Origin: Chamaesiphon minutus PCC 6605
GTDB lineage: Bacteria; Cyanobacteriota; Cyanobacteriia; Cyanobacteriales; Chamaesiphonaceae
Direction: 5' to 3'
NCBI RefSeq assembly: GCF_000317145.1
Contig: NC_019697.1
Coordinates: forward strand, 5,220,886 to 5,284,885
Length of the DNA stretch: 64,000 nt
Shown in pieces: positions 1-64,000 of this stretch. Within the stretch, counting starts at the first letter, position 1. The number at the start of each line of letters is the position of its first letter. Made by a program: the position numbers and the translations under genes. The notes under the pieces were generated by a model. That model made no database searches. It was given only the letters and a program-made list of their open reading frames with translations, and was not told the origin of the DNA.

Positions 1-297
1 CGTTTTGTTGAGGACGACTGGAGATATCTGCTTGCCACAGCATAATTGTCATAATTTATAGTTAACGGCCACTCTGCCACTACTAGAAATGTTAGGCGAT
101 CCATTGCAATAAAGATACGATCGGATTGCTGTAGCATAAAGCCTCAGTGAGGAGTATACTCTTTATCGGGAATTGCCTTCGCCTGTCATCGAACCTCAAG
201 AGCCGCAGTCAGAAAGCTTTATCACTGTTGAGAATTTATACGGATTAAGCACCGATCGCTAGCATATTGGTAAAGGGTGGCATCAATCTGAGACTGC
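1..297. other. Left-edge intergenic stretch
   Basis: No convincing coding sequence, RNA gene or strong hairpin is seen before the DUF4189 gene. Any upstream gene must end outside the window. The promoter of the DUF4189 gene presumably lies here, but no clear -10/-35 pair can be defended by eye. Confidence 0.4.
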
Positions 298-1557
298 ATG
301 GGAATATTTATGATTGGGATGAACTGGATGGTTGAAAAAATTGTATTACTAAGTAGTGTAATGGCGGCTTCATGGTTGGTTGCTAAGTCGGCACAAGCTC
401 AAATAATTGGCTGTCCAGAGGGCTATTATGGGATCGGTGGCGGCAATGCTGGTTGGATTGGTTGTGCGCCATATGATACTCGCAGCGAATATCCGACGGC
501 ACCCGATCGAAAACCAGAACCCGAACGACCGAGAGTGCCGACGATGTATGCCAACAGTTATATCGCAGTTGCATGGCATCCTAAAGCCACTGATGTGTGG
601 GCAACATGGAATCAGCGAACTGCCGAAAAATCTCAGCAAGTTGCTTTGGCTGCCTGTACGCAAATAATGGGAGCGGGTTGTACGATCGCGGTGAGTGGCT
701 ATAATGGGTCGGTGGCAATTGCTAGGGATAAAAGCAATCTAGTCTGGTATGGTTGGGGAAATAAGCCAGATAATGCTCGCGAGATTGTGCTAAAAGACTG
801 TAAGGATAAGAATAAAGACTGTAAAATCGTGCATGTATTTACTGCCGAACCGTTACTTCAGCCTGCTAACTTTACGCCGACCCAGCAAAAATTTCTGGAA
901 ACCAATCCAGCATTTGACTTCTCCAAAAATTATTTTCCTGGTAATCCAGTAGTGTCTAAAGCACCACCCCAACCAGTTGGCAACTATGAGATCGCAGTGA
1001 ATGGGCATCAGGTGACAATGAACCAGCAGTTGGCCAATATTTCGATCGCCAGTGCCCTAGAACGCAAGCAAAGCCTTGAGCGGCAGTTTGCCAACGATCC
1101 GCGCTACGCACTAATGAAGGCTGGATATTGGGAATTAACGCCAAGAGCGGCGGGGCTGGCGACTGGTGACGGTTGTTCGGCAACTTTTGCAACGCTAAAT
1201 GGTGCCGTGGCTGTTGCAGGCCCAAATGGACAGTATCGGAATGCCGCCATCACATTTTTTGGCGGGAATATCCCCGTTCCTAAGAATGGCCAGATGAAAA
1301 AGGTCACACTCGCACAAACAGGTGGTAAGCCACCTGCTACGGTTGAGGCTTATCATTTTCCGATGGCTAATGGCAAACTGGGTGCGGTTACTTTTGTCGT
1401 CCCTGATGCCTCAGCCCTGGTTAATAATATGTTCGACGAGCATCGCTTTGCCGTCTCACTCGGTACAAAACAAGCACTTGACATTACATGGCGCGGCGGA
1501 CACAGTATCCGAGATCGACTCACTAAGTGTCTGAAGGGTACCGGAAATCCATATTAA
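298..1557 (+). CDS. Secreted DUF4189-domain protein
   Basis: A 419-residue exported protein. The N-terminus has a hydrophobic stretch (about residues 13-33) ending in a signal-peptidase-like AQA site, so the mature protein is probably periplasmic or extracellular. Residues about 84-184 match the DUF4189 pattern: a YIAVAWHP start, a paired-cysteine AACTQIMGAGC segment, an aromatic WYGWG segment and a second cysteine pair (CKDKNKDC). The C-terminal half (about 230-419) is not recognised; it contains another GDGCSATFATLNG segment that may bind or fold around a disulphide. Three in-frame ATGs (298, 319, 328) could be the start; the shortest still leaves a full signal peptide. The function of DUF4189 proteins is unknown. 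menB follows on the same strand after about 80 bp but need not be co-transcribed. Confidence 0.75.
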   Translation: MGIFMIGMNWMVEKIVLLSSVMAASWLVAKSAQAQIIGCPEGYYGIGGGNAGWIGCAPYDTRSEYPTAPDRKPEPERPRVPTMYANSYIAVAWHPKATDVWATWNQRTAEKSQQVALAACTQIMGAGCTIAVSGYNGSVAIARDKSNLVWYGWGNKPDNAREIVLKDCKDKNKDCKIVHVFTAEPLLQPANFTPTQQKFLETNPAFDFSKNYFPGNPVVSKAPPQPVGNYEIAVNGHQVTMNQQLANISIASALERKQSLERQFANDPRYALMKAGYWELTPRAAGLATGDGCSATFATLNGAVAVAGPNGQYRNAAITFFGGNIPVPKNGQMKKVTLAQTGGKPPATVEAYHFPMANGKLGAVTFVVPDASALVNNMFDEHRFAVSLGTKQALDITWRGGHSIRDRLTKCLKGTGNPY

Positions 1558-1639
1558 ACAACGATCGCGTGCAGATCGAGTTTATCAACTTGCTCGATCG
1601 ACGATAAACTAAACATTGTTTAGCAGCTCTACACCAAGC

Positions 1640-2473
1640 ATGGAAATTACCTGGCGATCGGTCAAAACATACACTGATATTCTTTATCATAAAGCCGATG
1701 GCATTGCTAAAGTTACCATCAATCGCCCGGAAAAGCGCAATGCTTTCCGTCCACAGACCGTATTTGAAATGTATGATGCTTTTTGCGATGCGCGGGAAGA
1801 TACTAGCATTGGCGTGGTGTTACTGACAGGTGCTGGGCCGCATACCGATGGTAAATATGCCTTTTGTTCCGGCGGCGATCAATCGGTGCGCGGGCATGGG
1901 GGTTATCAGGGCGCAGACGGAATTCCGCGCCTAAATGTGTTGGATCTCCAACGCTTGATTCGATCGATGCCCAAGGCGGTAATTGCGATGGTTGCAGGGT
2001 ACGCGATCGGGGGCGGTCACGTTTTACACTTAATTTGCGATTTGACTATTGCTGCTGACAATGCGATCTTCGGCCAAACGGGGCCAAAAGTTGGTAGTTT
2101 CGATGGTGGTTTTGGGGCGAGTTATTTGGCACGGATTGTCGGCCAAAAGAAGGCGCGCGAAATCTGGTATCTGTGCCGTCAATACGACGCGCAGGCAGCT
2201 TTGGATATGGGTTTGGTTAATACTGTGGTACCGATCGACAGACTCGAAGCCGAAGGGGTAGAATGGGCGCAGGAAATTTTAGCCAAAAGCCCGATCGCGA
2301 TTCGCTGTCTCAAAGCCGCGCTCAATGCCGATTGCGATGGACAAGCAGGCTTACAGGAATTGGCTGGTAATGCCACGTTACTCTATTACATGACAGAAGA
2401 AGGTGCAGAAGGCAAACAAGCCTTTTTAGAAAAACGTCAGCCTAATTTTCGTCAATATCCCTGGTTGCCATAG
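1640..2473 (+). CDS. menB: 1,4-dihydroxy-2-naphthoyl-CoA synthase
   Basis: A crotonase-fold enzyme of 277 residues that closes the second ring of the naphthoquinone head group from o-succinylbenzoyl-CoA. In cyanobacteria this leads to phylloquinone, the A1 electron carrier of photosystem I. Visible signatures are the crotonase oxyanion-hole segment SGGD (residues 77-80), the GGGH turn (124-127), and the MenB-specific [12 protein letters not shown] block (148-159), which separates MenB from fatty-acid enoyl-CoA hydratases. The length is normal for MenB. The frame stays open upstream to a TTG at 1616, but the ATG at 1640 gives the usual MenB N-terminus. Other men genes are not in the window. 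Confidence 0.95.
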
Positions 2474-2584
2474 ATATTAATAGTAGTCGAGAATAGAAAC
2501 CCGATAATTTTGCCTTCGATTTGGATATTTTAAAATCAAGATTCATAACTTTAAAATATCCATCGATAATCGATCGATACCTAA

Positions 2585-3097
2585 TTACTTAGCTGGAGAT
2601 TGTTCGCCCGATCGCATTTTCTGCAATCTCAACTCTTGCTCGGCAACCTGCTTTTTGAGTAATTCCAGTTGGGTTTGAGTTGCCTGTCTTTGTGACTCTA
2701 ATAACTGAGTTTCCGATTTTAATTTAGCCATCCGCGCATTATGATCGTCGGTGCGCCCTGGCTGGTAGGTAATCCCTAAGTATAATGTGATATTTCGACC
2801 GTCATAAGTATTGAGCGCGCCCCCAAAGTTTAGGCCAAAGTCATTTTCAGTATTGATCGGATTTTGGATGACAGGACTCAAGGGAATATTGGGATAGATA
2901 TTGTTAACCTGCTGAGAATTAGTTTGACCGCTATTGCTGAGATTATTATTTTGATTATTCTGGTTATTAGTGTTGCCATTAGAGTTATCGCCGACGAAGG
3001 AATCTTGTACAGAATTAGCAGTCTGGGCCTGAGCGATATTCGCGCCTACTAATAACCAAGAGATAATTAAGGCGGTTGTAGCTAGATATTTGTTCAT
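2585..3097 (-). CDS. Small secreted Asn-rich/coiled-coil protein
   Basis: I do not recognise the family. The 170-residue product begins with a clear signal peptide (hydrophobic segment, then AQAQT at about residues 23-27). A low-complexity Asn/Gln/Ser stretch follows (about 38-66), then a short folded segment with FGLNFGGALN and LYLGITYQPG, reminiscent of a beta-barrel strand, and a C-terminal charged coiled coil (about 120-165, heptad-like KSETQLLESQRQATQTQ). The layout suggests an envelope-associated protein. An upstream in-frame codon at 3154 would add 19 residues lacking signal-peptide character, so the ATG at 3097 is preferred. It converges with menB and is separated from gltX by a MITE-like element. 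Confidence 0.6.
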   Translation of the reverse strand: MNKYLATTALIISWLLVGANIAQAQTANSVQDSFVGDNSNGNTNNQNNQNNNLSNSGQTNSQQVNNIYPNIPLSPVIQNPINTENDFGLNFGGALNTYDGRNITLYLGITYQPGRTDDHNARMAKLKSETQLLESQRQATQTQLELLKKQVAEQELRLQKMRSGEQSPAK

Positions 3098-3266
3098 CGC
3101 GATCGACTCTATAAAGTAAGTTTGCAGGAATACACCCAATCTTAAGTTACACACAAATACTCAGAAAATTGACACCTGTTAAACTAATCTTACATTTAGC
3201 ACTACTTCGTGAGCTTGAAGTATGGACAAGGAAGATTTTTGGCGTTATCGCTCTGGGATACGACTT

Positions 3267-3371
3267 GTCGCCAGAATTTAGAGTAGATAATGTCTTGACG
3301 CGCTCGATCTGGAGGGAACATCCAGATCGAGCGTCACTTCATGAATTGCCCATACTCTAAATTTTGGCGAC
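3267..3371. repeat. MITE-like nested palindromic element
   Basis: Outer inverted repeats of 19 bp (3267-3285 and 3353-3371, 18 of 19 matching) enclose a second, tighter hairpin at about 3296-3336 whose arms read CTCGATCTGGA and TCCAGATCGAG. The 105-bp unit has no coding potential. It lies just past the 3' end of gltX, so it could also act as a transcript-end structure. Confidence 0.6.
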
Positions 3372-3381
3372 GGTGGCTAAA

Positions 3382-4818
3382 TTAGCCGATAACTTTTTCG
3401 ATGCGGGGGATTGCCAATTGATGCCGATGCAATAACAGCAAAGATTGAATCAAATCGGGGCCGTGAACCTCGCCTGTAAGGGCAGCGCGGAGACTTTGCA
3501 TCACTACGCCTTTTTTGACATTTTGCTCTTTTGTCACTTGTTTCATCAGCTCCTGAGCCTCGCTCTCGCTCAGATCGGGTTTAGTTTCAAGCGTTGTCAC
3601 CAGAGTGGTTAATACTTCCTTGGCACCTGGTTGGGCAACTTTGGCAGTGGCTTCTTCATTGAGTATTACGCTATCGGTAAAGAACGTCCGACTAATTTCG
3701 ACACATTCATCTAGACGTGCCAGACTAGCACCAATTAAACTAGTAAGCTGTAGCAACCAAGCTCGATCGGCATCGGGATCGAATTTAAAACCCGCAGCTT
3801 GCCAATACGGGATTAATTCTGGCAATAATTGCTCGGCTGGCATCGCGTGGATGTATTGGCTATTAATCCAGTTGAGTTTATCCCAATCAAATTTGCCTCC
3901 AGCTTTATTCACTCGATCGAAATCAAACTGTTTAGCTGCTTCATCTAGGGTAAATAACTCCTGAGCATCGGGAGCCGACCAACCCAACAGCGTCATATAA
4001 TTGACTAATGCTGGGGCGATATAACCCATTTTCTTGAAATCGTCGATCGAGGTTACACCATCGCGCTTGGAGAGTTTCTTGCCTTCCGCGCTCAAAATCA
4101 ACGGCGTATGTGCAAATTCTGGTACCTTTACCCCCAAACCTTCATACAGTAGGATCTGTTTGGCAGTATTGGCAATATGATCCTCACCGCGAATGACGTG
4201 GGTAATTTGCATGTCGATATCATCGACAACGACGGCGAGATTATACAGCGGTTGACCGAGTTCGTGTTCGTCAGCAGCGCGGGAAATGACCATATCTCCT
4301 CCCAAGTCACTACCTTTCCACGTTACTGTATCTCGAACTAAATCTACCCAGCTAATTTCGCGATCGTCATCAATTTTAAATCTAATTACCGGACGCCGAC
4401 CTTCGGCAATAAAGGCGGCTTCCTGCTCTGGTGTGAGATTGCGGTGGCGGTTATCGTAGCGCGGAGCTTGGTTATTGGCTTCTTGAGAAGCTCGCAACTC
4501 GTCGAGTTCTTCGGTGGTAGTGTAGCACCGATAAGCACTACCATTATCTAATAAAGTTTGAATCGATTGGCGATACAAATCCAAGCGTTGGGATTGAAAT
4601 AATGGCCCTTCATCCCAATTTAAACCCAACCATTTCAAACCGTCGAGGATATTTTGGGTGTATTCTGGTTTGGAACGTTCTACATCGGTATCTTCAACCC
4701 GAAGGATAAATTTACCGTCATGATGATGCGCGAATAACCAATTGAAAACAGCGGTACGAGCGGTACCGATATGTAAGTTACCAGTAGGACTAGGAGCGAT
4801 GCGAACTCTGACTGTCAC
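3382..4818 (-). CDS. gltX: Glutamyl-tRNA synthetase
   Basis: A class I aminoacyl-tRNA synthetase of 478 residues that charges tRNA-Glu. In cyanobacteria this enzyme is usually non-discriminating and also charges tRNA-Gln, and Glu-tRNA is the first substrate of tetrapyrrole synthesis. The HIGH motif is HIGT (residues 16-19) within [19 protein letters not shown] (211-218) and KLSKR (248-252, the KMSKS equivalent) complete the Rossmann active site. The C-terminal helical anticodon-binding region ends normally and carries no CAAD membrane extension, unlike the IleRS of this same window. The gene stands alone on the minus strand. Confidence 0.97.
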
Positions 4819-4918
4819 GGCGAATATATTTTAGCGGTTCATCTTTGATTGTAAATGGTTCCGCCTGCCACAACAGAGAAAATTGCACTGTCGATCGACA
4901 GCACAAAATTGATGAGAA

Positions 4919-7579
4919 TTAATACGATCGCTTAAATGTCTCTTGTTGCAGATAAATCACCCGGGGAGTTAGCGGCGGTAATCTGTCAAAAGCATTAAAA
5001 TCTACTTCATAATTAAAATTACGAATTGGCACATTATAATACCCAGCACCACCACCTGCTTGATACGCACCACTAAACTCTTGAGGCGATCCCAAGCTCA
5101 CAAATGAGCCAGAGTAATTAAAATTTTGACCGCCCCAATTTTCAACCATGCGCATATAATTGTTTAGACCACCACTGTAGGATGGGGGACCCGCCAGTGA
5201 ACTGGTGCCAGTACTATTACCAACACTTGTATCTGTATAAGATAGGAAAGCTGCATTGACGCTAGTGGGTGTGGCAGCATTTTGTCCGGTAGTAATCCCA
5301 CAATTTATCATTGCAGTATTACCATCAATGCATTGATTTGAGAGCACCGTAATCGTATCGCCAATCAGAGCTGCGGGATGTTTGGCGGCATTGGTAGCAA
5401 AATTATTATAGTCGCCTTGGACGTACAAGCCGCGATCGGTCACTACGGTCATCGGCCCAGGCAGATTAGATCCCCCACTAAAGGCAAAGCCATAGGAGCT
5501 TCTCCTTTTGCCTTCAGTGTAGTTCCGTAGATTGTCTGCGGTATCGACTGTCAAATCTGGACTACCATCGCCATCGAGGTCGTCGCTGACGGTAGCATGA
5601 TAGACTAATCCGCCTTCAGTTGTATCGGACGCCGCCAATCCTAGCTTTTGAAAACTACCAGTAGCGGCTGTCGCGTTGGCCGTAGCGCGAATGAATAATA
5701 AATTATTGGTATCGGATGTCGAACCATTATTACCGCCATTAAAAGCGGCTGTGGTTTGGGCGGCAGTTGCGCCATCATTCGTGGTAATGTCATTATCGCG
5801 ATCGACATACACACCATCGCGATTCCACATCGTCAGACTGGCAATATTGCTCTGTAACATCCCAATCCACCGATTTTCGCGGCGATCGAAATAACTCGAC
5901 TGCCAAGTATAATTGCTATTTGCCCCACCACTACCCGTTAGTACCTGAATGGGTGCTGGTAAGAAACAACCACCTACCGCACCAGCCAACTGTGCGGGTG
6001 ACTGAGCTGTATTTAAGGTTGATTCTAAACTAGTTGCGATACTACTAATACTCGCATTAGCCGGATCGCTCAACGGTAAATTAAGCTGGTTTAGCGGTAT
6101 TGGCGTATTTTGGGCAGCAATAGCAACTTGGAGCGCACGCAATACCCTCCGTTGGCTCAATAAACTGGAATCGTGATTGACGGCTACAGTCGGACACAAG
6201 CGATCGCGCTCTTCAGTAGTGACTACTTTACTCATCACTGGCTGCATCAGACTGCGGAGTTGACCCTCATTGAGTCTAGTACACTTAAGGCTCGTACCTT
6301 GCCGCCCCGTAGAAATGTCAAATCCGGTACAACTGCCACCACTACCGCCATCTTTGATTGACGTAAAATTAAATGGCACATTACCCGCAGCGCGTTTGGG
6401 TACCATTTCTAGCCGCAAATCTGCTTTACCATAATATTCCCCAATATTCCCGTCTGCATCGCGCTTACGCAAGAAACCAGGCTGGGGAACTTGGAGTACG
6501 GTTGCACCTGCGGCTCCATCGAGAACTCTGCGTTGAAACCCAGCTATTTCTGTAGAATCGAGGGGGGTGAAGCGAGCTGCATCATAATCGGGAAACTTTT
6601 TATATACGTTGGTTGGATCTCCAGGGTTATTAGGATTTCCAGTCAACAGCACTTGAGTATCGCCATACCGATTGATAGTAATTGCATCGACTCGATTATA
6701 AATACTGTTAGCGGCTGTGACTTGGCCGAGCAAACGTGTCGTCGCGGTACCAAATGGAGTCGGTTGGATATATAGATTGGCATTGGTATGAACGCGACCA
6801 TTAATATCCATTTGGGACGTGGAGTTCATCTCCAAGTCCCCGTTATAAAAAGCTGCAAACTGAAATAGCGGAATGTTGCGACTCTTAAAGGTCATTTCGA
6901 GAACTGTCATTGCCCTGGCATCCAAATCTTGCGCCTGCCTACTCGTCGCCATGCTATAGATGGTATAGCGATATTCTTGAGCATTTAAGCCTGCATAAAT
7001 TTGTCCGGCAGGAATCACCTGTACTTGGGGAATCCTGCGGACGGGATCGATGTAAATCGTGCGATCGCTAACAAAACTGTAAGCCGTATAATTGACATTA
7101 TTAGCGAAATCAGAAGCTGATAAAGTACCATCAGCTTGCCTGCCGACATTAGTTCCAATTGCATGTTTGTAGTTTAGATCTACTTTCTGACAGGCAAAGT
7201 CACCACTTCCATCATTGGTCAGATCGCTATCGAGACAAAAAGACATATTATTGGGGCCAGCGATCGATCCAGATACAGCACCTGGACTAACGCCACTAGG
7301 CGTCACATAATCGATAAACTTTTGGCGAACCGCATCCGATCTTTGATTGAGTCCAGACTCGGCAGCATAAAAGGTACTATTAGCCTCTGTATAAGCATTG
7401 GTAGCAGATTTGCTAATATTCGTAATCGTTAGATATGCAGCCAACAAACTGAAAATCAAAATCGTGACGATCGATACCAGCATCATCGCGTAGCCAGTAT
7501 CGCTGGACTCTTTCCGTGCGTGGTGTTGCGCTCGCAGCATCAAATGTAACAGGCGAACGGAGGGGTCTAGTTTTGACAT
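4919..7579 (-). CDS. HpsA-like pilin-related exopolysaccharide/hormogonium protein
   Basis: A large protein (886 residues from the ATG at 7579) with a type IV pilin/PilX-like N-terminus: a short basic leader, then TGYAMMLVSIVTILIF as a single hydrophobic helix (about residues 28-50) followed by the YAAESGLN segment typical of minor-pilin-like proteins. The remainder is a long Asn/Thr/Gly-rich exported region with sequences such as YNGDLEMNSTSQMDINGRVHTN that resemble HpsA, the hormogonium polysaccharide protein of filamentous cyanobacteria. The frame extends upstream to a TTG at 7699 that would add 40 residues with no pilin character. HpsA assignment rests on layout and remembered similarity; it could be another pilus-associated surface protein. 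No hpsB-K genes are adjacent. It most likely acts at or outside the cell envelope. Confidence 0.6.
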   Translation of the reverse strand: MSKLDPSVRLLHLMLRAQHHARKESSDTGYAMMLVSIVTILIFSLLAAYLTITNISKSATNAYTEANSTFYAAESGLNQRSDAVRQKFIDYVTPSGVSPGAVSGSIAGPNNMSFCLDSDLTNDGSGDFACQKVDLNYKHAIGTNVGRQADGTLSASDFANNVNYTAYSFVSDRTIYIDPVRRIPQVQVIPAGQIYAGLNAQEYRYTIYSMATSRQAQDLDARAMTVLEMTFKSRNIPLFQFAAFYNGDLEMNSTSQMDINGRVHTNANLYIQPTPFGTATTRLLGQVTAANSIYNRVDAITINRYGDTQVLLTGNPNNPGDPTNVYKKFPDYDAARFTPLDSTEIAGFQRRVLDGAAGATVLQVPQPGFLRKRDADGNIGEYYGKADLRLEMVPKRAAGNVPFNFTSIKDGGSGGSCTGFDISTGRQGTSLKCTRLNEGQLRSLMQPVMSKVVTTEERDRLCPTVAVNHDSSLLSQRRVLRALQVAIAAQNTPIPLNQLNLPLSDPANASISSIATSLESTLNTAQSPAQLAGAVGGCFLPAPIQVLTGSGGANSNYTWQSSYFDRRENRWIGMLQSNIASLTMWNRDGVYVDRDNDITTNDGATAAQTTAAFNGGNNGSTSDTNNLLFIRATANATAATGSFQKLGLAASDTTEGGLVYHATVSDDLDGDGSPDLTVDTADNLRNYTEGKRRSSYGFAFSGGSNLPGPMTVVTDRGLYVQGDYNNFATNAAKHPAALIGDTITVLSNQCIDGNTAMINCGITTGQNAATPTSVNAAFLSYTDTSVGNSTGTSSLAGPPSYSGGLNNYMRMVENWGGQNFNYSGSFVSLGSPQEFSGAYQAGGGAGYYNVPIRNFNYEVDFNAFDRLPPLTPRVIYLQQETFKRSY

Positions 7580-7798
7580 AGGGGATAGCCCGATCTGGTG
7601 GTCTGACTGTGGTGCTAAATTTACGATCCGGTCAGTATTGACAGTGAATTGGTAAATGCTGTTTACTACTGGAATTAGTGTTCCCAGATTCTCTGTCAAA
7701 TATATCCCGACTGCCCAGATTAAGCATTATGGCTTAGAACTAATCGTCATGAATGGTTTCGATGCCACGAGCGGGCTGATGCTGGTATAAAAATAGAC

Positions 7799-7829
7799 AA
7801 AAAAATAGACACCCTCTGTAAGGATGTCT
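7799..7829 (-). terminator. Rho-independent-type terminator of psbK
   Basis: Read on the minus strand, an 8-bp stem AGACATCC/GGGTGTCT (one G-U pair) with a 7-nt loop is followed by a run of seven U residues. It starts 41 nt after the psbK stop codon. Confidence 0.75.
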
Positions 7830-7869
7830 GATCTGGCCGAGTTTAACGGTCTGAGCGACCCAGCTAAAC

Positions 7870-8007
7870 TTAGCGGAAACCAACAGCAGCTTGCCAAACG
7901 AAGGCTAAGGCCAGAAATAGTACTGGAATGATGGGGAGAACATCTACTAGTGGATCGAAGATGGCATATGCTTCGGGCAATTTGGCAATTATGAGTGCTG
8001 CGTCCAT
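7870..8007 (-). CDS. psbK: Photosystem II reaction centre protein K
   Basis: A 45-residue single-pass thylakoid membrane protein of the photosystem II core. After an eight-residue leader (MDAALIIA), the mature part begins [20 protein letters not shown], the highly conserved PsbK sequence, followed by the membrane helix [17 protein letters not shown] to the C-terminus. PsbK is made as a precursor whose N-terminal extension is removed. It sits beside PsbZ and CP43 and is needed for stable PSII assembly. The gene is monocistronic here, with its own hairpin terminator downstream; tgt, a frequent neighbour in other cyanobacteria, is absent. Confidence 0.95.
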
Positions 8008-8344
8008 ATTTTATTAATCCTTATTGATATCACGGCGATCGTAGTTGGTAGCTATTTTATCATGTCTGGACAGAGTGGATCGGGCGATCGATGCTCTCTA
8101 TCTAGATTTCAATCGGTGCCACAGATAACGATCGCTGACAAACATCGGTTACATAGTTCGCCGTAGATTGTAACTATTTGTTAAGTTTTTACTGAAGTTT
8201 ATCAAGAAAGAAAACAAATTAGCTGATTGATTGTTACATAATCGGGGATTACGGATAATAGTTAGTGTTAGAAGCAAATCTGAGAGCCTGGAAAAACTCA
8301 AACAATATTGCTAAATTACTGTCCGTTTTTAGGAGGTATCGATC
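8008..8344. other. Divergent intergenic region psbK / zinc-ribbon-like gene
   Basis: About 340 bp between divergent genes, so it must hold both promoters. Apart from the AGGAGG ribosome-binding site at 8331-8336 I see no distinctive hairpin, repeat or small reading frame. Confidence 0.4.
8331..8336 (+). promoter_or_regulatory. Shine-Dalgarno AGGAGG deciding a GTG start
   Basis: A perfect AGGAGG lies 8 nt before the GTG at 8345 and decides that start over the out-of-frame TTG further upstream. Confidence 0.8.
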
Positions 8345-8770
8345 GTGGCATCTGCACTCGAAGTTAAACAATATCTCGCACACTGGTTTCAACTGGGCAG
8401 AAAGGTTTATATCCACAATGGGAACCAAGCTCTATTGCCGAGTAGAGTCTTTTCCAGTATGGATTACAGCATGGAGTTCGAGCAATGTTGGGACTTAATC
8501 CTGTCGGCTCGATCGGGCGAATGCTATTTGGAAGACACATCTCAAACAATCGCGGAGTTGCTTACTCCTCAATGGGAGCTAGTCGATTGCGCTCGGTGCA
8601 GTATGCTCATTCCTCTACAGGTTGCGGGCATTCCATCCGAACATTGTCCTTGTATTAATTTACCGCATTGGCCAAATCTGGACGTACCTACACCGCGCTT
8701 ACCAGTAGCCGTTCGATCGAAGTTAACTAATATGCAGGAGCGGTTAGAGCGGTTAGCCGATGACAATTAA
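8345..8770 (+). CDS. Conserved hypothetical protein with C-terminal Cys cluster
   Basis: A 141-residue soluble protein of no assigned function; I believe it is conserved in cyanobacteria but cannot name a family. The N-terminal half (ALEVKQYLAHWFQLGRKVYIHNG) is basic and aromatic. The middle has four cysteines arranged CARC (about residues 82-85) and CPC (about 100-102), with the spacing of a zinc-binding treble-clef or ribbon. The C-terminus is a short charged helix (RSKLTNMQERLERLADD). It begins at a GTG preceded by a perfect AGGAGG, so it is probably well translated. A strong bidirectional hairpin terminator follows. Confidence 0.7.
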   Translation: MASALEVKQYLAHWFQLGRKVYIHNGNQALLPSRVFSSMDYSMEFEQCWDLILSARSGECYLEDTSQTIAELLTPQWELVDCARCSMLIPLQVAGIPSEHCPCINLPHWPNLDVPTPRLPVAVRSKLTNMQERLERLADDN

Positions 8771-8933
8771 AGCGGCTCTTTTGCATTGATGAAACTAAGT
8801 TCGATTGATTACAAAGAGTGATGCGTGCGACCGTCGATTAGGCGGCACGATCTTGTTCGAGAGCATAGTTAATGCAAGCGAACAACACCTCGATTTTGCC
8901 CAAGCCTATTTGTTGAGATATCCCACTTGGTTC

Positions 8934-8969
8934 AAAAATAAAGCTTGCGAATTTGCAAGCTTTATTTTT
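8934..8969. terminator. Perfect bidirectional hairpin terminator
   Basis: A 15-bp perfect stem (8934-8948 with 8955-8969) and 6-nt loop. The arm reads AAAAATAAAGCTTGC, so each strand ends in a U-rich run. It lies between the convergent genes ending at 8770 and 9049 and can serve both. Confidence 0.8.
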
Positions 8970-9048
8970 AAAAGATTTTATTCTCAAAGTCTTCATGAAC
9001 TGATGCAAATAAGCTGCTGGGTTATCGACAGATACTCTAAGAATTAAA

Positions 9049-9372
9049 TCATTGATGAGCGTATTCTAATTCAGGTACCGTCTTTGCTGAGATTGCGAAA
9101 GGGTGAGGTTCATCTTCACCTAAAACGATTAGTTGTTGGCAAGGAATCTTATCTGATAAAATAGAACTTGCCATCATCCCAGTATGAATTTCTAGATAGC
9201 TGTAACTAGGAGCTTCAAATATCAGCCGTTGTCCGGGAAAAACAACTCGCTCGAAATACCAATTGTGAACATTGGTGATTCTGGCCACTTGAATCTGACT
9301 GGTGCTATTGACATAGCAGCAGCAAATCTCATCATTGTGGTTTTCGGGTAAGGGATCGAGAATGTGAGGCAT
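9049..9372 (-). CDS. DUF1830-domain protein
   Basis: A 107-residue protein matching the cyanobacterial DUF1830 family. The conserved core runs from ICCCYVNSTSQIQVARITNV through NWYFERVVFPGQRLIFEAP to LEIHTG (about residues 17-66). The function is unknown. The C-terminal tail (ILSDKIPCQQLIVLGEDEP) is also typical in length. There is no signal peptide or membrane helix, so it is presumably cytosolic. It converges with the preceding gene across the hairpin terminator. Its start at 9372 is an ATG. Confidence 0.8.
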   Translation of the reverse strand: MPHILDPLPENHNDEICCCYVNSTSQIQVARITNVHNWYFERVVFPGQRLIFEAPSYSYLEIHTGMMASSILSDKIPCQQLIVLGEDEPHPFAISAKTVPELEYAHQ

Positions 9373-9594
9373 AATAATGTATTTAGCCTAGTGCCCATAA
9401 AATCATTTACAGTCTCAAGGTAACACTCCTATTTAGTGAGAAGCTGTAAAGTTTACTACCTTTTCGCATCGCTGGGGATCGCATCTGACTAATAGGTGCC
9501 AAAGCCCCGAATATCGATCTAATCTGAGTCTGAGACTACCTTTTTGAGAGAATTTTGTGTAAAGTTATATTAAAGAGATAAATAAAGCTCCATC

Positions 9595-9800
9595 AGGATT
9601 TAAGGATTTGCAGGATTTTCAGGATTAGGTTGTCGGTGATAAGCTGTGTTCCCTGTTCCGATCGGGATTTAAGGATTTACTGGATTTTCCGGATGAGGTT
9701 ATCGGTGTTAATCATTGCCCCCTGATTCCGAGCGGGATTTGAGGATTTACAGGACTTTTAGGATGAGGTTATCGGTGCTAACCTTTGCTCGTTGTCCCAT
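9595..9800 (+). repeat. Three tandem about 70-bp degenerate repeats
   Basis: Three copies begin at 9595, 9664 and 9734 (period 69-70 bp). Each opens with a nested pattern of GGATTT, AGGATTT, AGGATTTT and GGAT words, followed by AGGTTRTCGGTG. The copies differ by scattered substitutions, so the array is not recent. It occupies much of the 474-bp gap before the radical SAM gene; the rest is a C/T-rich, G-poor tract (9795-9846) ending at that gene's start. Confidence 0.8.
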
Positions 9801-9846
9801 ATCCCCTACTCTCTATCCCCTATTCTCTATTACCTATCCCCTAACT

Positions 9847-11406
9847 ATGACTACACGAATTCTCTATTGTCGCCTCCCTTGCAACCCAATTTTCCCGATC
9901 GGGGTTGTGTACTTGTCAGACCACGTTCACAAGCAGTTTCCGCATGTCGAGCAACGGATCTTCGATCTCGGTACGGTACCACCGCTAGATTATGGTAAGG
10001 CACTAGACGAAGCGATCGATAAATTTCAGCCAGACTTACTGGTTTACTCTTGGCGAGATATCCAAATCTATGCACCAGTCGGCGGACGTGGTGGCAACCC
10101 CCTCCAGAACTCCTTTGAGATTTTTTACGATCGTAACCCACTTAAGAAGCTACACGGGGCGATCGGTGGGGTGCGGATGTTAACCAGCCACTACACAGAA
10201 TTGTGGCGCAACATGTCCCTAATTAAGCGCGGGTTGAAACGTGCCAAACGCCATAATCCGAACGCGCAATTAGTAGTCGGTGGGGGAGCTGTGAGCGTCT
10301 TCTACGAGCAATTAGCCAAGAGTTTACCAAAGGGCGCGATCGTCTCGATCGGTGAGGGGGAAGTCTTGTTAGAGAAGATTATTAGATCTGAAGATCTTAC
10401 CAACGAGCGGTGTTATGTCGTTGGTACCGCACCGCGCAAAGGTCTAGTCCACGAACCACCAACCTCGATCGAGAAGACGGCTTGCAATTACGATTATATC
10501 GAGACCATTTGGCCAGAATTTAGTTACTACTTGCAAGATCGGGATTTTTATGTCGGCGTGCAGACAAAACGTGGTTGTCCGCACAACTGCTGCTATTGTG
10601 TTTATACGGTAATTGAAGGTAAGCAAGTCCGGATCAATCCCGCCGATGAAGTAGTTGCCGAAATGCGTCAATTATACGATCGTGGCATTCGGAATTTCTG
10701 GTTTACAGATGCTCAGTTTATTCCAGCTCGACGCTATATCGATGATGCGATCGAATTACTCCAAAAGATCGTCGCTAGTGGGATGACAGATATTAAATGG
10801 GCAGCTTATATTCGTGCTGACAATCTCACTCCCGAACTGTGCGATTTGATGGTCAAAACGGGAATGAATTATTTTGAGATCGGTATTACCAGCGGTTCTC
10901 AAGAACTAGTTCGTAAAATGCGGATGGGCTATAATCTGCGTACTGTCTTACAAAATTGTCGCGATCTTAAAGCCGCTGGATTTGAAGACATGGTGTCGAT
11001 CAATTACTCATTTAATGTCATCGACGAACGCTTTGAAACGATCCGCCAAACGATCGCTTATCACCGCGAAATGGAAAAGATATTTGGGGCGGATAAAGTC
11101 GAACCAGCGATCTTCTTTATCGGCTTACAACCGCACACGCATTTAGAAGAATATGCTTTCAAAAATGACGTAATTAAACCCGGTTATAATCCGATGAGTC
11201 ATATGCCATGGGTAGCCAAAAAACTTCTCTGGAATCCCGAACCATTAGGCTCGTTTTTTGGCGAAGTTTGTCTGCAAGCCTTTCGCGATAACCCTAACGA
11301 TTTCGGACGAGAAGTGATGAATATTCTCGAAGCACGGTTGGGGAAATCGGCGTTGGAGGAAGCTTTAACTGCACCTGTAGAAGTCAAACAGTTAACTAAA
11401 GTTTAG
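9847..11406 (+). CDS. B12-binding-domain radical SAM protein
   Basis: A 519-residue enzyme from the ATG at 9847. The N-terminal about 180 residues form a cobalamin-binding-type Rossmann region (QLVVGGGAVSVF, IVSIGEGEVLLEK), followed by a radical SAM core with the cluster motif C244-x3-C248-x2-C251 in KRGCPHNCCYC, then YIRADNLTPELCDLM and GITSGSQELVRKMRMGY, typical of the TIM-barrel part. Such proteins transfer methyl groups or rearrange tetrapyrrole-like substrates anaerobically. The family resembles cyanobacterial proteins annotated as BchE-like or as PSII high-light acclimation radical SAM proteins, but that link is from memory and the substrate is unknown. The upstream TTG-initiated extension from 9715 translates a repeat and is rejected. 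Confidence 0.85.
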   Translation: MTTRILYCRLPCNPIFPIGVVYLSDHVHKQFPHVEQRIFDLGTVPPLDYGKALDEAIDKFQPDLLVYSWRDIQIYAPVGGRGGNPLQNSFEIFYDRNPLKKLHGAIGGVRMLTSHYTELWRNMSLIKRGLKRAKRHNPNAQLVVGGGAVSVFYEQLAKSLPKGAIVSIGEGEVLLEKIIRSEDLTNERCYVVGTAPRKGLVHEPPTSIEKTACNYDYIETIWPEFSYYLQDRDFYVGVQTKRGCPHNCCYCVYTVIEGKQVRINPADEVVAEMRQLYDRGIRNFWFTDAQFIPARRYIDDAIELLQKIVASGMTDIKWAAYIRADNLTPELCDLMVKTGMNYFEIGITSGSQELVRKMRMGYNLRTVLQNCRDLKAAGFEDMVSINYSFNVIDERFETIRQTIAYHREMEKIFGADKVEPAIFFIGLQPHTHLEEYAFKNDVIKPGYNPMSHMPWVAKKLLWNPEPLGSFFGEVCLQAFRDNPNDFGREVMNILEARLGKSALEEALTAPVEVKQLTKV

Positions 11407-11431
11407 AGCTAAATAACAATCCTCGATAATT

Positions 11432-11953
11432 ATGAGTTTTGAATTAGAAACTCAACGTTTACGACTACAACCAATTTTAGCAAGTGACTCGATCGCACTA
11501 CACAATATTTTCATCGATCCATACGTGCGAAAATATTTATGTGACGATCGAGTTTGGGAGCTACAACAGGTAGAGGAGATGTCTCTAGAAAGCCAAAATT
11601 TATTCGATACTCAAAAACTTGGTCTCTGGTTTATTAAGACTAGAGATCCAGAGGAGATTGTCGGCTTTGTCGGCTTATGGTACTTTTTTGAGGAAGACCA
11701 GCCTCAATTAGTTTACGCTCTAATTCCCACAGCAATAAATAAAGGCTACGCTACCGAAGCAGCTCTGAAGATAATAGAATATTCCTTTAATAAACTCGGC
11801 TATCAATATCTTTTAGCAAGCTGCGATCGACCTAATTTAGAGTCTATAAAATTAGCCCGAAGACTGGGAATGCGCGAAGTAGAACAACGGACGAGCGAGG
11901 ATAAACCCATAGTATTTTTCAGGATTGAAAAAGAACTAGTAAATACTATTTAA
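11432..11953 (+). CDS. GNAT-family N-acetyltransferase (RimJ/RimL-like)
   Basis: A 173-residue acetyltransferase of the RimJ/RimL type. The opening ELETQRLRLQPILASDSIALHNIF is the characteristic start of this branch. IVGFVGLWYFFEED is the central beta-strand pair, and NKGYATEAALKIIEYSFNKLG (about residues 106-126) is the acetyl-CoA pyrophosphate-binding loop and helix, ending in DRPNLESIKLARRLGM. Likely substrates are protein N-termini or small amines; none can be named. It is 25 bp after the radical SAM gene and 7 bp before the next small gene, so a three-gene operon is plausible. Confidence 0.9.
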   Translation: MSFELETQRLRLQPILASDSIALHNIFIDPYVRKYLCDDRVWELQQVEEMSLESQNLFDTQKLGLWFIKTRDPEEIVGFVGLWYFFEEDQPQLVYALIPTAINKGYATEAALKIIEYSFNKLGYQYLLASCDRPNLESIKLARRLGMREVEQRTSEDKPIVFFRIEKELVNTI

Positions 11954-11960
11954 TAAATCA

Positions 11961-12164
11961 GTGACTAGAATCCGGACTAAAAGATGCGATTGCTGTCAAC
12001 AATTATCCGATGTTTTATATCGAGTTCGGGTCGTTAGCGGAGCCTCTCCCGTGGAGAAGCAAGATGGGAATTGGCAATTTGTTTGCAATCATTGTTGGCA
12101 GACTATCGATTCAGATAGTCCCGATTATAGCTATGGCGGTACTTGGAAAGCTCACAAACGATAG
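11961..12164 (+). CDS. Small protein with two CxxC pairs
   Basis: A 67-residue protein with a zinc-ribbon layout: CDCC (residues 9-12) and CNHC (42-45), then a Trp/Tyr-rich tail (YSYGGTWKAHK). It begins at a GTG seven bases after the GNAT stop codon, suggesting translational coupling. The middle (VVSGASPVEK) is encoded by a GAGCCTCTCCCGTGGAG-like sequence that resembles the dispersed GCGTAGCCTCTCC element seen elsewhere in the window, so a repeat fragment may have entered the gene. The function is unknown; nucleic-acid binding is only a guess from the cysteine layout. Confidence 0.6.
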   Translation: MTRIRTKRCDCCQQLSDVLYRVRVVSGASPVEKQDGNWQFVCNHCWQTIDSDSPDYSYGGTWKAHKR

Positions 12165-12306
12165 AACTTATCAGACCGATATCTAAAGTTTATCGATCGA
12201 ATTTTGCTAATCATATTTATCAAAACATCTCATTAATTAATGATTGCGCGATCGAGAGATCCTGAGTTACTTTAGAGCGATGTCCCTTATCGCAGGAACT
12301 AGAGAA

Positions 12307-12828
12307 ATGAAGACATCAATTGCCGCACCGATCGCCAATAATACTCCTGTAAAGACCCCGAATGTACCGTGGTATCCCAAAATCAATCGCAGTCATATCG
12401 TGCGGGTTTTGGAGTTAGTCCAAGATACGATTGCAATTTCTCTATGTATTGGATTGTTTTGCGTGATGGTATTGCAGTTGAAAGAAATCTTCTTGTCGCT
12501 GGGTACCTTACGCTTTCATGAGATTACCGCCGATATTATGTTTATTTTAATTTTGGTCGAGTTATTTCGACTATTAATTATTTACCTACAAGAACAACGC
12601 GTATCGATCGGCGTATCCGTAGAAGTAGCGATCGTATCCGTACTGCGAGAAGTAATTGTTAAAGGTATCTTAGAAGTCCAATGGGAGCAGGTAATAGCAA
12701 CTTGTGCATTCTTAATTTCGATGGCAATTTTAATGGTAGTGCGAGTATGGATTCCACCAACTTTTGAAGGCATCGATCCAGAACATCAAGTTTCTAACCG
12801 ACTCAAAGTCAGTAAGCATCACGATTGA
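12307..12828 (+). CDS. PsiE-like phosphate-starvation-inducible membrane protein
   Basis: A 173-residue inner-membrane protein with about four transmembrane helices (approximate residues 35-60, 72-96, 110-128 and 138-157). VRVLELVQDTIAISLCIGLF, IMFILILVELFRLLIIYLQEQRV and VSVEVAIVSVLREVIVKG match the PsiE family pattern of a helix ending in a charged ELFR..IYL.E turn. PsiE is induced by phosphate starvation in enterobacteria, but its activity is unknown, and cyanobacterial homologues need not share that control. The ATG at 12307 is preferred over the upstream TTG at 12244. No pho box was identified. Confidence 0.7.
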   Translation: MKTSIAAPIANNTPVKTPNVPWYPKINRSHIVRVLELVQDTIAISLCIGLFCVMVLQLKEIFLSLGTLRFHEITADIMFILILVELFRLLIIYLQEQRVSIGVSVEVAIVSVLREVIVKGILEVQWEQVIATCAFLISMAILMVVRVWIPPTFEGIDPEHQVSNRLKVSKHHD

Positions 12829-12844
12829 AATAGCGATCGGGTAA

Positions 12845-13128
12845 TTACGGGGAAAGATCGAGGAGATAATTTTGAGTCGCGATTGCGACGGCTTGCTGGC
12901 GATCGTTCGCACCTAACTTATGTAAAATTGCCCGAACGTGAACCCGCACAGTTCTGAGCACAATCTAGAGAATCTCCGCAATTTTTCGATCGGTGCTATC
13001 AGACGGCGGATGGATGCGGCGCAACCAGGTGCGCCAGCACCCTTCACCCTCGAACAAATAACTCACTCGATCGAGGATATTTACAAAATCGCTGAATAGG
13101 CTGCTTTCCGCATCAAAGCTTAGAATTA
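12845..13128 (-). pseudogene. Decayed LuxR/NarL-type regulator C-terminus
   Basis: On the minus strand a continuous frame encodes a LuxR-type helix-turn-helix: DSTDRKIAEIL, then an in-frame TAG, then IVLRTVRVHVRAILHKLGANDRQQAVAIA and a normal stop. The sequence after the stop is the recognition helix and C-terminal helix of the NarL/FixJ fold. The frame before the stop (SDFVNILDRVSYLFEGEGCWRTWLRRIHPP) continues to an upstream stop near 13128 with no start codon. The receiver domain is missing. This is best read as a truncated, stop-interrupted regulator remnant. Confidence 0.65.
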
Positions 13129-13306
13129 TTTAACTAAAATAGTTCGATCGTGAGAGTATAAACTTGCAAGAGATGTAACGTTTTATAACTAAAATTTTTC
13201 AAATTGTTATCACTAGATCGGGGCTAAATTGAATGCCAGTACATATAATCGATCTGGACTGTAGATCGCCATCGAGTATAAACGCCTAAACATGCTGGGG
13301 AAATTC

Positions 13307-13379
13307 AGCTTGTAGAGTAACGAGCGGGTTGAGTTTGATGAGCAGTTTACCCGCTCGATCTGTTTAAACTCACAAGCTT
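13307..13379. repeat. Nested stem-loop element upstream of gltD
   Basis: A 9-bp stem CGAGCGGGT/ACCCGCTCG (13321-13329 with 13348-13356) is enclosed by imperfect outer arms AGCTTGTAGAGT and AAACTCACAAGCT. It lies in the 360-bp gap between the LuxR remnant and gltD; the rest of this gap shows nothing else I can support. It may be a small mobile palindrome or part of a leader RNA. Confidence 0.45.
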
Positions 13380-13492
13380 AGGATAAGAAGATTGAAGCAA
13401 TACTTACCTAGTCTCGATCGAAACAACTAAAATAGACACCGCAGCCTCAAGCTAAACCACTCAAACTATTTAAGCGATTATTTTTAACCCCC

Positions 13493-14977
13493 ATGGGCAA
13501 GCCAACCGGATTTATTGAATACCGCCGCGAAGTCGAAGGCGAACTAGCACCACTCGATCGCATCCACAACTGGGACGAGTTTCACCTGCCCATGCCCGAC
13601 GACAAGCTCCGCAACCAGGGAGCTAGATGTATGGACTGCGGTACACCCTTCTGTCATACTGGCACCACGATCTCCGGTATGGCGAGCGGTTGCCCGATCA
13701 ATAACTTGATTCCCGAATGGAACGATCTGGTATATCGCGGACTTTGGCGCGAAGCCCTCGACAGACTCCACAAAACCAACAACTTCCCCGAATTTACGGG
13801 TAGAGTCTGCCCTGCACCCTGCGAAGGCTCCTGTGTACTGGGCATCCACAACCCGCCAGTCACGATTAAAAGCATCGAACACTCGATCGTCGATAAAGGC
13901 TGGGAAGAGGGCTGGATCGTCCCCGAACCCCCCGCAAAACGCACTGGTAAAAAAGTCGCCATCGTCGGTTCTGGCCCTGCTGGACTTTGTGCTGCCGCCC
14001 AACTGAATAAAGCCGGACACTGGGTGACAGTATTAGAACGCGCAGATCGACCGGGCGGACTGCTGATGTACGGCATTCCTAACATGAAGCTCGAAAAAGA
14101 GCACGTCGTCCTCCGTCGGATCGAGCTACTCGAAGCTGAAGGAATCACCTTCAAATGCAACGTGGAAGTTGGCAAAGACATTAGTGCCGAAGATCTGCGG
14201 AAAGATTACGATGCCGTCATCCTCTGTACTGGAGCCACCAAACCCCGGGATCTCCAGATCGAAGGTCGCAACCTCAAAGGCATCCACTTCGCCATGGAAT
14301 TTCTCACGGCTAATACCCAAACCGTATTAGATGGCAAAGAACATCGAGACTTCATCACCGCCGCTGGCAAAGATGTCATCATCATCGGTGGTGGCGACAC
14401 GGGTACCGATTGCGTCGGCACCTCCATCCGCCACGGCTGCAACAGCGTCGAGCAACTAGAAATCATGCCGATGCCGCCCCAGTCCCGCGCTGCCAATAAC
14501 CCCTGGCCGGAATGGCCGAAAGTCTACAAAATGGACTACGGACAAGAAGAAGCCACCGCGAAATTTGGAGCCGATCCGAGAGCCTATCTCACCACCGCCA
14601 CCAAATTTGAAGGCGATGCCGACGGCAACGTTACTGCCGTCCATACCGTCCAAGTCCAGTGGGAGAAAAACGAGCAAGGACAATTCGTCCTCCAACACGT
14701 CCCTGGTACCGAAAAAGTTAACCCAGCTCAGCTCGTGCTGCTGGCAATGGGTTTTCTCGGCCCCGAACAGCCACTTGTCGATGCTTTAGGCTTGGAGAAA
14801 GACGCTCGCAGCAACATTAAAGCCGAACACGAACAATACGTCACTAGCATTCCTGGTGTCTTCGCCGCTGGCGATTGCCGTCGCGGTCAAAGTTTGGTCG
14901 TCTGGGCATTTAATGAAGGTCGCGGTGCTGCCCACGAATGCGACATGTATCTGATGGGTAATACCGATTTGCCTTAA
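13493..14977 (+). CDS. gltD: Glutamate synthase small subunit (NADPH-dependent)
   Basis: The 494-residue beta subunit of NAD(P)H-glutamate synthase, which passes electrons from NAD(P)H through FAD and iron-sulphur centres to the large subunit GltB in the GOGAT cycle. The N-terminal cysteine clusters are C46-x2-C49-x4-C54 and C106-x3-C110-x3-C114. The FAD-binding dinucleotide fold is [16 protein letters not shown] (GSGPAG at 159-164), and the NADPH-binding GGGDTGTDC follows in the second Rossmann domain. [18 protein letters not shown] is the C-terminal FAD-closing motif. Length is normal. gltB is not in the window. This gene uses C-ending codons more strongly than its neighbours, suggesting high expression. 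Confidence 0.96.
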
Positions 14978-15084
14978 GGCGATCCAGCTTAGATGGTAGT
15001 GGCGAAGAACGAGTCTATTGTCTGAGGACGTTACTCGATCGACGCCACCATAATTAAATCAACCACTGCATAGAGGTAAATAAC

Positions 15085-15291
15085 ATGCAATCACTGCAAA
15101 CTGTCTACGATAATCTCGAAAAGATCGATCGAGTCGATGCGACTACCAGCGCGATTTACCGTCAATCGGCACAAGAAGTATTAGCCAATCCTGAAATTAG
15201 TTTAGAGTGGCGCAAAGCAATTTGCGATCGACTCAATCAAGTCAATCACGATCTAACAGTTCATTACGTTGTTGATGACGACAGTTATTAA
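15085..15291 (+). CDS. Small acidic hypothetical protein
   Basis: A 68-residue predominantly helical protein with no recognised domain (MQSLQTVYDNLEKIDRVDATTSAIYR). It has an ATG start preceded by GAGG at the right distance, and no signal peptide or membrane helix. The last 13 codons lie inside the first copy of an 87-bp tandem duplication, so the 3' end of the gene was copied again downstream without a start codon. The function is unknown. Confidence 0.6.
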   Translation: MQSLQTVYDNLEKIDRVDATTSAIYRQSAQEVLANPEISLEWRKAICDRLNQVNHDLTVHYVVDDDSY

Positions 15292-15437
15292 GTTTGATAA
15301 ATTAACTCAAATAGAGCGACTCAATCGAGCGATCGCGATCTCACAGTTCATTATGTTGTTGATGACGACAGTTATTAAATTTAATAAATTAACTCAAGTA
15401 GATCGACTCGAGCGAGCGATCGCGATCTCACAGTTCG
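15250..15437 (+). repeat. 87-bp tandem duplication of a gene 3' end
   Basis: Two full units (15250-15336 and 15337-15423) and a partial third (15424-15437) follow head to tail. They share the codons for TVHYVVDDDSY, the stop codon and the following non-coding segment ending in GAGCGATC. The units differ at only a few positions, so the duplication is fairly recent. Confidence 0.85.
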
Positions 15438-15548
15438 GTTAAGTATAATCTCGACTATTTTTAGTCCGCTGTCTTGGCGCGCCAAGACAGCGGACTTTAC
15501 ACCACTAGCAGCGGTTGAAACTGCTGCTAAACTCACTAACCGAACTGT
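15430..15548. repeat. MITE-like element with perfect 34-bp palindrome
   Basis: Terminal inverted repeats ACAGTTCGGTTAAGT (15430-15444) and ACTAACCGAACTGT (15535-15548) bound a 119-bp unit. Inside is a perfect loopless palindrome of 34 bp (15463-15496; half-site AGTCCGCTGTCTTGGCG) and a weaker AGCAG/CTGCT hairpin. The left end coincides with the point where the third 87-bp repeat copy breaks off, consistent with insertion into that copy. There is no coding capacity. Confidence 0.65.
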
Positions 15549-15593
15549 ATTGAAACACCAGGAGCATTGTGATGATTTCCTAGATTTTGGATA

Positions 15594-16829
15594 TCAATCG
15601 GTTTTTAAAAATCGATTGGCAAAAATCCGTGCCATTGCGTCACCACCACCCGCACCGCCGATTCGTTCCATTCCATTTTCCCGACATTGTTGGAGATATA
15701 CTTCATCCCCCAGCGTGCGTTGGATCGCCTGTGCGGCTTGAGTGATAGTTTCCGCTGTAGCTGGCTTGGTGCCTATGGTTTGAATTGAGGAACCTAATAA
15801 ACGCATTTGCGCTTCGGCGAAAGTATAGGTAAACTGAGGGCCAGCACCAGGAATTTGCACGATCGGTTTGCCCAATCCGACGGCTTGTTCGATCGCGGTA
15901 CCAGCCATTCCCGCGACGAGATCGCACTGATATAAAATATCCGCAAAGGCATCATAAAGGCAGCGTAACTTAATCTGACGATCGGGATGAGTTAAATAAC
16001 CCGATGGGTGATAATCCCACCCGCGTTGCGCTGCTACCTGTTGCAGGGGAATCGCACCAGTTGCATCTGGTAAGCATAAATTTGGGGTAATGGCGGCGCA
16101 AAACTGAATACCATTGGGAAATAGTGGCGATGTGACAATTGCCAGATCTAAAAGTAATTGTAAATTAGTTCCGGCTTCGGGTAATCTACTGCCAGGTAAT
16201 AAGGCAACTAAAGGTAAATTGGGCGATAACTGGAGATCTTTTCCGGTTATTTCTAGTGCATCCATCGCGGGAAACCCAACAAAGATGGCTTTATCGTAAC
16301 CTTGTTGATTTAACAGCTCGGCTGTATAGCGATCGCGTGTAAATATCTGCCGACATCGATCGGATTTTAACAGCCATTCAGTTAGCTTGGGATACTGCAT
16401 TCGATGTTCGTAATATGCCGAACTCGATACCATAAATGAGATGTATGGTTTACCCGTCAAGTAGGCACCAAGTAATACTACGACATCCCCGATCGCGAAA
16501 ATTGCTTCACAATCTTCGCCATATTTACGAACAGATTGAATCTGTCGCCAAAGTAAAGTGAATAATCCCGATCGAATGTCTTCTAACAGTTTGAACCTGT
16601 CGTTATAGACAAAACCACCTGAAGGTAATGCTTCGGTAGGGCCAATAATATCGATCTTTAAGTTACGATAAGCATTACCATAACCAACGATTGGCATGGC
16701 ACCAATTTCTACATCTGGGACTTGTTGACGTAATGCTCTAACTATTTGAATGGCATTGAGATCTTCGCCATGTCCGTTGCTAATAAATAAAACTTTTTTA
16801 GTCGATCGGGTTGAGTCTGAGCTATTCAT
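15594..16829 (-). CDS. Lipid-A-disaccharide synthase-related glycosyltransferase
   Basis: A 411-residue protein of the LpxB-related cyanobacterial/plastid family, distinct from true LpxB. KVLFISNGHGEDLNAIQIVRAL at the N-terminus is the hallmark of this family, and LVALLPGSRLPEAGTNLQLLLDLA and VAGMAGTAIEQAVGLGKPIVQIPGAGPQFTYTFAEAQ form the nucleotide-sugar-binding C-terminal Rossmann domain of a GT-B fold. The biological substrate is not established. The ATG at 16829 removes a 21-residue upstream extension partly encoded by a palindrome. It is downstream of a glycosyltransferase gene on the same strand, so both may act on envelope glycans. Confidence 0.85.
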   Translation of the reverse strand: MNSSDSTRSTKKVLFISNGHGEDLNAIQIVRALRQQVPDVEIGAMPIVGYGNAYRNLKIDIIGPTEALPSGGFVYNDRFKLLEDIRSGLFTLLWRQIQSVRKYGEDCEAIFAIGDVVVLLGAYLTGKPYISFMVSSSAYYEHRMQYPKLTEWLLKSDRCRQIFTRDRYTAELLNQQGYDKAIFVGFPAMDALEITGKDLQLSPNLPLVALLPGSRLPEAGTNLQLLLDLAIVTSPLFPNGIQFCAAITPNLCLPDATGAIPLQQVAAQRGWDYHPSGYLTHPDRQIKLRCLYDAFADILYQCDLVAGMAGTAIEQAVGLGKPIVQIPGAGPQFTYTFAEAQMRLLGSSIQTIGTKPATAETITQAAQAIQRTLGDEVYLQQCRENGMERIGGAGGGDAMARIFANRFLKTD

Positions 16830-16851
16830 GTTTAACCATGGAGGATGCAGC

Positions 16852-16890
16852 GATTCGCGTTCGTCGGGTTCCCCGACGGTTGAGCGAATC
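16852..16890. repeat. Short interspersed palindrome
   Basis: A hairpin built from GATTCGC...GCGAATC outer arms and an inner CGTCGGG...CCCGACG stem, sitting between the glycosyltransferase and the LpxB-related gene. It resembles the small dispersed palindromes common in cyanobacterial intergenic DNA. Confidence 0.55.
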
Positions 16891-16932
16891 AAGACAAGAC
16901 AAGACAGCGAGTGCAGAGAAAAGAGAGCAAGA

Positions 16933-18042
16933 CTAAGTTAAAAGTTCAGAGTATAAATTTTCTGTTTTAATTAACATTCGATCGAGTGCAAAGTACTCTT
17001 CATATCTTTGTCTGCCATTATGTGCAAACTCTTCAACTAATTCTGGTCGATCGAGTAAGTATTGCATTTTCTTTGCTAAACTATCTACATCTTTAGGTGG
17101 AATTAAGAAACCAGTTTTACCGTCTGCAATTTGTTCGACGATACCACCAATTGTTGTGCCAATTGCTGCTTTTTGTTGTGCCATGGCTTCAGCACAAGCT
17201 AAGCTACAGGCTTCTTGCAGTGATGGCAATACAAAGAAATTAAACAAGCTCATTAGCTCTGGCAAATCGTCGATATATCCTGCGAAAATCGTGCGATCTG
17301 CAATTCCTAACTCTTGAGATTGTTGCTTGAGTGGCTGTTCTAATTCGCCAATGCCTGCAATAACCAGACGTAAATTTGGTTTGCCTTGTGCCACTCTAGC
17401 AAAAGCTTGTAATAAGTATGTCAACCCCTTGGCTTCTGATAATCTAGCTGCCGTACCGATAATAGTTTGCTTGGCGGGATCTAAATTAAATCGCTCGGCT
17501 AAAGATGTTACTTTAGATCGATCGAGTATTGGTGTCGGTACGCCATTATAAATCATTTCTAGTTTGGCCGGATTCATGCCAAACTTAACTAAAATATCAT
17601 ACTCGGTTTGACAGACAGAAATTACTCGTGTCGCCCACAGATTTGCAAATAAACAGGCAAGGCGGTAACTAATATCTGCGCTGGCTCCATGATAGCCATG
17701 TACGGTAAAAACGATCGGGATTTTGGGAAATAACAACCGCACGGGAATCATTAATTCGTGCGCGCCATGAACGTGAATTAGATCGATCTGTTGACGTTTT
17801 TGTGCGGCTTTAATTCCTGCAATTAGTTCTCGTAAACCTTTAAAGAAGTTCCGCTCCCAGGCCGTAAATTCACAGTAATCGAGTTGTTGTGCTAAAAAAG
17901 GTGGCAACCCTTTACCAGTCGGCGCAAGTAATGACACCTGATAACGATGTTGATACTCTCTTATCAGACTTAATGCCTGTCTTTCTGTACCACCCAAATT
18001 TAGATAAGGTAAAATATAAACCAAATGTTTGGTATTTACCAT
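16933..18042 (-). CDS. Group 1 family (GT4) glycosyltransferase
   Basis: A 369-residue GT-B glycosyltransferase. The N-terminal acceptor domain opens with LVYILPYLNLGGTERQALSL, the donor domain contains IIGTAARLSEAKGLTYLLQAFA and NLRLVIAGIGELEQPL, and FVLPSLQEACSLACAEAMAQ (about residues 272-291) is the E-x7-E nucleotide-sugar motif of GT4 enzymes. A retaining sugar transfer in polysaccharide or glycolipid assembly at the inner face of the membrane is expected; the sugar cannot be told. It precedes the LpxB-related gene by about 100 bp and is preceded by a pair of GTGGGCACTGCCCACC repeats. Confidence 0.9.
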   Translation of the reverse strand: MVNTKHLVYILPYLNLGGTERQALSLIREYQHRYQVSLLAPTGKGLPPFLAQQLDYCEFTAWERNFFKGLRELIAGIKAAQKRQQIDLIHVHGAHELMIPVRLLFPKIPIVFTVHGYHGASADISYRLACLFANLWATRVISVCQTEYDILVKFGMNPAKLEMIYNGVPTPILDRSKVTSLAERFNLDPAKQTIIGTAARLSEAKGLTYLLQAFARVAQGKPNLRLVIAGIGELEQPLKQQSQELGIADRTIFAGYIDDLPELMSLFNFFVLPSLQEACSLACAEAMAQQKAAIGTTIGGIVEQIADGKTGFLIPPKDVDSLAKKMQYLLDRPELVEEFAHNGRQRYEEYFALDRMLIKTENLYSELLT

Positions 18043-18049
18043 ACTTGTG

Positions 18050-18142
18050 TAGGGTGGGCACTGCCCACCAACTAGGGTTTAAATACTAACATGATTGACT
18101 GGACATAACCAATAATTTAATTGGTGTGCAGTGCCCACCTTA
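18050..18142. repeat. GTGGGCACTGCCCACC palindrome pair
   Basis: Two copies of the GTGGGCACTGCCCACC palindrome (18050-18069 and, diverged and reversed, 18123-18142) bracket 53 bp of A/T-rich DNA. The same family occurs at 21409-21428, 21527-21546 and 63053-63072. Confidence 0.75.
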
Positions 18143-18191
18143 CTGACTACTGACTTACAGATTAATGGTATATTGCGGACATTAATATCGA

Positions 18192-18932
18192 CTAATGTGA
18201 ATGAGCTTGCAACACACCCACGCTAGTTTGAATCGGAATAATATCCAACGTGTCGGGAGTCGCACAAAATTTGAGATCGGCAAAACATTCTAATCGGACC
18301 AATCGCTGTCCGTGACTGGCGAGGTAAAATAAGTCCAAAAGATTATCTTTCCACTGTCGATATAACGCGATCGAGGCTACTAGTTCATCATTACCAGCAA
18401 CATCTGATAACGGTACGTTTAATTTAGTAATAATACTATCGGCAATTGCGCCCGCGCAGACGGAATCTTCGAGCGAATAATCGCCCTCCCAACCCGATCC
18501 TACCATCCAGACTGTCTCTGGCTCCTGGGCGATGACATAATCCACGATTGCCTGACGATTGACTAAAGCTGCGGCGAGGACGATTTTGGCATCCTGAATT
18601 CGCTGTAAGGTGCGAGTACCATTGGTGGTACTGATAAATAACCGTTTACCACCCACTACCTCTGGCGTACAATCTAGCGGCGAATTGCCCAAATCGCAAC
18701 CTACTACTTTGGCACCACCCCGCTCGCCACCACGCAAACGTAATTCAGAAGGCCACTTGTCACTCACTTCCATTAGCATATCCATGTTGCTAAAAGCTTG
18801 AATGGCTTCGGCTCCAGACTTAAGTGCTGCGGCGATCGTCGATGTGGCACGTAGTACATCGATCGCGATCGCGCAGATGGGAAGTTCATTTGCGGGGGTG
18901 CGTTCGGGAGTGTGGTAAGTATATAGTTTCAC
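18192..18932 (-). CDS. comB: 2-phosphosulfolactate phosphatase family protein (ComB)
   Basis: A 246-residue protein of the ComB family. The core [17 protein letters not shown] near the N-terminus and the [15 protein letters not shown] segment are the conserved metal- and phosphate-binding regions, and [23 protein letters not shown] is a second conserved block. ComB was characterised in archaeal coenzyme M synthesis as a magnesium-dependent phosphatase; cyanobacteria make no coenzyme M, so the true substrate here is unknown. The start ATG at 18932 is followed by the usual KLYTYHTPE opening. It stands alone. Confidence 0.85.
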
Positions 18933-19112
18933 AATTAGGACAAAAATATTGCTGGTTGGTCGGGTTGGTAATTTACCCTATTCAATCTTAATGCTAGTAG
19001 CACCCGAAAATTTCTCAACTACTGACAATTGCATTGGCGTAGCCTCTGGAGGAAGAAAATCGATATTTATGCGATTGCGATGATATTAGCATACAGAGGT
19101 AAGTTAAATTCG

Positions 19113-19910
19113 TCACTGTTGCTTTTGCATAACTTCTGTGTTTACCAATCGATCGAATTGATTTTTATCGCCATTAAAAACGTTGAGATCTACTAACGTC
19201 GGAATTCCCGCTATTCTACCACGTTCGCTATATTGCCAAAATAACCACTGTTTACCATCGGCTAATATTGGTAGCTTATTAAAGCTATAAAAATCACTAA
19301 TCCAAATTGGTTGTTGGGCATAGCGATTCTGGAGATATCGATCGTAAAATTCGTGTGTTACGTATAAAATCGGTCGCTTGCGATAGAACTTTTCAACGAT
19401 CGCGATAAATGTATTTAACTCGGTTTCTAATCCGGCTTGTGTCGGTTGCGATCGACAATTGCCACTAAATTCTAAATCGATAACTGGGGGTAATGTCCCT
19501 GGCTGTTTCGGTACTGTTTCGATATAGTTCTGAGCTTGTTCGCGTCCCGATTTACAAAAAGTGAAAAAATGATAGGCTCCGACAATTGTGCCTTGTTGCC
19601 TAGCCTGTCGCCAGTTATCCTGAAAGCGAGGGTCTTTGAAATTACCCCCTTCAGTTGCTTTCATCAAAATAAAGTTTATTGTCGATCGATCTAACCGCTC
19701 CCAATCGATCTGTTTTTGATGGCTGGAGATATCGATTCCGCGAATGGGAAATCGATTGCGATCGGGATAATTAATATGAATGATGCCAAAATAAAATAAT
19801 AGCCCTCCGACTCCAGTGATTGTCAATAACGAACAAAACAGCAGGAAAAACAAAGATCTTTTCGTAATTTGCGGAGATCTGAATACAGAAAATTTTAGCT
19901 GCTTCTTCAT
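19113..19910 (-). CDS. Membrane-anchored GH25 lysozyme
   Basis: A 265-residue glycoside hydrolase family 25 protein, which cleaves the beta-1,4 bond between N-acetylmuramic acid and N-acetylglucosamine. An N-terminal membrane helix (about residues 19-42) anchors a periplasmic catalytic domain. The family residues are present: D60 in RGIDISSHQ, E87 in LMKATEGGN, and D145/E147 in PPVIDLEFSG, with YHFF between. Its start codon overlaps the stop of the upstream methyltransferase gene by four bases, so the two are translated from one message. A phage-type or cell-wall remodelling role are both possible; no phage genes are nearby. Confidence 0.88.
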   Translation of the reverse strand: MKKQLKFSVFRSPQITKRSLFFLLFCSLLTITGVGGLLFYFGIIHINYPDRNRFPIRGIDISSHQKQIDWERLDRSTINFILMKATEGGNFKDPRFQDNWRQARQQGTIVGAYHFFTFCKSGREQAQNYIETVPKQPGTLPPVIDLEFSGNCRSQPTQAGLETELNTFIAIVEKFYRKRPILYVTHEFYDRYLQNRYAQQPIWISDFYSFNKLPILADGKQWLFWQYSERGRIAGIPTLVDLNVFNGDKNQFDRLVNTEVMQKQQ

Positions 19911-21364
19911 ACTTGCCGAATTATACGATGGTTTTTAATTTTTACGCCACAAGATTGCAGCCGTCGCTCCCAGCCCTGCTGATTGCCGATCGTTTTAGTT
20001 TCGGTATATAGTCCAGCTTTTTCTTCAGACTTAGTAAATTTGGCGAACTTTGAGTAAAGTGGGTGAGTGTTGCTCAAAAATGTTTCTTTGCGATGGAGGA
20101 TTGGCGGATTATCCTGTTGAGAATAGTCGCGAAATCGCAAGCTCAAATCCCGCAAGTCGATGAGCATCGACCATGACAATGCTGGATGCGCGATCGATTC
20201 AAAATTGGGATAATAAAGATAAGAAATACATGGCTTATCGGTATGAAACTTAATCAGATTTGCATCTTCAGTACCACCGATATTCCGGCTGGCGCAACCT
20301 TCATACAGCCGCAATTTGGGATCGATTTCATTGAGTGCGGAAATATGAACGTATAGAGCCGCAGGCAATAACTTACCAATTTTACTCTGCTGACAAGCTT
20401 GCTTAATTACACCCGGCTCGCCAATCTTAAATAATAATCGATCGGCAACCGCACATGCCTCATCATAGCTGCCAAAAAAAGCTTTAATATCTGCCTTCAT
20501 TGCCATAGATAAATTTCTTAAACTACGTCTTTGTCCGAATTGAGATAGAGCTAAATAAACTTGTAAATCTAGCGATCGCTGATAGGCGATCGCATCCCAT
20601 TCAGCTTCATCGGTTGCTGTTAAAACGATTTGAAATGCCCGTTTGATACTACCAAATTCGCTATTTAATTCAGGTTCTGCTGCTAGTTCTCCCTTAATTG
20701 GAATTCGTCCCCGTTGACTGACAAATTCCATTAACGGAGCGAGTTGAACCTGATAATCTTCAAACCTTTTGCTCTCAACTCGCACGCGCGGCGTCGTCAT
20801 CCGCGTATATAGTCTCGCCGCTCGAAAACTTTCGGCTTGCGATAGATCGCGAAATACTAAAAAAATTCCCAATCCGATTGGAATGGCATCGACACTCAAA
20901 ACTCGATCGATATATTCTTTTAATTCTACTTGTTGATAATACTTCTGAAAAGTATTGCGCTTAGTTAAAATCCCATCGCCATAAGCTAACATTCCACTCA
21001 GATCGTTAACTAAAATCTGTGCGGCGACGATTAATACCCGTCCTGTCAATTCCCACGCTTGACTTAATGCTCGATCGCGTTCTTGGGGATCTTCGATGAC
21101 ATTAATGATATAGCTAAGATTGACAATATCTGCCGATCGAATCTCAACATCGGGGAAATAATATGGGTCCCAACCTTCACAGTCATACCCCTGCGACTTC
21201 AACCGTTTGACATCGCCACCAACGCCACAACCATAGTCAAAAATACTAGTTTCTGTCGTAATAATACCCGACTCGATCGCCAGTCGCACTGGACGAGATA
21301 GTTCTACCCGCGAGATGGCGGCACGGTGTCGTTCGACTTCTACTGTGCTTGGTATTTGCGACAT
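19907..21364 (-). CDS. DNA phosphorothioation-associated putative methyltransferase
   Basis: A 485-residue protein matching the family annotated as DNA phosphorothioation-associated (dnd-related) putative methyltransferase. It starts VEVERHRAAISRVELSRPVRLAIESGII, then SAM motif I FDYGCGVGGDVKRL (residues 42-55) and CEGWDPYY, followed by VNLSYIINVIEDPQERDRAL. The long C-terminal half (about 190-485) is specific to this family and has no assigned function. The name reflects frequent co-occurrence with dnd genes; the target is unproven. No dndA-E or dndFGH genes are in this window. The ATG at 21364 is preferred because the frame upstream runs into a repeat. It overlaps the GH25 gene by 4 bp. Confidence 0.8.
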   Translation of the reverse strand: MSQIPSTVEVERHRAAISRVELSRPVRLAIESGIITTETSIFDYGCGVGGDVKRLKSQGYDCEGWDPYYFPDVEIRSADIVNLSYIINVIEDPQERDRALSQAWELTGRVLIVAAQILVNDLSGMLAYGDGILTKRNTFQKYYQQVELKEYIDRVLSVDAIPIGLGIFLVFRDLSQAESFRAARLYTRMTTPRVRVESKRFEDYQVQLAPLMEFVSQRGRIPIKGELAAEPELNSEFGSIKRAFQIVLTATDEAEWDAIAYQRSLDLQVYLALSQFGQRRSLRNLSMAMKADIKAFFGSYDEACAVADRLLFKIGEPGVIKQACQQSKIGKLLPAALYVHISALNEIDPKLRLYEGCASRNIGGTEDANLIKFHTDKPCISYLYYPNFESIAHPALSWSMLIDLRDLSLRFRDYSQQDNPPILHRKETFLSNTHPLYSKFAKFTKSEEKAGLYTETKTIGNQQGWERRLQSCGVKIKNHRIIRQV

Positions 21365-21408
21365 AATTAAGTTAGCGATCGATACGTTAACTGCATAAAG
21401 TAGCTTTG

Positions 21409-21546
21409 TAGGGTGGGCACTGCCCACCATCTAGATTTATCTAAGTTCTAGAGATATGTTTGAAGTGAGTATTTTGAATAAATAAGAATTTAAATGTAGC
21501 TCATTCATAATATCTGAAACTTAGATGGTGGATACTGCCCACCATA
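21409..21546. repeat. 138-bp element bounded by GTGGGCACTGCCCACC-type palindromes
   Basis: A left copy (21409-21428) and a diverged right copy (21527-21546) enclose about 98 bp of A/T-rich sequence. The GAAACTTAGATGGTGG before the right copy is matched by GAAACCTAGATGGTGG at the copy near 63 kb, so the repeated unit is longer than the palindrome. Confidence 0.7.
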
Positions 21547-21560
21547 CATTTATTACTACA

Positions 21561-22082
21561 CTAAACCCACTCAGCATTTTCTAGAGGAGTTCCTTCAACA
21601 ATGGCGCATTCAAAACTACTAATTTCGATGGCACAATCATCCCATCTATCCCATTTAGAATCTGATAACCAGGCATACTCAAAAGCAACTCCTTTGCCAT
21701 AAGCTCCCTCAAAATTAACGAAACTCATATCCGAATGGCCGAAATCGACGTAACTTATATCGGCATCCTGAAAATTTGCATTCCTTAAAACTGCATATCT
21801 TATACAAGTATAACCGCCAGATGCATTACCTATTCCGATACTACTATACTGTCCAGGCCAAGTATTAATATTGTCTTTGAAGAAGAATGATTGACTTCTC
21901 CCATAATCTCCACTGAGATCTGCACCTGTAAAATTAACTTCACTAAGGTCGGCTCGATCTAAGTTAATACCTCTCAAAACAGCATTACTTAGATCGATTC
22001 CATGAAGATATATTCCAGCAAAGTCTCGCTCGCCAGCGACATAAACATCTAATAACTCTTGTGCCGTCATCTTTCTACTCAT
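21561..22082 (-). CDS. Pentapeptide-repeat protein
   Basis: A 173-residue protein with an N-terminal helix (MTAQELLDVYVAGERDF) and two blocks of A(D/N)LxX pentapeptide repeats: LSNAVLRGINLDRADLSEVNFTGADLSG, and AVLRNANFQDADISYVDFGHSDMSFVNFEGA. These fold as a right-handed quadrilateral beta-helix. The blocks are separated by a 35-residue insert (FFFKDNINTWPG). The C-terminus is Trp/Asp-rich and lacks the repeat. Such proteins are abundant in cyanobacteria, and most have no known function. The ATG at 22082 (MSRKM) is a likelier start than the one at 22100. A palindromic repeat element follows the gene. Confidence 0.85.
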   Translation of the reverse strand: MSRKMTAQELLDVYVAGERDFAGIYLHGIDLSNAVLRGINLDRADLSEVNFTGADLSGDYGRSQSFFFKDNINTWPGQYSSIGIGNASGGYTCIRYAVLRNANFQDADISYVDFGHSDMSFVNFEGAYGKGVAFEYAWLSDSKWDRWDDCAIEISSFECAIVEGTPLENAEWV

Positions 22083-22199
22083 AAGATTCTGCTCCAACAC
22101 ATTCGTTCAAATCCTTTGCTGAGACAAGGTTTAAATATATTTTACAAATAGTCGATCGCACTTTATAGTCGAATCGAGGTTGGTGAAGATCGATCTGTT

Positions 22200-22275
22200 A
22201 TTGGTGGGTGAGGGCGGGTTCGATTGAGATTTTCAGAATTATGTGGAATCAATCTCATAAACCCGCCCCTACAGA
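22200..22275. repeat. Inverted repeat downstream of gloA
   Basis: GGGCGGGTT...ATTGAGAT and AATCTCAT...AACCCGCCC form matching arms around a short A/T-rich loop, ending 9 bp from the gloA stop. It could terminate gloA but has no clear U run; it looks like another dispersed palindrome. Confidence 0.5.
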
Positions 22276-22283
22276 TCCTTGTG

Positions 22284-22670
22284 TTATTTACCAACTTGAA
22301 TTAATTCGACTTTATAACCTGTCGGATCTTCGACAAAAGCAATTACCGTGCTGCCGTGTTTCATCGCTCCTGGTGCGCGAACGACTTTGCCGCCTTTAGC
22401 CGCAATCGCATCGCAGGTGGCATAGATATCATCCACCCCGATCGCGATATGACCGTAGGCATCGCCGATCGTATATGCTGAGGTATCCCAATTATGGGTG
22501 AGTTCGATGACCGAATGGTCGGATTCACCACCGTAGCCGACAAAAGCTAGCGTAAACTTGCCATCTGGATAGTCTTGTTTGCGGAGGAGCTTCATTCCTA
22601 ACACTTCGCAATAGAAGCGGATCGATGCCTCTAAATCGCCCACACGCAGCATTGTATGTAATAAACGCAT
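22284..22670 (-). CDS. gloA: Lactoylglutathione lyase (glyoxalase I)
   Basis: A 128-residue metalloenzyme that isomerises the methylglyoxal-glutathione hemithioacetal to S-lactoylglutathione in the cytosol. The VOC fold is visible as two beta-alpha-beta-beta-beta modules: [30 protein letters not shown], then VIELTHNW with the first-module Glu, and [17 protein letters not shown], closing with [14 protein letters not shown]. The metal ligands of bacterial Glo I are His in HTMLRV, Glu in IELTHN, His in YGHIAI and Glu in KVELIQ, and all four are present. It is divergent from eno. Confidence 0.95.
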
Positions 22671-22829
22671 AGCTCTAAATGCCCGATTTACAAAATTTGG
22701 TGACTAAACTTGCTAACTAATGTGTCTTCAGGTCGTATGATAACCTGTTGGCACCGATCGTTGCCACGGAACGGATAATCAGGGTGTCAAGCTACATTAG
22801 TTTACGGAAAGATCGATTACCTACGGTAG

Positions 22830-24137
<1,308 letters not shown>

Positions 24138-24193
24138 TCGATTTGGCACAGCCGACGCTACACGGACGGTTAATTTAAGTTCGATCGTGTACG

Positions 24194-24228
24194 AAGGAGG
24201 GGCAATTCAGGAATTGCCCCTCCTTTTT
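24194..24228 (+). terminator. Rho-independent terminator of eno
   Basis: A 15-bp stem (AAGGAGGGGCAATTC with its complement), a 2-nt loop and a run of T residues follow eno by 57 bp. The core GGGGCAATTC/GAATTGCCCC is shared with the hairpin at 47920, so it is also one copy of a dispersed palindrome. Confidence 0.8.
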
Positions 24229-24485
24229 TAGCGATTTGGAAAAGCCCTGACCTTTGAGATCCTGGAAGTGGAGGGTGGGCACCAATACTTCTTGGTTAAG
24301 AACTGCTGCTTGCTATTTTACACGATCGAAACACCAGTAATTCTCAATTCCCGATTCCCAATTCCTAACTCTTAAACACCGACTTCCGACACGATAGTAC
24401 CGTTACTTATGCCTAAGACTGCTAGTTCGATCGACTCACTTCGATATAATGCTATTAATGAGCCATTCGCCACTGTCACTGACCC

Positions 24486-25733
24486 ATGGATACCAAAGCC
24501 TTTAAGAGATCGCTCAACCAATCAGATAACTATCATCGCAAAGGATTCGGACATCAGGCTGATGTTGCTATCGTGCTGGAATCTGAATATCAAAGCAATC
24601 TGATTCAAGAAATACGCGATCGCAATTACACCCTCACTCGCGGCGATGTCACGATTAAACTAGCCAAATCTTTTGGCTTTTGTTGGGGGGTAGAAAGAGC
24701 GGTAGCCATTGCATATGAAACGCGCCAGCACTTTCCCACAGAACGGATTTGGATTACTAATGAAATCATTCATAACCCATCTGTCAATCAGCGGTTGCGG
24801 GAAATGAATGTTAATTTTATTCAGGTCGAAAACGGCGTAAAGAACTTCGATCTTATCGATCGGGGGGATGTGGTGATTTTACCTGCTTTTGGTGCTAGCG
24901 TCCAAGAAATGCAACTATTAAATGATAAGGGTTGCACGATCGTCGATACTACCTGTCCGTGGGTATCTAAGGTGTGGAACACGATCGAGAAGCACAAGAA
25001 GGTCGATTATACTTCGATTATTCACGGTCAGTACAAGCATGAAGAAACTGTCGCTACTAGTTCTTTTGCCAATAAGTATTTAGTCGTGCTGAATATGGCG
25101 GAGGCCAATTATGTTGCCGATTATATTTTAAATAATGGCAATTCTCCTCAAGAGAAGCTCCAACGTCGTAACGAATTTTTAGCTAAATTTAGTAATGCTT
25201 GTTCCGCAGGGTTCGATCCGGATCTCGATTTAGAAAAAGTGGGGATTGCCAACCAGACAACTATGCTTAAAACCGAAACTGAAGCGATCGGTAAATTATT
25301 CGAGCGGACGATGATGAAAAAGTATAGCACTGCCGAACTAAACGACCACTTCCAAAGCTTCAATACGATCTGTGATGCCACCCAAGAGCGTCAGGACGCC
25401 ATGTTTGAGCTGGTAGACGAGAAACTCGATCTGATGGTTGTCATCGGTGGTTACAATTCATCTAATACCACGCATCTCCAGGAAATTTCGATCGAACATC
25501 AAATTCCTTCGTATCATATCGATAGCGATGTCCGTATTTTGGCTGATAATCAAATCGAACACAAACCGCTATTTAAAGAGTTAGAAATTACTAAAAATTG
25601 GCTCCCAGATGGCCCAATTACCGTTGGTGTCACATCGGGTGCTTCGACTCCAGACAAAGTAGTCGAAGCGGCGATCGAACGCATCTTTGCGACTAAAAGC
25701 GGAGTTGTTACAACTAGCCATATAACTGCTTAA
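24486..25733 (+). CDS. ispH: 4-hydroxy-3-methylbut-2-enyl diphosphate reductase
   Basis: The last enzyme of the MEP isoprenoid pathway, reducing HMBPP to IPP and DMAPP; it feeds carotenoids, phytol and quinones. It is the long cyanobacterial/plastid form (415 residues). The three cysteines that hold the [4Fe-4S] cluster lie in [13 protein letters not shown] (C66), IVDTTCPWV and [14 protein letters not shown], and the catalytic Glu environment is the TQERQDA segment. [13 protein letters not shown] and [14 protein letters not shown] bind the diphosphate. The ATG at 24486 gives the usual [10 protein letters not shown] start. Upstream is a C/T-rich leader tract. Electron supply is likely ferredoxin. 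Confidence 0.96.
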
Positions 25734-25899
25734 TGTGTCCGTTCATACCGATTGAAACTCAAAGCTCAGTAATTATAAAAAGTGAAGACTCCATGACAAA
25801 AGTGAAAAAAGACTAAAATTTTCCCGATTTTCTTAATCTTTAATAAAAGTACTGTTTTCTCCCTAAATTAGCAGGTTATGATATTAATTATGAATTGAG

Positions 25900-26211
25900 G
25901 TGCGATTGGTGCTCCACACACTATTAGCGATTATTGCGGTTATTATCTTGCTGGTGATTTGTTGGTGGCTGAGCTATTGTCAGCGACTGCGCGCGCGCAG
26001 TCGGCGGCTGACGATGACGGAGTCTAGCTCCAATCGACGATTTTACAAGCGGGTAAATCGAGATCCCGAAGAGCAATACATTGAGGGAGTCGGGTATGTA
26101 ATTGGCGATTTAAGTTGCAGTTACAATGCCAGATCTCCATACATTCGCTGTGCTGTGAATCCAGACGGACTTTGCCAAGATTGTCGCCACTACCACAAAA
26201 AAGAGGAATAA
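25900..26211 (+). CDS. Small membrane protein, DUF6464-like
   Basis: A 103-residue protein with one N-terminal transmembrane helix (about residues 5-24, LLAIIAVIILLVICWWLSY) and a cytoplasmic or lumenal tail ending in GYVIGDLSCSYNARSPYIRCAVNPDGLCQDCRHYH. The four cysteines in this tail suggest metal binding or disulphides. The C-terminal pattern fits the cyanobacterial family I know as DUF6464, recalled with moderate certainty. Two GTG codons (25900 and 25909) can start it; GAGG at about 25896 suits the second better. Its role is unknown. Confidence 0.65.
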   Translation: MRLVLHTLLAIIAVIILLVICWWLSYCQRLRARSRRLTMTESSSNRRFYKRVNRDPEEQYIEGVGYVIGDLSCSYNARSPYIRCAVNPDGLCQDCRHYHKKEE

Positions 26212-26466
26212 CAGTGGATGGCTCGATCGTCACAGAGCGAGCGATTGCTGTTGTCAATCGATGATTATCTTTCCCGCCGTATGATGGTCGATCTCTACTC
26301 ATCGCAGCGGGAATTTCTATATTGTCAGATCGATCCTCGATCGAGATCGTTTGTTAAGCCAATTGGCGTAGTCTGAATATATAGAAAACAATTAATTCGA
26401 CCTCTGAGTCATCATTATTTAGATCGCTCGCGATCGTATTAGCTTGGATCTGGCGATCGTCATTAA

Positions 26467-27141
26467 ATGCACTCTCAATCGGCTCACAAGGACCCTCACA
26501 AGTTTAGCCTTCGCCCTCGGTTGTGGATATCGCTGGCAATTGGTGGTGTAGTAGCCATGCTATTACCCGATTGGATGTATATAACGACTCGAATCCTCTG
26601 CGTTTGGGATGCAGTCACGATCTCCTTTCTAATTCTGACGTGGCGATTGATGTTTCTTGCAACCCCAGAAATGATGCAAAGGTTGGCACTCAAAGAGGAC
26701 GAAGGGCGGTGGATTATCTCGATCTCGATCGCTGTAGCGGCCTGTATCAGCCTGATTGCCGTCGGTACGATTCCACACGAAAAGCAAGCTCCAACTGCGA
26801 TTTTGTTTATGCATTTAGGAGTCTCGATCGCTACAATTATTGGCTCATGGTTATTGGTGCATACTATTTTCACCCAACACTATGCCCATTTATATTATCA
26901 GGGCGATAAAACGCTGGCCGAACGAAAATCTTCAGGCTTAGACTTTCCCGAAGAACTAGAACCCGATTACTGGGATTTTATGTACTTTGCCTTTGTAATT
27001 GGGATGACAAGTCAGGTATCAGATGTCAACGTTACATCTCGCGAAATGAGACGCTGGAGCTTGTTGCATGGGATCTTATCTTTCTTTTTTAATACAACAA
27101 TTTTAGCCATCACAATTAATATGGTTGCTGGTATAATCTAA
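26467..27141 (+). CDS. DUF1345-domain membrane protein
   Basis: A 224-residue integral membrane protein with five probable helices (about residues 19-37, 43-64, 83-103, 114-136 and 199-222). The family signature is visible in the middle and end: FMHLGVSIATIIGSWLLVHTIFTQHYAHLYY, then LEPDYWDFMYFAFVIGMTSQVSDVNVTSREMRRWSLLHGILSFFFNT. These are the conserved blocks of DUF1345. A transport or channel role is often suspected, but nothing is established. It has no obvious partner; PBP2 follows on the same strand after 230 bp. Confidence 0.85.
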   Translation: MHSQSAHKDPHKFSLRPRLWISLAIGGVVAMLLPDWMYITTRILCVWDAVTISFLILTWRLMFLATPEMMQRLALKEDEGRWIISISIAVAACISLIAVGTIPHEKQAPTAILFMHLGVSIATIIGSWLLVHTIFTQHYAHLYYQGDKTLAERKSSGLDFPEELEPDYWDFMYFAFVIGMTSQVSDVNVTSREMRRWSLLHGILSFFFNTTILAITINMVAGII

Positions 27142-27371
27142 TCGATCTGGATAGGGGGTAGAGGGTAGTGAACAGTGAATAGTGAATAGATGGGTCACAA
27201 GCTTCCCCATCTACCTATCCGCCCATCCTCCGGTGGTACAGTCTACTCATCCACCCATCTACCCCTGTAGTGCGGTATCCCCTACTAAGACAAATGGCCG
27301 AGATCGGCTAAAATCCCAACTATCTATCTGGTTGACAACTCGATCGACCTTCTCCAGCTAAGCTTAATTTT

Positions 27372-29255
27372 ATGCAGAATCGGTTCTCTGACAACTTTTC
27401 TGGCGATTTATCCGGTGGTGACCTTGGGATATCCGGTTTTTATAATAAAACCCGCACCGTCGGACAAGGAAATCAAGCTTGGGTATTAATGACAATTATT
27501 GGGCTGCTATCGCTCGGTGCGATCGGTTCGCGACTGGGTTATTTACAATTAAATCAGGGCGTAAAAAATCGTCAAATTGCCGAAAATAATCGCGTCCGCA
27601 CGGTGGCTAAGCCGCCCGTGCGCGGTAATATTTACGATCGCAAAGGTCGGCTTTTAGCTGGTAACAAATTATCGCATTCGGTCTTTATTTGGCCTTTGGC
27701 TCTCAAGCGTGAAAATTGGCTCAAAACTCGTCGCGAGGTAGCCCAAATTCTGGCTCTGGATGAAGACACGATCCAGCAGAAGATGACTGGAACGAGTGTC
27801 AATTCTACCAATCGGGTGCGGATCGTGCGAGATTTGACCACCGCACAGATTACCAGACTTAAGGAATACGGTGCCGAAAAAGAAGGGATCGATGTCGATA
27901 TCGAATCGGTACGTTATTATCCCGGCGGACAACTTGCGGCGCACGTTCTGGGCTACACCGGAGAAATGAACGATCGCGAGTTGGCCAAACGCCGATCGAT
28001 GGGCTACCGTTTGGGCGATGTCACAGGCAAAATGGGACTAGAATCGACCCTCGAAGACAGGTTGCGCGGCGAGTGGGGCGGTACCCAAGTGGAAGTAGAT
28101 GGCGCGGGGAGATTGCAGCAATTTTTGGGGCAAAAGGTCTCTAAGCCGGGGCAAGATGTGACGATTACAATCGATCGCGATCTTCAAAAAGTGGCTGAAG
28201 ATGCACTGGGCACTCATAAAGCCGCACTTATCGCCATGGACCCGCACACGGGTGAAATCTTGGCGATGGCCAGTCGCCCCGCTTTCGATCCCAATTCACT
28301 CTCTGGGCGGATTTCTCCTGCCGTCTGGAAAGAACTGCAAGGCAAAGATCACCCCTTTGTCAATCGTGCGCTGAGTGTCTTCCCACCTGCTAGTACTTTC
28401 AAAATCGTCACGACTACCGCCGCCTTAGAATCTGGCAAATTCAAGCCCGATGCAATTCTCCAAACTTATGCCTCCTTGCGAATCGGTGGCTTTACCTTTT
28501 CCGATTGGAATCATGCTGGCTTTGGAGCAATAGGCTTTCCCGGTGCTATGAAATGGAGTAGTAACACGTTCTTTGGCCAAGTTGGTCAGCGGGTGGGTGG
28601 AGAAACTTTGATCGACTGGGCGCGCAAATATGGGTTTGGTAAAAAAACTGGGATCGAACTACCTGAAGAACGCAAAGGTTTGGTATCTGATGATAACTGG
28701 AAACAACTCAACTATAAAATACCCTGGTCGATTGGCGATACGATTAACATGTCAATCGGGCAAGGATTTCTGCAAACTTCACCGCTCCAAGTAGCTGGGA
28801 TGTTTGCCGTGCCTGCCAATGGTGGCTATCATGTTCAGCCTCACTTGCTCAAAGATGCCACTAAACGCGAACGGCGACAATCGATGAATCTCAAACCCAG
28901 TACGATTGCGACTCTGCGTAAAGGTTTACGCCAAGTCGTCGATGGTGGTACTGGTGGTGCGCTAAATGTCAAAACTATCCCACCTGCAAGCGGTAAAAGC
29001 GGTACGGCTGAAGCCCCTCCTGGCGAAAACCATGTCTGGTTTGGTGGCTATGCACCAGTAGATAAACCGGAGATTGTGGTTGTAGCTTTTGGGGAACACA
29101 CTGGCGGTGGTGGGGGTAAAACTGCCGCACCAATGGTACTCAAGGTGATGGAAGCCTATTTTAATGGCGGCAAACCTTTACCGACAACAGAAAAAGATAA
29201 AGAGAAGGCGACTTCCCAACCAGTACGAAACAGAACCCGCGCTCGTCGTCGGTAA
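27372..29255 (+). CDS. mrdA: Penicillin-binding protein 2
   Basis: A 627-residue class B PBP, the transpeptidase of lateral wall (elongasome) peptidoglycan synthesis. It has a single N-terminal membrane anchor (about residues 36-56), a dimerisation/pedestal region (RPPVRGNIYDRKGRLLA type) and the transpeptidase domain. All three active-site motifs are present: S341-x2-K344 in PPASTFKIV, S396-S397-N398 in KWSSNTFF, and K542-S543-G544-T545. The PBP2-type YYPGGQLAAHVLGYTGEM separates it from FtsI. The C-terminal tail is a short basic stretch (RNRTRARRR). No mreBCD or rodA gene is adjacent. A C/T-rich leader precedes it. Confidence 0.93.
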   Translation: MQNRFSDNFSGDLSGGDLGISGFYNKTRTVGQGNQAWVLMTIIGLLSLGAIGSRLGYLQLNQGVKNRQIAENNRVRTVAKPPVRGNIYDRKGRLLAGNKLSHSVFIWPLALKRENWLKTRREVAQILALDEDTIQQKMTGTSVNSTNRVRIVRDLTTAQITRLKEYGAEKEGIDVDIESVRYYPGGQLAAHVLGYTGEMNDRELAKRRSMGYRLGDVTGKMGLESTLEDRLRGEWGGTQVEVDGAGRLQQFLGQKVSKPGQDVTITIDRDLQKVAEDALGTHKAALIAMDPHTGEILAMASRPAFDPNSLSGRISPAVWKELQGKDHPFVNRALSVFPPASTFKIVTTTAALESGKFKPDAILQTYASLRIGGFTFSDWNHAGFGAIGFPGAMKWSSNTFFGQVGQRVGGETLIDWARKYGFGKKTGIELPEERKGLVSDDNWKQLNYKIPWSIGDTINMSIGQGFLQTSPLQVAGMFAVPANGGYHVQPHLLKDATKRERRQSMNLKPSTIATLRKGLRQVVDGGTGGALNVKTIPPASGKSGTAEAPPGENHVWFGGYAPVDKPEIVVVAFGEHTGGGGGKTAAPMVLKVMEAYFNGGKPLPTTEKDKEKATSQPVRNRTRARRR

Positions 29256-29266
29256 AACTCGGTAGA

Positions 29267-30160
29267 CTATAGATTGGGCAACATCGATTCTAAATCCGAT
29301 CGAGTGCCCATCTGTACCGTCGAAATGCCCTCGCAAGTACGCTTAATCAGTCCATTGAGGACTTTGCCAGGGCCGACTTCGATCGATCTCTCGATGCCCA
29401 ATGCGGCCAACTGGAGCGAGATTTCTCGCCACCGTACCGAACCTGTAATTTGACGATCGAGTTGTGCTTTGAGTTCGCTACCCTTTGTGGTTGGTGTCGG
29501 CGCGACATTAGACAACACGGGGATTTGGGCTTCGCGAAACTCAATTGGGGCGAGCAATTTCCCAAACTCAGTGGCGGCTGTTGCCATCAGCGGCGAGTGG
29601 AAGGCACCAGAAACATTCAGCGGGATGGCACGTTTGACTTTAATTTTGCTCAATACCGCCGCAATCCCTTCACTGGTACCAGAAATTACCACCTGAGCGG
29701 TACTATTATCGTTAGCGATGACGACACCTTCACTATCGGCGATCGCGAGTTCTAGTTTATCTCGATCGAAACCGATTAAGGCTGTCATTCCCCCTTCCGA
29801 CGCCAGATCCATCAATTCGGCACGACGTTTGACCAGTTCCAATCCCGTCTCGAAGTCTAATACTCCCGCCGCATACAAGGCCACATATTCGCCCAAACTA
29901 TGCCCTGCCACAGCATCGGGACTCAAACCACGCTGTTTGAGCGCGTCTACTAAAATACTTTCAATGACATACAAACACGGTTGTGTATAGCGAGTATTTG
30001 CTAATTTTTCTTCATCATTTTGACAAATATCGACTACCGACCAACCGAGAATTTCTGTGGCTCGATCGTATGTTTTTTTAGCCGCATCTAGCTCGATTAA
30101 ATCTACACCCATTCCGAGTACTTGCGAGCCTTGTCCGGGGAATACCCATGCAGTTTTCAT
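29267..30160 (-). CDS. fabD: Malonyl-CoA:ACP transacylase
   Basis: A 297-residue enzyme moving malonyl groups from CoA to acyl-carrier protein for fatty-acid elongation. The N-terminal WVFPGQGSQ, the nucleophile elbow GHSLGEY with S88, and the catalytic His in SGAFHSPLM (about H188) are intact, as is LNVSGAF. The C-terminus (EVGPGKVLNGLIKR) is typical. It ends a plsX-fabH-fabD run on the minus strand, with about 180 bp to fabH and 11 bp to the convergent PBP2 gene. Cytosolic, type II system. Confidence 0.97.
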   Translation of the reverse strand: MKTAWVFPGQGSQVLGMGVDLIELDAAKKTYDRATEILGWSVVDICQNDEEKLANTRYTQPCLYVIESILVDALKQRGLSPDAVAGHSLGEYVALYAAGVLDFETGLELVKRRAELMDLASEGGMTALIGFDRDKLELAIADSEGVVIANDNSTAQVVISGTSEGIAAVLSKIKVKRAIPLNVSGAFHSPLMATAATEFGKLLAPIEFREAQIPVLSNVAPTPTTKGSELKAQLDRQITGSVRWREISLQLAALGIERSIEVGPGKVLNGLIKRTCEGISTVQMGTRSDLESMLPNL

Positions 30161-30339
30161 ATTAATTATTAATTGTTATATTTATCTTTTAATGTAAAGG
30201 CCGAAGTGAATCTTGGTAACAGTTTTTGTTTTTTCAAACATAAGCTCGTCTAAAGTTATTAGAAAGTTTTCAACTTTAACTATTGGCGATCGATCGTATT
30301 TTATCTTAATTGCGATCTCTATTCACTATCCACTAAAAT

Positions 30340-31347
30340 TCAATTGCCCCATTGAAAGATGGCAGCACCCCAACTCAAACCCGCACCGAAACCAGAAGTG
30401 GCGATCGTGTCGCCAGCTTGAATTTTACCAGCTCTGACCGCTTCATTGAGCGCGATCGGAATTGAAGCTGCGGAAGTATTGCCATATTTAGCAACATTAC
30501 TAACTACCTTTTCGGGCGCAATTTGCAGGCGTTCGGCGACAGCATCCATAATGCGTTGATTAGCTTGATGCAAGATCAACCAATCGATATCAGCACTAGT
30601 TAGATTGGCTTGATGGATGACTTTATCGATCGCATCGGGAACGCGATTGATGGCAAATCGATAGACTTCTTTGCCATTCATCGTAATGTATTGATACTTA
30701 CCTTGAGTCAGAGTAATACCGGGCAATAACTCGCGCAGTTCGGGTTTGAAAGCCAGATTGAGACACCGATTTTGGGTACCATCGCTGTTAATTTCAAAGC
30801 CTAATAAGCGATCGAGATTTGGATTGCCTTGCAGCAACACTGCACCCGCACCATCGCCAAATAATACGCAAGTATTGCGATCGTTCCAATCCACCCATCG
30901 CGACAACAGATCCGCACCAATTACCAGAATATTCCGATATACACCCGATCGAATAAATTGCGACGCAGTAACTACACCAAACACGAATCCCGAACAAGCT
31001 GCTGTCAAGTCAAAAGCTACCGCCCTCGTCGCGCCTAACTGCGCTTGAATCTGACAAGCCGTACCGAATAAGTCTTCAGAAGAAGAAGTCGCTAAGATAA
31101 TCATATCGACATCCGTCGCAACCATTCCCGCCATGTTTAGAGCCTGCTGTGCCGCTTGCGCCGCCAAACCAGCTAGCGACTCGCGATCGTGACTGATATG
31201 CCGCTGCCGAATTCCCGTGCGGCTAGAAATCCACTCATCAGAAGTATCTACCACCTGCGCTAATGCATCATTGAGTACTACAGTCTCTGGAGCAGCCGCA
31301 CCGCAGCCAATAAAGGTAACTCCCATGGATGTGTAGTTTGATGGCAT
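30340..31347 (-). CDS. fabH: 3-oxoacyl-ACP synthase III
   Basis: A 335-residue condensing enzyme that starts fatty-acid synthesis by joining acetyl-CoA to malonyl-ACP. The thiolase-fold triad is present: Cys in FDLTAACSGFVFG (C118), His in LILHQANQRIMD and Asn in KYGNTSAASIP. SSRTGIRQRH near the N-terminus is the CoA-binding Arg-rich loop. Start choice is open: the ATG at 31347 or the one at 31326 (MGVTFIG), since the upstream leader is a pyrimidine-rich tract with no Shine-Dalgarno. It lies between plsX and fabD, the conserved order. Confidence 0.96.
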   Translation of the reverse strand: MPSNYTSMGVTFIGCGAAAPETVVLNDALAQVVDTSDEWISSRTGIRQRHISHDRESLAGLAAQAAQQALNMAGMVATDVDMIILATSSSEDLFGTACQIQAQLGATRAVAFDLTAACSGFVFGVVTASQFIRSGVYRNILVIGADLLSRWVDWNDRNTCVLFGDGAGAVLLQGNPNLDRLLGFEINSDGTQNRCLNLAFKPELRELLPGITLTQGKYQYITMNGKEVYRFAINRVPDAIDKVIHQANLTSADIDWLILHQANQRIMDAVAERLQIAPEKVVSNVAKYGNTSAASIPIALNEAVRAGKIQAGDTIATSGFGAGLSWGAAIFQWGN

Positions 31348-31469
31348 TTAGGTAGAGGGTGGGGGTAGGGATTGGAAAAGAAGGGCAAAGGGGAAAGGGA
31401 AAAGGGGAAATTTTAAAATACTTTTACTCACATCTCGATCTACAAAGACCAGTAAAAGTGTAGATAGTG

Positions 31470-31530
31470 GGGTACCCACAAGGGGTACCCCTACAGGTTA
31501 ATTGTGTAGGGGTGCCCCTTGTGGGTACCC
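31470..31530. repeat. 26-bp-arm palindromic repeat (GGGTACCC...GGGTACCC)
   Basis: Left arm 31470-31495 and right arm 31505-31530 are complementary at 25 of 26 positions (the exception is a G-U pair) around a 9-nt loop. Each arm itself contains GGGTACCC or GGGGTACCCC, so alternative smaller hairpins are possible. It lies in the 270-bp gap between plsX and fabH and, if transcribed, would form a very stable structure inside that operon. Confidence 0.8.
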
Positions 31531-31620
31531 TGGGTTTACACTAAGCACTAGTATATTTCGACTGATGCAAGATGTGAGTTTACCCTTTAACCTTTCCCCC
31601 AACATCAATACAAATATCGA

Positions 31621-32676
31621 CTAGTCGCCAGCAACGGTAGTTTCTTTTCGAGGTGCGGTATCGCGAGTCGAAGATTGGATTTGGGCGATGATATTTTTAT
31701 CTACAGCACTCTTGGCAGAACGGATCGCATTCGCGATCGAAAAAGCATCCGAACTGCCATGACTGATAATGCAGACGCCTTCTACTCCTAATAGTAAACC
31801 ACCACCATGTTCGGCGGCATCGATGCGCTTCTTGAGCCGCTTGAGGTTGGGTTTGAGTAGAGCCGTACCGACTTTGCCATTTAGCCCCCGTGGTAGCTCT
31901 TCCTTGAGCATTTGCACGACGATATTGCCTACCGCTTCGGCAAACTTGAGCAAGATATTCCCCACGAAACCATCGCAGACGATCGTATCAAAATTGCCCG
32001 ACAGGACGTCGCGCCCTTCTGCATTGCCGACAAAATTAATATGCGGGTTCTGCTGCAAAATCTCGTGTGCTTCGAGAGCTACGGCATTACCTTTAGATTC
32101 TTCTTCGCCGATGTTTAATAGCCCCACCTTGGGAGATTCTACCCCCAGTACATACTGACTGTAGATCGAACCCATTACGGCAAATTGTTCGAGATATTTG
32201 GGACGACAATCGACATTTGCACCGACATCTAAAATTAATACCGACTTATCGGCACGATTGGTAGGAAATACCGCCGCAATTGCAGGTCTATCGATTCCCC
32301 TCAACCGTCCCAGTCTCAATAATGCGGCTGCCATCGCCGCGCCAGAATGCCCAGCCGAGACTACCGCATCGGCTTTACCATCTTTGACGAGCTGCATCGA
32401 TACATTGATCGAAGCCTTGGGCTTACGCCGCAGGGCACCCAGCGGTTCTTCGTGCATTTCGATCGTCCCTTCGGCGGGGACGACCTCGATTTTAGGAGCG
32501 TTGGGATGCCGATCGAGACAAGCCTGAATTCGATCGGGATCGCCGACCAAGATGACGTCTACATCTGCTAATTCTGTTTGGGCCAGGATCGCACCCGCGA
32601 CGATGGCGGCGGGTGCATCATCCCCACCCATTGCGTCAAGTGCGATGCGTGCGCGAGTTGAAGCCATTGATGCCAC
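31621..32676 (-). CDS. plsX: Phosphate acyltransferase PlsX
   Basis: A 351-residue peripheral membrane enzyme making acyl-phosphate from acyl-ACP, the donor for the PlsY step of phospholipid and glycolipid synthesis. RIALDAMGGDDAPAAIVAGA opens the protein, and VSAGHSGAAMAAALLRLGRLRGIDRPAIA, LLDVGANVDC-type (LILDVGANVDCRPKYLEQFA), and CDGFVGNILLKFAEAV are the family blocks. The tail after about residue 330 is a divergent Ser/Thr-rich segment. It is the first gene of the plsX-fabH-fabD group. A palindromic repeat separates it from fabH. Confidence 0.96.
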   Translation of the reverse strand: MASMASTRARIALDAMGGDDAPAAIVAGAILAQTELADVDVILVGDPDRIQACLDRHPNAPKIEVVPAEGTIEMHEEPLGALRRKPKASINVSMQLVKDGKADAVVSAGHSGAAMAAALLRLGRLRGIDRPAIAAVFPTNRADKSVLILDVGANVDCRPKYLEQFAVMGSIYSQYVLGVESPKVGLLNIGEEESKGNAVALEAHEILQQNPHINFVGNAEGRDVLSGNFDTIVCDGFVGNILLKFAEAVGNIVVQMLKEELPRGLNGKVGTALLKPNLKRLKKRIDAAEHGGGLLLGVEGVCIISHGSSDAFSIANAIRSAKSAVDKNIIAQIQSSTRDTAPRKETTVAGD

Positions 32677-32805
32677 TTAAGTAGAAACCATCCGAATTCT
32701 ACCAGAATATGGCCACCAGTCACACGATCGAACGGAAACATACTAGCTCAATTTGCTAGTAATGGTTTTTGGCTTTGCTGGAGTGATGTATGAAAGGCTA
32801 GGCAG

Positions 32806-32857
32806 GAAAGCGGGGAGCGGGGAGGAGGTAAGTAAATTAAAAGAGTAACAGCTTAAG
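32806..32857 (+). repeat. About 50-bp dispersed repeat, copy A
   Basis: A G-rich head (GGGGAGCGGGGAGGAGG) followed by TAAGTAAATT and TAACAGCTTA. The same arrangement recurs in reverse at 47712-47765 and in part at 40443-40476. It lies in the 383-bp gap between plsX and ileS, whose only other feature is the hairpin at 33011. Confidence 0.7.
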
Positions 32858-33010
32858 ACGTTTCAGGAATACTTAACCACTGAGGAGATATTCGATCGAG
32901 CTGATGTTGCAGATGATTTGGTGTCTGACAGAATATCTACCAAAGTTAACACTGGTGGATGCAAGTTGGGTGGGAGAAATACTCGATCGATTGGTTGATT
33001 TAGATGCAAA

Positions 33011-33041
33011 TATCCCCAAGTTCTTTAAAAACTTGGGGATA
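33011..33041. terminator. Hairpin at the 3' end of ileS
   Basis: A perfect 12-bp stem TATCCCCAAGTT/AACTTGGGGATA with a 7-nt loop begins 19 nt after the ileS stop. No long U run follows on the minus strand, so it may protect the 3' end or terminate weakly. Confidence 0.6.
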
Positions 33042-33059
33042 CTTAGAGGCTATTATTTA

Positions 33060-36000
33060 CTAGAACTTACCAGCTAACGCATCCACACATCGATCGCAAA
33101 TTACTGGATGTTCGCTATTTTGACCGACTGTAGGTGAATAGTTCCAGCAGCGATCGCACTTGGTACCATCAGCATTTACTACACCAATTTTACCAGTTTC
33201 AACAGTTGTTTGATGTTGCAAACCTTCTAGTCGGCTAGCATCATCGATTAACTCGACTTGCGATGCGAGGAAAAAGTATCGCAATTCGTCAATGCCATTA
33301 GATGCATTTTGGGGTGCGGCTGGTTTCGTCGGGACATGTACGGGTGTATTTGGGATTAATTCGCCTGAGTCTTCGATCGCCGATACCGTCCGTTCGGTGT
33401 AATATTGTGCGCCGATGATGTAATCCTTGTAGGCGATCGCGCGATCGAATGTTTGTTTGCGTTTCTCTTTGGTTAACAAATTACGCACTACGAATAAGCC
33501 GCTCATCACCATCCCGACGCCTTGGAGAGTCGTTTCTACAAATGGAACCCGATTAACGATATCGAGCAATCCGATCGCGATATACAATCCAAATGCTCCG
33601 GTTAATACCAGGAGAATATTGCCAATCAATCGCCAACCTTTACTATATGCTTCGATCGCTGTGGCAATGCTACCAGTTACGACGTTACCCCCGCTGTGCA
33701 ATACTTCTTGAATGAGTGGCAGCGGCGAGGCATTAACTAATTTATCGATCGTCGGTGTCCGAGAAGTAGTCGCACTAACTACCACTCCCCCCCTCATACT
33801 ACCCTCCTGGGAAGGGCTGGGGGTGGGTGTCGTGGGTTCCGTGGGTTCCGAATGCGCCGAAAATGCTCTCAACTTCGCTTTGAGTTCCGGATCGCTCACT
33901 TGCAATAATACCTTTGCCTCTAGGCTAGAACCGATCGCTTTATCGGTGCGCGCCTGTTCCATCACCTTGTTGACATCTGTCCGCAGGTCGCGAATTTTGT
34001 CCCAATTGAGGGCTAAATCCGGCTGTAACCATTGCGGATCGAGTTTGACCCAGCCAGACTCAAATACAGATTTATAAGGGGTTTGGTAGGGCAAATACTG
34101 CCAGATATCTTCTGCCATGTGACAGAGGACGGGGGCAATCGCGCGGGTGAGATTTTCGAGGATAATTGCCAAGACTGTCTGACAACTGCGACGCCGGAAG
34201 GATGTCGGCGCGCTGATGTAGAGGCGATCTTTGGCGATATCTAGATAGAAGTTGGACAGATCGACGATGCAGAAATTCTGAACTAGTTGGAAGAATTTAA
34301 AGAATTGATATCGATCGAATGCTTCGGTGATTTCGGCTAATACCACACTCATCCGGTGCAGCATATATCGATCGAGTTCGGCTAATTCAGCATAAGGCAC
34401 GGCATCTTTTGCTGGATCGAAGTCGTGGATATTTCCGAGCAGGAATCGCGCTGTATTCCGAATTTTGCGGGAAGCATCAGATAATTGTTTGAGGATATTG
34501 GGGCCGATTCTGACTTCAGTCGCATAATCGACCGATGATACCCACAAGCGGACGAGATCGGCTCCATAAGCCGGATCTTTCTGCTGGTTTTTGCCGCCAT
34601 CCATCACCACCATTGGGTCGATGATATTGCCCAATGATTTACTCATTTTCTCGCCTTTCTCATCCAATACGAAGCCATGGGTGAGGACGGTTTTAAATGG
34701 TGCGATGCCATTATTAGCGACGCTAGTGAGCAAACTCGATTGGAACCAACCCCGATGTTGATCGGAGCCTTCGAGATACATATCGACTGGATAGATTAAA
34801 TTATCTCGTTGGTTGGCAACCGCCGCCCAGGAGGAGCCAGAATCGAACCAGACATCCATGGTGTCGGTACCTTTGATATAGGTACGGCCATTATGACGAT
34901 GAGATTCGGGTAATAGTTCTTCAACAGACATGGAGTACCACGCATCGGAACCATGTTCGCGGAAGATGTTTTGGACGTGGTTAATCGATGCTTCTGTTAG
35001 TAATGGTTCGTTGGTTTCAGCATCATAAAAAACGGGAATTGGTACGCCCCAATTGCGCTGACGAGAGATGCACCAATCCGATCGTTCGGCGACCATGGGC
35101 GTGATCCGATTCTCACCTTGAGCGGGAATCCATTCGACTTCGGAAATCGCTTTTAGTGCTGCTTCTTTAAACCCTTTAACCGATGCAAACCACTGTTCGG
35201 TAGCACGGAAAATTGTCGGCTTTTTGGTACGCCAATCGTAGGGATATTTATGTGCGTATGATTCCTCTTTAATTAGCGATCGAGCTTCGATTAAGGCTTG
35301 AATGACTAATTCATTACCATCGCCTAAAACATTCGCACCTTTTAATAGTTCTCCGGCTTCGTCGGTAAAATTACCATCGCCATCGACAGGTGCCAGAATT
35401 GACAAACCGTACTTCTGACCGACGATATAATCTTCTTGACCGTGCCCTGGGGCGGTATGTACCAACCCAGTCCCGGATTCTGTCGTGATATAGTCGCCGC
35501 CGATAATCACCGGACTGTGGCGATCGTAGAGCGGATGTTTGTAAGTAGTATGTTCTAAATCTGCACCTTTGATTTCGGCTTTGGTAGTTAGATGCAGGTT
35601 AAATTTAGCAGCTAATCCTTCGACCATATCGGCAGCCACGATCGCATATTTGCAGCCATCGTATTTATTATCTTCTGGTGCGGCAACTTCGACGATCGCG
35701 TAGTTGAGATCGGGATTTACCGCCACGGCTAAATTCGCCGGAATCGTCCAAGGGGTAGTCGTCCAGATTGCGACTGCTAAATCTTCCTGAAATGGTTCTA
35801 AAATTGCCTTAGCAGCATCGGCAACCTGCGTGACCTTAAATGCAGCGAAGATACTCCGCGAGACGTGTCCTTCGGGATATTCTAGCTCTGCTTCTGCCAG
35901 AGCCGTCTTGGAACTGGGACTCCAATGCACGGGTTTCAAGCCGCGATAGATATAGCCTTCGAGCACCATTTTTCCGAACACGCCAACTTGTGCCGCTTCA

Positions 36001-36491
36001 TATTCGGGTTGCAGGGTGAGATAGGGCTTATCCCATTCCCCCCAGACACCCAGCCGCTTGAAGCCGATCTTTTGTTCTTCTACCGTTTTGAGCGCGAATG
36101 CTGCCGCTTTCTGCCGTAGTTCCAGCGGTGTCAAACTCAGACGTTCCGCTGGCTTCATATCTTGGATGACTTTAAGCTCGATCGGTAGTCCGTGACAATC
36201 CCATCCCGGCACGTAGCGGACTTTGCGCCCTTTGAGCAGTTGGTAACGGTTGATGATATCTTTGAGCGTTTTATTCAGCGCGTGACCCATATGCAGCGAG
36301 CCATTAGCGTATGGAGGGCCATCGTGCAGCACAAAAATCTCGCCAGGGTTGGACTGTGACAGTCGTTCAAAAATTTGCTCGTCTGCCCAGAATTTTTGCA
36401 GTTCGGGTTCGCGAATGACAGCGTTAGCGCGCATGTCAAACTTAGTCTGGGGTAGGTTTACCGTATTTTTGTAACTTCCTGGTGCTGTCAC
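33060..36491 (-). CDS. ileS: Isoleucyl-tRNA synthetase with inserted CAAD-type membrane domain
   Basis: A class I synthetase of 1143 residues, about 180 longer than most IleRS. The catalytic part has GSLHMGHALNKT (HIGH), WDCHGLPIE, the editing-domain region and KMSKSLGN (KMSKS). The C-terminal zinc finger CDRC...CDRC (about residues 1112-1132) is intact. Between the anticodon-binding helices and this finger, about residues 878-1050 are an insertion: a Pro/Ser/Thr-rich linker, an amphipathic segment, two membrane helices (about 957-977 and 983-1003, separated by NRVPF) and a basic tail. This fits the CAAD domain that anchors several cyanobacterial synthetases to thylakoid membranes. The linker PTPSPSQEGSMRGG is encoded by a dispersed-repeat-like DNA segment. 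Confidence 0.93.
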   Translation of the reverse strand: MTAPGSYKNTVNLPQTKFDMRANAVIREPELQKFWADEQIFERLSQSNPGEIFVLHDGPPYANGSLHMGHALNKTLKDIINRYQLLKGRKVRYVPGWDCHGLPIELKVIQDMKPAERLSLTPLELRQKAAAFALKTVEEQKIGFKRLGVWGEWDKPYLTLQPEYEAAQVGVFGKMVLEGYIYRGLKPVHWSPSSKTALAEAELEYPEGHVSRSIFAAFKVTQVADAAKAILEPFQEDLAVAIWTTTPWTIPANLAVAVNPDLNYAIVEVAAPEDNKYDGCKYAIVAADMVEGLAAKFNLHLTTKAEIKGADLEHTTYKHPLYDRHSPVIIGGDYITTESGTGLVHTAPGHGQEDYIVGQKYGLSILAPVDGDGNFTDEAGELLKGANVLGDGNELVIQALIEARSLIKEESYAHKYPYDWRTKKPTIFRATEQWFASVKGFKEAALKAISEVEWIPAQGENRITPMVAERSDWCISRQRNWGVPIPVFYDAETNEPLLTEASINHVQNIFREHGSDAWYSMSVEELLPESHRHNGRTYIKGTDTMDVWFDSGSSWAAVANQRDNLIYPVDMYLEGSDQHRGWFQSSLLTSVANNGIAPFKTVLTHGFVLDEKGEKMSKSLGNIIDPMVVMDGGKNQQKDPAYGADLVRLWVSSVDYATEVRIGPNILKQLSDASRKIRNTARFLLGNIHDFDPAKDAVPYAELAELDRYMLHRMSVVLAEITEAFDRYQFFKFFQLVQNFCIVDLSNFYLDIAKDRLYISAPTSFRRRSCQTVLAIILENLTRAIAPVLCHMAEDIWQYLPYQTPYKSVFESGWVKLDPQWLQPDLALNWDKIRDLRTDVNKVMEQARTDKAIGSSLEAKVLLQVSDPELKAKLRAFSAHSEPTEPTTPTPSPSQEGSMRGGVVVSATTSRTPTIDKLVNASPLPLIQEVLHSGGNVVTGSIATAIEAYSKGWRLIGNILLVLTGAFGLYIAIGLLDIVNRVPFVETTLQGVGMVMSGLFVVRNLLTKEKRKQTFDRAIAYKDYIIGAQYYTERTVSAIEDSGELIPNTPVHVPTKPAAPQNASNGIDELRYFFLASQVELIDDASRLEGLQHQTTVETGKIGVVNADGTKCDRCWNYSPTVGQNSEHPVICDRCVDALAGKF

Positions 36492-36569
36492 AGTAGTAAA
36501 TGCTCGATTGTTTGTATCCGTATATTATAGGCTTACAGGTGGAGGTATGGCCGATTCGATCGCTAGTCT

Positions 36570-38195
36570 TTAAAGGACACTATCTGCTTGCGACCAGGTA
36601 AACCGAAAAGTCGTCCCTCGACCGAGTTCGGATTCAATTGCGATCTCGCCACCATGACTGTGGACGAGCTTTTTGACAATCGATAATCCGATCCCGGTAT
36701 TTTCCTGTCGGTCTCGCTCGACTAAAGTTTGGAAAATATCAAACACCCGATCGAAATCGGCTGCGGGAATGCCTGGGCCATCATCTGTCACCGCAAATTT
36801 CCACAAATCTGCTTGAAGCTGGGCGGTAATCTGAATGTGTCCATCAGTGCGGTCGTGATGTTTGTAAGCATTACCGATTAAATTAGCAAAGACTTGGCTT
36901 AGAAGTAAGCGATTAGTGACGATCGGCGGTAGATTTGTGGGTAAATCGATCCTAAAACTGTCCGAAATGTTCAGAGAATCGATAATTTCTGCTAATAAAT
37001 CCTCAATCGCAAAAGTTGTCAAACTTACCTCAGTCTGACCGACACGGGCGTAATCGAGCAAACCATCGATTAAAGATGTCATCCGGACTACCCGCGATCG
37101 CATTAAGTTTAGGTAATTTTGGGTTTCAGCACCAATTTTTTCAGCCAGACTCTCTTCAATCCATTCCGAGAGATTGGCAATTCCGCGCAGGGGTGCTTTG
37201 AGATCGTGAGAAACAATATAAGCAAACTGGTCTAATTCTTGATTGCGTCGTTCGAGTAGGGCAGTGGTTTTGGCAAGTTTGAGCGTCTGCTCTTGGAGAG
37301 AAAGTTCGGTCTGCTTGCGCTCTGTAACCTCACAGATGATGCCAAGCATTCGATCGGCCCGATCGTTGTTGTAGTAAGATCTACCAAATGCGTCGAGCCA
37401 GTGGATACTACCATCTGGCCAAATTACTCTGTACTGTGTTACAAAATCACTGTGAGTAGTAACTGCCAGTTCGAGTGCTGCTTTGACTGCGGGCAAATCT
37501 TCAGGATGAACTCGTCGTTCCCAATCTGCATATGAGTACTCCGCCGCGCTGAATGTATAGCCCAGCATCTTCGCATGATAGTCATTCCAGACCAATTTTT
37601 TGGTGACTAAGTTCCAGTCAAAAACACCCATTCGCGCAGCATCGGTCGCTAGTGTCATCCGTTCGGCCAAATTTCTAGTCAAAAGCATCGCGGCTTCTAG
37701 TTCTAGCGTCCGTGCAGCCACCCGTGCTTCTAGTTCGTCATTAACTTGTTGAAGTTGGGCTTCAACTAACTCACGAGCGCGGATTTGCTGCTCTAGTGCC
37801 TGATTTGTCGCTGCTAACTGCGCTGGACTCGGCAGCAGCAAAGCTTGTGGAATCAATTTCACCAATACTAGGGCAGTATAAGCAGAAACGATACCAGTAG
37901 CAGCTTTCACAGTGCCGGAGAGCCAGTATACTGGATGCCACAGCGTCCAGACCTCTAACAGGTGAGTAGTCCCGCACAGAATAATAAATGCCCCAAATAG
38001 ATTAAAAATCCAATTAAAGGGTAGATCTTCGCGTTTTTCAACGAAATGAAATAAAGTCAATGGAATCGAAAAATAGGCAATCGCGGTCGTTAGATCCGAT
38101 ATCAGATGTAATCCTACTAATTCGGTTTTCCACAGGTAACAATGTCCGTGGGGAATAAAAAATTCTGACATCAATAGGTGTGTGAAATATTCCAT
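36570..38195 (-). CDS. Ethylene-receptor-type hybrid-membrane sensor histidine kinase
   Basis: A 541-residue kinase. The N-terminal three-helix membrane domain (about residues 28-118) matches the ethylene-binding domain of plant ETR1 and cyanobacterial SynEtr1: D34, Y41, P45, I71, C74 and H78 have the same spacing as ETR1 D25, Y32, P36, I62, C65 and H69, the last Cys/His pair binding Cu(I). A coiled coil (about 125-175), a PAS fold with PAC tail (about 176-296), and a HisKA/HATPase module follow: H330 in VSHDLKAPL, N438 and N442 in FANLIGNAYKH, DDGPGIP (471-477) and GIGLS (501-505). There is no receiver domain and no adjacent response regulator. An IS4 element is inserted 138 bp upstream of the start. 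Confidence 0.9.
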   Translation of the reverse strand: MEYFTHLLMSEFFIPHGHCYLWKTELVGLHLISDLTTAIAYFSIPLTLFHFVEKREDLPFNWIFNLFGAFIILCGTTHLLEVWTLWHPVYWLSGTVKAATGIVSAYTALVLVKLIPQALLLPSPAQLAATNQALEQQIRARELVEAQLQQVNDELEARVAARTLELEAAMLLTRNLAERMTLATDAARMGVFDWNLVTKKLVWNDYHAKMLGYTFSAAEYSYADWERRVHPEDLPAVKAALELAVTTHSDFVTQYRVIWPDGSIHWLDAFGRSYYNNDRADRMLGIICEVTERKQTELSLQEQTLKLAKTTALLERRNQELDQFAYIVSHDLKAPLRGIANLSEWIEESLAEKIGAETQNYLNLMRSRVVRMTSLIDGLLDYARVGQTEVSLTTFAIEDLLAEIIDSLNISDSFRIDLPTNLPPIVTNRLLLSQVFANLIGNAYKHHDRTDGHIQITAQLQADLWKFAVTDDGPGIPAADFDRVFDIFQTLVERDRQENTGIGLSIVKKLVHSHGGEIAIESELGRGTTFRFTWSQADSVL

Positions 38196-38333
38196 TATCG
38201 ATTTAGATATATGTATCTCCGCTGATTTACTTAGATGAAAAATCTACTTCAGCACGACGAAACTATCGAAAGTGACTGCGAACGCTCCAATATTAAAACA
38301 TTTAATGTTAGGGCAAAACATTATACTTAAAAT

Positions 38334-39819
38334 GCATTCGTGACAAGTTAAGAAAATCAGAGATTTGTCAAAAGGGTAATAAAAAGATGCCAAACTGTTT
38401 CTAGTCAAGAGTTTGAGGGAATAGAGGCCTGATGACCAGCCGCCGAAGAAGTAACCGCGACCACGCCAAAAAGAACCACCAACCAGGTGTGGAAGATGAG
38501 ATCATCGCCGCTCAAGTAGAGGCTTTATTGACACCAGCAATTTTCAATCAAAGTCATTACTACCGACAATTAGGGCTGAGAAATCGGCTGTTAAATTTAC
38601 CCTTGATGATGGCAGCAGTGCTGACGCTACTGTGGCGGAATGTGCCAGGAGTCAGAGAACTAAGCCGAATGTTAGGGCGAGAAGGATTTTTGTGGTGTGA
38701 GCCAACACAAGTAAGTCAACAGGCGATTGCACAAAGATTTCTGACCTTTCCATCTGAGTTATTTGAGAGAGTGTTTAAGGAATTACTGCCAGAATTTAGA
38801 GTGAAGTGGCACCAGAGAAAACAGCGATTGTTGCCACAAAGCATTGAATTTGCTCAAGCAAAATTTGAGCGGATTTGGGCATGTGATGGCTCCACATTGG
38901 AAGCGATATTCAAGAAATTAGATAGCTTATCTGATGTGCCAATCGGACAACTAGCGGGAAAAATGGGAGTAGTCATAGATTTGGTGACGAGATTGCCGAT
39001 TGAAATCTGGTTTAGAGAAAATCCCAAAGCTTCAGATGTTAATTTTGAGAAAGATATCCTGAATTTAGTAACATCGGGCACTTTATTGCTCTTGGATCGA
39101 GGCTTCTATCATTTCCAATTTTGGCAAGAATTAATTAACAGAGATATTCATTTTATTACTCGATTAAAAAAAGGTGCATCGCTACAGATAGAGCGAGTAT
39201 TTAGCAATAGTTATAGTATCCGTGACCGAATAGTGCGGATGGGGTCTGGCACCAAAAAGACTCCATATATAACTGTAAGATTAGTCGAAATTAAAGTGGG
39301 TAAAGTCTGGTATTCTTATCTAACTAGTGTACTCGACCCATTGAATCTTCCTCCCTATGTAGTCGCCGATTTGTACGGAAGACGGTGGCGAATTGAAGAG
39401 GCTTTTAATACTGTTAAACGATTGCTCGGGTTGAGTTATTTATGGACTGGTTCAGTTAATGGAATTAAATTACAGATGTGGGGGACTTGGCTGTTTTATG
39501 CAGTTCTAGTCGATTTAGGTGATGCTGTAGCTGATGAATTATCTCTCCCATTCGACCGCATTTCTTTAGAGATGATTTATCGAGGTCTTTATCACTTTCA
39601 TGTAGCTCATCATAAAGGTTTAGCTGCCAATCCAGTCACCTATTTTGCTGCCCCAGAGAATCAAGATTTAGGTATTGTTAAAACTGTTCGTAAACCTAAT
39701 GTTAAGTTAATTATTGCACCTTTTCCTGATTCTATGAGTCGAACAGACAATTTTTTCTTCGACTCATCGCCTCAAGCCCGCTTGACAAGTGCGATCGCTT
39801 CTTAACTTGTCACTAATGC
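38334..39819 (+). mobile_element. Complete IS4-family insertion sequence
   Basis: A 1486-bp element with 21-bp terminal inverted repeats (38334-38354 and 39799-39819, one mismatch; inner 15 bp GTGACAAGTTAAGAA identical), flanked by the 7-bp direct repeat TTAAAAT (38327-38333 and 39820-39826), a target-site duplication. One transposase gene fills the inside. Intact ends, open frame and duplicated target indicate a young, possibly active copy. Confidence 0.9.
38432..39805 (+). CDS. IS4-family DDE transposase
   Basis: A 457-residue transposase. The DDE triad can be placed in IWACDGSTLEAI (first Asp, about residue 151), GTLLLLDRGFYHF (second Asp) and YGRRWRIEEAFNTVKRLLGL, the Y-R-E-K-type signature of IS4 enzymes with the catalytic Glu. 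The N-terminus is basic. The gene uses codons with less C-ending bias and fewer CGATCG words than its surroundings, as expected for imported DNA. Its stop codon lies 14 bp inside the right end of the element. Start ATG at 38432 follows GAGGCCTG. Confidence 0.92.
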   Translation: MTSRRRSNRDHAKKNHQPGVEDEIIAAQVEALLTPAIFNQSHYYRQLGLRNRLLNLPLMMAAVLTLLWRNVPGVRELSRMLGREGFLWCEPTQVSQQAIAQRFLTFPSELFERVFKELLPEFRVKWHQRKQRLLPQSIEFAQAKFERIWACDGSTLEAIFKKLDSLSDVPIGQLAGKMGVVIDLVTRLPIEIWFRENPKASDVNFEKDILNLVTSGTLLLLDRGFYHFQFWQELINRDIHFITRLKKGASLQIERVFSNSYSIRDRIVRMGSGTKKTPYITVRLVEIKVGKVWYSYLTSVLDPLNLPPYVVADLYGRRWRIEEAFNTVKRLLGLSYLWTGSVNGIKLQMWGTWLFYAVLVDLGDAVADELSLPFDRISLEMIYRGLYHFHVAHHKGLAANPVTYFAAPENQDLGIVKTVRKPNVKLIIAPFPDSMSRTDNFFFDSSPQARLTSAIAS

Positions 39820-39826
39820 TTAAAAT

Positions 39827-40511
39827 GTATCGAGCATGTCAGCCAAAAATTTCTAAATTAAGTCATTACTATCGAGCAAACTTAATTTGCTGACTTGTAG
39901 CTCAATTGTCCGCCCACTAAGTAAATACACCACTCATCATTCCACAGACGCCATTTGAGACCGATCGCCTAACTCTTGCCAGAAGCTAGTTTAGTTTCAG
40001 CAAAATCATCAATTGAGGCTTAAATGCTGTCTCAGTCAAGTTTCTAGACAAAACCTCAACTAAGCTCTATACATTATGGGATACTAATAATTATGTTCTC
40101 TCTATCTTTTGGCTGATTGCACCAGATGCTTCGATCGGCTGAGGGTGCAAGCTGTGAGTACAGTGAAATGTTTCTGCACTCTGTCGATCGAAATTAAGTA
40201 CCATTCGAGACGATCGATGGTGCCAGGACTTGCTATCAGTTATTTACAGATGTCCTAGCCAATATTGTATTCCAATCTCGATCGTATCCCAATTGATGGA
40301 ATCTTGGTGGAATTAACTAACCCAGAAGAGAGCGATCGCCAACCAATATATAAACTGTCACAAACTGCGCTTTTTACCGATCGAGATCGTGGTCGAATAT
40401 ATTTAAGCTGCCCTGACATTTCGATCGCATACTAGATTTCTGGAAAAGGGGGAGCGGTGAGGCAGTAAGTAAATTTGTCGGACAACCCACAATCTACAAT
40501 TTCGCGGACAT
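39827..40511. other. 685-bp intergenic stretch right of the IS
   Basis: No supported gene. The only recognisable content is a partial copy (40443-40476) of the dispersed G-rich repeat seen at 32806 and 47712. A minus-strand frame at 40403-40786 overlaps the DUF2157 gene and looks like a shadow. Confidence 0.45.
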
Positions 40512-41963
40512 ATGTTACCAACCAAATTTCGTCGCCAATTAAGACGTGAAGCCGATTTATGGGCGCAAGAAGGTTTAATCGATCGCGCTATACACGATCG
40601 AATCGCCCAGAGGTACCAATTTTCAGATCTAGATGTCGAATCTCGCAATAGTTTGATTACCTTATTAATGGGTTTGGGTTGCGTACTAATTGGGATCGGG
40701 GTATTGACTTTTGTTTCGGCAAATTGGCAACAATTAGCTAGAGAATGGCGGGTGGGCATCTTGCTCGGCGCGTTTATTTGTGTCAATCTATTGGGCTTTT
40801 ATCTCTGGCGCGAACCAGCAGGTGGCAAGCAACGATTCGGACAGGGATTGTTACTGCTAGGAGCTTTGATGTTGGGGGGCAATATGGCTCTGATGGGGCA
40901 GATGTTCCACGTTAGGGGTGAGTTGTTTCAACTCTTAATCGCCTGGGCGATAGGGGTATTATTGATGGCTTATAGCTTGCGATTGACATCGCTGGGTATC
41001 CTCGCGCAGATTCTGATGGGGATGGGTTATTGGCAAGCTTACACTAGTGGATTGTGGTCGTCCGATCGAGTAGATATCGACCCCAATTGGACTTATTTTG
41101 TCTTTCAACACATGCCAATTGCGGCGGCATGTTTATTCTTACCTTTGGCTTATTGGTGCCGCTCTCAAGCGATTTTTACACTCGCAGGGATTGCGATTAT
41201 CTCTTCTTTCCAGAGCAATTTACTACAGCCCTCAATGACATGGGCATCGCGGGGGATTCCAGTTATCAATTTTATGCTTGCCTGTAGCGTACCGCCACTA
41301 TTGTTATGGGGGTATGGTAATCTTTCGCAATGGTGGCAAGGGAATCATCGCAATAAAATCGGCGCATTTCCTCAAATTAGCCGACGACTGGGTGCATTAT
41401 CTTTAGGACTGACCTGTTTTACTCTTTCATTTACACCTTTTTTTGGCGTAATGATGGCATCAAGTCAGGCTCGTTTGTCCGCACAGTTCTTAACTTGGGA
41501 TAGCGTGGTTTTCACGATCGTTACTATCGGTATTTGGCTGTACTTAATTTGGCAATCTCGCAATAATTCTCGCCATTATCCGTGGAATTGGACGACAACG
41601 GCAGTTGGTATCGCTAGTTGTACGCTTGCGATTGCAATCTTCGCTCAAGTTAATGCGATCGATACAGCTAGCACCTCCGCTAAACCGACTTTTTTGTTCT
41701 TGCTATTTCCAGCCATCTTTTGGGGCTTATTAATTGCAGTGACAATTGTTGCGATCCGATCGGGATTAGCAAATAGCGATCGCGGTGCCTTTTGGTTTGG
41801 GTTGGGATTGCTCTCTAGTAGGATTATTATTTGGTTTTTGATGACTCAAAACGATTTAATGACCAAATCATTATTATTTATCCTCTGTGGACTTGGAATT
41901 ATTGCTGTTGGTTTGTGGTTCGAGCGACACGTCCGTAATTTGAGTGAGGCAAAGGTGAATTAG
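40512..41963 (+). CDS. DUF2157-domain membrane protein
   Basis: A 483-residue polytopic membrane protein. The N-terminal DUF2157 region reads LPTKFRRQLRREADLWAQEGLIDRAIHDRIAQRY, a charged helical segment, followed by the first helices GLGCVLIGIGVLTFVSANWQQL and RVGILLGAFICVNLLGFYLW. About twelve further hydrophobic segments extend to the C-terminus. Activity is unknown. It is followed after about 110 bp by a GDYXXLXY protein; these two families are commonly encoded side by side in bacteria, which points to a joint membrane function, but the function is not established. Confidence 0.85.
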   Translation: MLPTKFRRQLRREADLWAQEGLIDRAIHDRIAQRYQFSDLDVESRNSLITLLMGLGCVLIGIGVLTFVSANWQQLAREWRVGILLGAFICVNLLGFYLWREPAGGKQRFGQGLLLLGALMLGGNMALMGQMFHVRGELFQLLIAWAIGVLLMAYSLRLTSLGILAQILMGMGYWQAYTSGLWSSDRVDIDPNWTYFVFQHMPIAAACLFLPLAYWCRSQAIFTLAGIAIISSFQSNLLQPSMTWASRGIPVINFMLACSVPPLLLWGYGNLSQWWQGNHRNKIGAFPQISRRLGALSLGLTCFTLSFTPFFGVMMASSQARLSAQFLTWDSVVFTIVTIGIWLYLIWQSRNNSRHYPWNWTTTAVGIASCTLAIAIFAQVNAIDTASTSAKPTFLFLLFPAIFWGLLIAVTIVAIRSGLANSDRGAFWFGLGLLSSRIIIWFLMTQNDLMTKSLLFILCGLGIIAVGLWFERHVRNLSEAKVN

Positions 41964-42076
41964 GGGATAGTGGGTAGTTAAATTCAGGGAGAATTGTAGG
42001 GTGTGTTACTGCGCTAGCATAACGTACCAAAGAGCGTAGTTACTTAAATAATATTTAGGATATTGGAGTCAGTTTT

Positions 42077-42745
42077 ATGAGCATGGAAAATCTCGATCGA
42101 CAACCAGTAGAGCCGATAGCAGAACCCGATGTTGTAAATGCTCCGCCGCTGTTGGAGCCACATCAGAAATTACCTTTTGGTAGATTGGCTGTACCTCTAC
42201 TTATACAATCCTTACTGATAGGTAGTATTGCTGCGCAGTCAATTTATGCACTCGCCACCGGGACGACTGTCGTTCTCAAAACTATGCCTGTAGATCCCTA
42301 CGATTTACTCAGAGGTTATTATCAAATCTTGAGTTACGATATTTCTAGTTTTAATACTCTGAAGAATTTACCAGGCTGGGAAAATTTGAAACGTCAAAAA
42401 GGTAGTGCGAATCTCGACCGCAACCAGCAAGTATATGTAACATTGAACAAAACCGTTCCAACTGCTAATACCCCGCAAGCATGGAAGCCAGTGGCAATCG
42501 ATGCTAGACTACCTACGAACTTATCCGCAGATAAAATTGCCATTCGTGGCGTATCAAATGGCGATAGTATCATTTATGGCTTAGAGACTTACTACATGCC
42601 CGAAGATCGCAAAGATGGTGTAAATACAGAGATCGTTTCCACTCGATCTGGCAGCCGCAATTTATTAGTAGAAGTCAAAGTCGATAATCGTGGGTTGGCT
42701 ACGCCTGTAAGTCTCTGGGTAGGCGACAAACAATATCGATTTTAA
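42077..42745 (+). CDS. GDYXXLXY-domain protein
   Basis: A 222-residue protein with one N-terminal membrane helix (about residues 35-60, LAVPLLIQSLLIGSIAAQSIYAL) and an extracytoplasmic domain. The family name motif is present as RGYYQILSYDI (first Gly and Asp replaced by RGYY, then LSY kept), preceded by VDPYDLLRGYY. VYVTLNK and AIDARLP follow in the usual order. It forms a two-gene unit with the DUF2157 gene upstream. The biological role is unknown. The start ATG at 42077 lies after a GGAGTC region. Confidence 0.8.
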   Translation: MSMENLDRQPVEPIAEPDVVNAPPLLEPHQKLPFGRLAVPLLIQSLLIGSIAAQSIYALATGTTVVLKTMPVDPYDLLRGYYQILSYDISSFNTLKNLPGWENLKRQKGSANLDRNQQVYVTLNKTVPTANTPQAWKPVAIDARLPTNLSADKIAIRGVSNGDSIIYGLETYYMPEDRKDGVNTEIVSTRSGSRNLLVEVKVDNRGLATPVSLWVGDKQYRF

Positions 42746-42913
42746 TAATTCGATCGTTGTCGTTTTTTAGCTTACGTGTATATTTCTTGCGAGCGGTTAT
42801 CGATCGAAGTCTAATTTTGACAATTGGGGAACCATAGCCGGAACAAGACTACTTGGTGCGAATGTATCCCCAATTCATGTCACCGTACTTGCTGCATAAG
42901 CTCGAGCTTCAAA

Positions 42914-43063
42914 TTAAGTATTAACTTGCAAAGCTCTAATAAATTCTCGAATCACATCTGTTTTAGTTCTTTCTGCCTGCTCGGTAAAGGTTTCTAGAAT
43001 TGACAGCTCTCGAACGGGAAGTTTGATATTTAATTGTTTGACTTTTCTAGCTTTGACAGTCAT
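42914..43063 (-). CDS. Tiny ribbon-helix-helix (CopG-like) protein
   Basis: A 49-residue product too short for usual gene calls: MTVKARKVKQLNIKLPVRELSILETFTEQ..., ending FIRALQVNT. The segment KQLNIKLPVRELSILETFTEQAERTKTDVIREFIRAL has the beta-strand then two-helix pattern of RHH/CopG DNA-binding proteins: LNIKLP strand, helix A, then TKTDVIREFIR helix B. RHH proteins act as dimers and are often antitoxins. No toxin frame is visible within 150 bp on either side, so it may be a solitary regulator. Confidence 0.6.
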   Translation of the reverse strand: MTVKARKVKQLNIKLPVRELSILETFTEQAERTKTDVIREFIRALQVNT

Positions 43064-43262
43064 AATCTTTACAAGTAAGTTGGTAATAAAATATCTGTGC
43101 TTATAGCTATTTAAACAGAGACAAAAGCTGTATAGAAAACAGCTTAACTAGTCTATTGATGTAGTGTGATGAATTAAAAATCTTTTAGATGAATGCTGCA
43201 ACCTCTGCCAAGTATGGGTTGCCGCATTCACAAACCAGGTCGTGGGTATCTCAGCCCGGTTA

Positions 43263-43973
43263 TCATTCAACATAGCCAAGACGGTGTAAAGCTTCCTGAG
43301 CTGTCTGTGAGACACGCGTGTCTGGATCTTGAAGAAGTGAAACTAATTTTGGAATAGCAGGTAGAGATGCCTTTCCCATGTGTCCTAATGCCTCAGCGGC
43401 TCTCCTCCTAATGCCTGGATTCGAGCTTTCAAGGAGTGGAATTATTTGTGGAGCAGCAGATTCTCCTATCTCTTCTAACGCATGTGATGTACTGATGCGA
43501 ACGTTTGGCTCTGGGTCTTTTAAGAGCGGAATTAATTGAGGAACGGCAGATTTAGCCAAGCTACCCAAATTCCCTAATGTATATGCAGCATAATTCCGGA
43601 CGTTTGAATTTGAATTTTTGAGCAGGGTAATTAATTGAGAAATGGTAGATTCTTCTACTTTCCCTATCAGTCCTAGCACATAAATGACAGCATTTTGAAC
43701 ATCTATTTGTGGATCTTGGAGAAGTAAAATTAATTGAGGGACAGCAGATCTAGCCGACTCTCCCATATATCCCAATGCCAATGCAGCACCCTCTCGAACG
43801 GTTGTCTGTGGATCTTGGAGAAGTAGAATTAATTGAGGAATAGCAGATTTAGCTGACTCTTTCATAGCCCCTAATACTCTAGCTGCGCTATTACGCTCTC
43901 CAATATTGCTACTTGTTATCACTTTTATTAAGCGATCTATTTCTGCATCCAGAACTTCTTTGCTTAGTGACAT
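43263..43973 (-). CDS. HEAT-repeat (phycobilisome-lyase-type) protein
   Basis: A 236-residue protein made almost wholly of six or seven about 31-residue HEAT-like repeats, for example SAIPQLILLLQDPQTTVREGAALALGYMGE and SAVPQLIPLLKDPEPNVRISTSHALEEIGE. Such repeats form an alpha-solenoid used for protein binding; in cyanobacteria the same fold occurs in phycobilin lyases (CpcE/F) and in many unassigned proteins. No lyase-specific residues can be recognised here, so the partner is unknown. The repeats are close to each other in sequence, suggesting recent internal expansion. Confidence 0.85.
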   Translation of the reverse strand: MSLSKEVLDAEIDRLIKVITSSNIGERNSAARVLGAMKESAKSAIPQLILLLQDPQTTVREGAALALGYMGESARSAVPQLILLLQDPQIDVQNAVIYVLGLIGKVEESTISQLITLLKNSNSNVRNYAAYTLGNLGSLAKSAVPQLIPLLKDPEPNVRISTSHALEEIGESAAPQIIPLLESSNPGIRRRAAEALGHMGKASLPAIPKLVSLLQDPDTRVSQTAQEALHRLGYVE

Positions 43974-44620
43974 GAGCTTGATGGAATTTATGTACTTTTT
44001 AATTTTGACTTAGTCTTCTTCTATACAAACAATGTTTTGAATTTTATGTATTCATCGTACTAAACTTTTTAGGCAATACTAGCGTAACACACACACGTAA
44101 CTTAATAAATTTTATTAGTAGTAAAATCAAAAACAAATGGATCTACGATTACGATTTTTCATCACATTTCTCTAAAATCTCTCGACCTCCCCTTACAAAC
44201 CCATATTACTCATAGCAAGGGATCTAGGCTAATTGCCTCGGCTACCATCGAAGTAATTAGCCTGGTACATAGTTTATTGTTTTACGAAAAATGGATACTA
44301 CAACCATTAAAAAGTAACAAAACATGCTACAGGAGTGCAATTAACGATATTTTCACTCATTCTAGTCGAAATTTTTCGATCGAAGAAATATCTATCGACG
44401 GTTGTCTGCCTTCGATGTTAGCTCGACTTTATTCATTTTCGATTCCGCAAGCGGAGGCTGCGCCAACGCTTCGATTGTAAGGCTGACTCCATAACGGTTT
44501 TACTCGGCTGGACTTTTTGAAGATCGCGTCTTTTTCCCGATCGGGAAAAAGAAAGTTCGATGAAAGCAAATCTGGGAGTCAGTCTCAAAAAGGAAGGTTT
44601 TAAAATGGATAGAGTCGAGC
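43974..44620. other. Intergenic stretch with hairpins, mutM 3' side
   Basis: About 650 bp with no supported gene. It holds an AGGCTAATT/AATTAGCCT inverted repeat (about 44227-44265), a perfect 22-bp palindrome CTTTTTCCCGATCGGGAAAAAG at 44530-44551, which may work as a terminator in both directions, and GCGTAGCCTCTCC/GCGGAGGCTGCGCC fragments of a dispersed repeat. Confidence 0.5.
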
Positions 44621-45508
44621 CTATGCTCGTTGGCGTAGCCTCTCCGCTGGAGAATCGATTCCTTGGCAAAGAGGGCAATAATGCGTACCTCTACCCCCCA
44701 ATCTAATTTTTTCGATCGGAGTTCCACAGACTCGACATGGTTGCTTCGTGCGATTGTATACCCACGCCTGCTTGCTATAGTTACCATTGGTACCCTGGAC
44801 ATTGAGATAATTGCTAAAAGTGGTGCCACCTTGCTCGATCGAGGTTTGCAGGACTTGGATTGCCGACTCGCGTAACAATTCGATCTGGGAAATCGTGAGT
44901 TGGTTGGCGGGGGTATTGGGATGAATTTTGCTCATAAACAATGCTTCATCGGCGTAGATATTGCCCAATCCAGCGACTAAGTTTTGATCGAGGATGACGG
45001 TTTTAATATTGCGTTGGGACTTCTGAAGCTTGGCGGCAAAATACTCGCTACTAAACGCCAGATCGAATGGTTCTGGCCCTAATTTGCCCATTCCTGTCAT
45101 CACCTGTTCGGGTTGCTGGCTGGGGGGAATCCACCACATTTGTCCGAATGTACGCTGATCGATAAACCGAATTTCCCAATCTTTGCCCAAAAATAATCTG
45201 ACGCGGGTATGCTTGTGCAGCTCTGTGTGGCTCTCTACCCACAGCAATTGCCCCGTCATGCGTAAATGTACTCCCAACCAGCCAGCAGGCTGTTGTGCGT
45301 CCTTGGAGACTAATTCTGCATATAAATATTTGCCGCGCCGATGCCAAGTTTGAATTTTAGTATGCTGGAGTCCAAAGTTAAACTCTTCAGGCGTTTCGGG
45401 ATGTGCGATCGTGCGTGGTAACAAGACTTCGGTGCCAGTAATCGCTCGATCGAGTGTATACCGATCTAGACCTCGACGAACTGTTTCAACTTCAGGTAAT
45501 TCTGGCAT
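44621..45508 (-). CDS. mutM: Formamidopyrimidine-DNA glycosylase
   Basis: A 295-residue bifunctional glycosylase/AP lyase removing 8-oxoguanine and formamidopyrimidines. MPELPEVETVRRGLDR contains the catalytic P2 and E3; HLRMTGQL, KTVILDQNLVAGLGNIYADEAL (helix-two-turn-helix) and the C-terminal zinc finger CRVCGTPIEKIRLGGRGTHYCPLCQ are complete. The chain then continues past the normal end with GIDSPAERLRQRA. This tail is read from the GGAGAGGCTACGCC dispersed repeat, so the natural stop has been lost and repeat DNA supplies the new end. psaE lies upstream on the same strand. Confidence 0.95.
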   Translation of the reverse strand: MPELPEVETVRRGLDRYTLDRAITGTEVLLPRTIAHPETPEEFNFGLQHTKIQTWHRRGKYLYAELVSKDAQQPAGWLGVHLRMTGQLLWVESHTELHKHTRVRLFLGKDWEIRFIDQRTFGQMWWIPPSQQPEQVMTGMGKLGPEPFDLAFSSEYFAAKLQKSQRNIKTVILDQNLVAGLGNIYADEALFMSKIHPNTPANQLTISQIELLRESAIQVLQTSIEQGGTTFSNYLNVQGTNGNYSKQAWVYNRTKQPCRVCGTPIEKIRLGGRGTHYCPLCQGIDSPAERLRQRA

Positions 45509-45605
45509 TAGTGGTTAGACTAGTAACTAGGGTTTGGGCTAGGGTCTATCCTAACCGAGATTAGGATGGAACGATTACCCTCCCTAGTTGCCGCAAGCGT
45601 GTAGC

Positions 45606-45836
45606 TTATTTTTTGGCTGCGGGTGCGGAGACTTCCTCTAACTCGCTGACTGCGAAGTTATTTGTGTTGACGCCACCAGAGGTGCCACTAAAGCCACTAT
45701 AGTTAACTTCATCAAAACGCACGATTACGTTATACTTGATGCCGCTTTGGTCGATCGATACGACGCTGCCAACAGATTGGAACCAGAAAGATTCCTTACG
45801 GAGGACGCGAACTTTTGAGCCACGTTGAAGTGCCAT
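45606..45836 (-). CDS. psaE: Photosystem I subunit IV
   Basis: A 76-residue stromal-side subunit of photosystem I that supports ferredoxin docking and cyclic electron flow. The SH3-like fold is seen in [30 protein letters not shown] and [18 protein letters not shown], and the tail [14 protein letters not shown] is conserved. The C-terminal APAAKK extension is common in cyanobacteria. It precedes mutM by about 100 bp on the same strand, an arrangement known from other cyanobacteria. Confidence 0.97.
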
Positions 45837-46040
45837 AATTACTTTTCCTATTTTGGAGTAACTGGTTTTAAAAAGGATTCAGCCACAATTAGCTATCGCA
45901 CTCATTTTCGGTAAATTTCGCCATCTTTGAGACACAAGGTAACAAAGCTTAAACAAATTAGGGAGTAGCGGTTAGAAGATAGGGATTAGGCTTTAGGCTT
46001 TAGGCTTGCACTGTGTGCCATTTTTCTAATTCCCACAATA

Positions 46041-46101
46041 CCCTTCTACCCTCTACCCTTCTACCCTCTACCCTCTACCCTCTACCCTCTACTCTCTACC
46101 C
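46041..46101 (+). repeat. CTACCCT heptamer array
   Basis: About nine near-perfect copies of CTACCCT (with CTTCTACCCT and CTACTCT variants) end nine bases before the GTG start of the radical SAM gene. It belongs to the heptanucleotide tandem repeats of cyanobacteria and also gives this gene a G-free leader. Confidence 0.8.
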
Positions 46102-46109
46102 CCTCAACA

Positions 46110-47714
46110 GTGTCCAACTCTGTCTTCGATTCCGAACACCTCTTATTCACTCCCGCATCGCCAGAGCGAGATGCGATTCCAGCGATCTTTGCTTTTCCTA
46201 ATACTTATACTGTTGGGATTACTAGTTTGGGATATCAGGTAGTGTGGGCAACTTTAGCCATGCGATCGGATGTGGATGTTTATCGGTTATTTACAGATGT
46301 CCGCGAGTCCTTACCTCGATCGCCAGAATTAGTCGGATTTTCGCTATCTTGGGAATTAGATTATATCAACATTCTCAATTTATTAGAGTCATTAGAAATA
46401 CCGTTACGAAGTAGCGATCGAGATGATAACGCGCCACTAATATTTGGCGGTGGACCAGTTCTGAGCGCGAATCCCGAACCTTTCGCCGATTTCTTCGATC
46501 TGATTTTAGTAGGCGATGGAGAAGATTTGTTAGGTAATTTTATTACAGCCTATCAACAAGTGCGGACAACCGATCGCCTGACGAAGCTCAAGCATCTAGC
46601 TCAAATACCTGGTATTTATATTCCGAGTTTGTATCGGGTTGAATATGATGACGACTTAATTCAAAGTATCATCCCGATCGACAGTAATATTCCGGCAACT
46701 ATTACCAAGCAAACTTATCGCGGCAATACACTATCTGTTTCGAGTGTGGTTACCGAAAAAGCTGCTTGGGAAAGTATTTTTATGGTGGAAGTCGTCCGCA
46801 GTTGTCCCGAAATGTGTCGATTTTGTTTGGCAAGCTATCTAACGCTACCATTTAGAGTTGCTAATGTCGAAGAATCATTGATTCCCGCGATCGATACAGG
46901 TTTACAGGTAACCAATCGTTTGGGTTTACTCGGTGCATCGGTAACTCAACATCCAGAATTCCCAGCATTGTTAGAACATCTCACCCAACCTAAATATGAT
47001 GATGTCCGCTTGAGTGTCTCCTCAGTCCGCACGAATACAGTCACCGTTCGATTAGCTGAAATCTTAGCTAAAAGAGATAGTAAATCGTTAACGATCGCAG
47101 TTGAAAGTGGCTCGGAACGGATTAGAAAAATTGTCAACAAAAAGCTCGAAACTGATGAGATATTTCAAGCTGCGGCTAATGCAAAAGCCGGAGGTTTGAA
47201 AGGGTTGAAACTCTACGGGATGGCTGGTGTTCCAGGTGAAGAAATCGGCGATATCGATGAAACCGTCACAATGTTGCGATCGCTTAAAAAAGCCGTTCCT
47301 GGCTTGCGGCTGACTTTTGGATGTAGTACCTTCGTGCCGAAAGCTCACACGCCGTTTCAATGGTTTGGAGTGAATAAAGAAGCCGATAAAAGATTGAAGT
47401 TACTGCAAAAGCAACTGACCCCAAATGGGATCGATTTTCGTCCTGAAAGTTATAATTGGTCGGTGATTCAAGCGATAATTTCTAGAGGCGATCGCCGATT
47501 ATCATACCTACTCGAACTTACCCGTAACTATGGCGATTCGATCGGGAGTTTTCGACGTGCGTTTAAGGAGCTGCGAGGGAAAGTTCCCGATCTAGATTTT
47601 TACGTCCATAAAACTTGGGATAACAGTCAAATTTTACCTTGGAGTCATATTATCGGCCCGTTACCTCAGTCGACTTTAATCAAGCATTTAGAATCAGCGA
47701 TAGCACAGTTTTAA
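46110..47714 (+). CDS. Radical SAM protein with B12-binding-type N-terminus
   Basis: A 534-residue enzyme. The first about 150 residues resemble a cobalamin-binding Rossmann fold (LVGFSLSWELDYINILNLLE, LIFGGGPVLSANPEPFADFFDLILVGDGE). The radical SAM cluster motif is C232-x3-C236-x2-C239 in VRSCPEMCRFCLASY, followed by VESGSERIRKIVNKKL and LYGMAGVPGEEIGDIDETV, the SAM-binding part, and PKAHTPFQW, seen in many MiaB-like and B12 radical SAM proteins. The start is a GTG (VSNSVFDSEH); no Shine-Dalgarno is seen. Substrate unknown. It is a different lineage from the radical SAM gene at 9847. Confidence 0.85.
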   Translation: MSNSVFDSEHLLFTPASPERDAIPAIFAFPNTYTVGITSLGYQVVWATLAMRSDVDVYRLFTDVRESLPRSPELVGFSLSWELDYINILNLLESLEIPLRSSDRDDNAPLIFGGGPVLSANPEPFADFFDLILVGDGEDLLGNFITAYQQVRTTDRLTKLKHLAQIPGIYIPSLYRVEYDDDLIQSIIPIDSNIPATITKQTYRGNTLSVSSVVTEKAAWESIFMVEVVRSCPEMCRFCLASYLTLPFRVANVEESLIPAIDTGLQVTNRLGLLGASVTQHPEFPALLEHLTQPKYDDVRLSVSSVRTNTVTVRLAEILAKRDSKSLTIAVESGSERIRKIVNKKLETDEIFQAAANAKAGGLKGLKLYGMAGVPGEEIGDIDETVTMLRSLKKAVPGLRLTFGCSTFVPKAHTPFQWFGVNKEADKRLKLLQKQLTPNGIDFRPESYNWSVIQAIISRGDRRLSYLLELTRNYGDSIGSFRRAFKELRGKVPDLDFYVHKTWDNSQILPWSHIIGPLPQSTLIKHLESAIAQF

Positions 47715-47765
47715 TAAGCTGTTACTCGTTGAATTTACTTACCTCCTCCCCGCTCCTCGCTTTCA
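47712..47765 (-). repeat. About 50-bp dispersed repeat, copy B
   Basis: Reverse complement of copy A at 32806: TAACAGCTTA, then TAAGTAAATT, then the G-rich GGAGCGGGGAGGAGG head, with two small gaps of mismatch between. Confidence 0.7.
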
Positions 47766-47919
47766 AGAAATCCAATATGCGATTTAAATGTTCGACAGCT
47801 TATTGCTGCTCTCATCGAGAGTACAATCGCAATCATTGATAATTTCTCAATATCCTCTCATGTAAACTTCTAGATTTTCTGACATTGATGTTTCATGCTT
47901 GTTAGCACTCATTATAATT

Positions 47920-47957
47920 CAGGATCGGGGCAATTCATGAATTGCTCCTATCCTGAA
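47920..47957. terminator. Hairpin at the 3' end of the DHH phosphoesterase gene
   Basis: CAGGATcGGGGCAATTC and its near-complement close over a 2-nt loop, 15 bp past the stop at 47972. The GGGGCAATTC core is the same as in the eno terminator. Confidence 0.55.
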
Positions 47958-47971
47958 AAAATTAACTAAAC

Positions 47972-49300
47972 TTAATAACTATCCGTAGGATTGACTAATT
48001 TAAGTAACTTTTGCTTAATTTGGTTGTCGAAGACTTCCCACTTCAGCTTCGAGAACTCTGTATTGTCATTAAATCCACACAAAAAACCAACCGGAATCTC
48101 AAATCCACCAGCAGTAAATCTACCACCGCCGAAGAAACGTCCTTCGCTATTTTTACCGAAGGCTTCTTTGATAAATTCGTCCGGATCGAGGGTTAATTTG
48201 GACGTGCGGAGGGAGCCAATTACCAATTCGACTTCATCATCCTCATCGCGAACGATGCCGTATACAACCGCCGTGTGGACGTTTTCTTCGGTAACCAAAA
48301 AGTCTGCGGCTTGCGGAATCGCATCGCGATCCTCATAGCGTAAATAGCCGACACCCGCGATCGAGAAGTTATTTTGGACTACTCTATTGGTAAGCGATCG
48401 CTGAATGACTTCCATCACCCGTTTCGATCGATATACTTGGAGGACAGCATTGAGCAGTTGCGCATCATAAAAGCGGCTCAGATACCCCGCCGCCAAAAAG
48501 TCTTCTTCTTGGGCCTGCATCAGGCGATTTGTATCCGATCTCAAGCCGTGCATCAGTGCGGTGGCACATTTGACGTGCTCGCTAATGCTGCTATCGAGTT
48601 TGAGCAATCCGGCTTGAAGGTATTGCGTCAGGATAGTAGCTGTGGCGCGGGTAGAGGGGCGAATATCTACGAATTCGGCGTTGAGATCCTCTTGGAGACT
48701 GTGGTGATCGATGATCGCCACAATCGGGATACCAGCTTGACGGACGGGTTCTAAGAGTTGACAGGTGGTACCCTGGTTATCGATCAGTACGCAGCCTTGA
48801 TAATTTGCTAAGTCTTTTTCTTTAAGATTTGCGCTAGTAATTTTCTTGGTTGGCAACCCTGTCAGCTTAACAAGAGCGATATTCTCTTGGTGACTGAGCG
48901 CGCCAGCATAGACGAGGTCGCAGTTGATGTTGTATTGCTTGGCAATCAGTTGGTATGCCCAAGCTCCCGACAAGGCATCAGGATCTGGAAAGTCTTGTAA
49001 TAAAACGATTTGGCGTTCGCCACGGTGTCTTTCTAGTGTTGCTTTCAGTGCAGCTACGCGAATATCTTCTGATGGAAAGTCACCGCGATGGTGCTCTAAG
49101 ATGGCTACTCCACCCCCAACTACAGGTGCCCCAAGCGTTATTGGCATCGCTTGCGTGCTAACACCTTCACTATCTAGTCTAAATTCTGAATGTTCGTCAT
49201 CTAGATCGGTCGGTTGTGTCATTTCGAGCAGTCCACGTATAGAGGTTGCATCCATACTTGAAGCTTGACCATTATGAGGCTTAATCGAATTTAAAGACAT
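47972..49300 (-). CDS. NrnA-like DHH-family phosphoesterase
   Basis: A 442-residue protein of the DHH/DHHA1 family, related to bifunctional oligoribonuclease/PAP phosphatases. An unusual about 80-residue N-terminal extension (TQPTDLDDEHSEFRLDSEG) precedes the catalytic fold: LLQDFPDPDALSGAWA, GCVLIDNQG, and the signature AIIDHHSLQ. The DHHA1 domain contains GKNSEGRFFGGGRFTAGGFEIPVGF, which replaces the usual GG-H substrate motif with GGGRF. Likely manganese-dependent hydrolysis of short RNA or dinucleotides in the cytosol; substrate preference cannot be told. Isolated, with a hairpin at its 3' end. Confidence 0.85.
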   Translation of the reverse strand: MSLNSIKPHNGQASSMDATSIRGLLEMTQPTDLDDEHSEFRLDSEGVSTQAMPITLGAPVVGGGVAILEHHRGDFPSEDIRVAALKATLERHRGERQIVLLQDFPDPDALSGAWAYQLIAKQYNINCDLVYAGALSHQENIALVKLTGLPTKKITSANLKEKDLANYQGCVLIDNQGTTCQLLEPVRQAGIPIVAIIDHHSLQEDLNAEFVDIRPSTRATATILTQYLQAGLLKLDSSISEHVKCATALMHGLRSDTNRLMQAQEEDFLAAGYLSRFYDAQLLNAVLQVYRSKRVMEVIQRSLTNRVVQNNFSIAGVGYLRYEDRDAIPQAADFLVTEENVHTAVVYGIVRDEDDEVELVIGSLRTSKLTLDPDEFIKEAFGKNSEGRFFGGGRFTAGGFEIPVGFLCGFNDNTEFSKLKWEVFDNQIKQKLLKLVNPTDSY

Positions 49301-49524
49301 CTAATTCAGTAGAGGTATAATATCCCTAATCAACTATCATAGACAACTGCAATCGGATTGGCAATTAGCGATTTTACCTAAGTCTAGCTAATTCAAATCC
49401 CGCTCTTTTACTAGTAATCGTTTGAGGCTTTTTATCGACACCATTCCAACATGCTAGTTTGCCGATTTTTAACTATCTTTTCAGTATGAGCACCGACAAT
49501 CGACAAAGACCTAACAATTATCGT

Positions 49525-50190
49525 CTAAAGTCGTTGTAATAAATTTAACCCATGGGTGTCAGTACCACAGGTATGCAGCAAGTTATAACTATTGCCCAAG
49601 CGTTTGACTGTCTCTGTCTGCTCGAAGCTGGGAATCCACGGATTGGGATTGTTGTAGGCATAATAAGTCTCGACTCCATCAATGCCGAGTGAGACGGCTG
49701 TAGGAATCAGTTCTTCTGGCGATCGACGGTAGCGTGCGGGATGCGCTAATACCACGATCGCACCTGCCGCATGAAGTGCATTAATGGCTCTCTCGGCACG
49801 AGCATCGACGCCTCTAGGCTCTCTTCCCGTTAGATAAGGAGCTAAACTCGGCTCTAAAGGATCGAACCCATAACCAAGAATATGCACGTCTACTGGCGGT
49901 AAATACGCTGTAATTTCGATGCCAGTCCACAAGTGCAGAGAATCGATTGCTTGTGTTTCCAGCCATTTGGCCGCACGATAATAACCATTCACACTGTGAT
50001 GATCGGTAATGGCGATTCCTTTCAAGCCAATCTCGATCGCTTGCGCCATCAGATCTTCTGGTTGCAGCCTACCATCCGAGCAGTTGGTATGCATGTGGAA
50101 ATTGTAATGTCTCGGGCAACTATCAGCCTGAATGTTGGTAAAGACTTGCCGTAAGAGTGTAGTGTTTTGTGCTGAGTGCTGGTTCCCCAT
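49525..50190 (-). CDS. PHP-domain phosphoesterase
   Basis: A 221-residue metallohydrolase from the ATG at 50190. The PHP motifs are present: NFHMHTNCSDGRLQPEDLMAQA (HxH-SDG), GIAITDHHSVNGYY (D-H), TGIEITAYLPPVDVHILGYG (E, H), VLAHPARY and CGTDTHG at the C-terminus (D-H). Close relatives hydrolyse 3',5'-nucleoside bisphosphate or trim RNA 3' ends (YciV/RNase AM-like); the substrate here is unproven. The open frame begins with a TTG at 50232, but the ATG is better placed. Confidence 0.88.
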   Translation of the reverse strand: MGNQHSAQNTTLLRQVFTNIQADSCPRHYNFHMHTNCSDGRLQPEDLMAQAIEIGLKGIAITDHHSVNGYYRAAKWLETQAIDSLHLWTGIEITAYLPPVDVHILGYGFDPLEPSLAPYLTGREPRGVDARAERAINALHAAGAIVVLAHPARYRRSPEELIPTAVSLGIDGVETYYAYNNPNPWIPSFEQTETVKRLGNSYNLLHTCGTDTHGLNLLQRL

Positions 50191-50620
50191 TGCTTTGGAT
50201 GTACGAGTCGGGTAGTTGCCTACGATCGTCAAGGTAATTGCGTAAACAGAGTGCGATGTCTGTATCTTTCAAGATTACCCCAATCTTTGCAAAACTTTAT
50301 GAGAGTCGGATCGATCGCTTTCTCAGGATTTAGCAAGTTGTTAGCACTACTTCCTTCATTGTAGCCGTCTGCTGCCATTACGTCAGCTTGCCCCAGCAAT
50401 GGAGTCGGATCTGTCGGCAACTAGCCCGATCCAGATGCAACAACTGGCTTGAATTCTGGGAATCCTATGTAGATTATCTGGCGATCGTCAAAAAGTTTAA
50501 TGATATTTTAAGATTTCTCACAGAATCAAACTCTTACCAAATTACTAATTTATGATGTATGGGTGTGCTAGATCTAGCACCAGAGTTCTTTCAGCCATCA
50601 GGCGGGTGAGGTTTAAGATC
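50191..50620. other. Intergenic gap between PHP gene and small membrane gene
   Basis: About 430 bp between divergent genes. A minus-strand 63-codon frame (50229-50420) is not supported by a start site or any recognisable family. The region otherwise shows no strong repeat. Confidence 0.4.
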
Positions 50621-50908
50621 GTGTCATCAAACTTCCTACGTTCTCTATCCCTGGCTGTGCTATTGAGTTTTTTCGCTCCCATGCTCCTGATGTCAGGGTC
50701 TTTGGCTAGCACTTGGTTATTAACTTGCATTCCTGGTTTCGGCTCGATCGGTCAAATCCCTACAAATATGTTGCTCGCCTTTCTCGATACCTTTGGTGGC
50801 GGCTGTGCCGTGCAAGGGATGTTAACGATCGGATTAGTCTGCGGATTTGTCGGCGCACTCTTTGATATCTATGCCTTTTGTAGCTTTCGGACGCAGAAGG
50901 GGAATTAG
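50621..50908 (+). CDS. Small conserved membrane protein
   Basis: A 95-residue protein with two membrane segments (about residues 8-30 and 63-85) and a Gly/Cys-rich loop between (IPGFGSIGQIPTNMLLAFLDTFGGGCAVQG). I believe short proteins of this layout are conserved in cyanobacteria, but I cannot give a family name. The GTG at 50621 is chosen because GAGG lies about 10 nt before it and the chain then begins with a proper membrane segment; the longer reading from 50552 adds a basic stretch unlike a leader. Heptamer repeats overlap its 3' side. The role is unknown. Confidence 0.6.
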   Translation: MSSNFLRSLSLAVLLSFFAPMLLMSGSLASTWLLTCIPGFGSIGQIPTNMLLAFLDTFGGGCAVQGMLTIGLVCGFVGALFDIYAFCSFRTQKGN

Positions 50909-50947
50909 GCTTTAGGCTTTAGGCTTTAGGCTTTAGGCTTTAGGCTT
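50905..50947 (+). repeat. TTAGGCT heptamer array
   Basis: About six consecutive copies of the 7-mer TTTAGGC begin at the stop codon of the small membrane protein gene. The same word appears two or three times near 45988 and 60844. Confidence 0.8.
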
Positions 50948-51098
50948 GAGGTTTTGTACGGACGTAATGGGTAATAATCGGTAGCGATGCTGCCATGTGG
51001 ACAAGCAAAAGACGATCGTCATCTTACCCATTACCCATCTACTCCCTGCCCCCCACCCCCACCTATAATAGAGACATAACTTTACAATAGGCGATCGC

Positions 51099-52607
51099 AT
51101 GGCGGGGGACTTCAGAGAATTTTTACAGGTACTCGAAAAACGGGGACAACTGCGCCGGATTAAAACCCTAGTAGATTCCGATCTGGAGATTGCCGAGATC
51201 TCCAATCGGATGCTGCAATGTGGTGGGCCGGGGTTACTATTTGAGAATGTCAAAGGTGCCAAGTATCCGGTAGCCGTGAATATCATGGGCACGGTCGAGC
51301 GGATCTGCTGGGCGATGAATATGGAGCAGCCGCAGGAGCTAGAGGATTTGGGGCGAAAATTGGCCATGCTCCAGCAGCCCAAACCGCCTAAAAAAATCGC
51401 CCAAGCAGTCGAGTTTGGCAAAGTATTATTCGACGTTCTTAAAGCCAAACCCAGCCGAGATTACTTTCCACCCTGCCAACAGATCGTCGTTGAAGGAAAT
51501 GACCTAGACCTAAATGAGCTGCCCTTAATTCGCCCATATGCTGGCGATGCGGGGAAGATCGTCACCTTGGGATTGGTGATTACCAAAGATTGTGAAACGG
51601 GGACGCCGAATGTAGGTGTTTATCGGCTCCAGTTGCAATCTAAAAATACGATGACCGTTCAGTGGTTATCAGTACGTGGTGGCGCGCGTCATCTCCGTAA
51701 AGCTGCCGAACGGGGCAAAAAGTTAGAGATCGCGATCGCACTAGGGGTACATCCGCTAGTCATTATGGCAGCAGCGACACCGATACCGATGGATTTATCG
51801 GAGTGGCTATTTGCGGGTTTATACGGTGGTGCGGGGGTCAAATTAGCCAAGTGTAAAACGATCGATATCGAAGTCCCCGCTGACTCTGAATTCGTTCTTG
51901 AAGGCACGATTACGCCCGGTGAAGAAATGGTCGATGGCCCTTTTGGCGACCATATGGGCTACTATAATCAATCCAAATCATGCCCGTTGATTCGCTTCAA
52001 TTGCATGACCCATCGCAAAGACCCCATTTATCTGACTACCTTCAGCGGTCGTCCGCCTAAAGAAGAAGCGATGATGGCGATCGCGCTCAACCGAATTTAT
52101 ACGCCAATTTTACGCCAACAGGTACCAGAAATTGTAGACTTTTTCTTACCGATGGAGGCATTGAGCTATAAGGCGGCGATTATTGCGATCGATAAAGCCT
52201 ATCCAGGACAAGCCAGACGCGCCGCACTCGCCTTTTGGAGTGCCTTACCCCAATTCACCTACACCAAATTCGTCATCGTCGTCGATAAAGATATCAATAT
52301 CCGCGATCCTCGCCAAGTTGTTTGGGCAATTAGCTCTAAGGTTGACCCCCAACGCGATGTGTTTATCATCCCTGATACCCCCTTCGATAAACTCGACTTT
52401 GCCACGCCCAAAGTGGGGCTAGGGAGCCGGATGGGCATCGATGCGACGACCAAAGTTTACCCAGAAACCGAAGCGGAATGGGGTCAACAGTTAGAATCAG
52501 ATCCAGCAATTGCCGCGATGGTAGACAGACGCTGGGCTGAGTATGGGCTAGCAGATATCAACCTCGATGAAGTCAATGCCAATCTGTTTGGTTATGACAT
52601 GAAATAA
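51099..52607 (+). CDS. UbiD-family prenylated-FMN decarboxylase
   Basis: A 502-residue UbiD enzyme, which decarboxylates aromatic or alpha,beta-unsaturated acids with prenylated FMN supplied by UbiX. MAGDFREFLQVLEKRGQLRRI is the usual opening; GMRG-type binding (LGVHPLVIMAAATPIPMDLSEWLFAGLYGGAGVKL), EFVLEGTITPGEEMVDGPFGDHMGYYNQ with the catalytic Glu and Asp region, and TTFSGRPPKEEAMMAIALNRI are present. In cyanobacteria one UbiD-like enzyme takes part in plastoquinone synthesis as a 4-hydroxybenzoate decarboxylase, a plausible role here. ubiX is not in the window. A C/T-rich leader precedes the ATG. Confidence 0.93.
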   Translation: MAGDFREFLQVLEKRGQLRRIKTLVDSDLEIAEISNRMLQCGGPGLLFENVKGAKYPVAVNIMGTVERICWAMNMEQPQELEDLGRKLAMLQQPKPPKKIAQAVEFGKVLFDVLKAKPSRDYFPPCQQIVVEGNDLDLNELPLIRPYAGDAGKIVTLGLVITKDCETGTPNVGVYRLQLQSKNTMTVQWLSVRGGARHLRKAAERGKKLEIAIALGVHPLVIMAAATPIPMDLSEWLFAGLYGGAGVKLAKCKTIDIEVPADSEFVLEGTITPGEEMVDGPFGDHMGYYNQSKSCPLIRFNCMTHRKDPIYLTTFSGRPPKEEAMMAIALNRIYTPILRQQVPEIVDFFLPMEALSYKAAIIAIDKAYPGQARRAALAFWSALPQFTYTKFVIVVDKDINIRDPRQVVWAISSKVDPQRDVFIIPDTPFDKLDFATPKVGLGSRMGIDATTKVYPETEAEWGQQLESDPAIAAMVDRRWAEYGLADINLDEVNANLFGYDMK

Positions 52608-52632
52608 GTATAGTCCCACAGAATCTTATTAA

Positions 52633-52666
52633 AAAGCCCAGTTGAATTTAGATTCTACTGGGCTTT
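52633..52666. terminator. Hairpin after ubiD-family gene
   Basis: A 10-bp stem AAAGCCCAGT/ACTGGGCTTT with a 14-nt loop, 26 bp past the stop. Each strand ends in a short U run, so it may terminate both ubiD and the convergent gene. Confidence 0.65.
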
Positions 52667-52715
52667 GAACGATGACATCATCGAAGCGATCGCATGTGTA
52701 GTTGCAGATAAGAGA

Positions 52716-54104
52716 TTAGTTAATGTCCAAGAAGGATTTAGCTGGTAATCCGAGCGTCGCAGATGTTTTGAGATTATCTACTGGGAGTAAACTAGCCATT
52801 TTAGGTACTTCACTCAACGGTTGAGTACTTCCTAAAATCAATCCACCTAGATTGTTGCGTCGATCGACTAACATCCACGACTGTTGTGGAGTTGGGGTGA
52901 GGATCTGGGCATAATTACGCTTGCGAGCGATCGCTACGGTAGTTACGCTCTGCGGTTCGCTCTTGGCAACTAGCGAGTTACGAACAGGTTTGGCAGCTCT
53001 GGCTGCTAATAATCGATCGCCAGGAATATCAAATTTTGGTATGCTCGCGGTGTAAGCCTGAGCGGTAGCTAGTTGGAGATTTACGGAGTTAGCCGGACTA
53101 ATGGTAGCAACTGGGGATATAAACCGATCGACAGCTAGCAGCGAGTTAGCCGTATTGCTCTTAACTTTGGCTACTGGTGTCGATGCTACCAGTGGCTGAC
53201 TGTTGATATTATTGCCCAATAACCGTTGCAATCCAGCCGGAATTGCCGCGATCGGATCGAGGGAATGTGGAGCTACAGTAGCTGCTTGTGGTAGTAAAGT
53301 TTTAGGTGCTTTAGAGATAACTCTAACTGGCGGAATCGTCGCGATCGGATCTAAACCGTATGGTCCGACTGCGGGAGCGATTTTGGTTGCGGGAGCAGTT
53401 TTCGCAGCTACAGTTTTAGTTGCTGGAACGCTAGCCGCTGTTTGTGTCGGTTGTAGTTTCTCCATCAGTTCGGGACGAACTACTGGGAACGGATCGACCG
53501 CTGGTTTGGCAGTCATCATCGCCGATAGCGGTGTCGGTGCGCCAATCTCTACAGGTACTGTGGCGATCCGTTTGCCGACCGATGCTGGCTTGGCTGCTAC
53601 TACGATCTGTTTTTGTGGCCCAACTGGGGTATTCGGAATGTACAGTCCTGGAACGGGAACGTTCGCAGCTTGCGGATTTATCGCCCGTGCTAAAGCTGCG
53701 GAGATCGAATTTCTAACCTGTTTGGACTTAACGGGCTTAATTGCTTTGGCCGATTGCTTCTGCCATTTTACGGAGGGCGCAACAAAGTTAGCTACACTGC
53801 GGATATCGGCGGTAGTACTCGTGTAGGCAAAACTAGGAGAGCCTTTCGTGCCCAGCGAACTGACAGCTAGCTGACGAACGGCCAAATCTGGAGTAGGCGC
53901 AACGCCACTCAATAACTCGCGATCGATCCTAGTGCCATTGGCTTTTAAATTACTCCAGGGGGAGAACTGCGTCGGTGCTTTGGTAATATTCCGAACCGTT
54001 GCTGGTTTAGTTGCTGCATAGGAGCAGAAGGGGCTAGATAACACTAATGCTGTTCCCAACACACCAACACTAGGTTGCAACCAGGTAAGCCAAATTTTTA
54101 ACAT
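52716..54104 (-). CDS. Secreted Ala/Pro/Thr/Val-rich low-complexity protein
   Basis: A 462-residue protein with an N-terminal hydrophobic export segment (about residues 9-30) and a long region of loose Lys/Pro/Ala/Thr/Val-rich sequence without recognisable domains. Motif-like near-repeats include GPYGLDPIATIPP and APHSLDPIAAIPA, and several PVxRP-type blocks. Part of the mature region is probably unstructured. The C-terminal about 60 residues (YAQILTPTPQQSWMLVDRRNNLGGLILGSTQPLSEVP) look more ordered. An envelope or extracellular role is inferred; no family is recognised. It converges with the ubiD-family gene across the hairpin. Confidence 0.6.
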   Translation of the reverse strand: MLKIWLTWLQPSVGVLGTALVLSSPFCSYAATKPATVRNITKAPTQFSPWSNLKANGTRIDRELLSGVAPTPDLAVRQLAVSSLGTKGSPSFAYTSTTADIRSVANFVAPSVKWQKQSAKAIKPVKSKQVRNSISAALARAINPQAANVPVPGLYIPNTPVGPQKQIVVAAKPASVGKRIATVPVEIGAPTPLSAMMTAKPAVDPFPVVRPELMEKLQPTQTAASVPATKTVAAKTAPATKIAPAVGPYGLDPIATIPPVRVISKAPKTLLPQAATVAPHSLDPIAAIPAGLQRLLGNNINSQPLVASTPVAKVKSNTANSLLAVDRFISPVATISPANSVNLQLATAQAYTASIPKFDIPGDRLLAARAAKPVRNSLVAKSEPQSVTTVAIARKRNYAQILTPTPQQSWMLVDRRNNLGGLILGSTQPLSEVPKMASLLPVDNLKTSATLGLPAKSFLDIN

Positions 54105-54444
54105 CTTTGAAATAATATGTAATGGTAATTTTAGTTACTTTCTCTTACTTTATAAACCTCAACCCAGATTGATTCGCATAAATGTACGATCCGGGAATCT
54201 TGTAAATAATAGTAAGTGGAGGTTGGAGGGAAATTTAACCTACGTCCTTTCAGTCAATCGGCGGAGAGAACAACATTAGTAGATGAATTGCCTATCTACT
54301 GGTTACCTAACATTTAGCTGGCCATAATGACGACTGTCAGCAGGCAATCTTCACACTATCGAGCCAAATGAAACTGGGTAAACTACATTGTTGTGGTTCT
54401 AATTCCATGATTGTATCATGTTTTTTTTACACCCCTATCGGTAA
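54105..54444. other. 340-bp intergenic gap
   Basis: Lies upstream of the secreted protein gene and downstream of the WD40 gene on the same strand. Nothing is recognised except an ordinary A/T-rich promoter-like region. Confidence 0.35.
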
Positions 54445-55503
54445 TTATGCTGGTATTATCCAGATTCCCAGGGAGCCACTTTGAGAGCCAGTCAGCAGAT
54501 CTAGGCCATCTGAATGCCAACCTAAAGTAGTATATTTACCGATCGGTCGTTCGCTGAGAATCTGCTCGACATCTCCATTTGCCGACCATAGGCACACATA
54601 GCCATCAGTACTACCAGAAGCCAGGATTGGCAAATGAGGATGAGGGATGGCTACTTCTATAATACCCTGATGACCTTCGAGAAGTTGACCCTCCCACATG
54701 CTTGCATCGGGACTTAAGTGCCACAAGACGATTGTATTGCCGCTAGCTACTACCAGACAAGGGTTTGGGGTACCCATCATCCATGAAAGTTGCCGAATTT
54801 TCCCAGGACAACCTTGTAATGTCCATCGATTATCCGGATATTCACTATCGATAATCGTCAAGGTGCGATCGAGATTACCGATCGCTAAATAACGACCATC
54901 ATCAGACCAATTTACACGAATACTCGCCGTTTCGATCTCTATCCGTTGGCTCGGTGCTGTAGGATCGGCAATCGATCGAATGTAGACACCTTTATATCCC
55001 GCTACTGCTAACAAGTCCCCTGCTGGGTGCCATGCCAGATCGAAAATCGAGGATTTGTTGAATTCCCAGGTCGCGATTTGAGTGAAATTACGGATGTCCC
55101 AAATCCTCGTGCATAGCCCCGTACTGACTGCCAGATACAAGCTATTGGGGTTCCACACTAGCCGCTCGATCCACGCGCCAATTTCCAAGCTCTGGGCTAA
55201 TTGTGGTGGAAGTTGAAGATCCTCGCAGTTCCAAATACACAATTGTCCGGCTCTACCGCCAGCAGCCAGCCAGCGACTGTCGGCACTAAAAGCTAGTCCC
55301 GCGATCGTGGGTGCGGCTTCAACGCTGTTGTCTGGTGCCAGGAGTGGAATAACTTCATCTAATCCTGCATTCCAGACGGCTTCTCCGGCTGCCGAACTAG
55401 CCGCCCAACCTCGGCCATCGGGCGCACAGGCTACCGCTGTCACTAAATCATTGAGTTGACCTTGCCAAACTAGCTCTAATTCGGAACGCGAGTTTTCTGT
55501 CAA
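54445..55503 (-). CDS. WD40-repeat protein
   Basis: A 352-residue beta-propeller protein built of about seven WD40 units. Sequences such as GLAFSADSRWLAAGGRAGQLCIWNCED, LVWNPNSLYLAVSTGLCTRIWDIRN, LAWHPAGDLLAVAGYKGVYIR and HLPILASGSTDGYVCLWSANGD show the GH-D-WD spacing, often with W or F replacing the first His. No extra catalytic domain is attached. It likely provides a protein-binding scaffold in the cytosol. tRNA-Met lies directly upstream on the same strand. Confidence 0.85.
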   Translation of the reverse strand: MTENSRSELELVWQGQLNDLVTAVACAPDGRGWAASSAAGEAVWNAGLDEVIPLLAPDNSVEAAPTIAGLAFSADSRWLAAGGRAGQLCIWNCEDLQLPPQLAQSLEIGAWIERLVWNPNSLYLAVSTGLCTRIWDIRNFTQIATWEFNKSSIFDLAWHPAGDLLAVAGYKGVYIRSIADPTAPSQRIEIETASIRVNWSDDGRYLAIGNLDRTLTIIDSEYPDNRWTLQGCPGKIRQLSWMMGTPNPCLVVASGNTIVLWHLSPDASMWEGQLLEGHQGIIEVAIPHPHLPILASGSTDGYVCLWSANGDVEQILSERPIGKYTTLGWHSDGLDLLTGSQSGSLGIWIIPA

Positions 55504-55678
55504 TGGGATTTTGGGTGTTGGATTGACGATTGTGGATCGACCGCTGCTCGCAACAAAATAGGAACTTTATTTACTCCTAAAATTATGAGTAGAGAAATGT
55601 AAATAAATAACCAGTAGTAACACCCAATCTCAAACTTTTAAGTTAGGATAATTACTACTGGTAACATGTCTGAAAATA

Positions 55679-55751
55679 TGGCTCAAGTCAGACTTGAACT
55701 GACGACCAAGGGCTTATGAGTCCCCTACTCTACCGACTGAGCTATTGAGCC
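55679..55751 (-). tRNA. tRNA-Met (CAT)
   Basis: Read on the minus strand, a 73-nt cloverleaf: acceptor GGCTCAA/TTGAGCC with discriminator A, D-arm GCTC..GAGT, anticodon loop CTCATAA (anticodon CAU, elongator-type), and T-arm GTCAG TTCAAGT CTGAC. The CCA end is not encoded. The last anticodon-stem pair, A31 with G39, is not Watson-Crick. The acceptor differs from an initiator tRNA, which lacks a 1-72 pair. Confidence 0.85.
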
Positions 55752-56018
55752 GTGGTATTTAACGTATTCCATCATAACATGAAAAAGTTGTTTTAGCTAC
55801 TTTTTTGTTAAATATCTGAAGTGGGCGAATATTAACGCCACATATCGCTGGAGATTGGCACGACCCGATCGCCATTTTAGAACCACGATCGAGAAGACAG
55901 TGGCAAGCATACATATTTGCCCATTATCTATGTTAATTGGCAGCTTGCTCGGCGAACTCCAGCCCCTGACTGAACCGCTCGTTCACAAACAAAAACGCAC
56001 ACTGCAACATCCACAGCC
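55752..56018. other. Intergenic gap upstream of tRNA-Met
   Basis: About 270 bp between the tRNA and the 3' end of the M23 peptidase gene, both on the minus strand. It must carry the tRNA promoter, but no clear boxes can be given. No small gene seen. Confidence 0.35.
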
Positions 56019-57011
56019 CTATAGATTGGCAGGGAGGAACGCGATCGGATTGACAGCACTACCGCCATTAGGCCGAATCTCAAAGTGTAAGTGGGAACCC
56101 GTGCTACGTCCTGTGCTACCCATTCGTGCTATGAGCTGACCCTGACGGACATTTTGACCGACACTGACAGAGATCTGACTATTGTGTCCGTAACGAGTGG
56201 TGGTGCCATCGCTATGTCTGATTTCGACTAAATTACCGTAGCCGCCTGATTTCCAGCCTGCTACGATCACGACACCATCAGCAGCAGCATTAATCGGCGT
56301 GCCGACTGGGCCTGCAATGTCAATGCCTTTGTGCATTCTACCCCAGCGACGACCGAAGCGAGAGGTAAGCGTGCCTGCTGCTGGCCAAGCAAAGCCGATA
56401 CTCGAGACACCATTGCGGTTGGTGGGTAGACGATCTTCGGGATTGTCAAAATCATACTCCGAGTCAGATCGATCGTTAAAAGATGGCCGAGCGGTGGCGA
56501 CAGGTCTATTGAAACTTCTGGTTCTGGGCTGTGCTACCTCGATCGGTACAGAGGTTTCACCGCTAAACTGTAAACTATTGACATCTGTGCGATTGGCAAC
56601 CGATGCGGGATAGGCGCGGGGCAATGATTGCGCGACCAGCACTGATGGCGATCGATCGTACTTGGCCTGCATCGCGGAGACGTCACCGTGCAATTGGTCG
56701 ATATAACCATTGCTAGTTACGGGAGAGATTTCAGTTGCAGAGCTAACGGGTGCCGCATTTTGAAATGATTCGGCTGCGGCTACCGTATCGGGATAGTTGG
56801 CTGGGACGCTAAAAATACCCATTAAAACTGTTAATCCAAGCATCACGGTTGAAGTGCGGCTCCGATGATTACCAAGCAGAGAGGCAATCTTGACCCAACC
56901 CACTGGTTGCTCCGGGGTAACGATCGAGGATGCTTGGCGAGCCAACACATCTTGATGAGCAGTCAGGGAATGAACTAATTTAACCTTCTGCGTAGTTTCG
57001 GGTTTCAACAA
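56019..57011 (-). CDS. Membrane-anchored M23-family peptidase
   Basis: A 330-residue zinc endopeptidase of the LytM/M23 type, cutting peptidoglycan stem-peptide bridges in the periplasm. A membrane helix lies at about residues 54-72, then a Pro/Ser-rich spacer, and the catalytic domain at about 210-330: GRMHKGIDI (H227, D231), YGH (H276) and SHLHFEI (H309), the three zinc ligands and the accessory His. The start is decided by AGGAGG at 57018-57023, which sits 6-9 nt before two in-frame TTG codons (57011 and 57008); a TTG at 57047 further upstream lacks such a site. It may act in cell division or envelope remodelling. Confidence 0.88.
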   Translation of the reverse strand: MLKPETTQKVKLVHSLTAHQDVLARQASSIVTPEQPVGWVKIASLLGNHRSRTSTVMLGLTVLMGIFSVPANYPDTVAAAESFQNAAPVSSATEISPVTSNGYIDQLHGDVSAMQAKYDRSPSVLVAQSLPRAYPASVANRTDVNSLQFSGETSVPIEVAQPRTRSFNRPVATARPSFNDRSDSEYDFDNPEDRLPTNRNGVSSIGFAWPAAGTLTSRFGRRWGRMHKGIDIAGPVGTPINAAADGVVIVAGWKSGGYGNLVEIRHSDGTTTRYGHNSQISVSVGQNVRQGQLIARMGSTGRSTGSHLHFEIRPNGGSAVNPIAFLPANL

Positions 57012-57017
57012 AAATGA

Positions 57018-57023
57018 CCTCCT
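57018..57023 (-). promoter_or_regulatory. Shine-Dalgarno of the M23 peptidase gene
   Basis: AGGAGG on the minus strand, 6 nt before TTG at 57011 (9 nt before the next TTG), which favours a TTG start. Confidence 0.7.
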
Positions 57024-57278
57024 ATTATTGAGTACAACGTTAGTCAACAGCCTGAGTCTAGTTGGAAATTAACTCACTACTGACGGACTATTCGTGTCGA
57101 TCGATTCATTCAGAGTTAGGAATCGATGCGATGGTAATTTAGTGGGAACTGATTTTCCGATATTTATATTTCGATCTCAAACATCAGATCGAGCCTAGTA
57201 AAACGATAAATTATCGCTGAATCGATCGCGCTCCCGATTCACTAAAGCCACTTTAAGTGAAGATGCACTTATTTGCAA

Positions 57279-57327
57279 GCTTTTCGTCGAGGTCTGCTGA
57301 CAGACTCGCTCAGAACGAAAATTTTTA
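57279..57327. other. Structured hairpin in the 57.0-57.8 kb gap
   Basis: An outer TTTTCGT/ACGAAAA stem encloses GTCTG-CTGA-CAGAC with GAG/CTC extension, followed by ATTTTT on the plus strand. It lies in the about 760-bp gap between M23 and trmL and is the only clear structure there. It may be a terminator, a small RNA end or a palindromic element. No gene is seen in the rest of the gap. Confidence 0.4.
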
Positions 57328-57774
57328 GCTTGATTTGCACGAATAAATTAGAGATTTAATGGCGCAAACACAGGCTTGTAGAGTGGGTGTGGCGATAAAA
57401 AATAGATAATTTAATCGCTACAGCCCTTGCTGAATATGACTTTAAACTATGAATTGCACTATCGACAACCGTATATTTAACTAGAGGTATGTTGATTGCC
57501 AATTTTGGGTGCGAACGAATTTAAAAACTTTTAGATGCGAGTGATTTCGATCGCTATTTTTCTGCCGTTCATAGAAATTTATGCTCGATCGAATAAGTAA
57601 TTACTAATTTTAATTGTGCGATCGCGATTGAATGGATGATATGAATTTCTTATCTAAAACTCGCGATCGAGCATTCGCAATTTGACTAAATTACTATTGC
57701 CAACTCGATCGATCGCTCCGATCTGTTGCCCTACCCGCGCTGTAGCCGCGATCGAAGAAGAGATCTGCCAACAC

Positions 57775-58239
57775 CTATGCGATCGATTCACCGAGCTGAC
57801 GGCGGGCTTCAAATAAGCCGATAGCCGCACTGACAGAGAGATTGAGACTTCTGACGCCAGGTTCGCTCATCGGGATATAAACTGTTTGGGCACAATATTC
57901 CAAAATCTCAGCGGGTAAGCCTTCAGTTTCGCTGCCAAATAATAACCAGTCATCAGCTTGGAACTGAAATTGAAAATGGCTGCATTTACCCCGAACGCTA
58001 AACCCCACACAGCGTCCAGCCTGCTGGCGATGAAATTGGATAAATGCCTCGATCGACGGATGTATTTTGAGGCTAACGTAAGGCCAGTAGTCTAATCCAG
58101 CGCGTTTGAGATAGCGATCTGTAATTTCAAATCCTAACGGGCCGACTAAATGTAAATCGGTGCGAGTGGCGGCGCAAGTGCGGGCAATATTTCCGGTGTT
58201 GGGAGGAATTTGGGGATTGACTAAAACTAATTGAGGCAT
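57775..58239 (-). CDS. trmL: tRNA (cytidine/uridine-2'-O-)-methyltransferase
   Basis: A 154-residue SPOUT-family enzyme that methylates the ribose of the wobble nucleotide (position 34) of certain leucine tRNAs. NPQIPPNTGNIARTCAATRTDLHLVGPLGFEI opens the protein, GSETEGLPAEIL and the knot PMSEPGVRSLNLSVSAAIGLFEARRQLG bind SAM. Length is normal for TrmL (about 155). It stands between a gap and the gshA-type gene, both on the minus strand. Cytosolic. Confidence 0.95.
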   Translation of the reverse strand: MPQLVLVNPQIPPNTGNIARTCAATRTDLHLVGPLGFEITDRYLKRAGLDYWPYVSLKIHPSIEAFIQFHRQQAGRCVGFSVRGKCSHFQFQFQADDWLLFGSETEGLPAEILEYCAQTVYIPMSEPGVRSLNLSVSAAIGLFEARRQLGESIA

Positions 58240-58479
58240 AAGTTCAAAATCGGCGGTCGAGAAATTGGATAGCGATCGATATTACAAAGCGAACCTAGTC
58301 TAAATACTTACGTTACTTGGCCTAGAGCAATTCGCTAAGGAGTTAGCAATCTTCCGTAATATATAGATTTTCTTTATATTTAAAAGGAGAGTGCGATCGA
58401 TTGAAATTTTAAATCTATTTAACAAATAGTTAATTTGTGTGCGGACTGCTACAACACAATCGCCTTTTCAGGTTTAGAT

Positions 58480-58511
58480 CCACCCAATCGCAAGTGGATC
58501 GGCTGGGTGGA
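58480..58511. repeat. CCACCCA/TGGGTGG hairpin
   Basis: A short imperfect stem with inner GATC pair between the trmL and gshA genes. It may terminate gshA (stop at 58525) or be a dispersed palindrome. Confidence 0.4.
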
Positions 58512-58524
58512 AGAGACCTTTAAC

Positions 58525-59661
58525 TCATGCCACAGCTTGACACAAATAGCGATCTAACTCGATTTCCTGCTGTTCGACATGCTCGATCGACCGGACGAGT
58601 ATAGATTGGGCGTCAGGTTCGCGCTCATACGATCGCAACCATTGTTGAGCGGTATTACCTTCACGCAAAATCTTCTTCACTGGGGACAGGAAGCAAGTAA
58701 AGCCGCGTTGCTTGGCAAATGGATGAACTTCGCTATAGAGTTCTTCGATCCAGTCGTGTGCGGTAATCGAGCGACCATCCTGCCAATGTCGTAAAGTGGC
58801 ATCAAGACTAGATTTAGCGACGAGCATTTCATTGGCGTCCGCTAGCTCGACAAGTTCTTGTGGCGATAGAGTACTCATTGTTAACGGATCGAGTTTGGGG
58901 TCGGAGATGAGTTGCCACAATCTGGCCTCGATCAGGCTCGTAACGGCCAACAAGGCGATTGGATCGATAATTAGATCGCAAATTCTCAACTCGAGGCGAT
59001 TGAGGTTATAGGGGCGGCGATCGCCATTAGGACGCACGGCAGACCACAAGTGACGCACATTTTGCATTGTCTTTTGGGCTAATTGCTCGTTTACCCATTG
59101 GATATGATGAGCGTGACTTTCAAATAGCGGCACATGTGCGGGTGTCTTGGGGAAGAGTCCCCAACGAGTAGAGTGGTAGCCAGTCGGCACGCCATTGAGA
59201 AAGGGCGAAGCCGCACTTAAAGCTAGATACAATGGAGCTTCTACTCGTACTAGCCGACAGGCACGCATCAGCAATTCTGGGTCGCTAATGCCGATATTGA
59301 TATGGACGCTAGCCGTAACGACATTAGTCCCGTAAGTCTGTTCGATGTAAGTATGATAGGGATTATTGGGGTCGGAGCGATAAAATGTATCCGTACCTCC
59401 TAGAGATAGAGTGCTACCAGGAATCAGCGTATAGTTACCAATCCGCTGAAGATAAGCACGTAACTGGCGACGCGGCAAAACTAAAGCGCACAGCAATCGC
59501 TCGTAAGAAGTAAACGGCGCGGTGGTATATTCCACATTGCGACTATCCGGCTCGATGATAAACCCATCTAAATCCGCCACAATTCGATCGGATAAACCGA
59601 CAATCTCTCCTTGGGGTGTCCCCGTGTAGACTTCAATTTCAAATCCTTTAGAAAGTAGCAT
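58525..59661 (-). CDS. gshA: Cyanobacterial-type glutamate-cysteine ligase
   Basis: A 378-residue ligase making gamma-glutamylcysteine, the first step of glutathione synthesis. MLLSKGFEIEVYTGTPQGEIVGLSDRI, DGFIIEPDSRNVEYTTAP, LPGSTLSLG-like (IPGSTLSLGGTDTFYRSDPNNPYHTYIEQTYGTNVVTASVHINIG) and WGLFPKTPAHVPLFESHAHHIQWV are signatures of the cyanobacterial GshA family, distinct from the proteobacterial one. LELRICDLIIDPIALLA is the acidic metal-site block. It runs divergent from the Tab2 gene. The upstream leader on this strand is C/T-rich. Confidence 0.93.
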   Translation of the reverse strand: MLLSKGFEIEVYTGTPQGEIVGLSDRIVADLDGFIIEPDSRNVEYTTAPFTSYERLLCALVLPRRQLRAYLQRIGNYTLIPGSTLSLGGTDTFYRSDPNNPYHTYIEQTYGTNVVTASVHINIGISDPELLMRACRLVRVEAPLYLALSAASPFLNGVPTGYHSTRWGLFPKTPAHVPLFESHAHHIQWVNEQLAQKTMQNVRHLWSAVRPNGDRRPYNLNRLELRICDLIIDPIALLAVTSLIEARLWQLISDPKLDPLTMSTLSPQELVELADANEMLVAKSSLDATLRHWQDGRSITAHDWIEELYSEVHPFAKQRGFTCFLSPVKKILREGNTAQQWLRSYEREPDAQSILVRSIEHVEQQEIELDRYLCQAVA

Positions 59662-59970
59662 GGAGATAAGGGTGGATGGGTAGATGGGTAGATAGGTGAA
59701 TGAGTGCGGAGATAGTGGATAGTGATATGTGAAGTTACGCTCTAGGTGTAAGTTCAGCTCTTATAAATAATCATAGCGGTTTTGTTGAGGCAATCTTTCA
59801 GGTAGCATTCGCTCTATTTCAAATCTCACAGCCAATTTCGATCGCATCCACCGATCCACCCATCCACCCCTGACCCTCTATTCCCAAAGACCTATTCCCT
59901 AATGTCCTGCGATCGCGGATAATTGGGGATTAATGTAAAAATCATAAAGCAAGCAGCACAGTACAAAGTC
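59662..59970. other. Divergent promoter region gshA / tab2
   Basis: About 310 bp between divergent genes. Both ends next to the start codons are C/T-rich when read in the direction of each gene (ACCCATCTACCCATCC-like for gshA, CCACCCATCCACCCCTGACCC-like for the Tab2 gene). No clear promoter boxes. Confidence 0.4.
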
Positions 59971-60831
59971 ATGGGAGCGATCTGGGAAATCGATTTTTAC
60001 TCACGCCCCCTGGTTGATGAGCGACAGAAAAAAGTTTGGGAATTGCTGATATGTGAAAGCCCCGCGACGACAGATCGATCGACCGAAGACTTATTTCGGT
60101 TTACACGATACTGTCCAAGCGATCGAGTCAACTCGTTATGGTTGGCAGAAGCTCTCCAGGCAGCCATGCTCGAGGCTAAACAATCACCCCAACGGATTCG
60201 TTTCTTTCGACGGCAGATGAACAACATGATTACCAAAGCCTGCAAGGATATTGGCATTCCTGCCGCAGCCAGTCGGCGCACCATCGCTTTGCACCAGTGG
60301 ATCGACGATCGGATGGAGCATTTCTATCCCCAACAACCCAACTATCAAGCCGCAAATACTGCCTCCGTGCAGATGTTTTCCGATCCGCCACAGCCATTAC
60401 CCGAAGCCTTACTCGGTGAAAAGTGGACATTTGTCAGTCTGGCTGCGAGTCAGTTTGCCGATATGAATGAATGGCAAATTGGTTTTAGCGAAGCTTTCCC
60501 TTTAGCGATGGTGGGCGTCACTCCCGAAATGCCAATCCCCGGACTGATTCTCTATTCCCCCCGCTCTGTGCCGATGGCTGCTTGGATGTCCGGATTAGAA
60601 ATCGTCTCGGTTCGCTATCAACCTGCCCCTAAATCTACGTTATTACTAGAGACAGGAGCCAGCGAAAGTTGGATTCTAGCCAGATTGGAAGGGACGACTC
60701 AACAAGAAGCAGCACGGTTTGAAGCAAGCAAGCAACAAGCCAAAGGAGTTCATTTTATTGCCATCCAATCCAGTCCCGATGTGGAAGAATTTGCTGGATT
60801 TTGGTTATTGTACGAAACAGTCGATCGCTAA
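59971..60831 (+). CDS. Tab2/Atab2-family RNA-binding protein
   Basis: A 286-residue protein of the Tab2/Atab2 family (older name DUF1092). The family opening MGAIWEIDFYSRPLVDERQKKVWELLIC is present, then VNSLWLAEALQAAM, RRQMNNMITKACKDIGIPAAASRRTIALHQWIDDR, and GEKWTFVSLAASQFADM with GLILYSPRSVPMAAWMSGLE. Chloroplast Tab2 binds the 5' leader of psaB mRNA and drives its translation, so a photosystem I assembly role is expected. The frame stays open to a GTG/ATG-like codon at 59923, but the ATG at 59971 matches the family start. Confidence 0.9.
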   Translation: MGAIWEIDFYSRPLVDERQKKVWELLICESPATTDRSTEDLFRFTRYCPSDRVNSLWLAEALQAAMLEAKQSPQRIRFFRRQMNNMITKACKDIGIPAAASRRTIALHQWIDDRMEHFYPQQPNYQAANTASVQMFSDPPQPLPEALLGEKWTFVSLAASQFADMNEWQIGFSEAFPLAMVGVTPEMPIPGLILYSPRSVPMAAWMSGLEIVSVRYQPAPKSTLLLETGASESWILARLEGTTQQEAARFEASKQQAKGVHFIAIQSSPDVEEFAGFWLLYETVDR

Positions 60832-60908
60832 CAGATCTAAGAAAGGCTTTAGGTTTTAGGCTTCAGATCTTAGGGTGTTGGGGTGTTTTTGACGTCAAGA
60901 CTCCTCGT

Positions 60909-60990
60909 CCCCCAGTCCCCTCGTCCCCTCGTCCCCCAGTCCCCTCGTCCCCTCGTCCCCCAGTCCCCTCGTCCCCCGTCCCCTCCCATC
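60909..60990 (+). repeat. 24-bp C-rich tandem repeat
   Basis: Two full copies and a partial third of a 24-bp unit (CCCCCAGTCCCCTCGTCCCC type) lie immediately before the ATG of the TldD/PmbA gene, forming another G-poor leader. Translation in the same frame would give VPQSPRPL repeats, so a longer protein start here is unlikely. Confidence 0.75.
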
Positions 60991-60996
60991 TCCAGA

Positions 60997-62283
60997 ATGG
61001 ATATCGCCGAACAACTTTTAGATCTAGCTGCCCAGGCTGGTGCCGAAGCAGCCGAAGTTTATCAAGCCAAATCCTTATCCCGTCCGGTGTTTTTTGAAGC
61101 GAATCGACTCAAGCAGTTGGAAACCGCCCAGAGCGAAGGCGTTGCACTGAGGCTGTGGAAAGATGGTAAGCCAGGATTGGCTGTTGCTTATGGGGCAGTG
61201 GAACCAAAAATCTTAGTTGCCAAAAGCATCGAACTATCGCAGCTCAATGAGCCAGAAACTCCCGAATTAAATGGAGCCAATCGGAATATCTACCCAGATT
61301 TAGGTCACGCAATTCCGATGGAGGAATTGGTAATCATGGGTAAAAAAGCGATCGAATTAGTGCGTGCCGAATTTCCGGAGGCAATTTGTAGCAGTCAATG
61401 GGACTGCGATATCGAAACCACTAAGCTAGTCAATAGCCTGGGACTCGATTGTAGCTACACCGACACGACACTCAGCGGATATCTTGCCGTTGAATGGATT
61501 CGTGGCGATGATTTTTTGAGCGTGGGCGACGGTCAAACTCAACGCGGCCATTTAGACCCTGAAAAAATCGCTCAAAGTGCCATCAAACGCCTTCAGTGGG
61601 CGCGCAAGAATGTCAATCCGCCGACAGGTAAAGTCCCCGTATTATTTACAGCTAAAGCCGCAGACATGTTGTGGGAAACAGTGCAGGCAGCAATGAACGG
61701 CAAACGCGCGATCGAAGGGGCTTCACCGTGGAGCGACAGATTAGGCAAAAAAGTAGTTTCACCCCTGCTCACGCTCACTCAAGAGCCAGATCGCGGCCCA
61801 TTTAGTTGTCCCTTCGACGATGAAGGCTCGCCCACGCGGAGTTTGACACTGATTCAAGAGGGCAAACTGAAGTTATTTTATGCCGATCGCACGATCGGGC
61901 GTCAACTCGGTTCTGGCTCAACTGGCAATGGCTTTCGCTCGGGTTTGGGTAGCTATCCAACCCCTGACTTGGTAAATCTGACGGTTGCGCCAGGGACGAA
62001 AAGTTTTGCCCAACTGGTGCAGCATCTCGATAATGGCATTATCATCGACCAAATTCTTGGTAGTGGAGCCGGAATGTCTGGGGATTTTTCGATTAATGTC
62101 GAGTTGGGCTATCGCGTTCGCAAGGGCGAAATTGTCGGTCGGGTCAAAGATACGATGGTTAGTGGCAATGTTTACACCGCACTCAAACAAGTCGTCGCCA
62201 TCGGTGCCGATATCGACTGGAATGGACCCTGTCATACGCCATCTCTGATTGTTGAGGGGTTGTCGGTGACGGGTCGGGGATAG
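60997..62283 (+). CDS. TldD/PmbA-family protein (PmbA-like)
   Basis: A 428-residue protein of the TldD/PmbA family; TldD-PmbA pairs form a heteromeric metalloprotease that processes peptides such as microcin B17 precursor and CcdA. The opening MDIAEQLLDLAAQAGAEAAEVYQAKS, GVALRLWKDGKPGLA, and the glycine-rich SGNGFRSGLGSYPTPDLVNLTVAPGTKSF block are family features. I do not see the TldD HExxxH motif, so this is probably the non-catalytic PmbA/TldE-type partner. The start ATG at 60997 avoids the C-rich repeat. Cytosolic. Confidence 0.85.
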   Translation: MDIAEQLLDLAAQAGAEAAEVYQAKSLSRPVFFEANRLKQLETAQSEGVALRLWKDGKPGLAVAYGAVEPKILVAKSIELSQLNEPETPELNGANRNIYPDLGHAIPMEELVIMGKKAIELVRAEFPEAICSSQWDCDIETTKLVNSLGLDCSYTDTTLSGYLAVEWIRGDDFLSVGDGQTQRGHLDPEKIAQSAIKRLQWARKNVNPPTGKVPVLFTAKAADMLWETVQAAMNGKRAIEGASPWSDRLGKKVVSPLLTLTQEPDRGPFSCPFDDEGSPTRSLTLIQEGKLKLFYADRTIGRQLGSGSTGNGFRSGLGSYPTPDLVNLTVAPGTKSFAQLVQHLDNGIIIDQILGSGAGMSGDFSINVELGYRVRKGEIVGRVKDTMVSGNVYTALKQVVAIGADIDWNGPCHTPSLIVEGLSVTGRG

Positions 62284-62349
62284 AGGGTCGTGAATAGTGG
62301 ATAGTAGATAGTAGATAGTAATTAATATGTGGTTTTGGAGTTAAGGCTT

Positions 62350-62370
62350 AGGACGCTTGCGTCCTCTAGG
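62350..62370. terminator. AGGACGC hairpin after the TldD/PmbA gene
   Basis: AGGACGC-TTGC-GTCCT stem 67 bp downstream of the stop. Without a U run it is only a possible transcript end. Confidence 0.35.
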
Positions 62371-62543
62371 TTTGCTATGGACTTTAGTGGCTATTCATTA
62401 CCCTGTATTCACTAGTACTAACTATCCACTATCCACTATTCCCTATTCCCTAATTCATAGTTATTCTCAATAAGGCTTGCTTCTTGCAAATAGATCCCAA
62501 GTCCGATATGATGGTGAGTGACGATAAAAATTGGGTGATGAGT

Positions 62544-62996
62544 ATGTCATTCTATACAGCAGACTCCCTCAAAGCTGAGCTACACGAACGGGGTTGGCGA
62601 TTAACACCCCAACGAGAAATCATCCTGGATATTTTTCAGAACTTAGCTGAAGGCAAACATTTAAGTGCGGAAGATCTGTACGAACTGCTCAAAACTGAGG
62701 GACACGATATCAGCTTGTCCACCATTTATCGTACTGTCAAACTTATGGCGCGGATGGGGATTTTACGCGAGCTAGAGCTAGCGGAGGATCACAAACACTA
62801 TGAAATCAACCAACCGTACCACCACCATCATCATTTGATCTGCGTGCGTTGCAATCAAACGATCGAGTTTAAGAATGAATCTGTCCTCAAGATTGGCGAT
62901 AAAACTTCTAAAAAAGAAGGCTATCATTTACTCGATTGTCAGTTAACAATTCATGCTGTTTGTCCGAGTTGTCAGCGATCGATTTTACCTGTTTAG
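62544..62996 (+). CDS. furA: FurA-like ferric uptake regulator
   Basis: A 150-residue Fur-family repressor that binds Fe(II) (and in cyanobacteria haem) to control iron uptake and other genes. MSFYTADSLKAELHERGWRLTPQREIILDIFQNL and the recognition region LSTIYRTVKLMARMGILRELEL form the winged helix. Metal ligands include the His-rich HYEINQPYHHHHHLICVRCNQTIEF. The five cysteines at 100, 103, 132, 140 and 143 form CVRC and DCQLTIHAVCPSC, the arrangement I associate with FurA of filamentous cyanobacteria rather than Zur or PerR. A second ATG six bases upstream could also be used. Dimer in the cytosol. Confidence 0.9.
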   Translation: MSFYTADSLKAELHERGWRLTPQREIILDIFQNLAEGKHLSAEDLYELLKTEGHDISLSTIYRTVKLMARMGILRELELAEDHKHYEINQPYHHHHHLICVRCNQTIEFKNESVLKIGDKTSKKEGYHLLDCQLTIHAVCPSCQRSILPV

Positions 62997-63052
62997 TGGA
63001 TAAGTAGGTAGGTGCAATTACTTATAAAATAGATTATGCCTGAAACCTAGAT

Positions 63053-63072
63053 GGTGGGCAGTGCCCACCCTA
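63053..63072. repeat. GTGGGCACTGCCCACC-family palindrome
   Basis: A single copy of the same palindrome seen near 18 and 21.4 kb, preceded by GAAACCTAGATGGTGG, matching the flank of the 21.5-kb copy. Confidence 0.7.
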
Positions 63073-63092
63073 CTGGGACGACAAGCTTAAAA

Positions 63093-63266
63093 ATGTGGGT
63101 AAAGCGATCGCTTAAAGTATTACTGGTTGTATTTTTTACGGTTCTGAATGCCCACAATTTTAAGCGTGTCGAGCCACTACGAGGTATTTTATATTTAATT
63201 ACGCCCATGTACTTAGTGGCTCGTAGTGTTGAGATTATCCACCATCTAGGACTTACGTTACTTTAA
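63093..63266 (+). CDS. Possible small membrane protein (weak)
   Basis: A 57-codon frame (MWVKRSLKVLLVVFFTVLNAHNF...) with one hydrophobic helix. It has no recognisable family or Shine-Dalgarno, and a GAGCCACTA/TAGTGGCTC inverted repeat lies inside it. It may be a chance frame. Confidence 0.2.
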   Translation: MWVKRSLKVLLVVFFTVLNAHNFKRVEPLRGILYLITPMYLVARSVEIIHHLGLTLL

Positions 63267-63281
63267 TATAGACGAGTACAT

Positions 63282-63310
63282 AAACCCGGCTTTTCAAAAA
63301 AGTCGGGTTT
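63282..63310. terminator. Bidirectional hairpin terminator
   Basis: AAACCCGgCTTTT and AAAAAGtCGGGTTT arms close over a short loop and end in T runs on both strands. It lies 10 bp from the 3' end of the cryptochrome gene. Confidence 0.75.
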
Positions 63311-63319
63311 GTTGTAACA

Positions 63320-64000
63320 TTACTTAGAACGTCGATTGGGAACGGGTCGTTCGCGAGCACCGCCAGAGACATTAAAAGCCATATTATAAATCAGTTCGTT
63401 AGTGCGAGCGGACTTAAATAAATCGACCACAGGCTGTGGATAATCGACTCCAATACGCACCCCAAAACTCTCCTGTTCGGCTGGTGAAAGTTTCCAAGGC
63501 TCGTGGACTTTAGCTGCGGGAACTTGCGCCAGTTCTGGCAGCCAATGTTTGACGTAATTTCCTTCTCGATCGTAATCTAGAGACTGCTTAGTAATGTTAA
63601 AAACACGAAAAACTCGCGCGTCATTGCCGACTCCGGCTGTATAGTTCCAGTTGCCCCAATTACTACAGACATCGTAATCGATTAGCAAAGATTCAAACCA
63701 TTCGGCACCCATCCGCCAATCGATACCCAGATTTTTAGTTAGGAAACTCGCAACATTTTGACGTCCGCGATTGGACATGTAGCCAGTTGCGGCTATTTCG
63801 CGCATATTAGCATCGACTAGTGGATATCCAGTTTTACCTTCGCGCCAAAGATCGAATCTCACCCAATCTTGCTTCCAATTGAGATTGACACCTTGAAGTC
63901 CCGATCTTTTAAACATATTGTTGCCATGTTTGGCACAAATAAACCGAAAATAATCTCGCCATAACAGCTCAAAAATCAACCAATAAGTAGAGTCATTTTC
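63320..64000 (-). CDS. DASH-family cryptochrome (C-terminal part, cut by window edge)
   Basis: The 226 visible residues are the FAD-binding C-terminal domain of a CRY-DASH photolyase, a blue-light flavoprotein that repairs cyclobutane dimers, mainly in single-stranded DNA. The frame is open to position 64000, so the photolyase N-terminal domain lies beyond the edge. Visible blocks are [82 protein letters not shown], and a tail without the long plant extension. [16 protein letters not shown] is typical of CRY-DASH. A hairpin terminator follows. Confidence 0.92.

Follow-up and report, generated by a model that had tools for sequence, protein, structure and literature searches.

Ethylene-receptor-type kinase in the Chamaesiphon minutus genome

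The window (the whole 64,000-nucleotide stretch of the Chamaesiphon minutus PCC 6605 genome that was analysed) carries a gene whose product is, in all probability, a bacterial ethylene-receptor-type histidine kinase in which a Cu(I)/ethylene site in the membrane domain would signal to the kinase. The open reading frame starts with ATG, is intact, and lies at G000:C1:5257455-5259080 in genome coordinates. Its features are as follows.

36570..38195, minus strand: putative ethylene-receptor-type orphan histidine kinase, open reading frame of 541 aa (ORF and Pfam)
37839..38120, minus strand: ETR1_N membrane domain, residues 26-119, holding D34, Y41, I44, P45, I71, C74 and H78 (Pfam)
38130..38153, minus strand: N-terminal P-H-G-H-C-Y-L-W stretch, residues 15-22 (alignments)
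37335..37595, minus strand: PAS_3 domain, residues 201-287 (Pfam)
36591..37235, minus strand: HisKA and HATPase_c kinase core, residues 321-535, with H-box H330 (Pfam and motifs)

The ETR1_N profile (PF25487) matched residues 26-119 with 140.8 bits (E 1.8e-41) against a curated cut-off of 27. The match is far beyond chance because none of 14 control genomes was matched by this profile at E ≤ 0.001. The earlier note had read a full PAS-HisKA-HATPase module behind the membrane domain, and Pfam indeed places PAS_3, HisKA (321-386) and HATPase_c (429-535) there. Features of an orthodox two-component histidine kinase, namely the HisKA phospho-acceptor histidine and the N and G motifs of the ATPase, are present, with the kinase motifs SHDLKAP (329), NLIGNAY (438), DDGPGIP (471) and GIGLSI (501). 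Within the 541 residues Pfam gave no match to a receiver (PF00072), and none to a GAF or phytochrome domain at E ≤ 0.1.

The search of 60 genomes gave ETR1_N proteins above the cut-off in 43; the window's genome is one of them, and there the product of 36570-38195 is the only one. The family is thus known and widespread, and the window receptor is not an unusual case. Three of eight other Chamaesiphon genomes, several of them incomplete assemblies, also have ETR1_N (G002, G003 and a contig-end fragment in G008). The ortholog from Chamaesiphon polymorphus CCALA 037 (L035 in genome G003) is 93% identical over residues 1-134 and 89% over residues 1-538. Compared against the domains of the window protein it has a like architecture, and its upstream neighbours agree as judged by sequence starts; its contig stops 27 bp past the gene. 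A literature search combining Chamaesiphon and ethylene returned nothing on receptors in titles or the opening lines of abstracts. The window genome adds a cyanobacterium with a single putative ethylene-receptor gene as a candidate for ethylene-response testing.

Residues of the putative ethylene- and copper-binding site

We take the seven ethylene-binding positions of ETR1 to be D25, Y32, I35, P36, I62, C65 and H69. The earlier note held that D34, Y41, P45, I71, C74 and H78 reproduce the ETR1 spacing; this was correct, each lying nine positions beyond the ETR1 residue named. It overlooked the seventh position, I44, which is also present and presumably corresponds to I35 in ETR1 numbering. That seven residues are needed for ethylene binding is stated in the available text of PMC6682694 and PMC11819568, and the available portion of PMC12643061 names Asp25, Cys65 and His69 of ETR1 and places Cu(I) in the site.

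In alignment A1, comprising the window protein and 80 loci, all seven residues occur in 80 of 81 rows, with P45 replaced by T in the remaining one. These loci are the best 80 of 172 retrieved with patterns derived from the window protein, and the set therefore leans towards it. A second set took the best ETR1_N match per genome from the 29 top-scoring of the 42 other ETR1_N genomes (L006-L034; at least two share contigs with A1). Here 26 of 29 loci retain all seven residues and the other three deviate at P45 alone. Among 20 weaker, hand-picked ETR1_N matches, the weakest of which align loosely, a single one has the complete set, and three of the 19 incomplete matches (L187, L189, L190) deviate at P45 alone. 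Since 19 of these 20 miss at least one residue, the domain can persist while the site decays. Judged by its residues, the site has not decayed in the window protein, which is likely to bind ethylene. As a separate observation, the position of the copper-ligand cysteine is occupied by Y, G or W in L188, L175, L172, L176, L180, L178 and L177, the weakest of which align loosely; such domains are possibly receptors for something else.

The closest studied protein in build is AzoEtr1 of Azospirillum brasilense, whose N-terminal 130 residues bound ethylene on expression in Pichia, as reported in the available text of PMC11819568. We located it on a plasmid record of strain Sp7 (L169:2962-4539, 525 aa). 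It is 29% identical to the window protein over 555 columns, from residue 13 through the kinase, and 50.5% identical over residues 13-111. Both proteins are of similar length, are organized as ETR1_N, PAS and histidine kinase, and keep the seven residues, and the accessible description of AzoEtr1 mentions no fused receiver. Ethylene sensing by the window protein can soundly be inferred from homology, since AzoEtr1 combines a like architecture and all seven residues with measured ethylene binding. The two differ in that AzoEtr1 has V instead of H18, and in that the end of its gene is overlapped by a downstream ORF, in the place of the response regulator described in the available part of PMC11819568, whereas no such gene adjoins the window receptor.

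Preceding the first helix, P15, H16, G17, H18, C19, Y20 and W22 are invariant in all 81 rows of A1. We considered HGHC as a second metal site essential for ethylene binding and rejected this, because AzoEtr1 reads HGVC and H18 varies in six of the 29 best matches from other genomes (L009, L017, L024, L030, L031, L032). The single N-terminal cysteine, C19, is likewise invariant (81/81 rows). According to the accessible text of PMC6682694, plants have two N-terminal cysteines for disulfide dimerization and the cyanobacterial proteins compared there have one.

These residues also bear on whether the domain might instead sense copper or another small ligand, with ethylene binding incidental, which we regard as unlikely. 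The ETR1 site does hold Cu(I) (PMC12643061, available portion), and the HGHC invariant across the 81 A1 rows could be a metal entry point before helix 1. However, all seven residues are retained, including those that are not named as copper ligands, and AzoEtr1, with the same residue set, binds ethylene (PMC11819568, available text) while having V for H18.

Predicted structure and proposed mechanism

AlphaFold2, given the 81-row alignment, predicts helices at residues 24-54, 61-86 and 90-120 (mean pLDDT 79.6, pTM 0.65), in keeping with the three transmembrane helices of ETR1-type receptors. Predicted helix 1 carries D34, Y41, I44 and P45, and predicted helix 2 carries I71, C74 and H78; C74 and H78, being spaced i, i+4, would lie on one helix face. 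A sequence search of the PDB for the membrane domain gave no chain at E ≤ 1, and a fold search gave no match at E ≤ 0.001; PDB matches of the window protein are confined to its kinase core and PAS domain.

By analogy with studied receptors, we infer copper binding, ethylene binding and dimerization for the window receptor. In a dimer, D34, C74 and H78 of the three-helix membrane domain would hold Cu(I), and ethylene would bind this Cu(I). The helices would then transmit a change, by way of linker and PAS domain, into the kinase core, with autophosphorylation at H330, and the kinase would phosphorylate a regulator in trans.

The PAS domain raises a further reading, in which the membrane domain does bind Cu(I) and ethylene, but the dominant input, be it light, redox or a small molecule, is sensed by the PAS domain, and ethylene only tunes the response. 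Its position between membrane domain and kinase is suited to such a role, and SynEtr1 is described as a receptor of both ethylene and light in the accessible text of PMC6682694 and PMC11819568. The lack of any GAF or phytochrome match at the threshold given above argues against it, and we consider it possible while giving it clearly less weight than ethylene-to-kinase signaling.

Absence of a fused or adjacent receiver

The earlier note had proposed that the kinase has neither an attached nor an adjacent receiver domain. This is borne out by Pfam, with neither the fused receiver of a hybrid kinase nor the neighbouring one of a two-gene system being found. The window genome contains 124 receiver matches (PF00072), the nearest of which, at 5198047-5198409, is ~59 kb away; on the other side the distance is 315 kb.

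In nine of 80 ETR1_N-bearing relatives the receiver is fused, and in 26 a receiver-bearing ORF lies within 300 bp on either side, so that 34 of 80 have one or the other. Neither a fused nor an adjacent receiver occurs in the 22 ETR1_N relatives that rank highest in kinase-core similarity. Where at least 300 bp are visible on both flanks, the counts are 0 of 21 for the similar-core group and 31 of 51 for the rest; this comparison is descriptive only, because the 170-bit cut defining a similar core was set once the ranking was seen and because the relatives are not independent. Three of the 21 have receivers farther off: in L105 a receiver-bearing kinase lies 901 bp away on the opposite strand, and in L061 and L088 a receiver ORF lies farther upstream. 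Since the nearest kinases likewise go without an adjacent receiver, the orphan state is no oddity of the window genome.

A receiver-less cyanobacterial candidate, GeiEtr1 of Geitlerinema PCC 7105, is already in print and, by its description in the available text of PMC6682694, has all seven residues; it carries a GAF domain between membrane domain and kinase where the window receptor carries PAS. SynEtr1 (Slr1212) of Synechocystis PCC 6803, again compared by description in the accessible parts of PMC6682694, resembles the window receptor in joining a cyanobacterial N-terminal ethylene-binding domain to a histidine kinase and in being without a second gene of this kind in the genome. It differs in having a cyanobacteriochrome and in signaling to the response regulator slr1213, whereas the window receptor has PAS_3 only, without the cyanobacteriochrome GAF of the SynEtr1 type and without a nearby regulator. 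The available portions of PMC6682694, PMC11819568 and PMC12643061 do not give a signal route for receiver-less bacterial ethylene receptors.

A candidate output partner

The earlier note had left the output partner open. This stands insofar as no partner gene is adjacent, and it is modified in that the field may be narrowed to one class of regulators. We tentatively propose as partner a single-domain regulator of the class that we take to be called Rcp1-type; the best candidate is G000:C1:577173-577607, and the second is its paired paralogue at 2839869-2840300. We hold this to be the leading suggestion, if one that is still rather more likely wrong than right. It reduces the partner question to a short list of one unpaired and one paired regulator.

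Six Rcp1-type regulators in the window genome score above 55 bits to G000:C1:577173-577607, that one counted. For five of them a kinase match is found no more than 50 bp away, and the sole exception is G000:C1:577173-577607 itself, whose nearest HATPase_c match is ~13 kb away. The C. polymorphus ortholog of the candidate (G003) is 85% identical and retains the neighbour gene; its 3.4-kb locus showed no kinase of this class. The closest in-genome paralogue of the candidate (68%) adjoins a CHASE3-PAS kinase, the core of which is 43% identical to that of the window kinase.

Seven kinases encoded next to members of this regulator family (L198, L199, L193, L161, L162, L154, L168) resemble the window core with 192-264 bits, and three more (L163-L165) with 153-164 bits; in the nearest group, the other six orphan ETR1_N kinases score 245-270 bits. 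We built a kinase-core tree from 27 hand-chosen rows; it is midpoint-rooted, and its outer rows were flagged for long branches. It contains a 19-row group (support 100/99) made up of the window kinase, seven orphan ETR1_N kinases (L035, L058, L063, L066, L082, L104, L105), ten regulator-adjoining kinases and L155a. Outside this group fall five ETR1_N kinases with their own adjacent regulators, as well as three PAS-less Nostocales orphan receptors, taken from the 15 PAS-less receptors among the 22 orphans.

Conservation of the candidate regulator is uneven. G003 is the only one of the other three ETR1_N-bearing Chamaesiphon genomes to have a close copy; the best match in G002 is 57% identical with its own kinase alongside, and that in G008 (77% complete, receptor fragment) is 36% identical. 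In eight other genomes the candidate has relatives with identities of 52-64%, the best of them 57-64%, and three of the ten loci concerned have a kinase of this class alongside. In addition, the closest kinase core in the window genome (61%; G000:C1:1298239-1298967, L155a) is part of a receiver-bearing protein, and a different partner is therefore possible.

More generally, orphan receptors with this core might signal only in trans, through Rcp1-type regulators that serve other kinases with the same core as well; this is a speculative proposal, a little less probable than the specific pairing above. If true, ethylene input would be merged at a shared regulator with other signals, such as those of CHASE3 kinases, and such wiring would show how receiver-less bacterial ethylene receptors pass on their signal.

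Insertion sequence and gene neighbourhood

An insertion sequence (IS) lies on the start-codon side of the receptor gene.

38335..39818, plus strand: IS element, 1484 bp, with DDE_Tnp_1 transposase at 38432-39805

The element lies upstream of the receptor start codon at a distance of 139 bp, and the 9-bp target duplication on either side of it, CTTAAAATG (38326-38334 and 39819-39827), is perfect. At least 28 near-identical copies, the window copy included, are present in the genome (40 of 79 candidates scored), and C. polymorphus L035 lacks an IS in the interval from the receptor to the DUF2157-like gene. The insertion upstream of the receptor is recent. The gene could accordingly be in the course of being lost or mis-expressed, as the number of near-identical copies, the intact duplication and the missing element in C. 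polymorphus would allow. Against this, the open reading frame is intact and retains the 89% identity to C. polymorphus over residues 1-538, and loss or mis-expression appears improbable to us.

Other copies of the element cut or abut two receiver genes: G000:C1:1407878-1409704 extends around the copy at 1407970-1409456, and 4573059-4573367 lies next to the copy at 4571599-4573082. Stretches of 39-40 bp that match the IS end with 90% identity, the rest being missing, occur in at least ten places, including G000:C1:3801873-3801912, and are possibly relics or miniature elements. The DUF2157-like gene beside the receptor has 483 aa in the window and is a 167-aa ORF in C. polymorphus (L035:4701-5201), the short form being either a broken gene or an assembly error.

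On the other side, 78 bp separate the end of the receptor gene from ileS, which follows in the same orientation. A meaningful receptor-ileS operon was considered and rejected, as the Chamaesiphon fragment in G008 has no ileS after the receptor. A large gene lies upstream of the receptor in six of 22 relatives; three were inspected and none is ileS, their beginnings presumably being those of UvrA. Conserved neighbours were likewise rejected as a clue to function, none standing out among the seven nearest kinases; shared neighbours occur among the PAS-less relatives and resemble general synteny. The IleRS itself (33060-36491, 1143 aa) carries a CAAD membrane domain at residues 948-1027 (50.9 bits), a feature of cyanobacterial aminoacyl-tRNA synthetases going by the Pfam name.

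ETR1_N-like domains in phages

A search for viral relatives of the close family gave seven pattern-matched stretches, none of which was confirmed. A more distant ETR1_N-like domain was seen in Maribacter phage Molly_1, in a 289-aa protein annotated as hypothetical (Molly1_65, QQO97550.1; L171:1432-2301) that scores 60.9 bits against the cut-off of 27. The protein has no kinase domain, retains the Cys and His in the motif FCGIGH, and is encoded just upstream of an N-acetylmuramoyl-L-alanine amidase gene. Near-identical copies occur in eight phage records, all of Maribacter phages (six Molly, two Colly), the Pfam result being that of the Molly_1 copy, and one further identical copy is present in IMG/VR.
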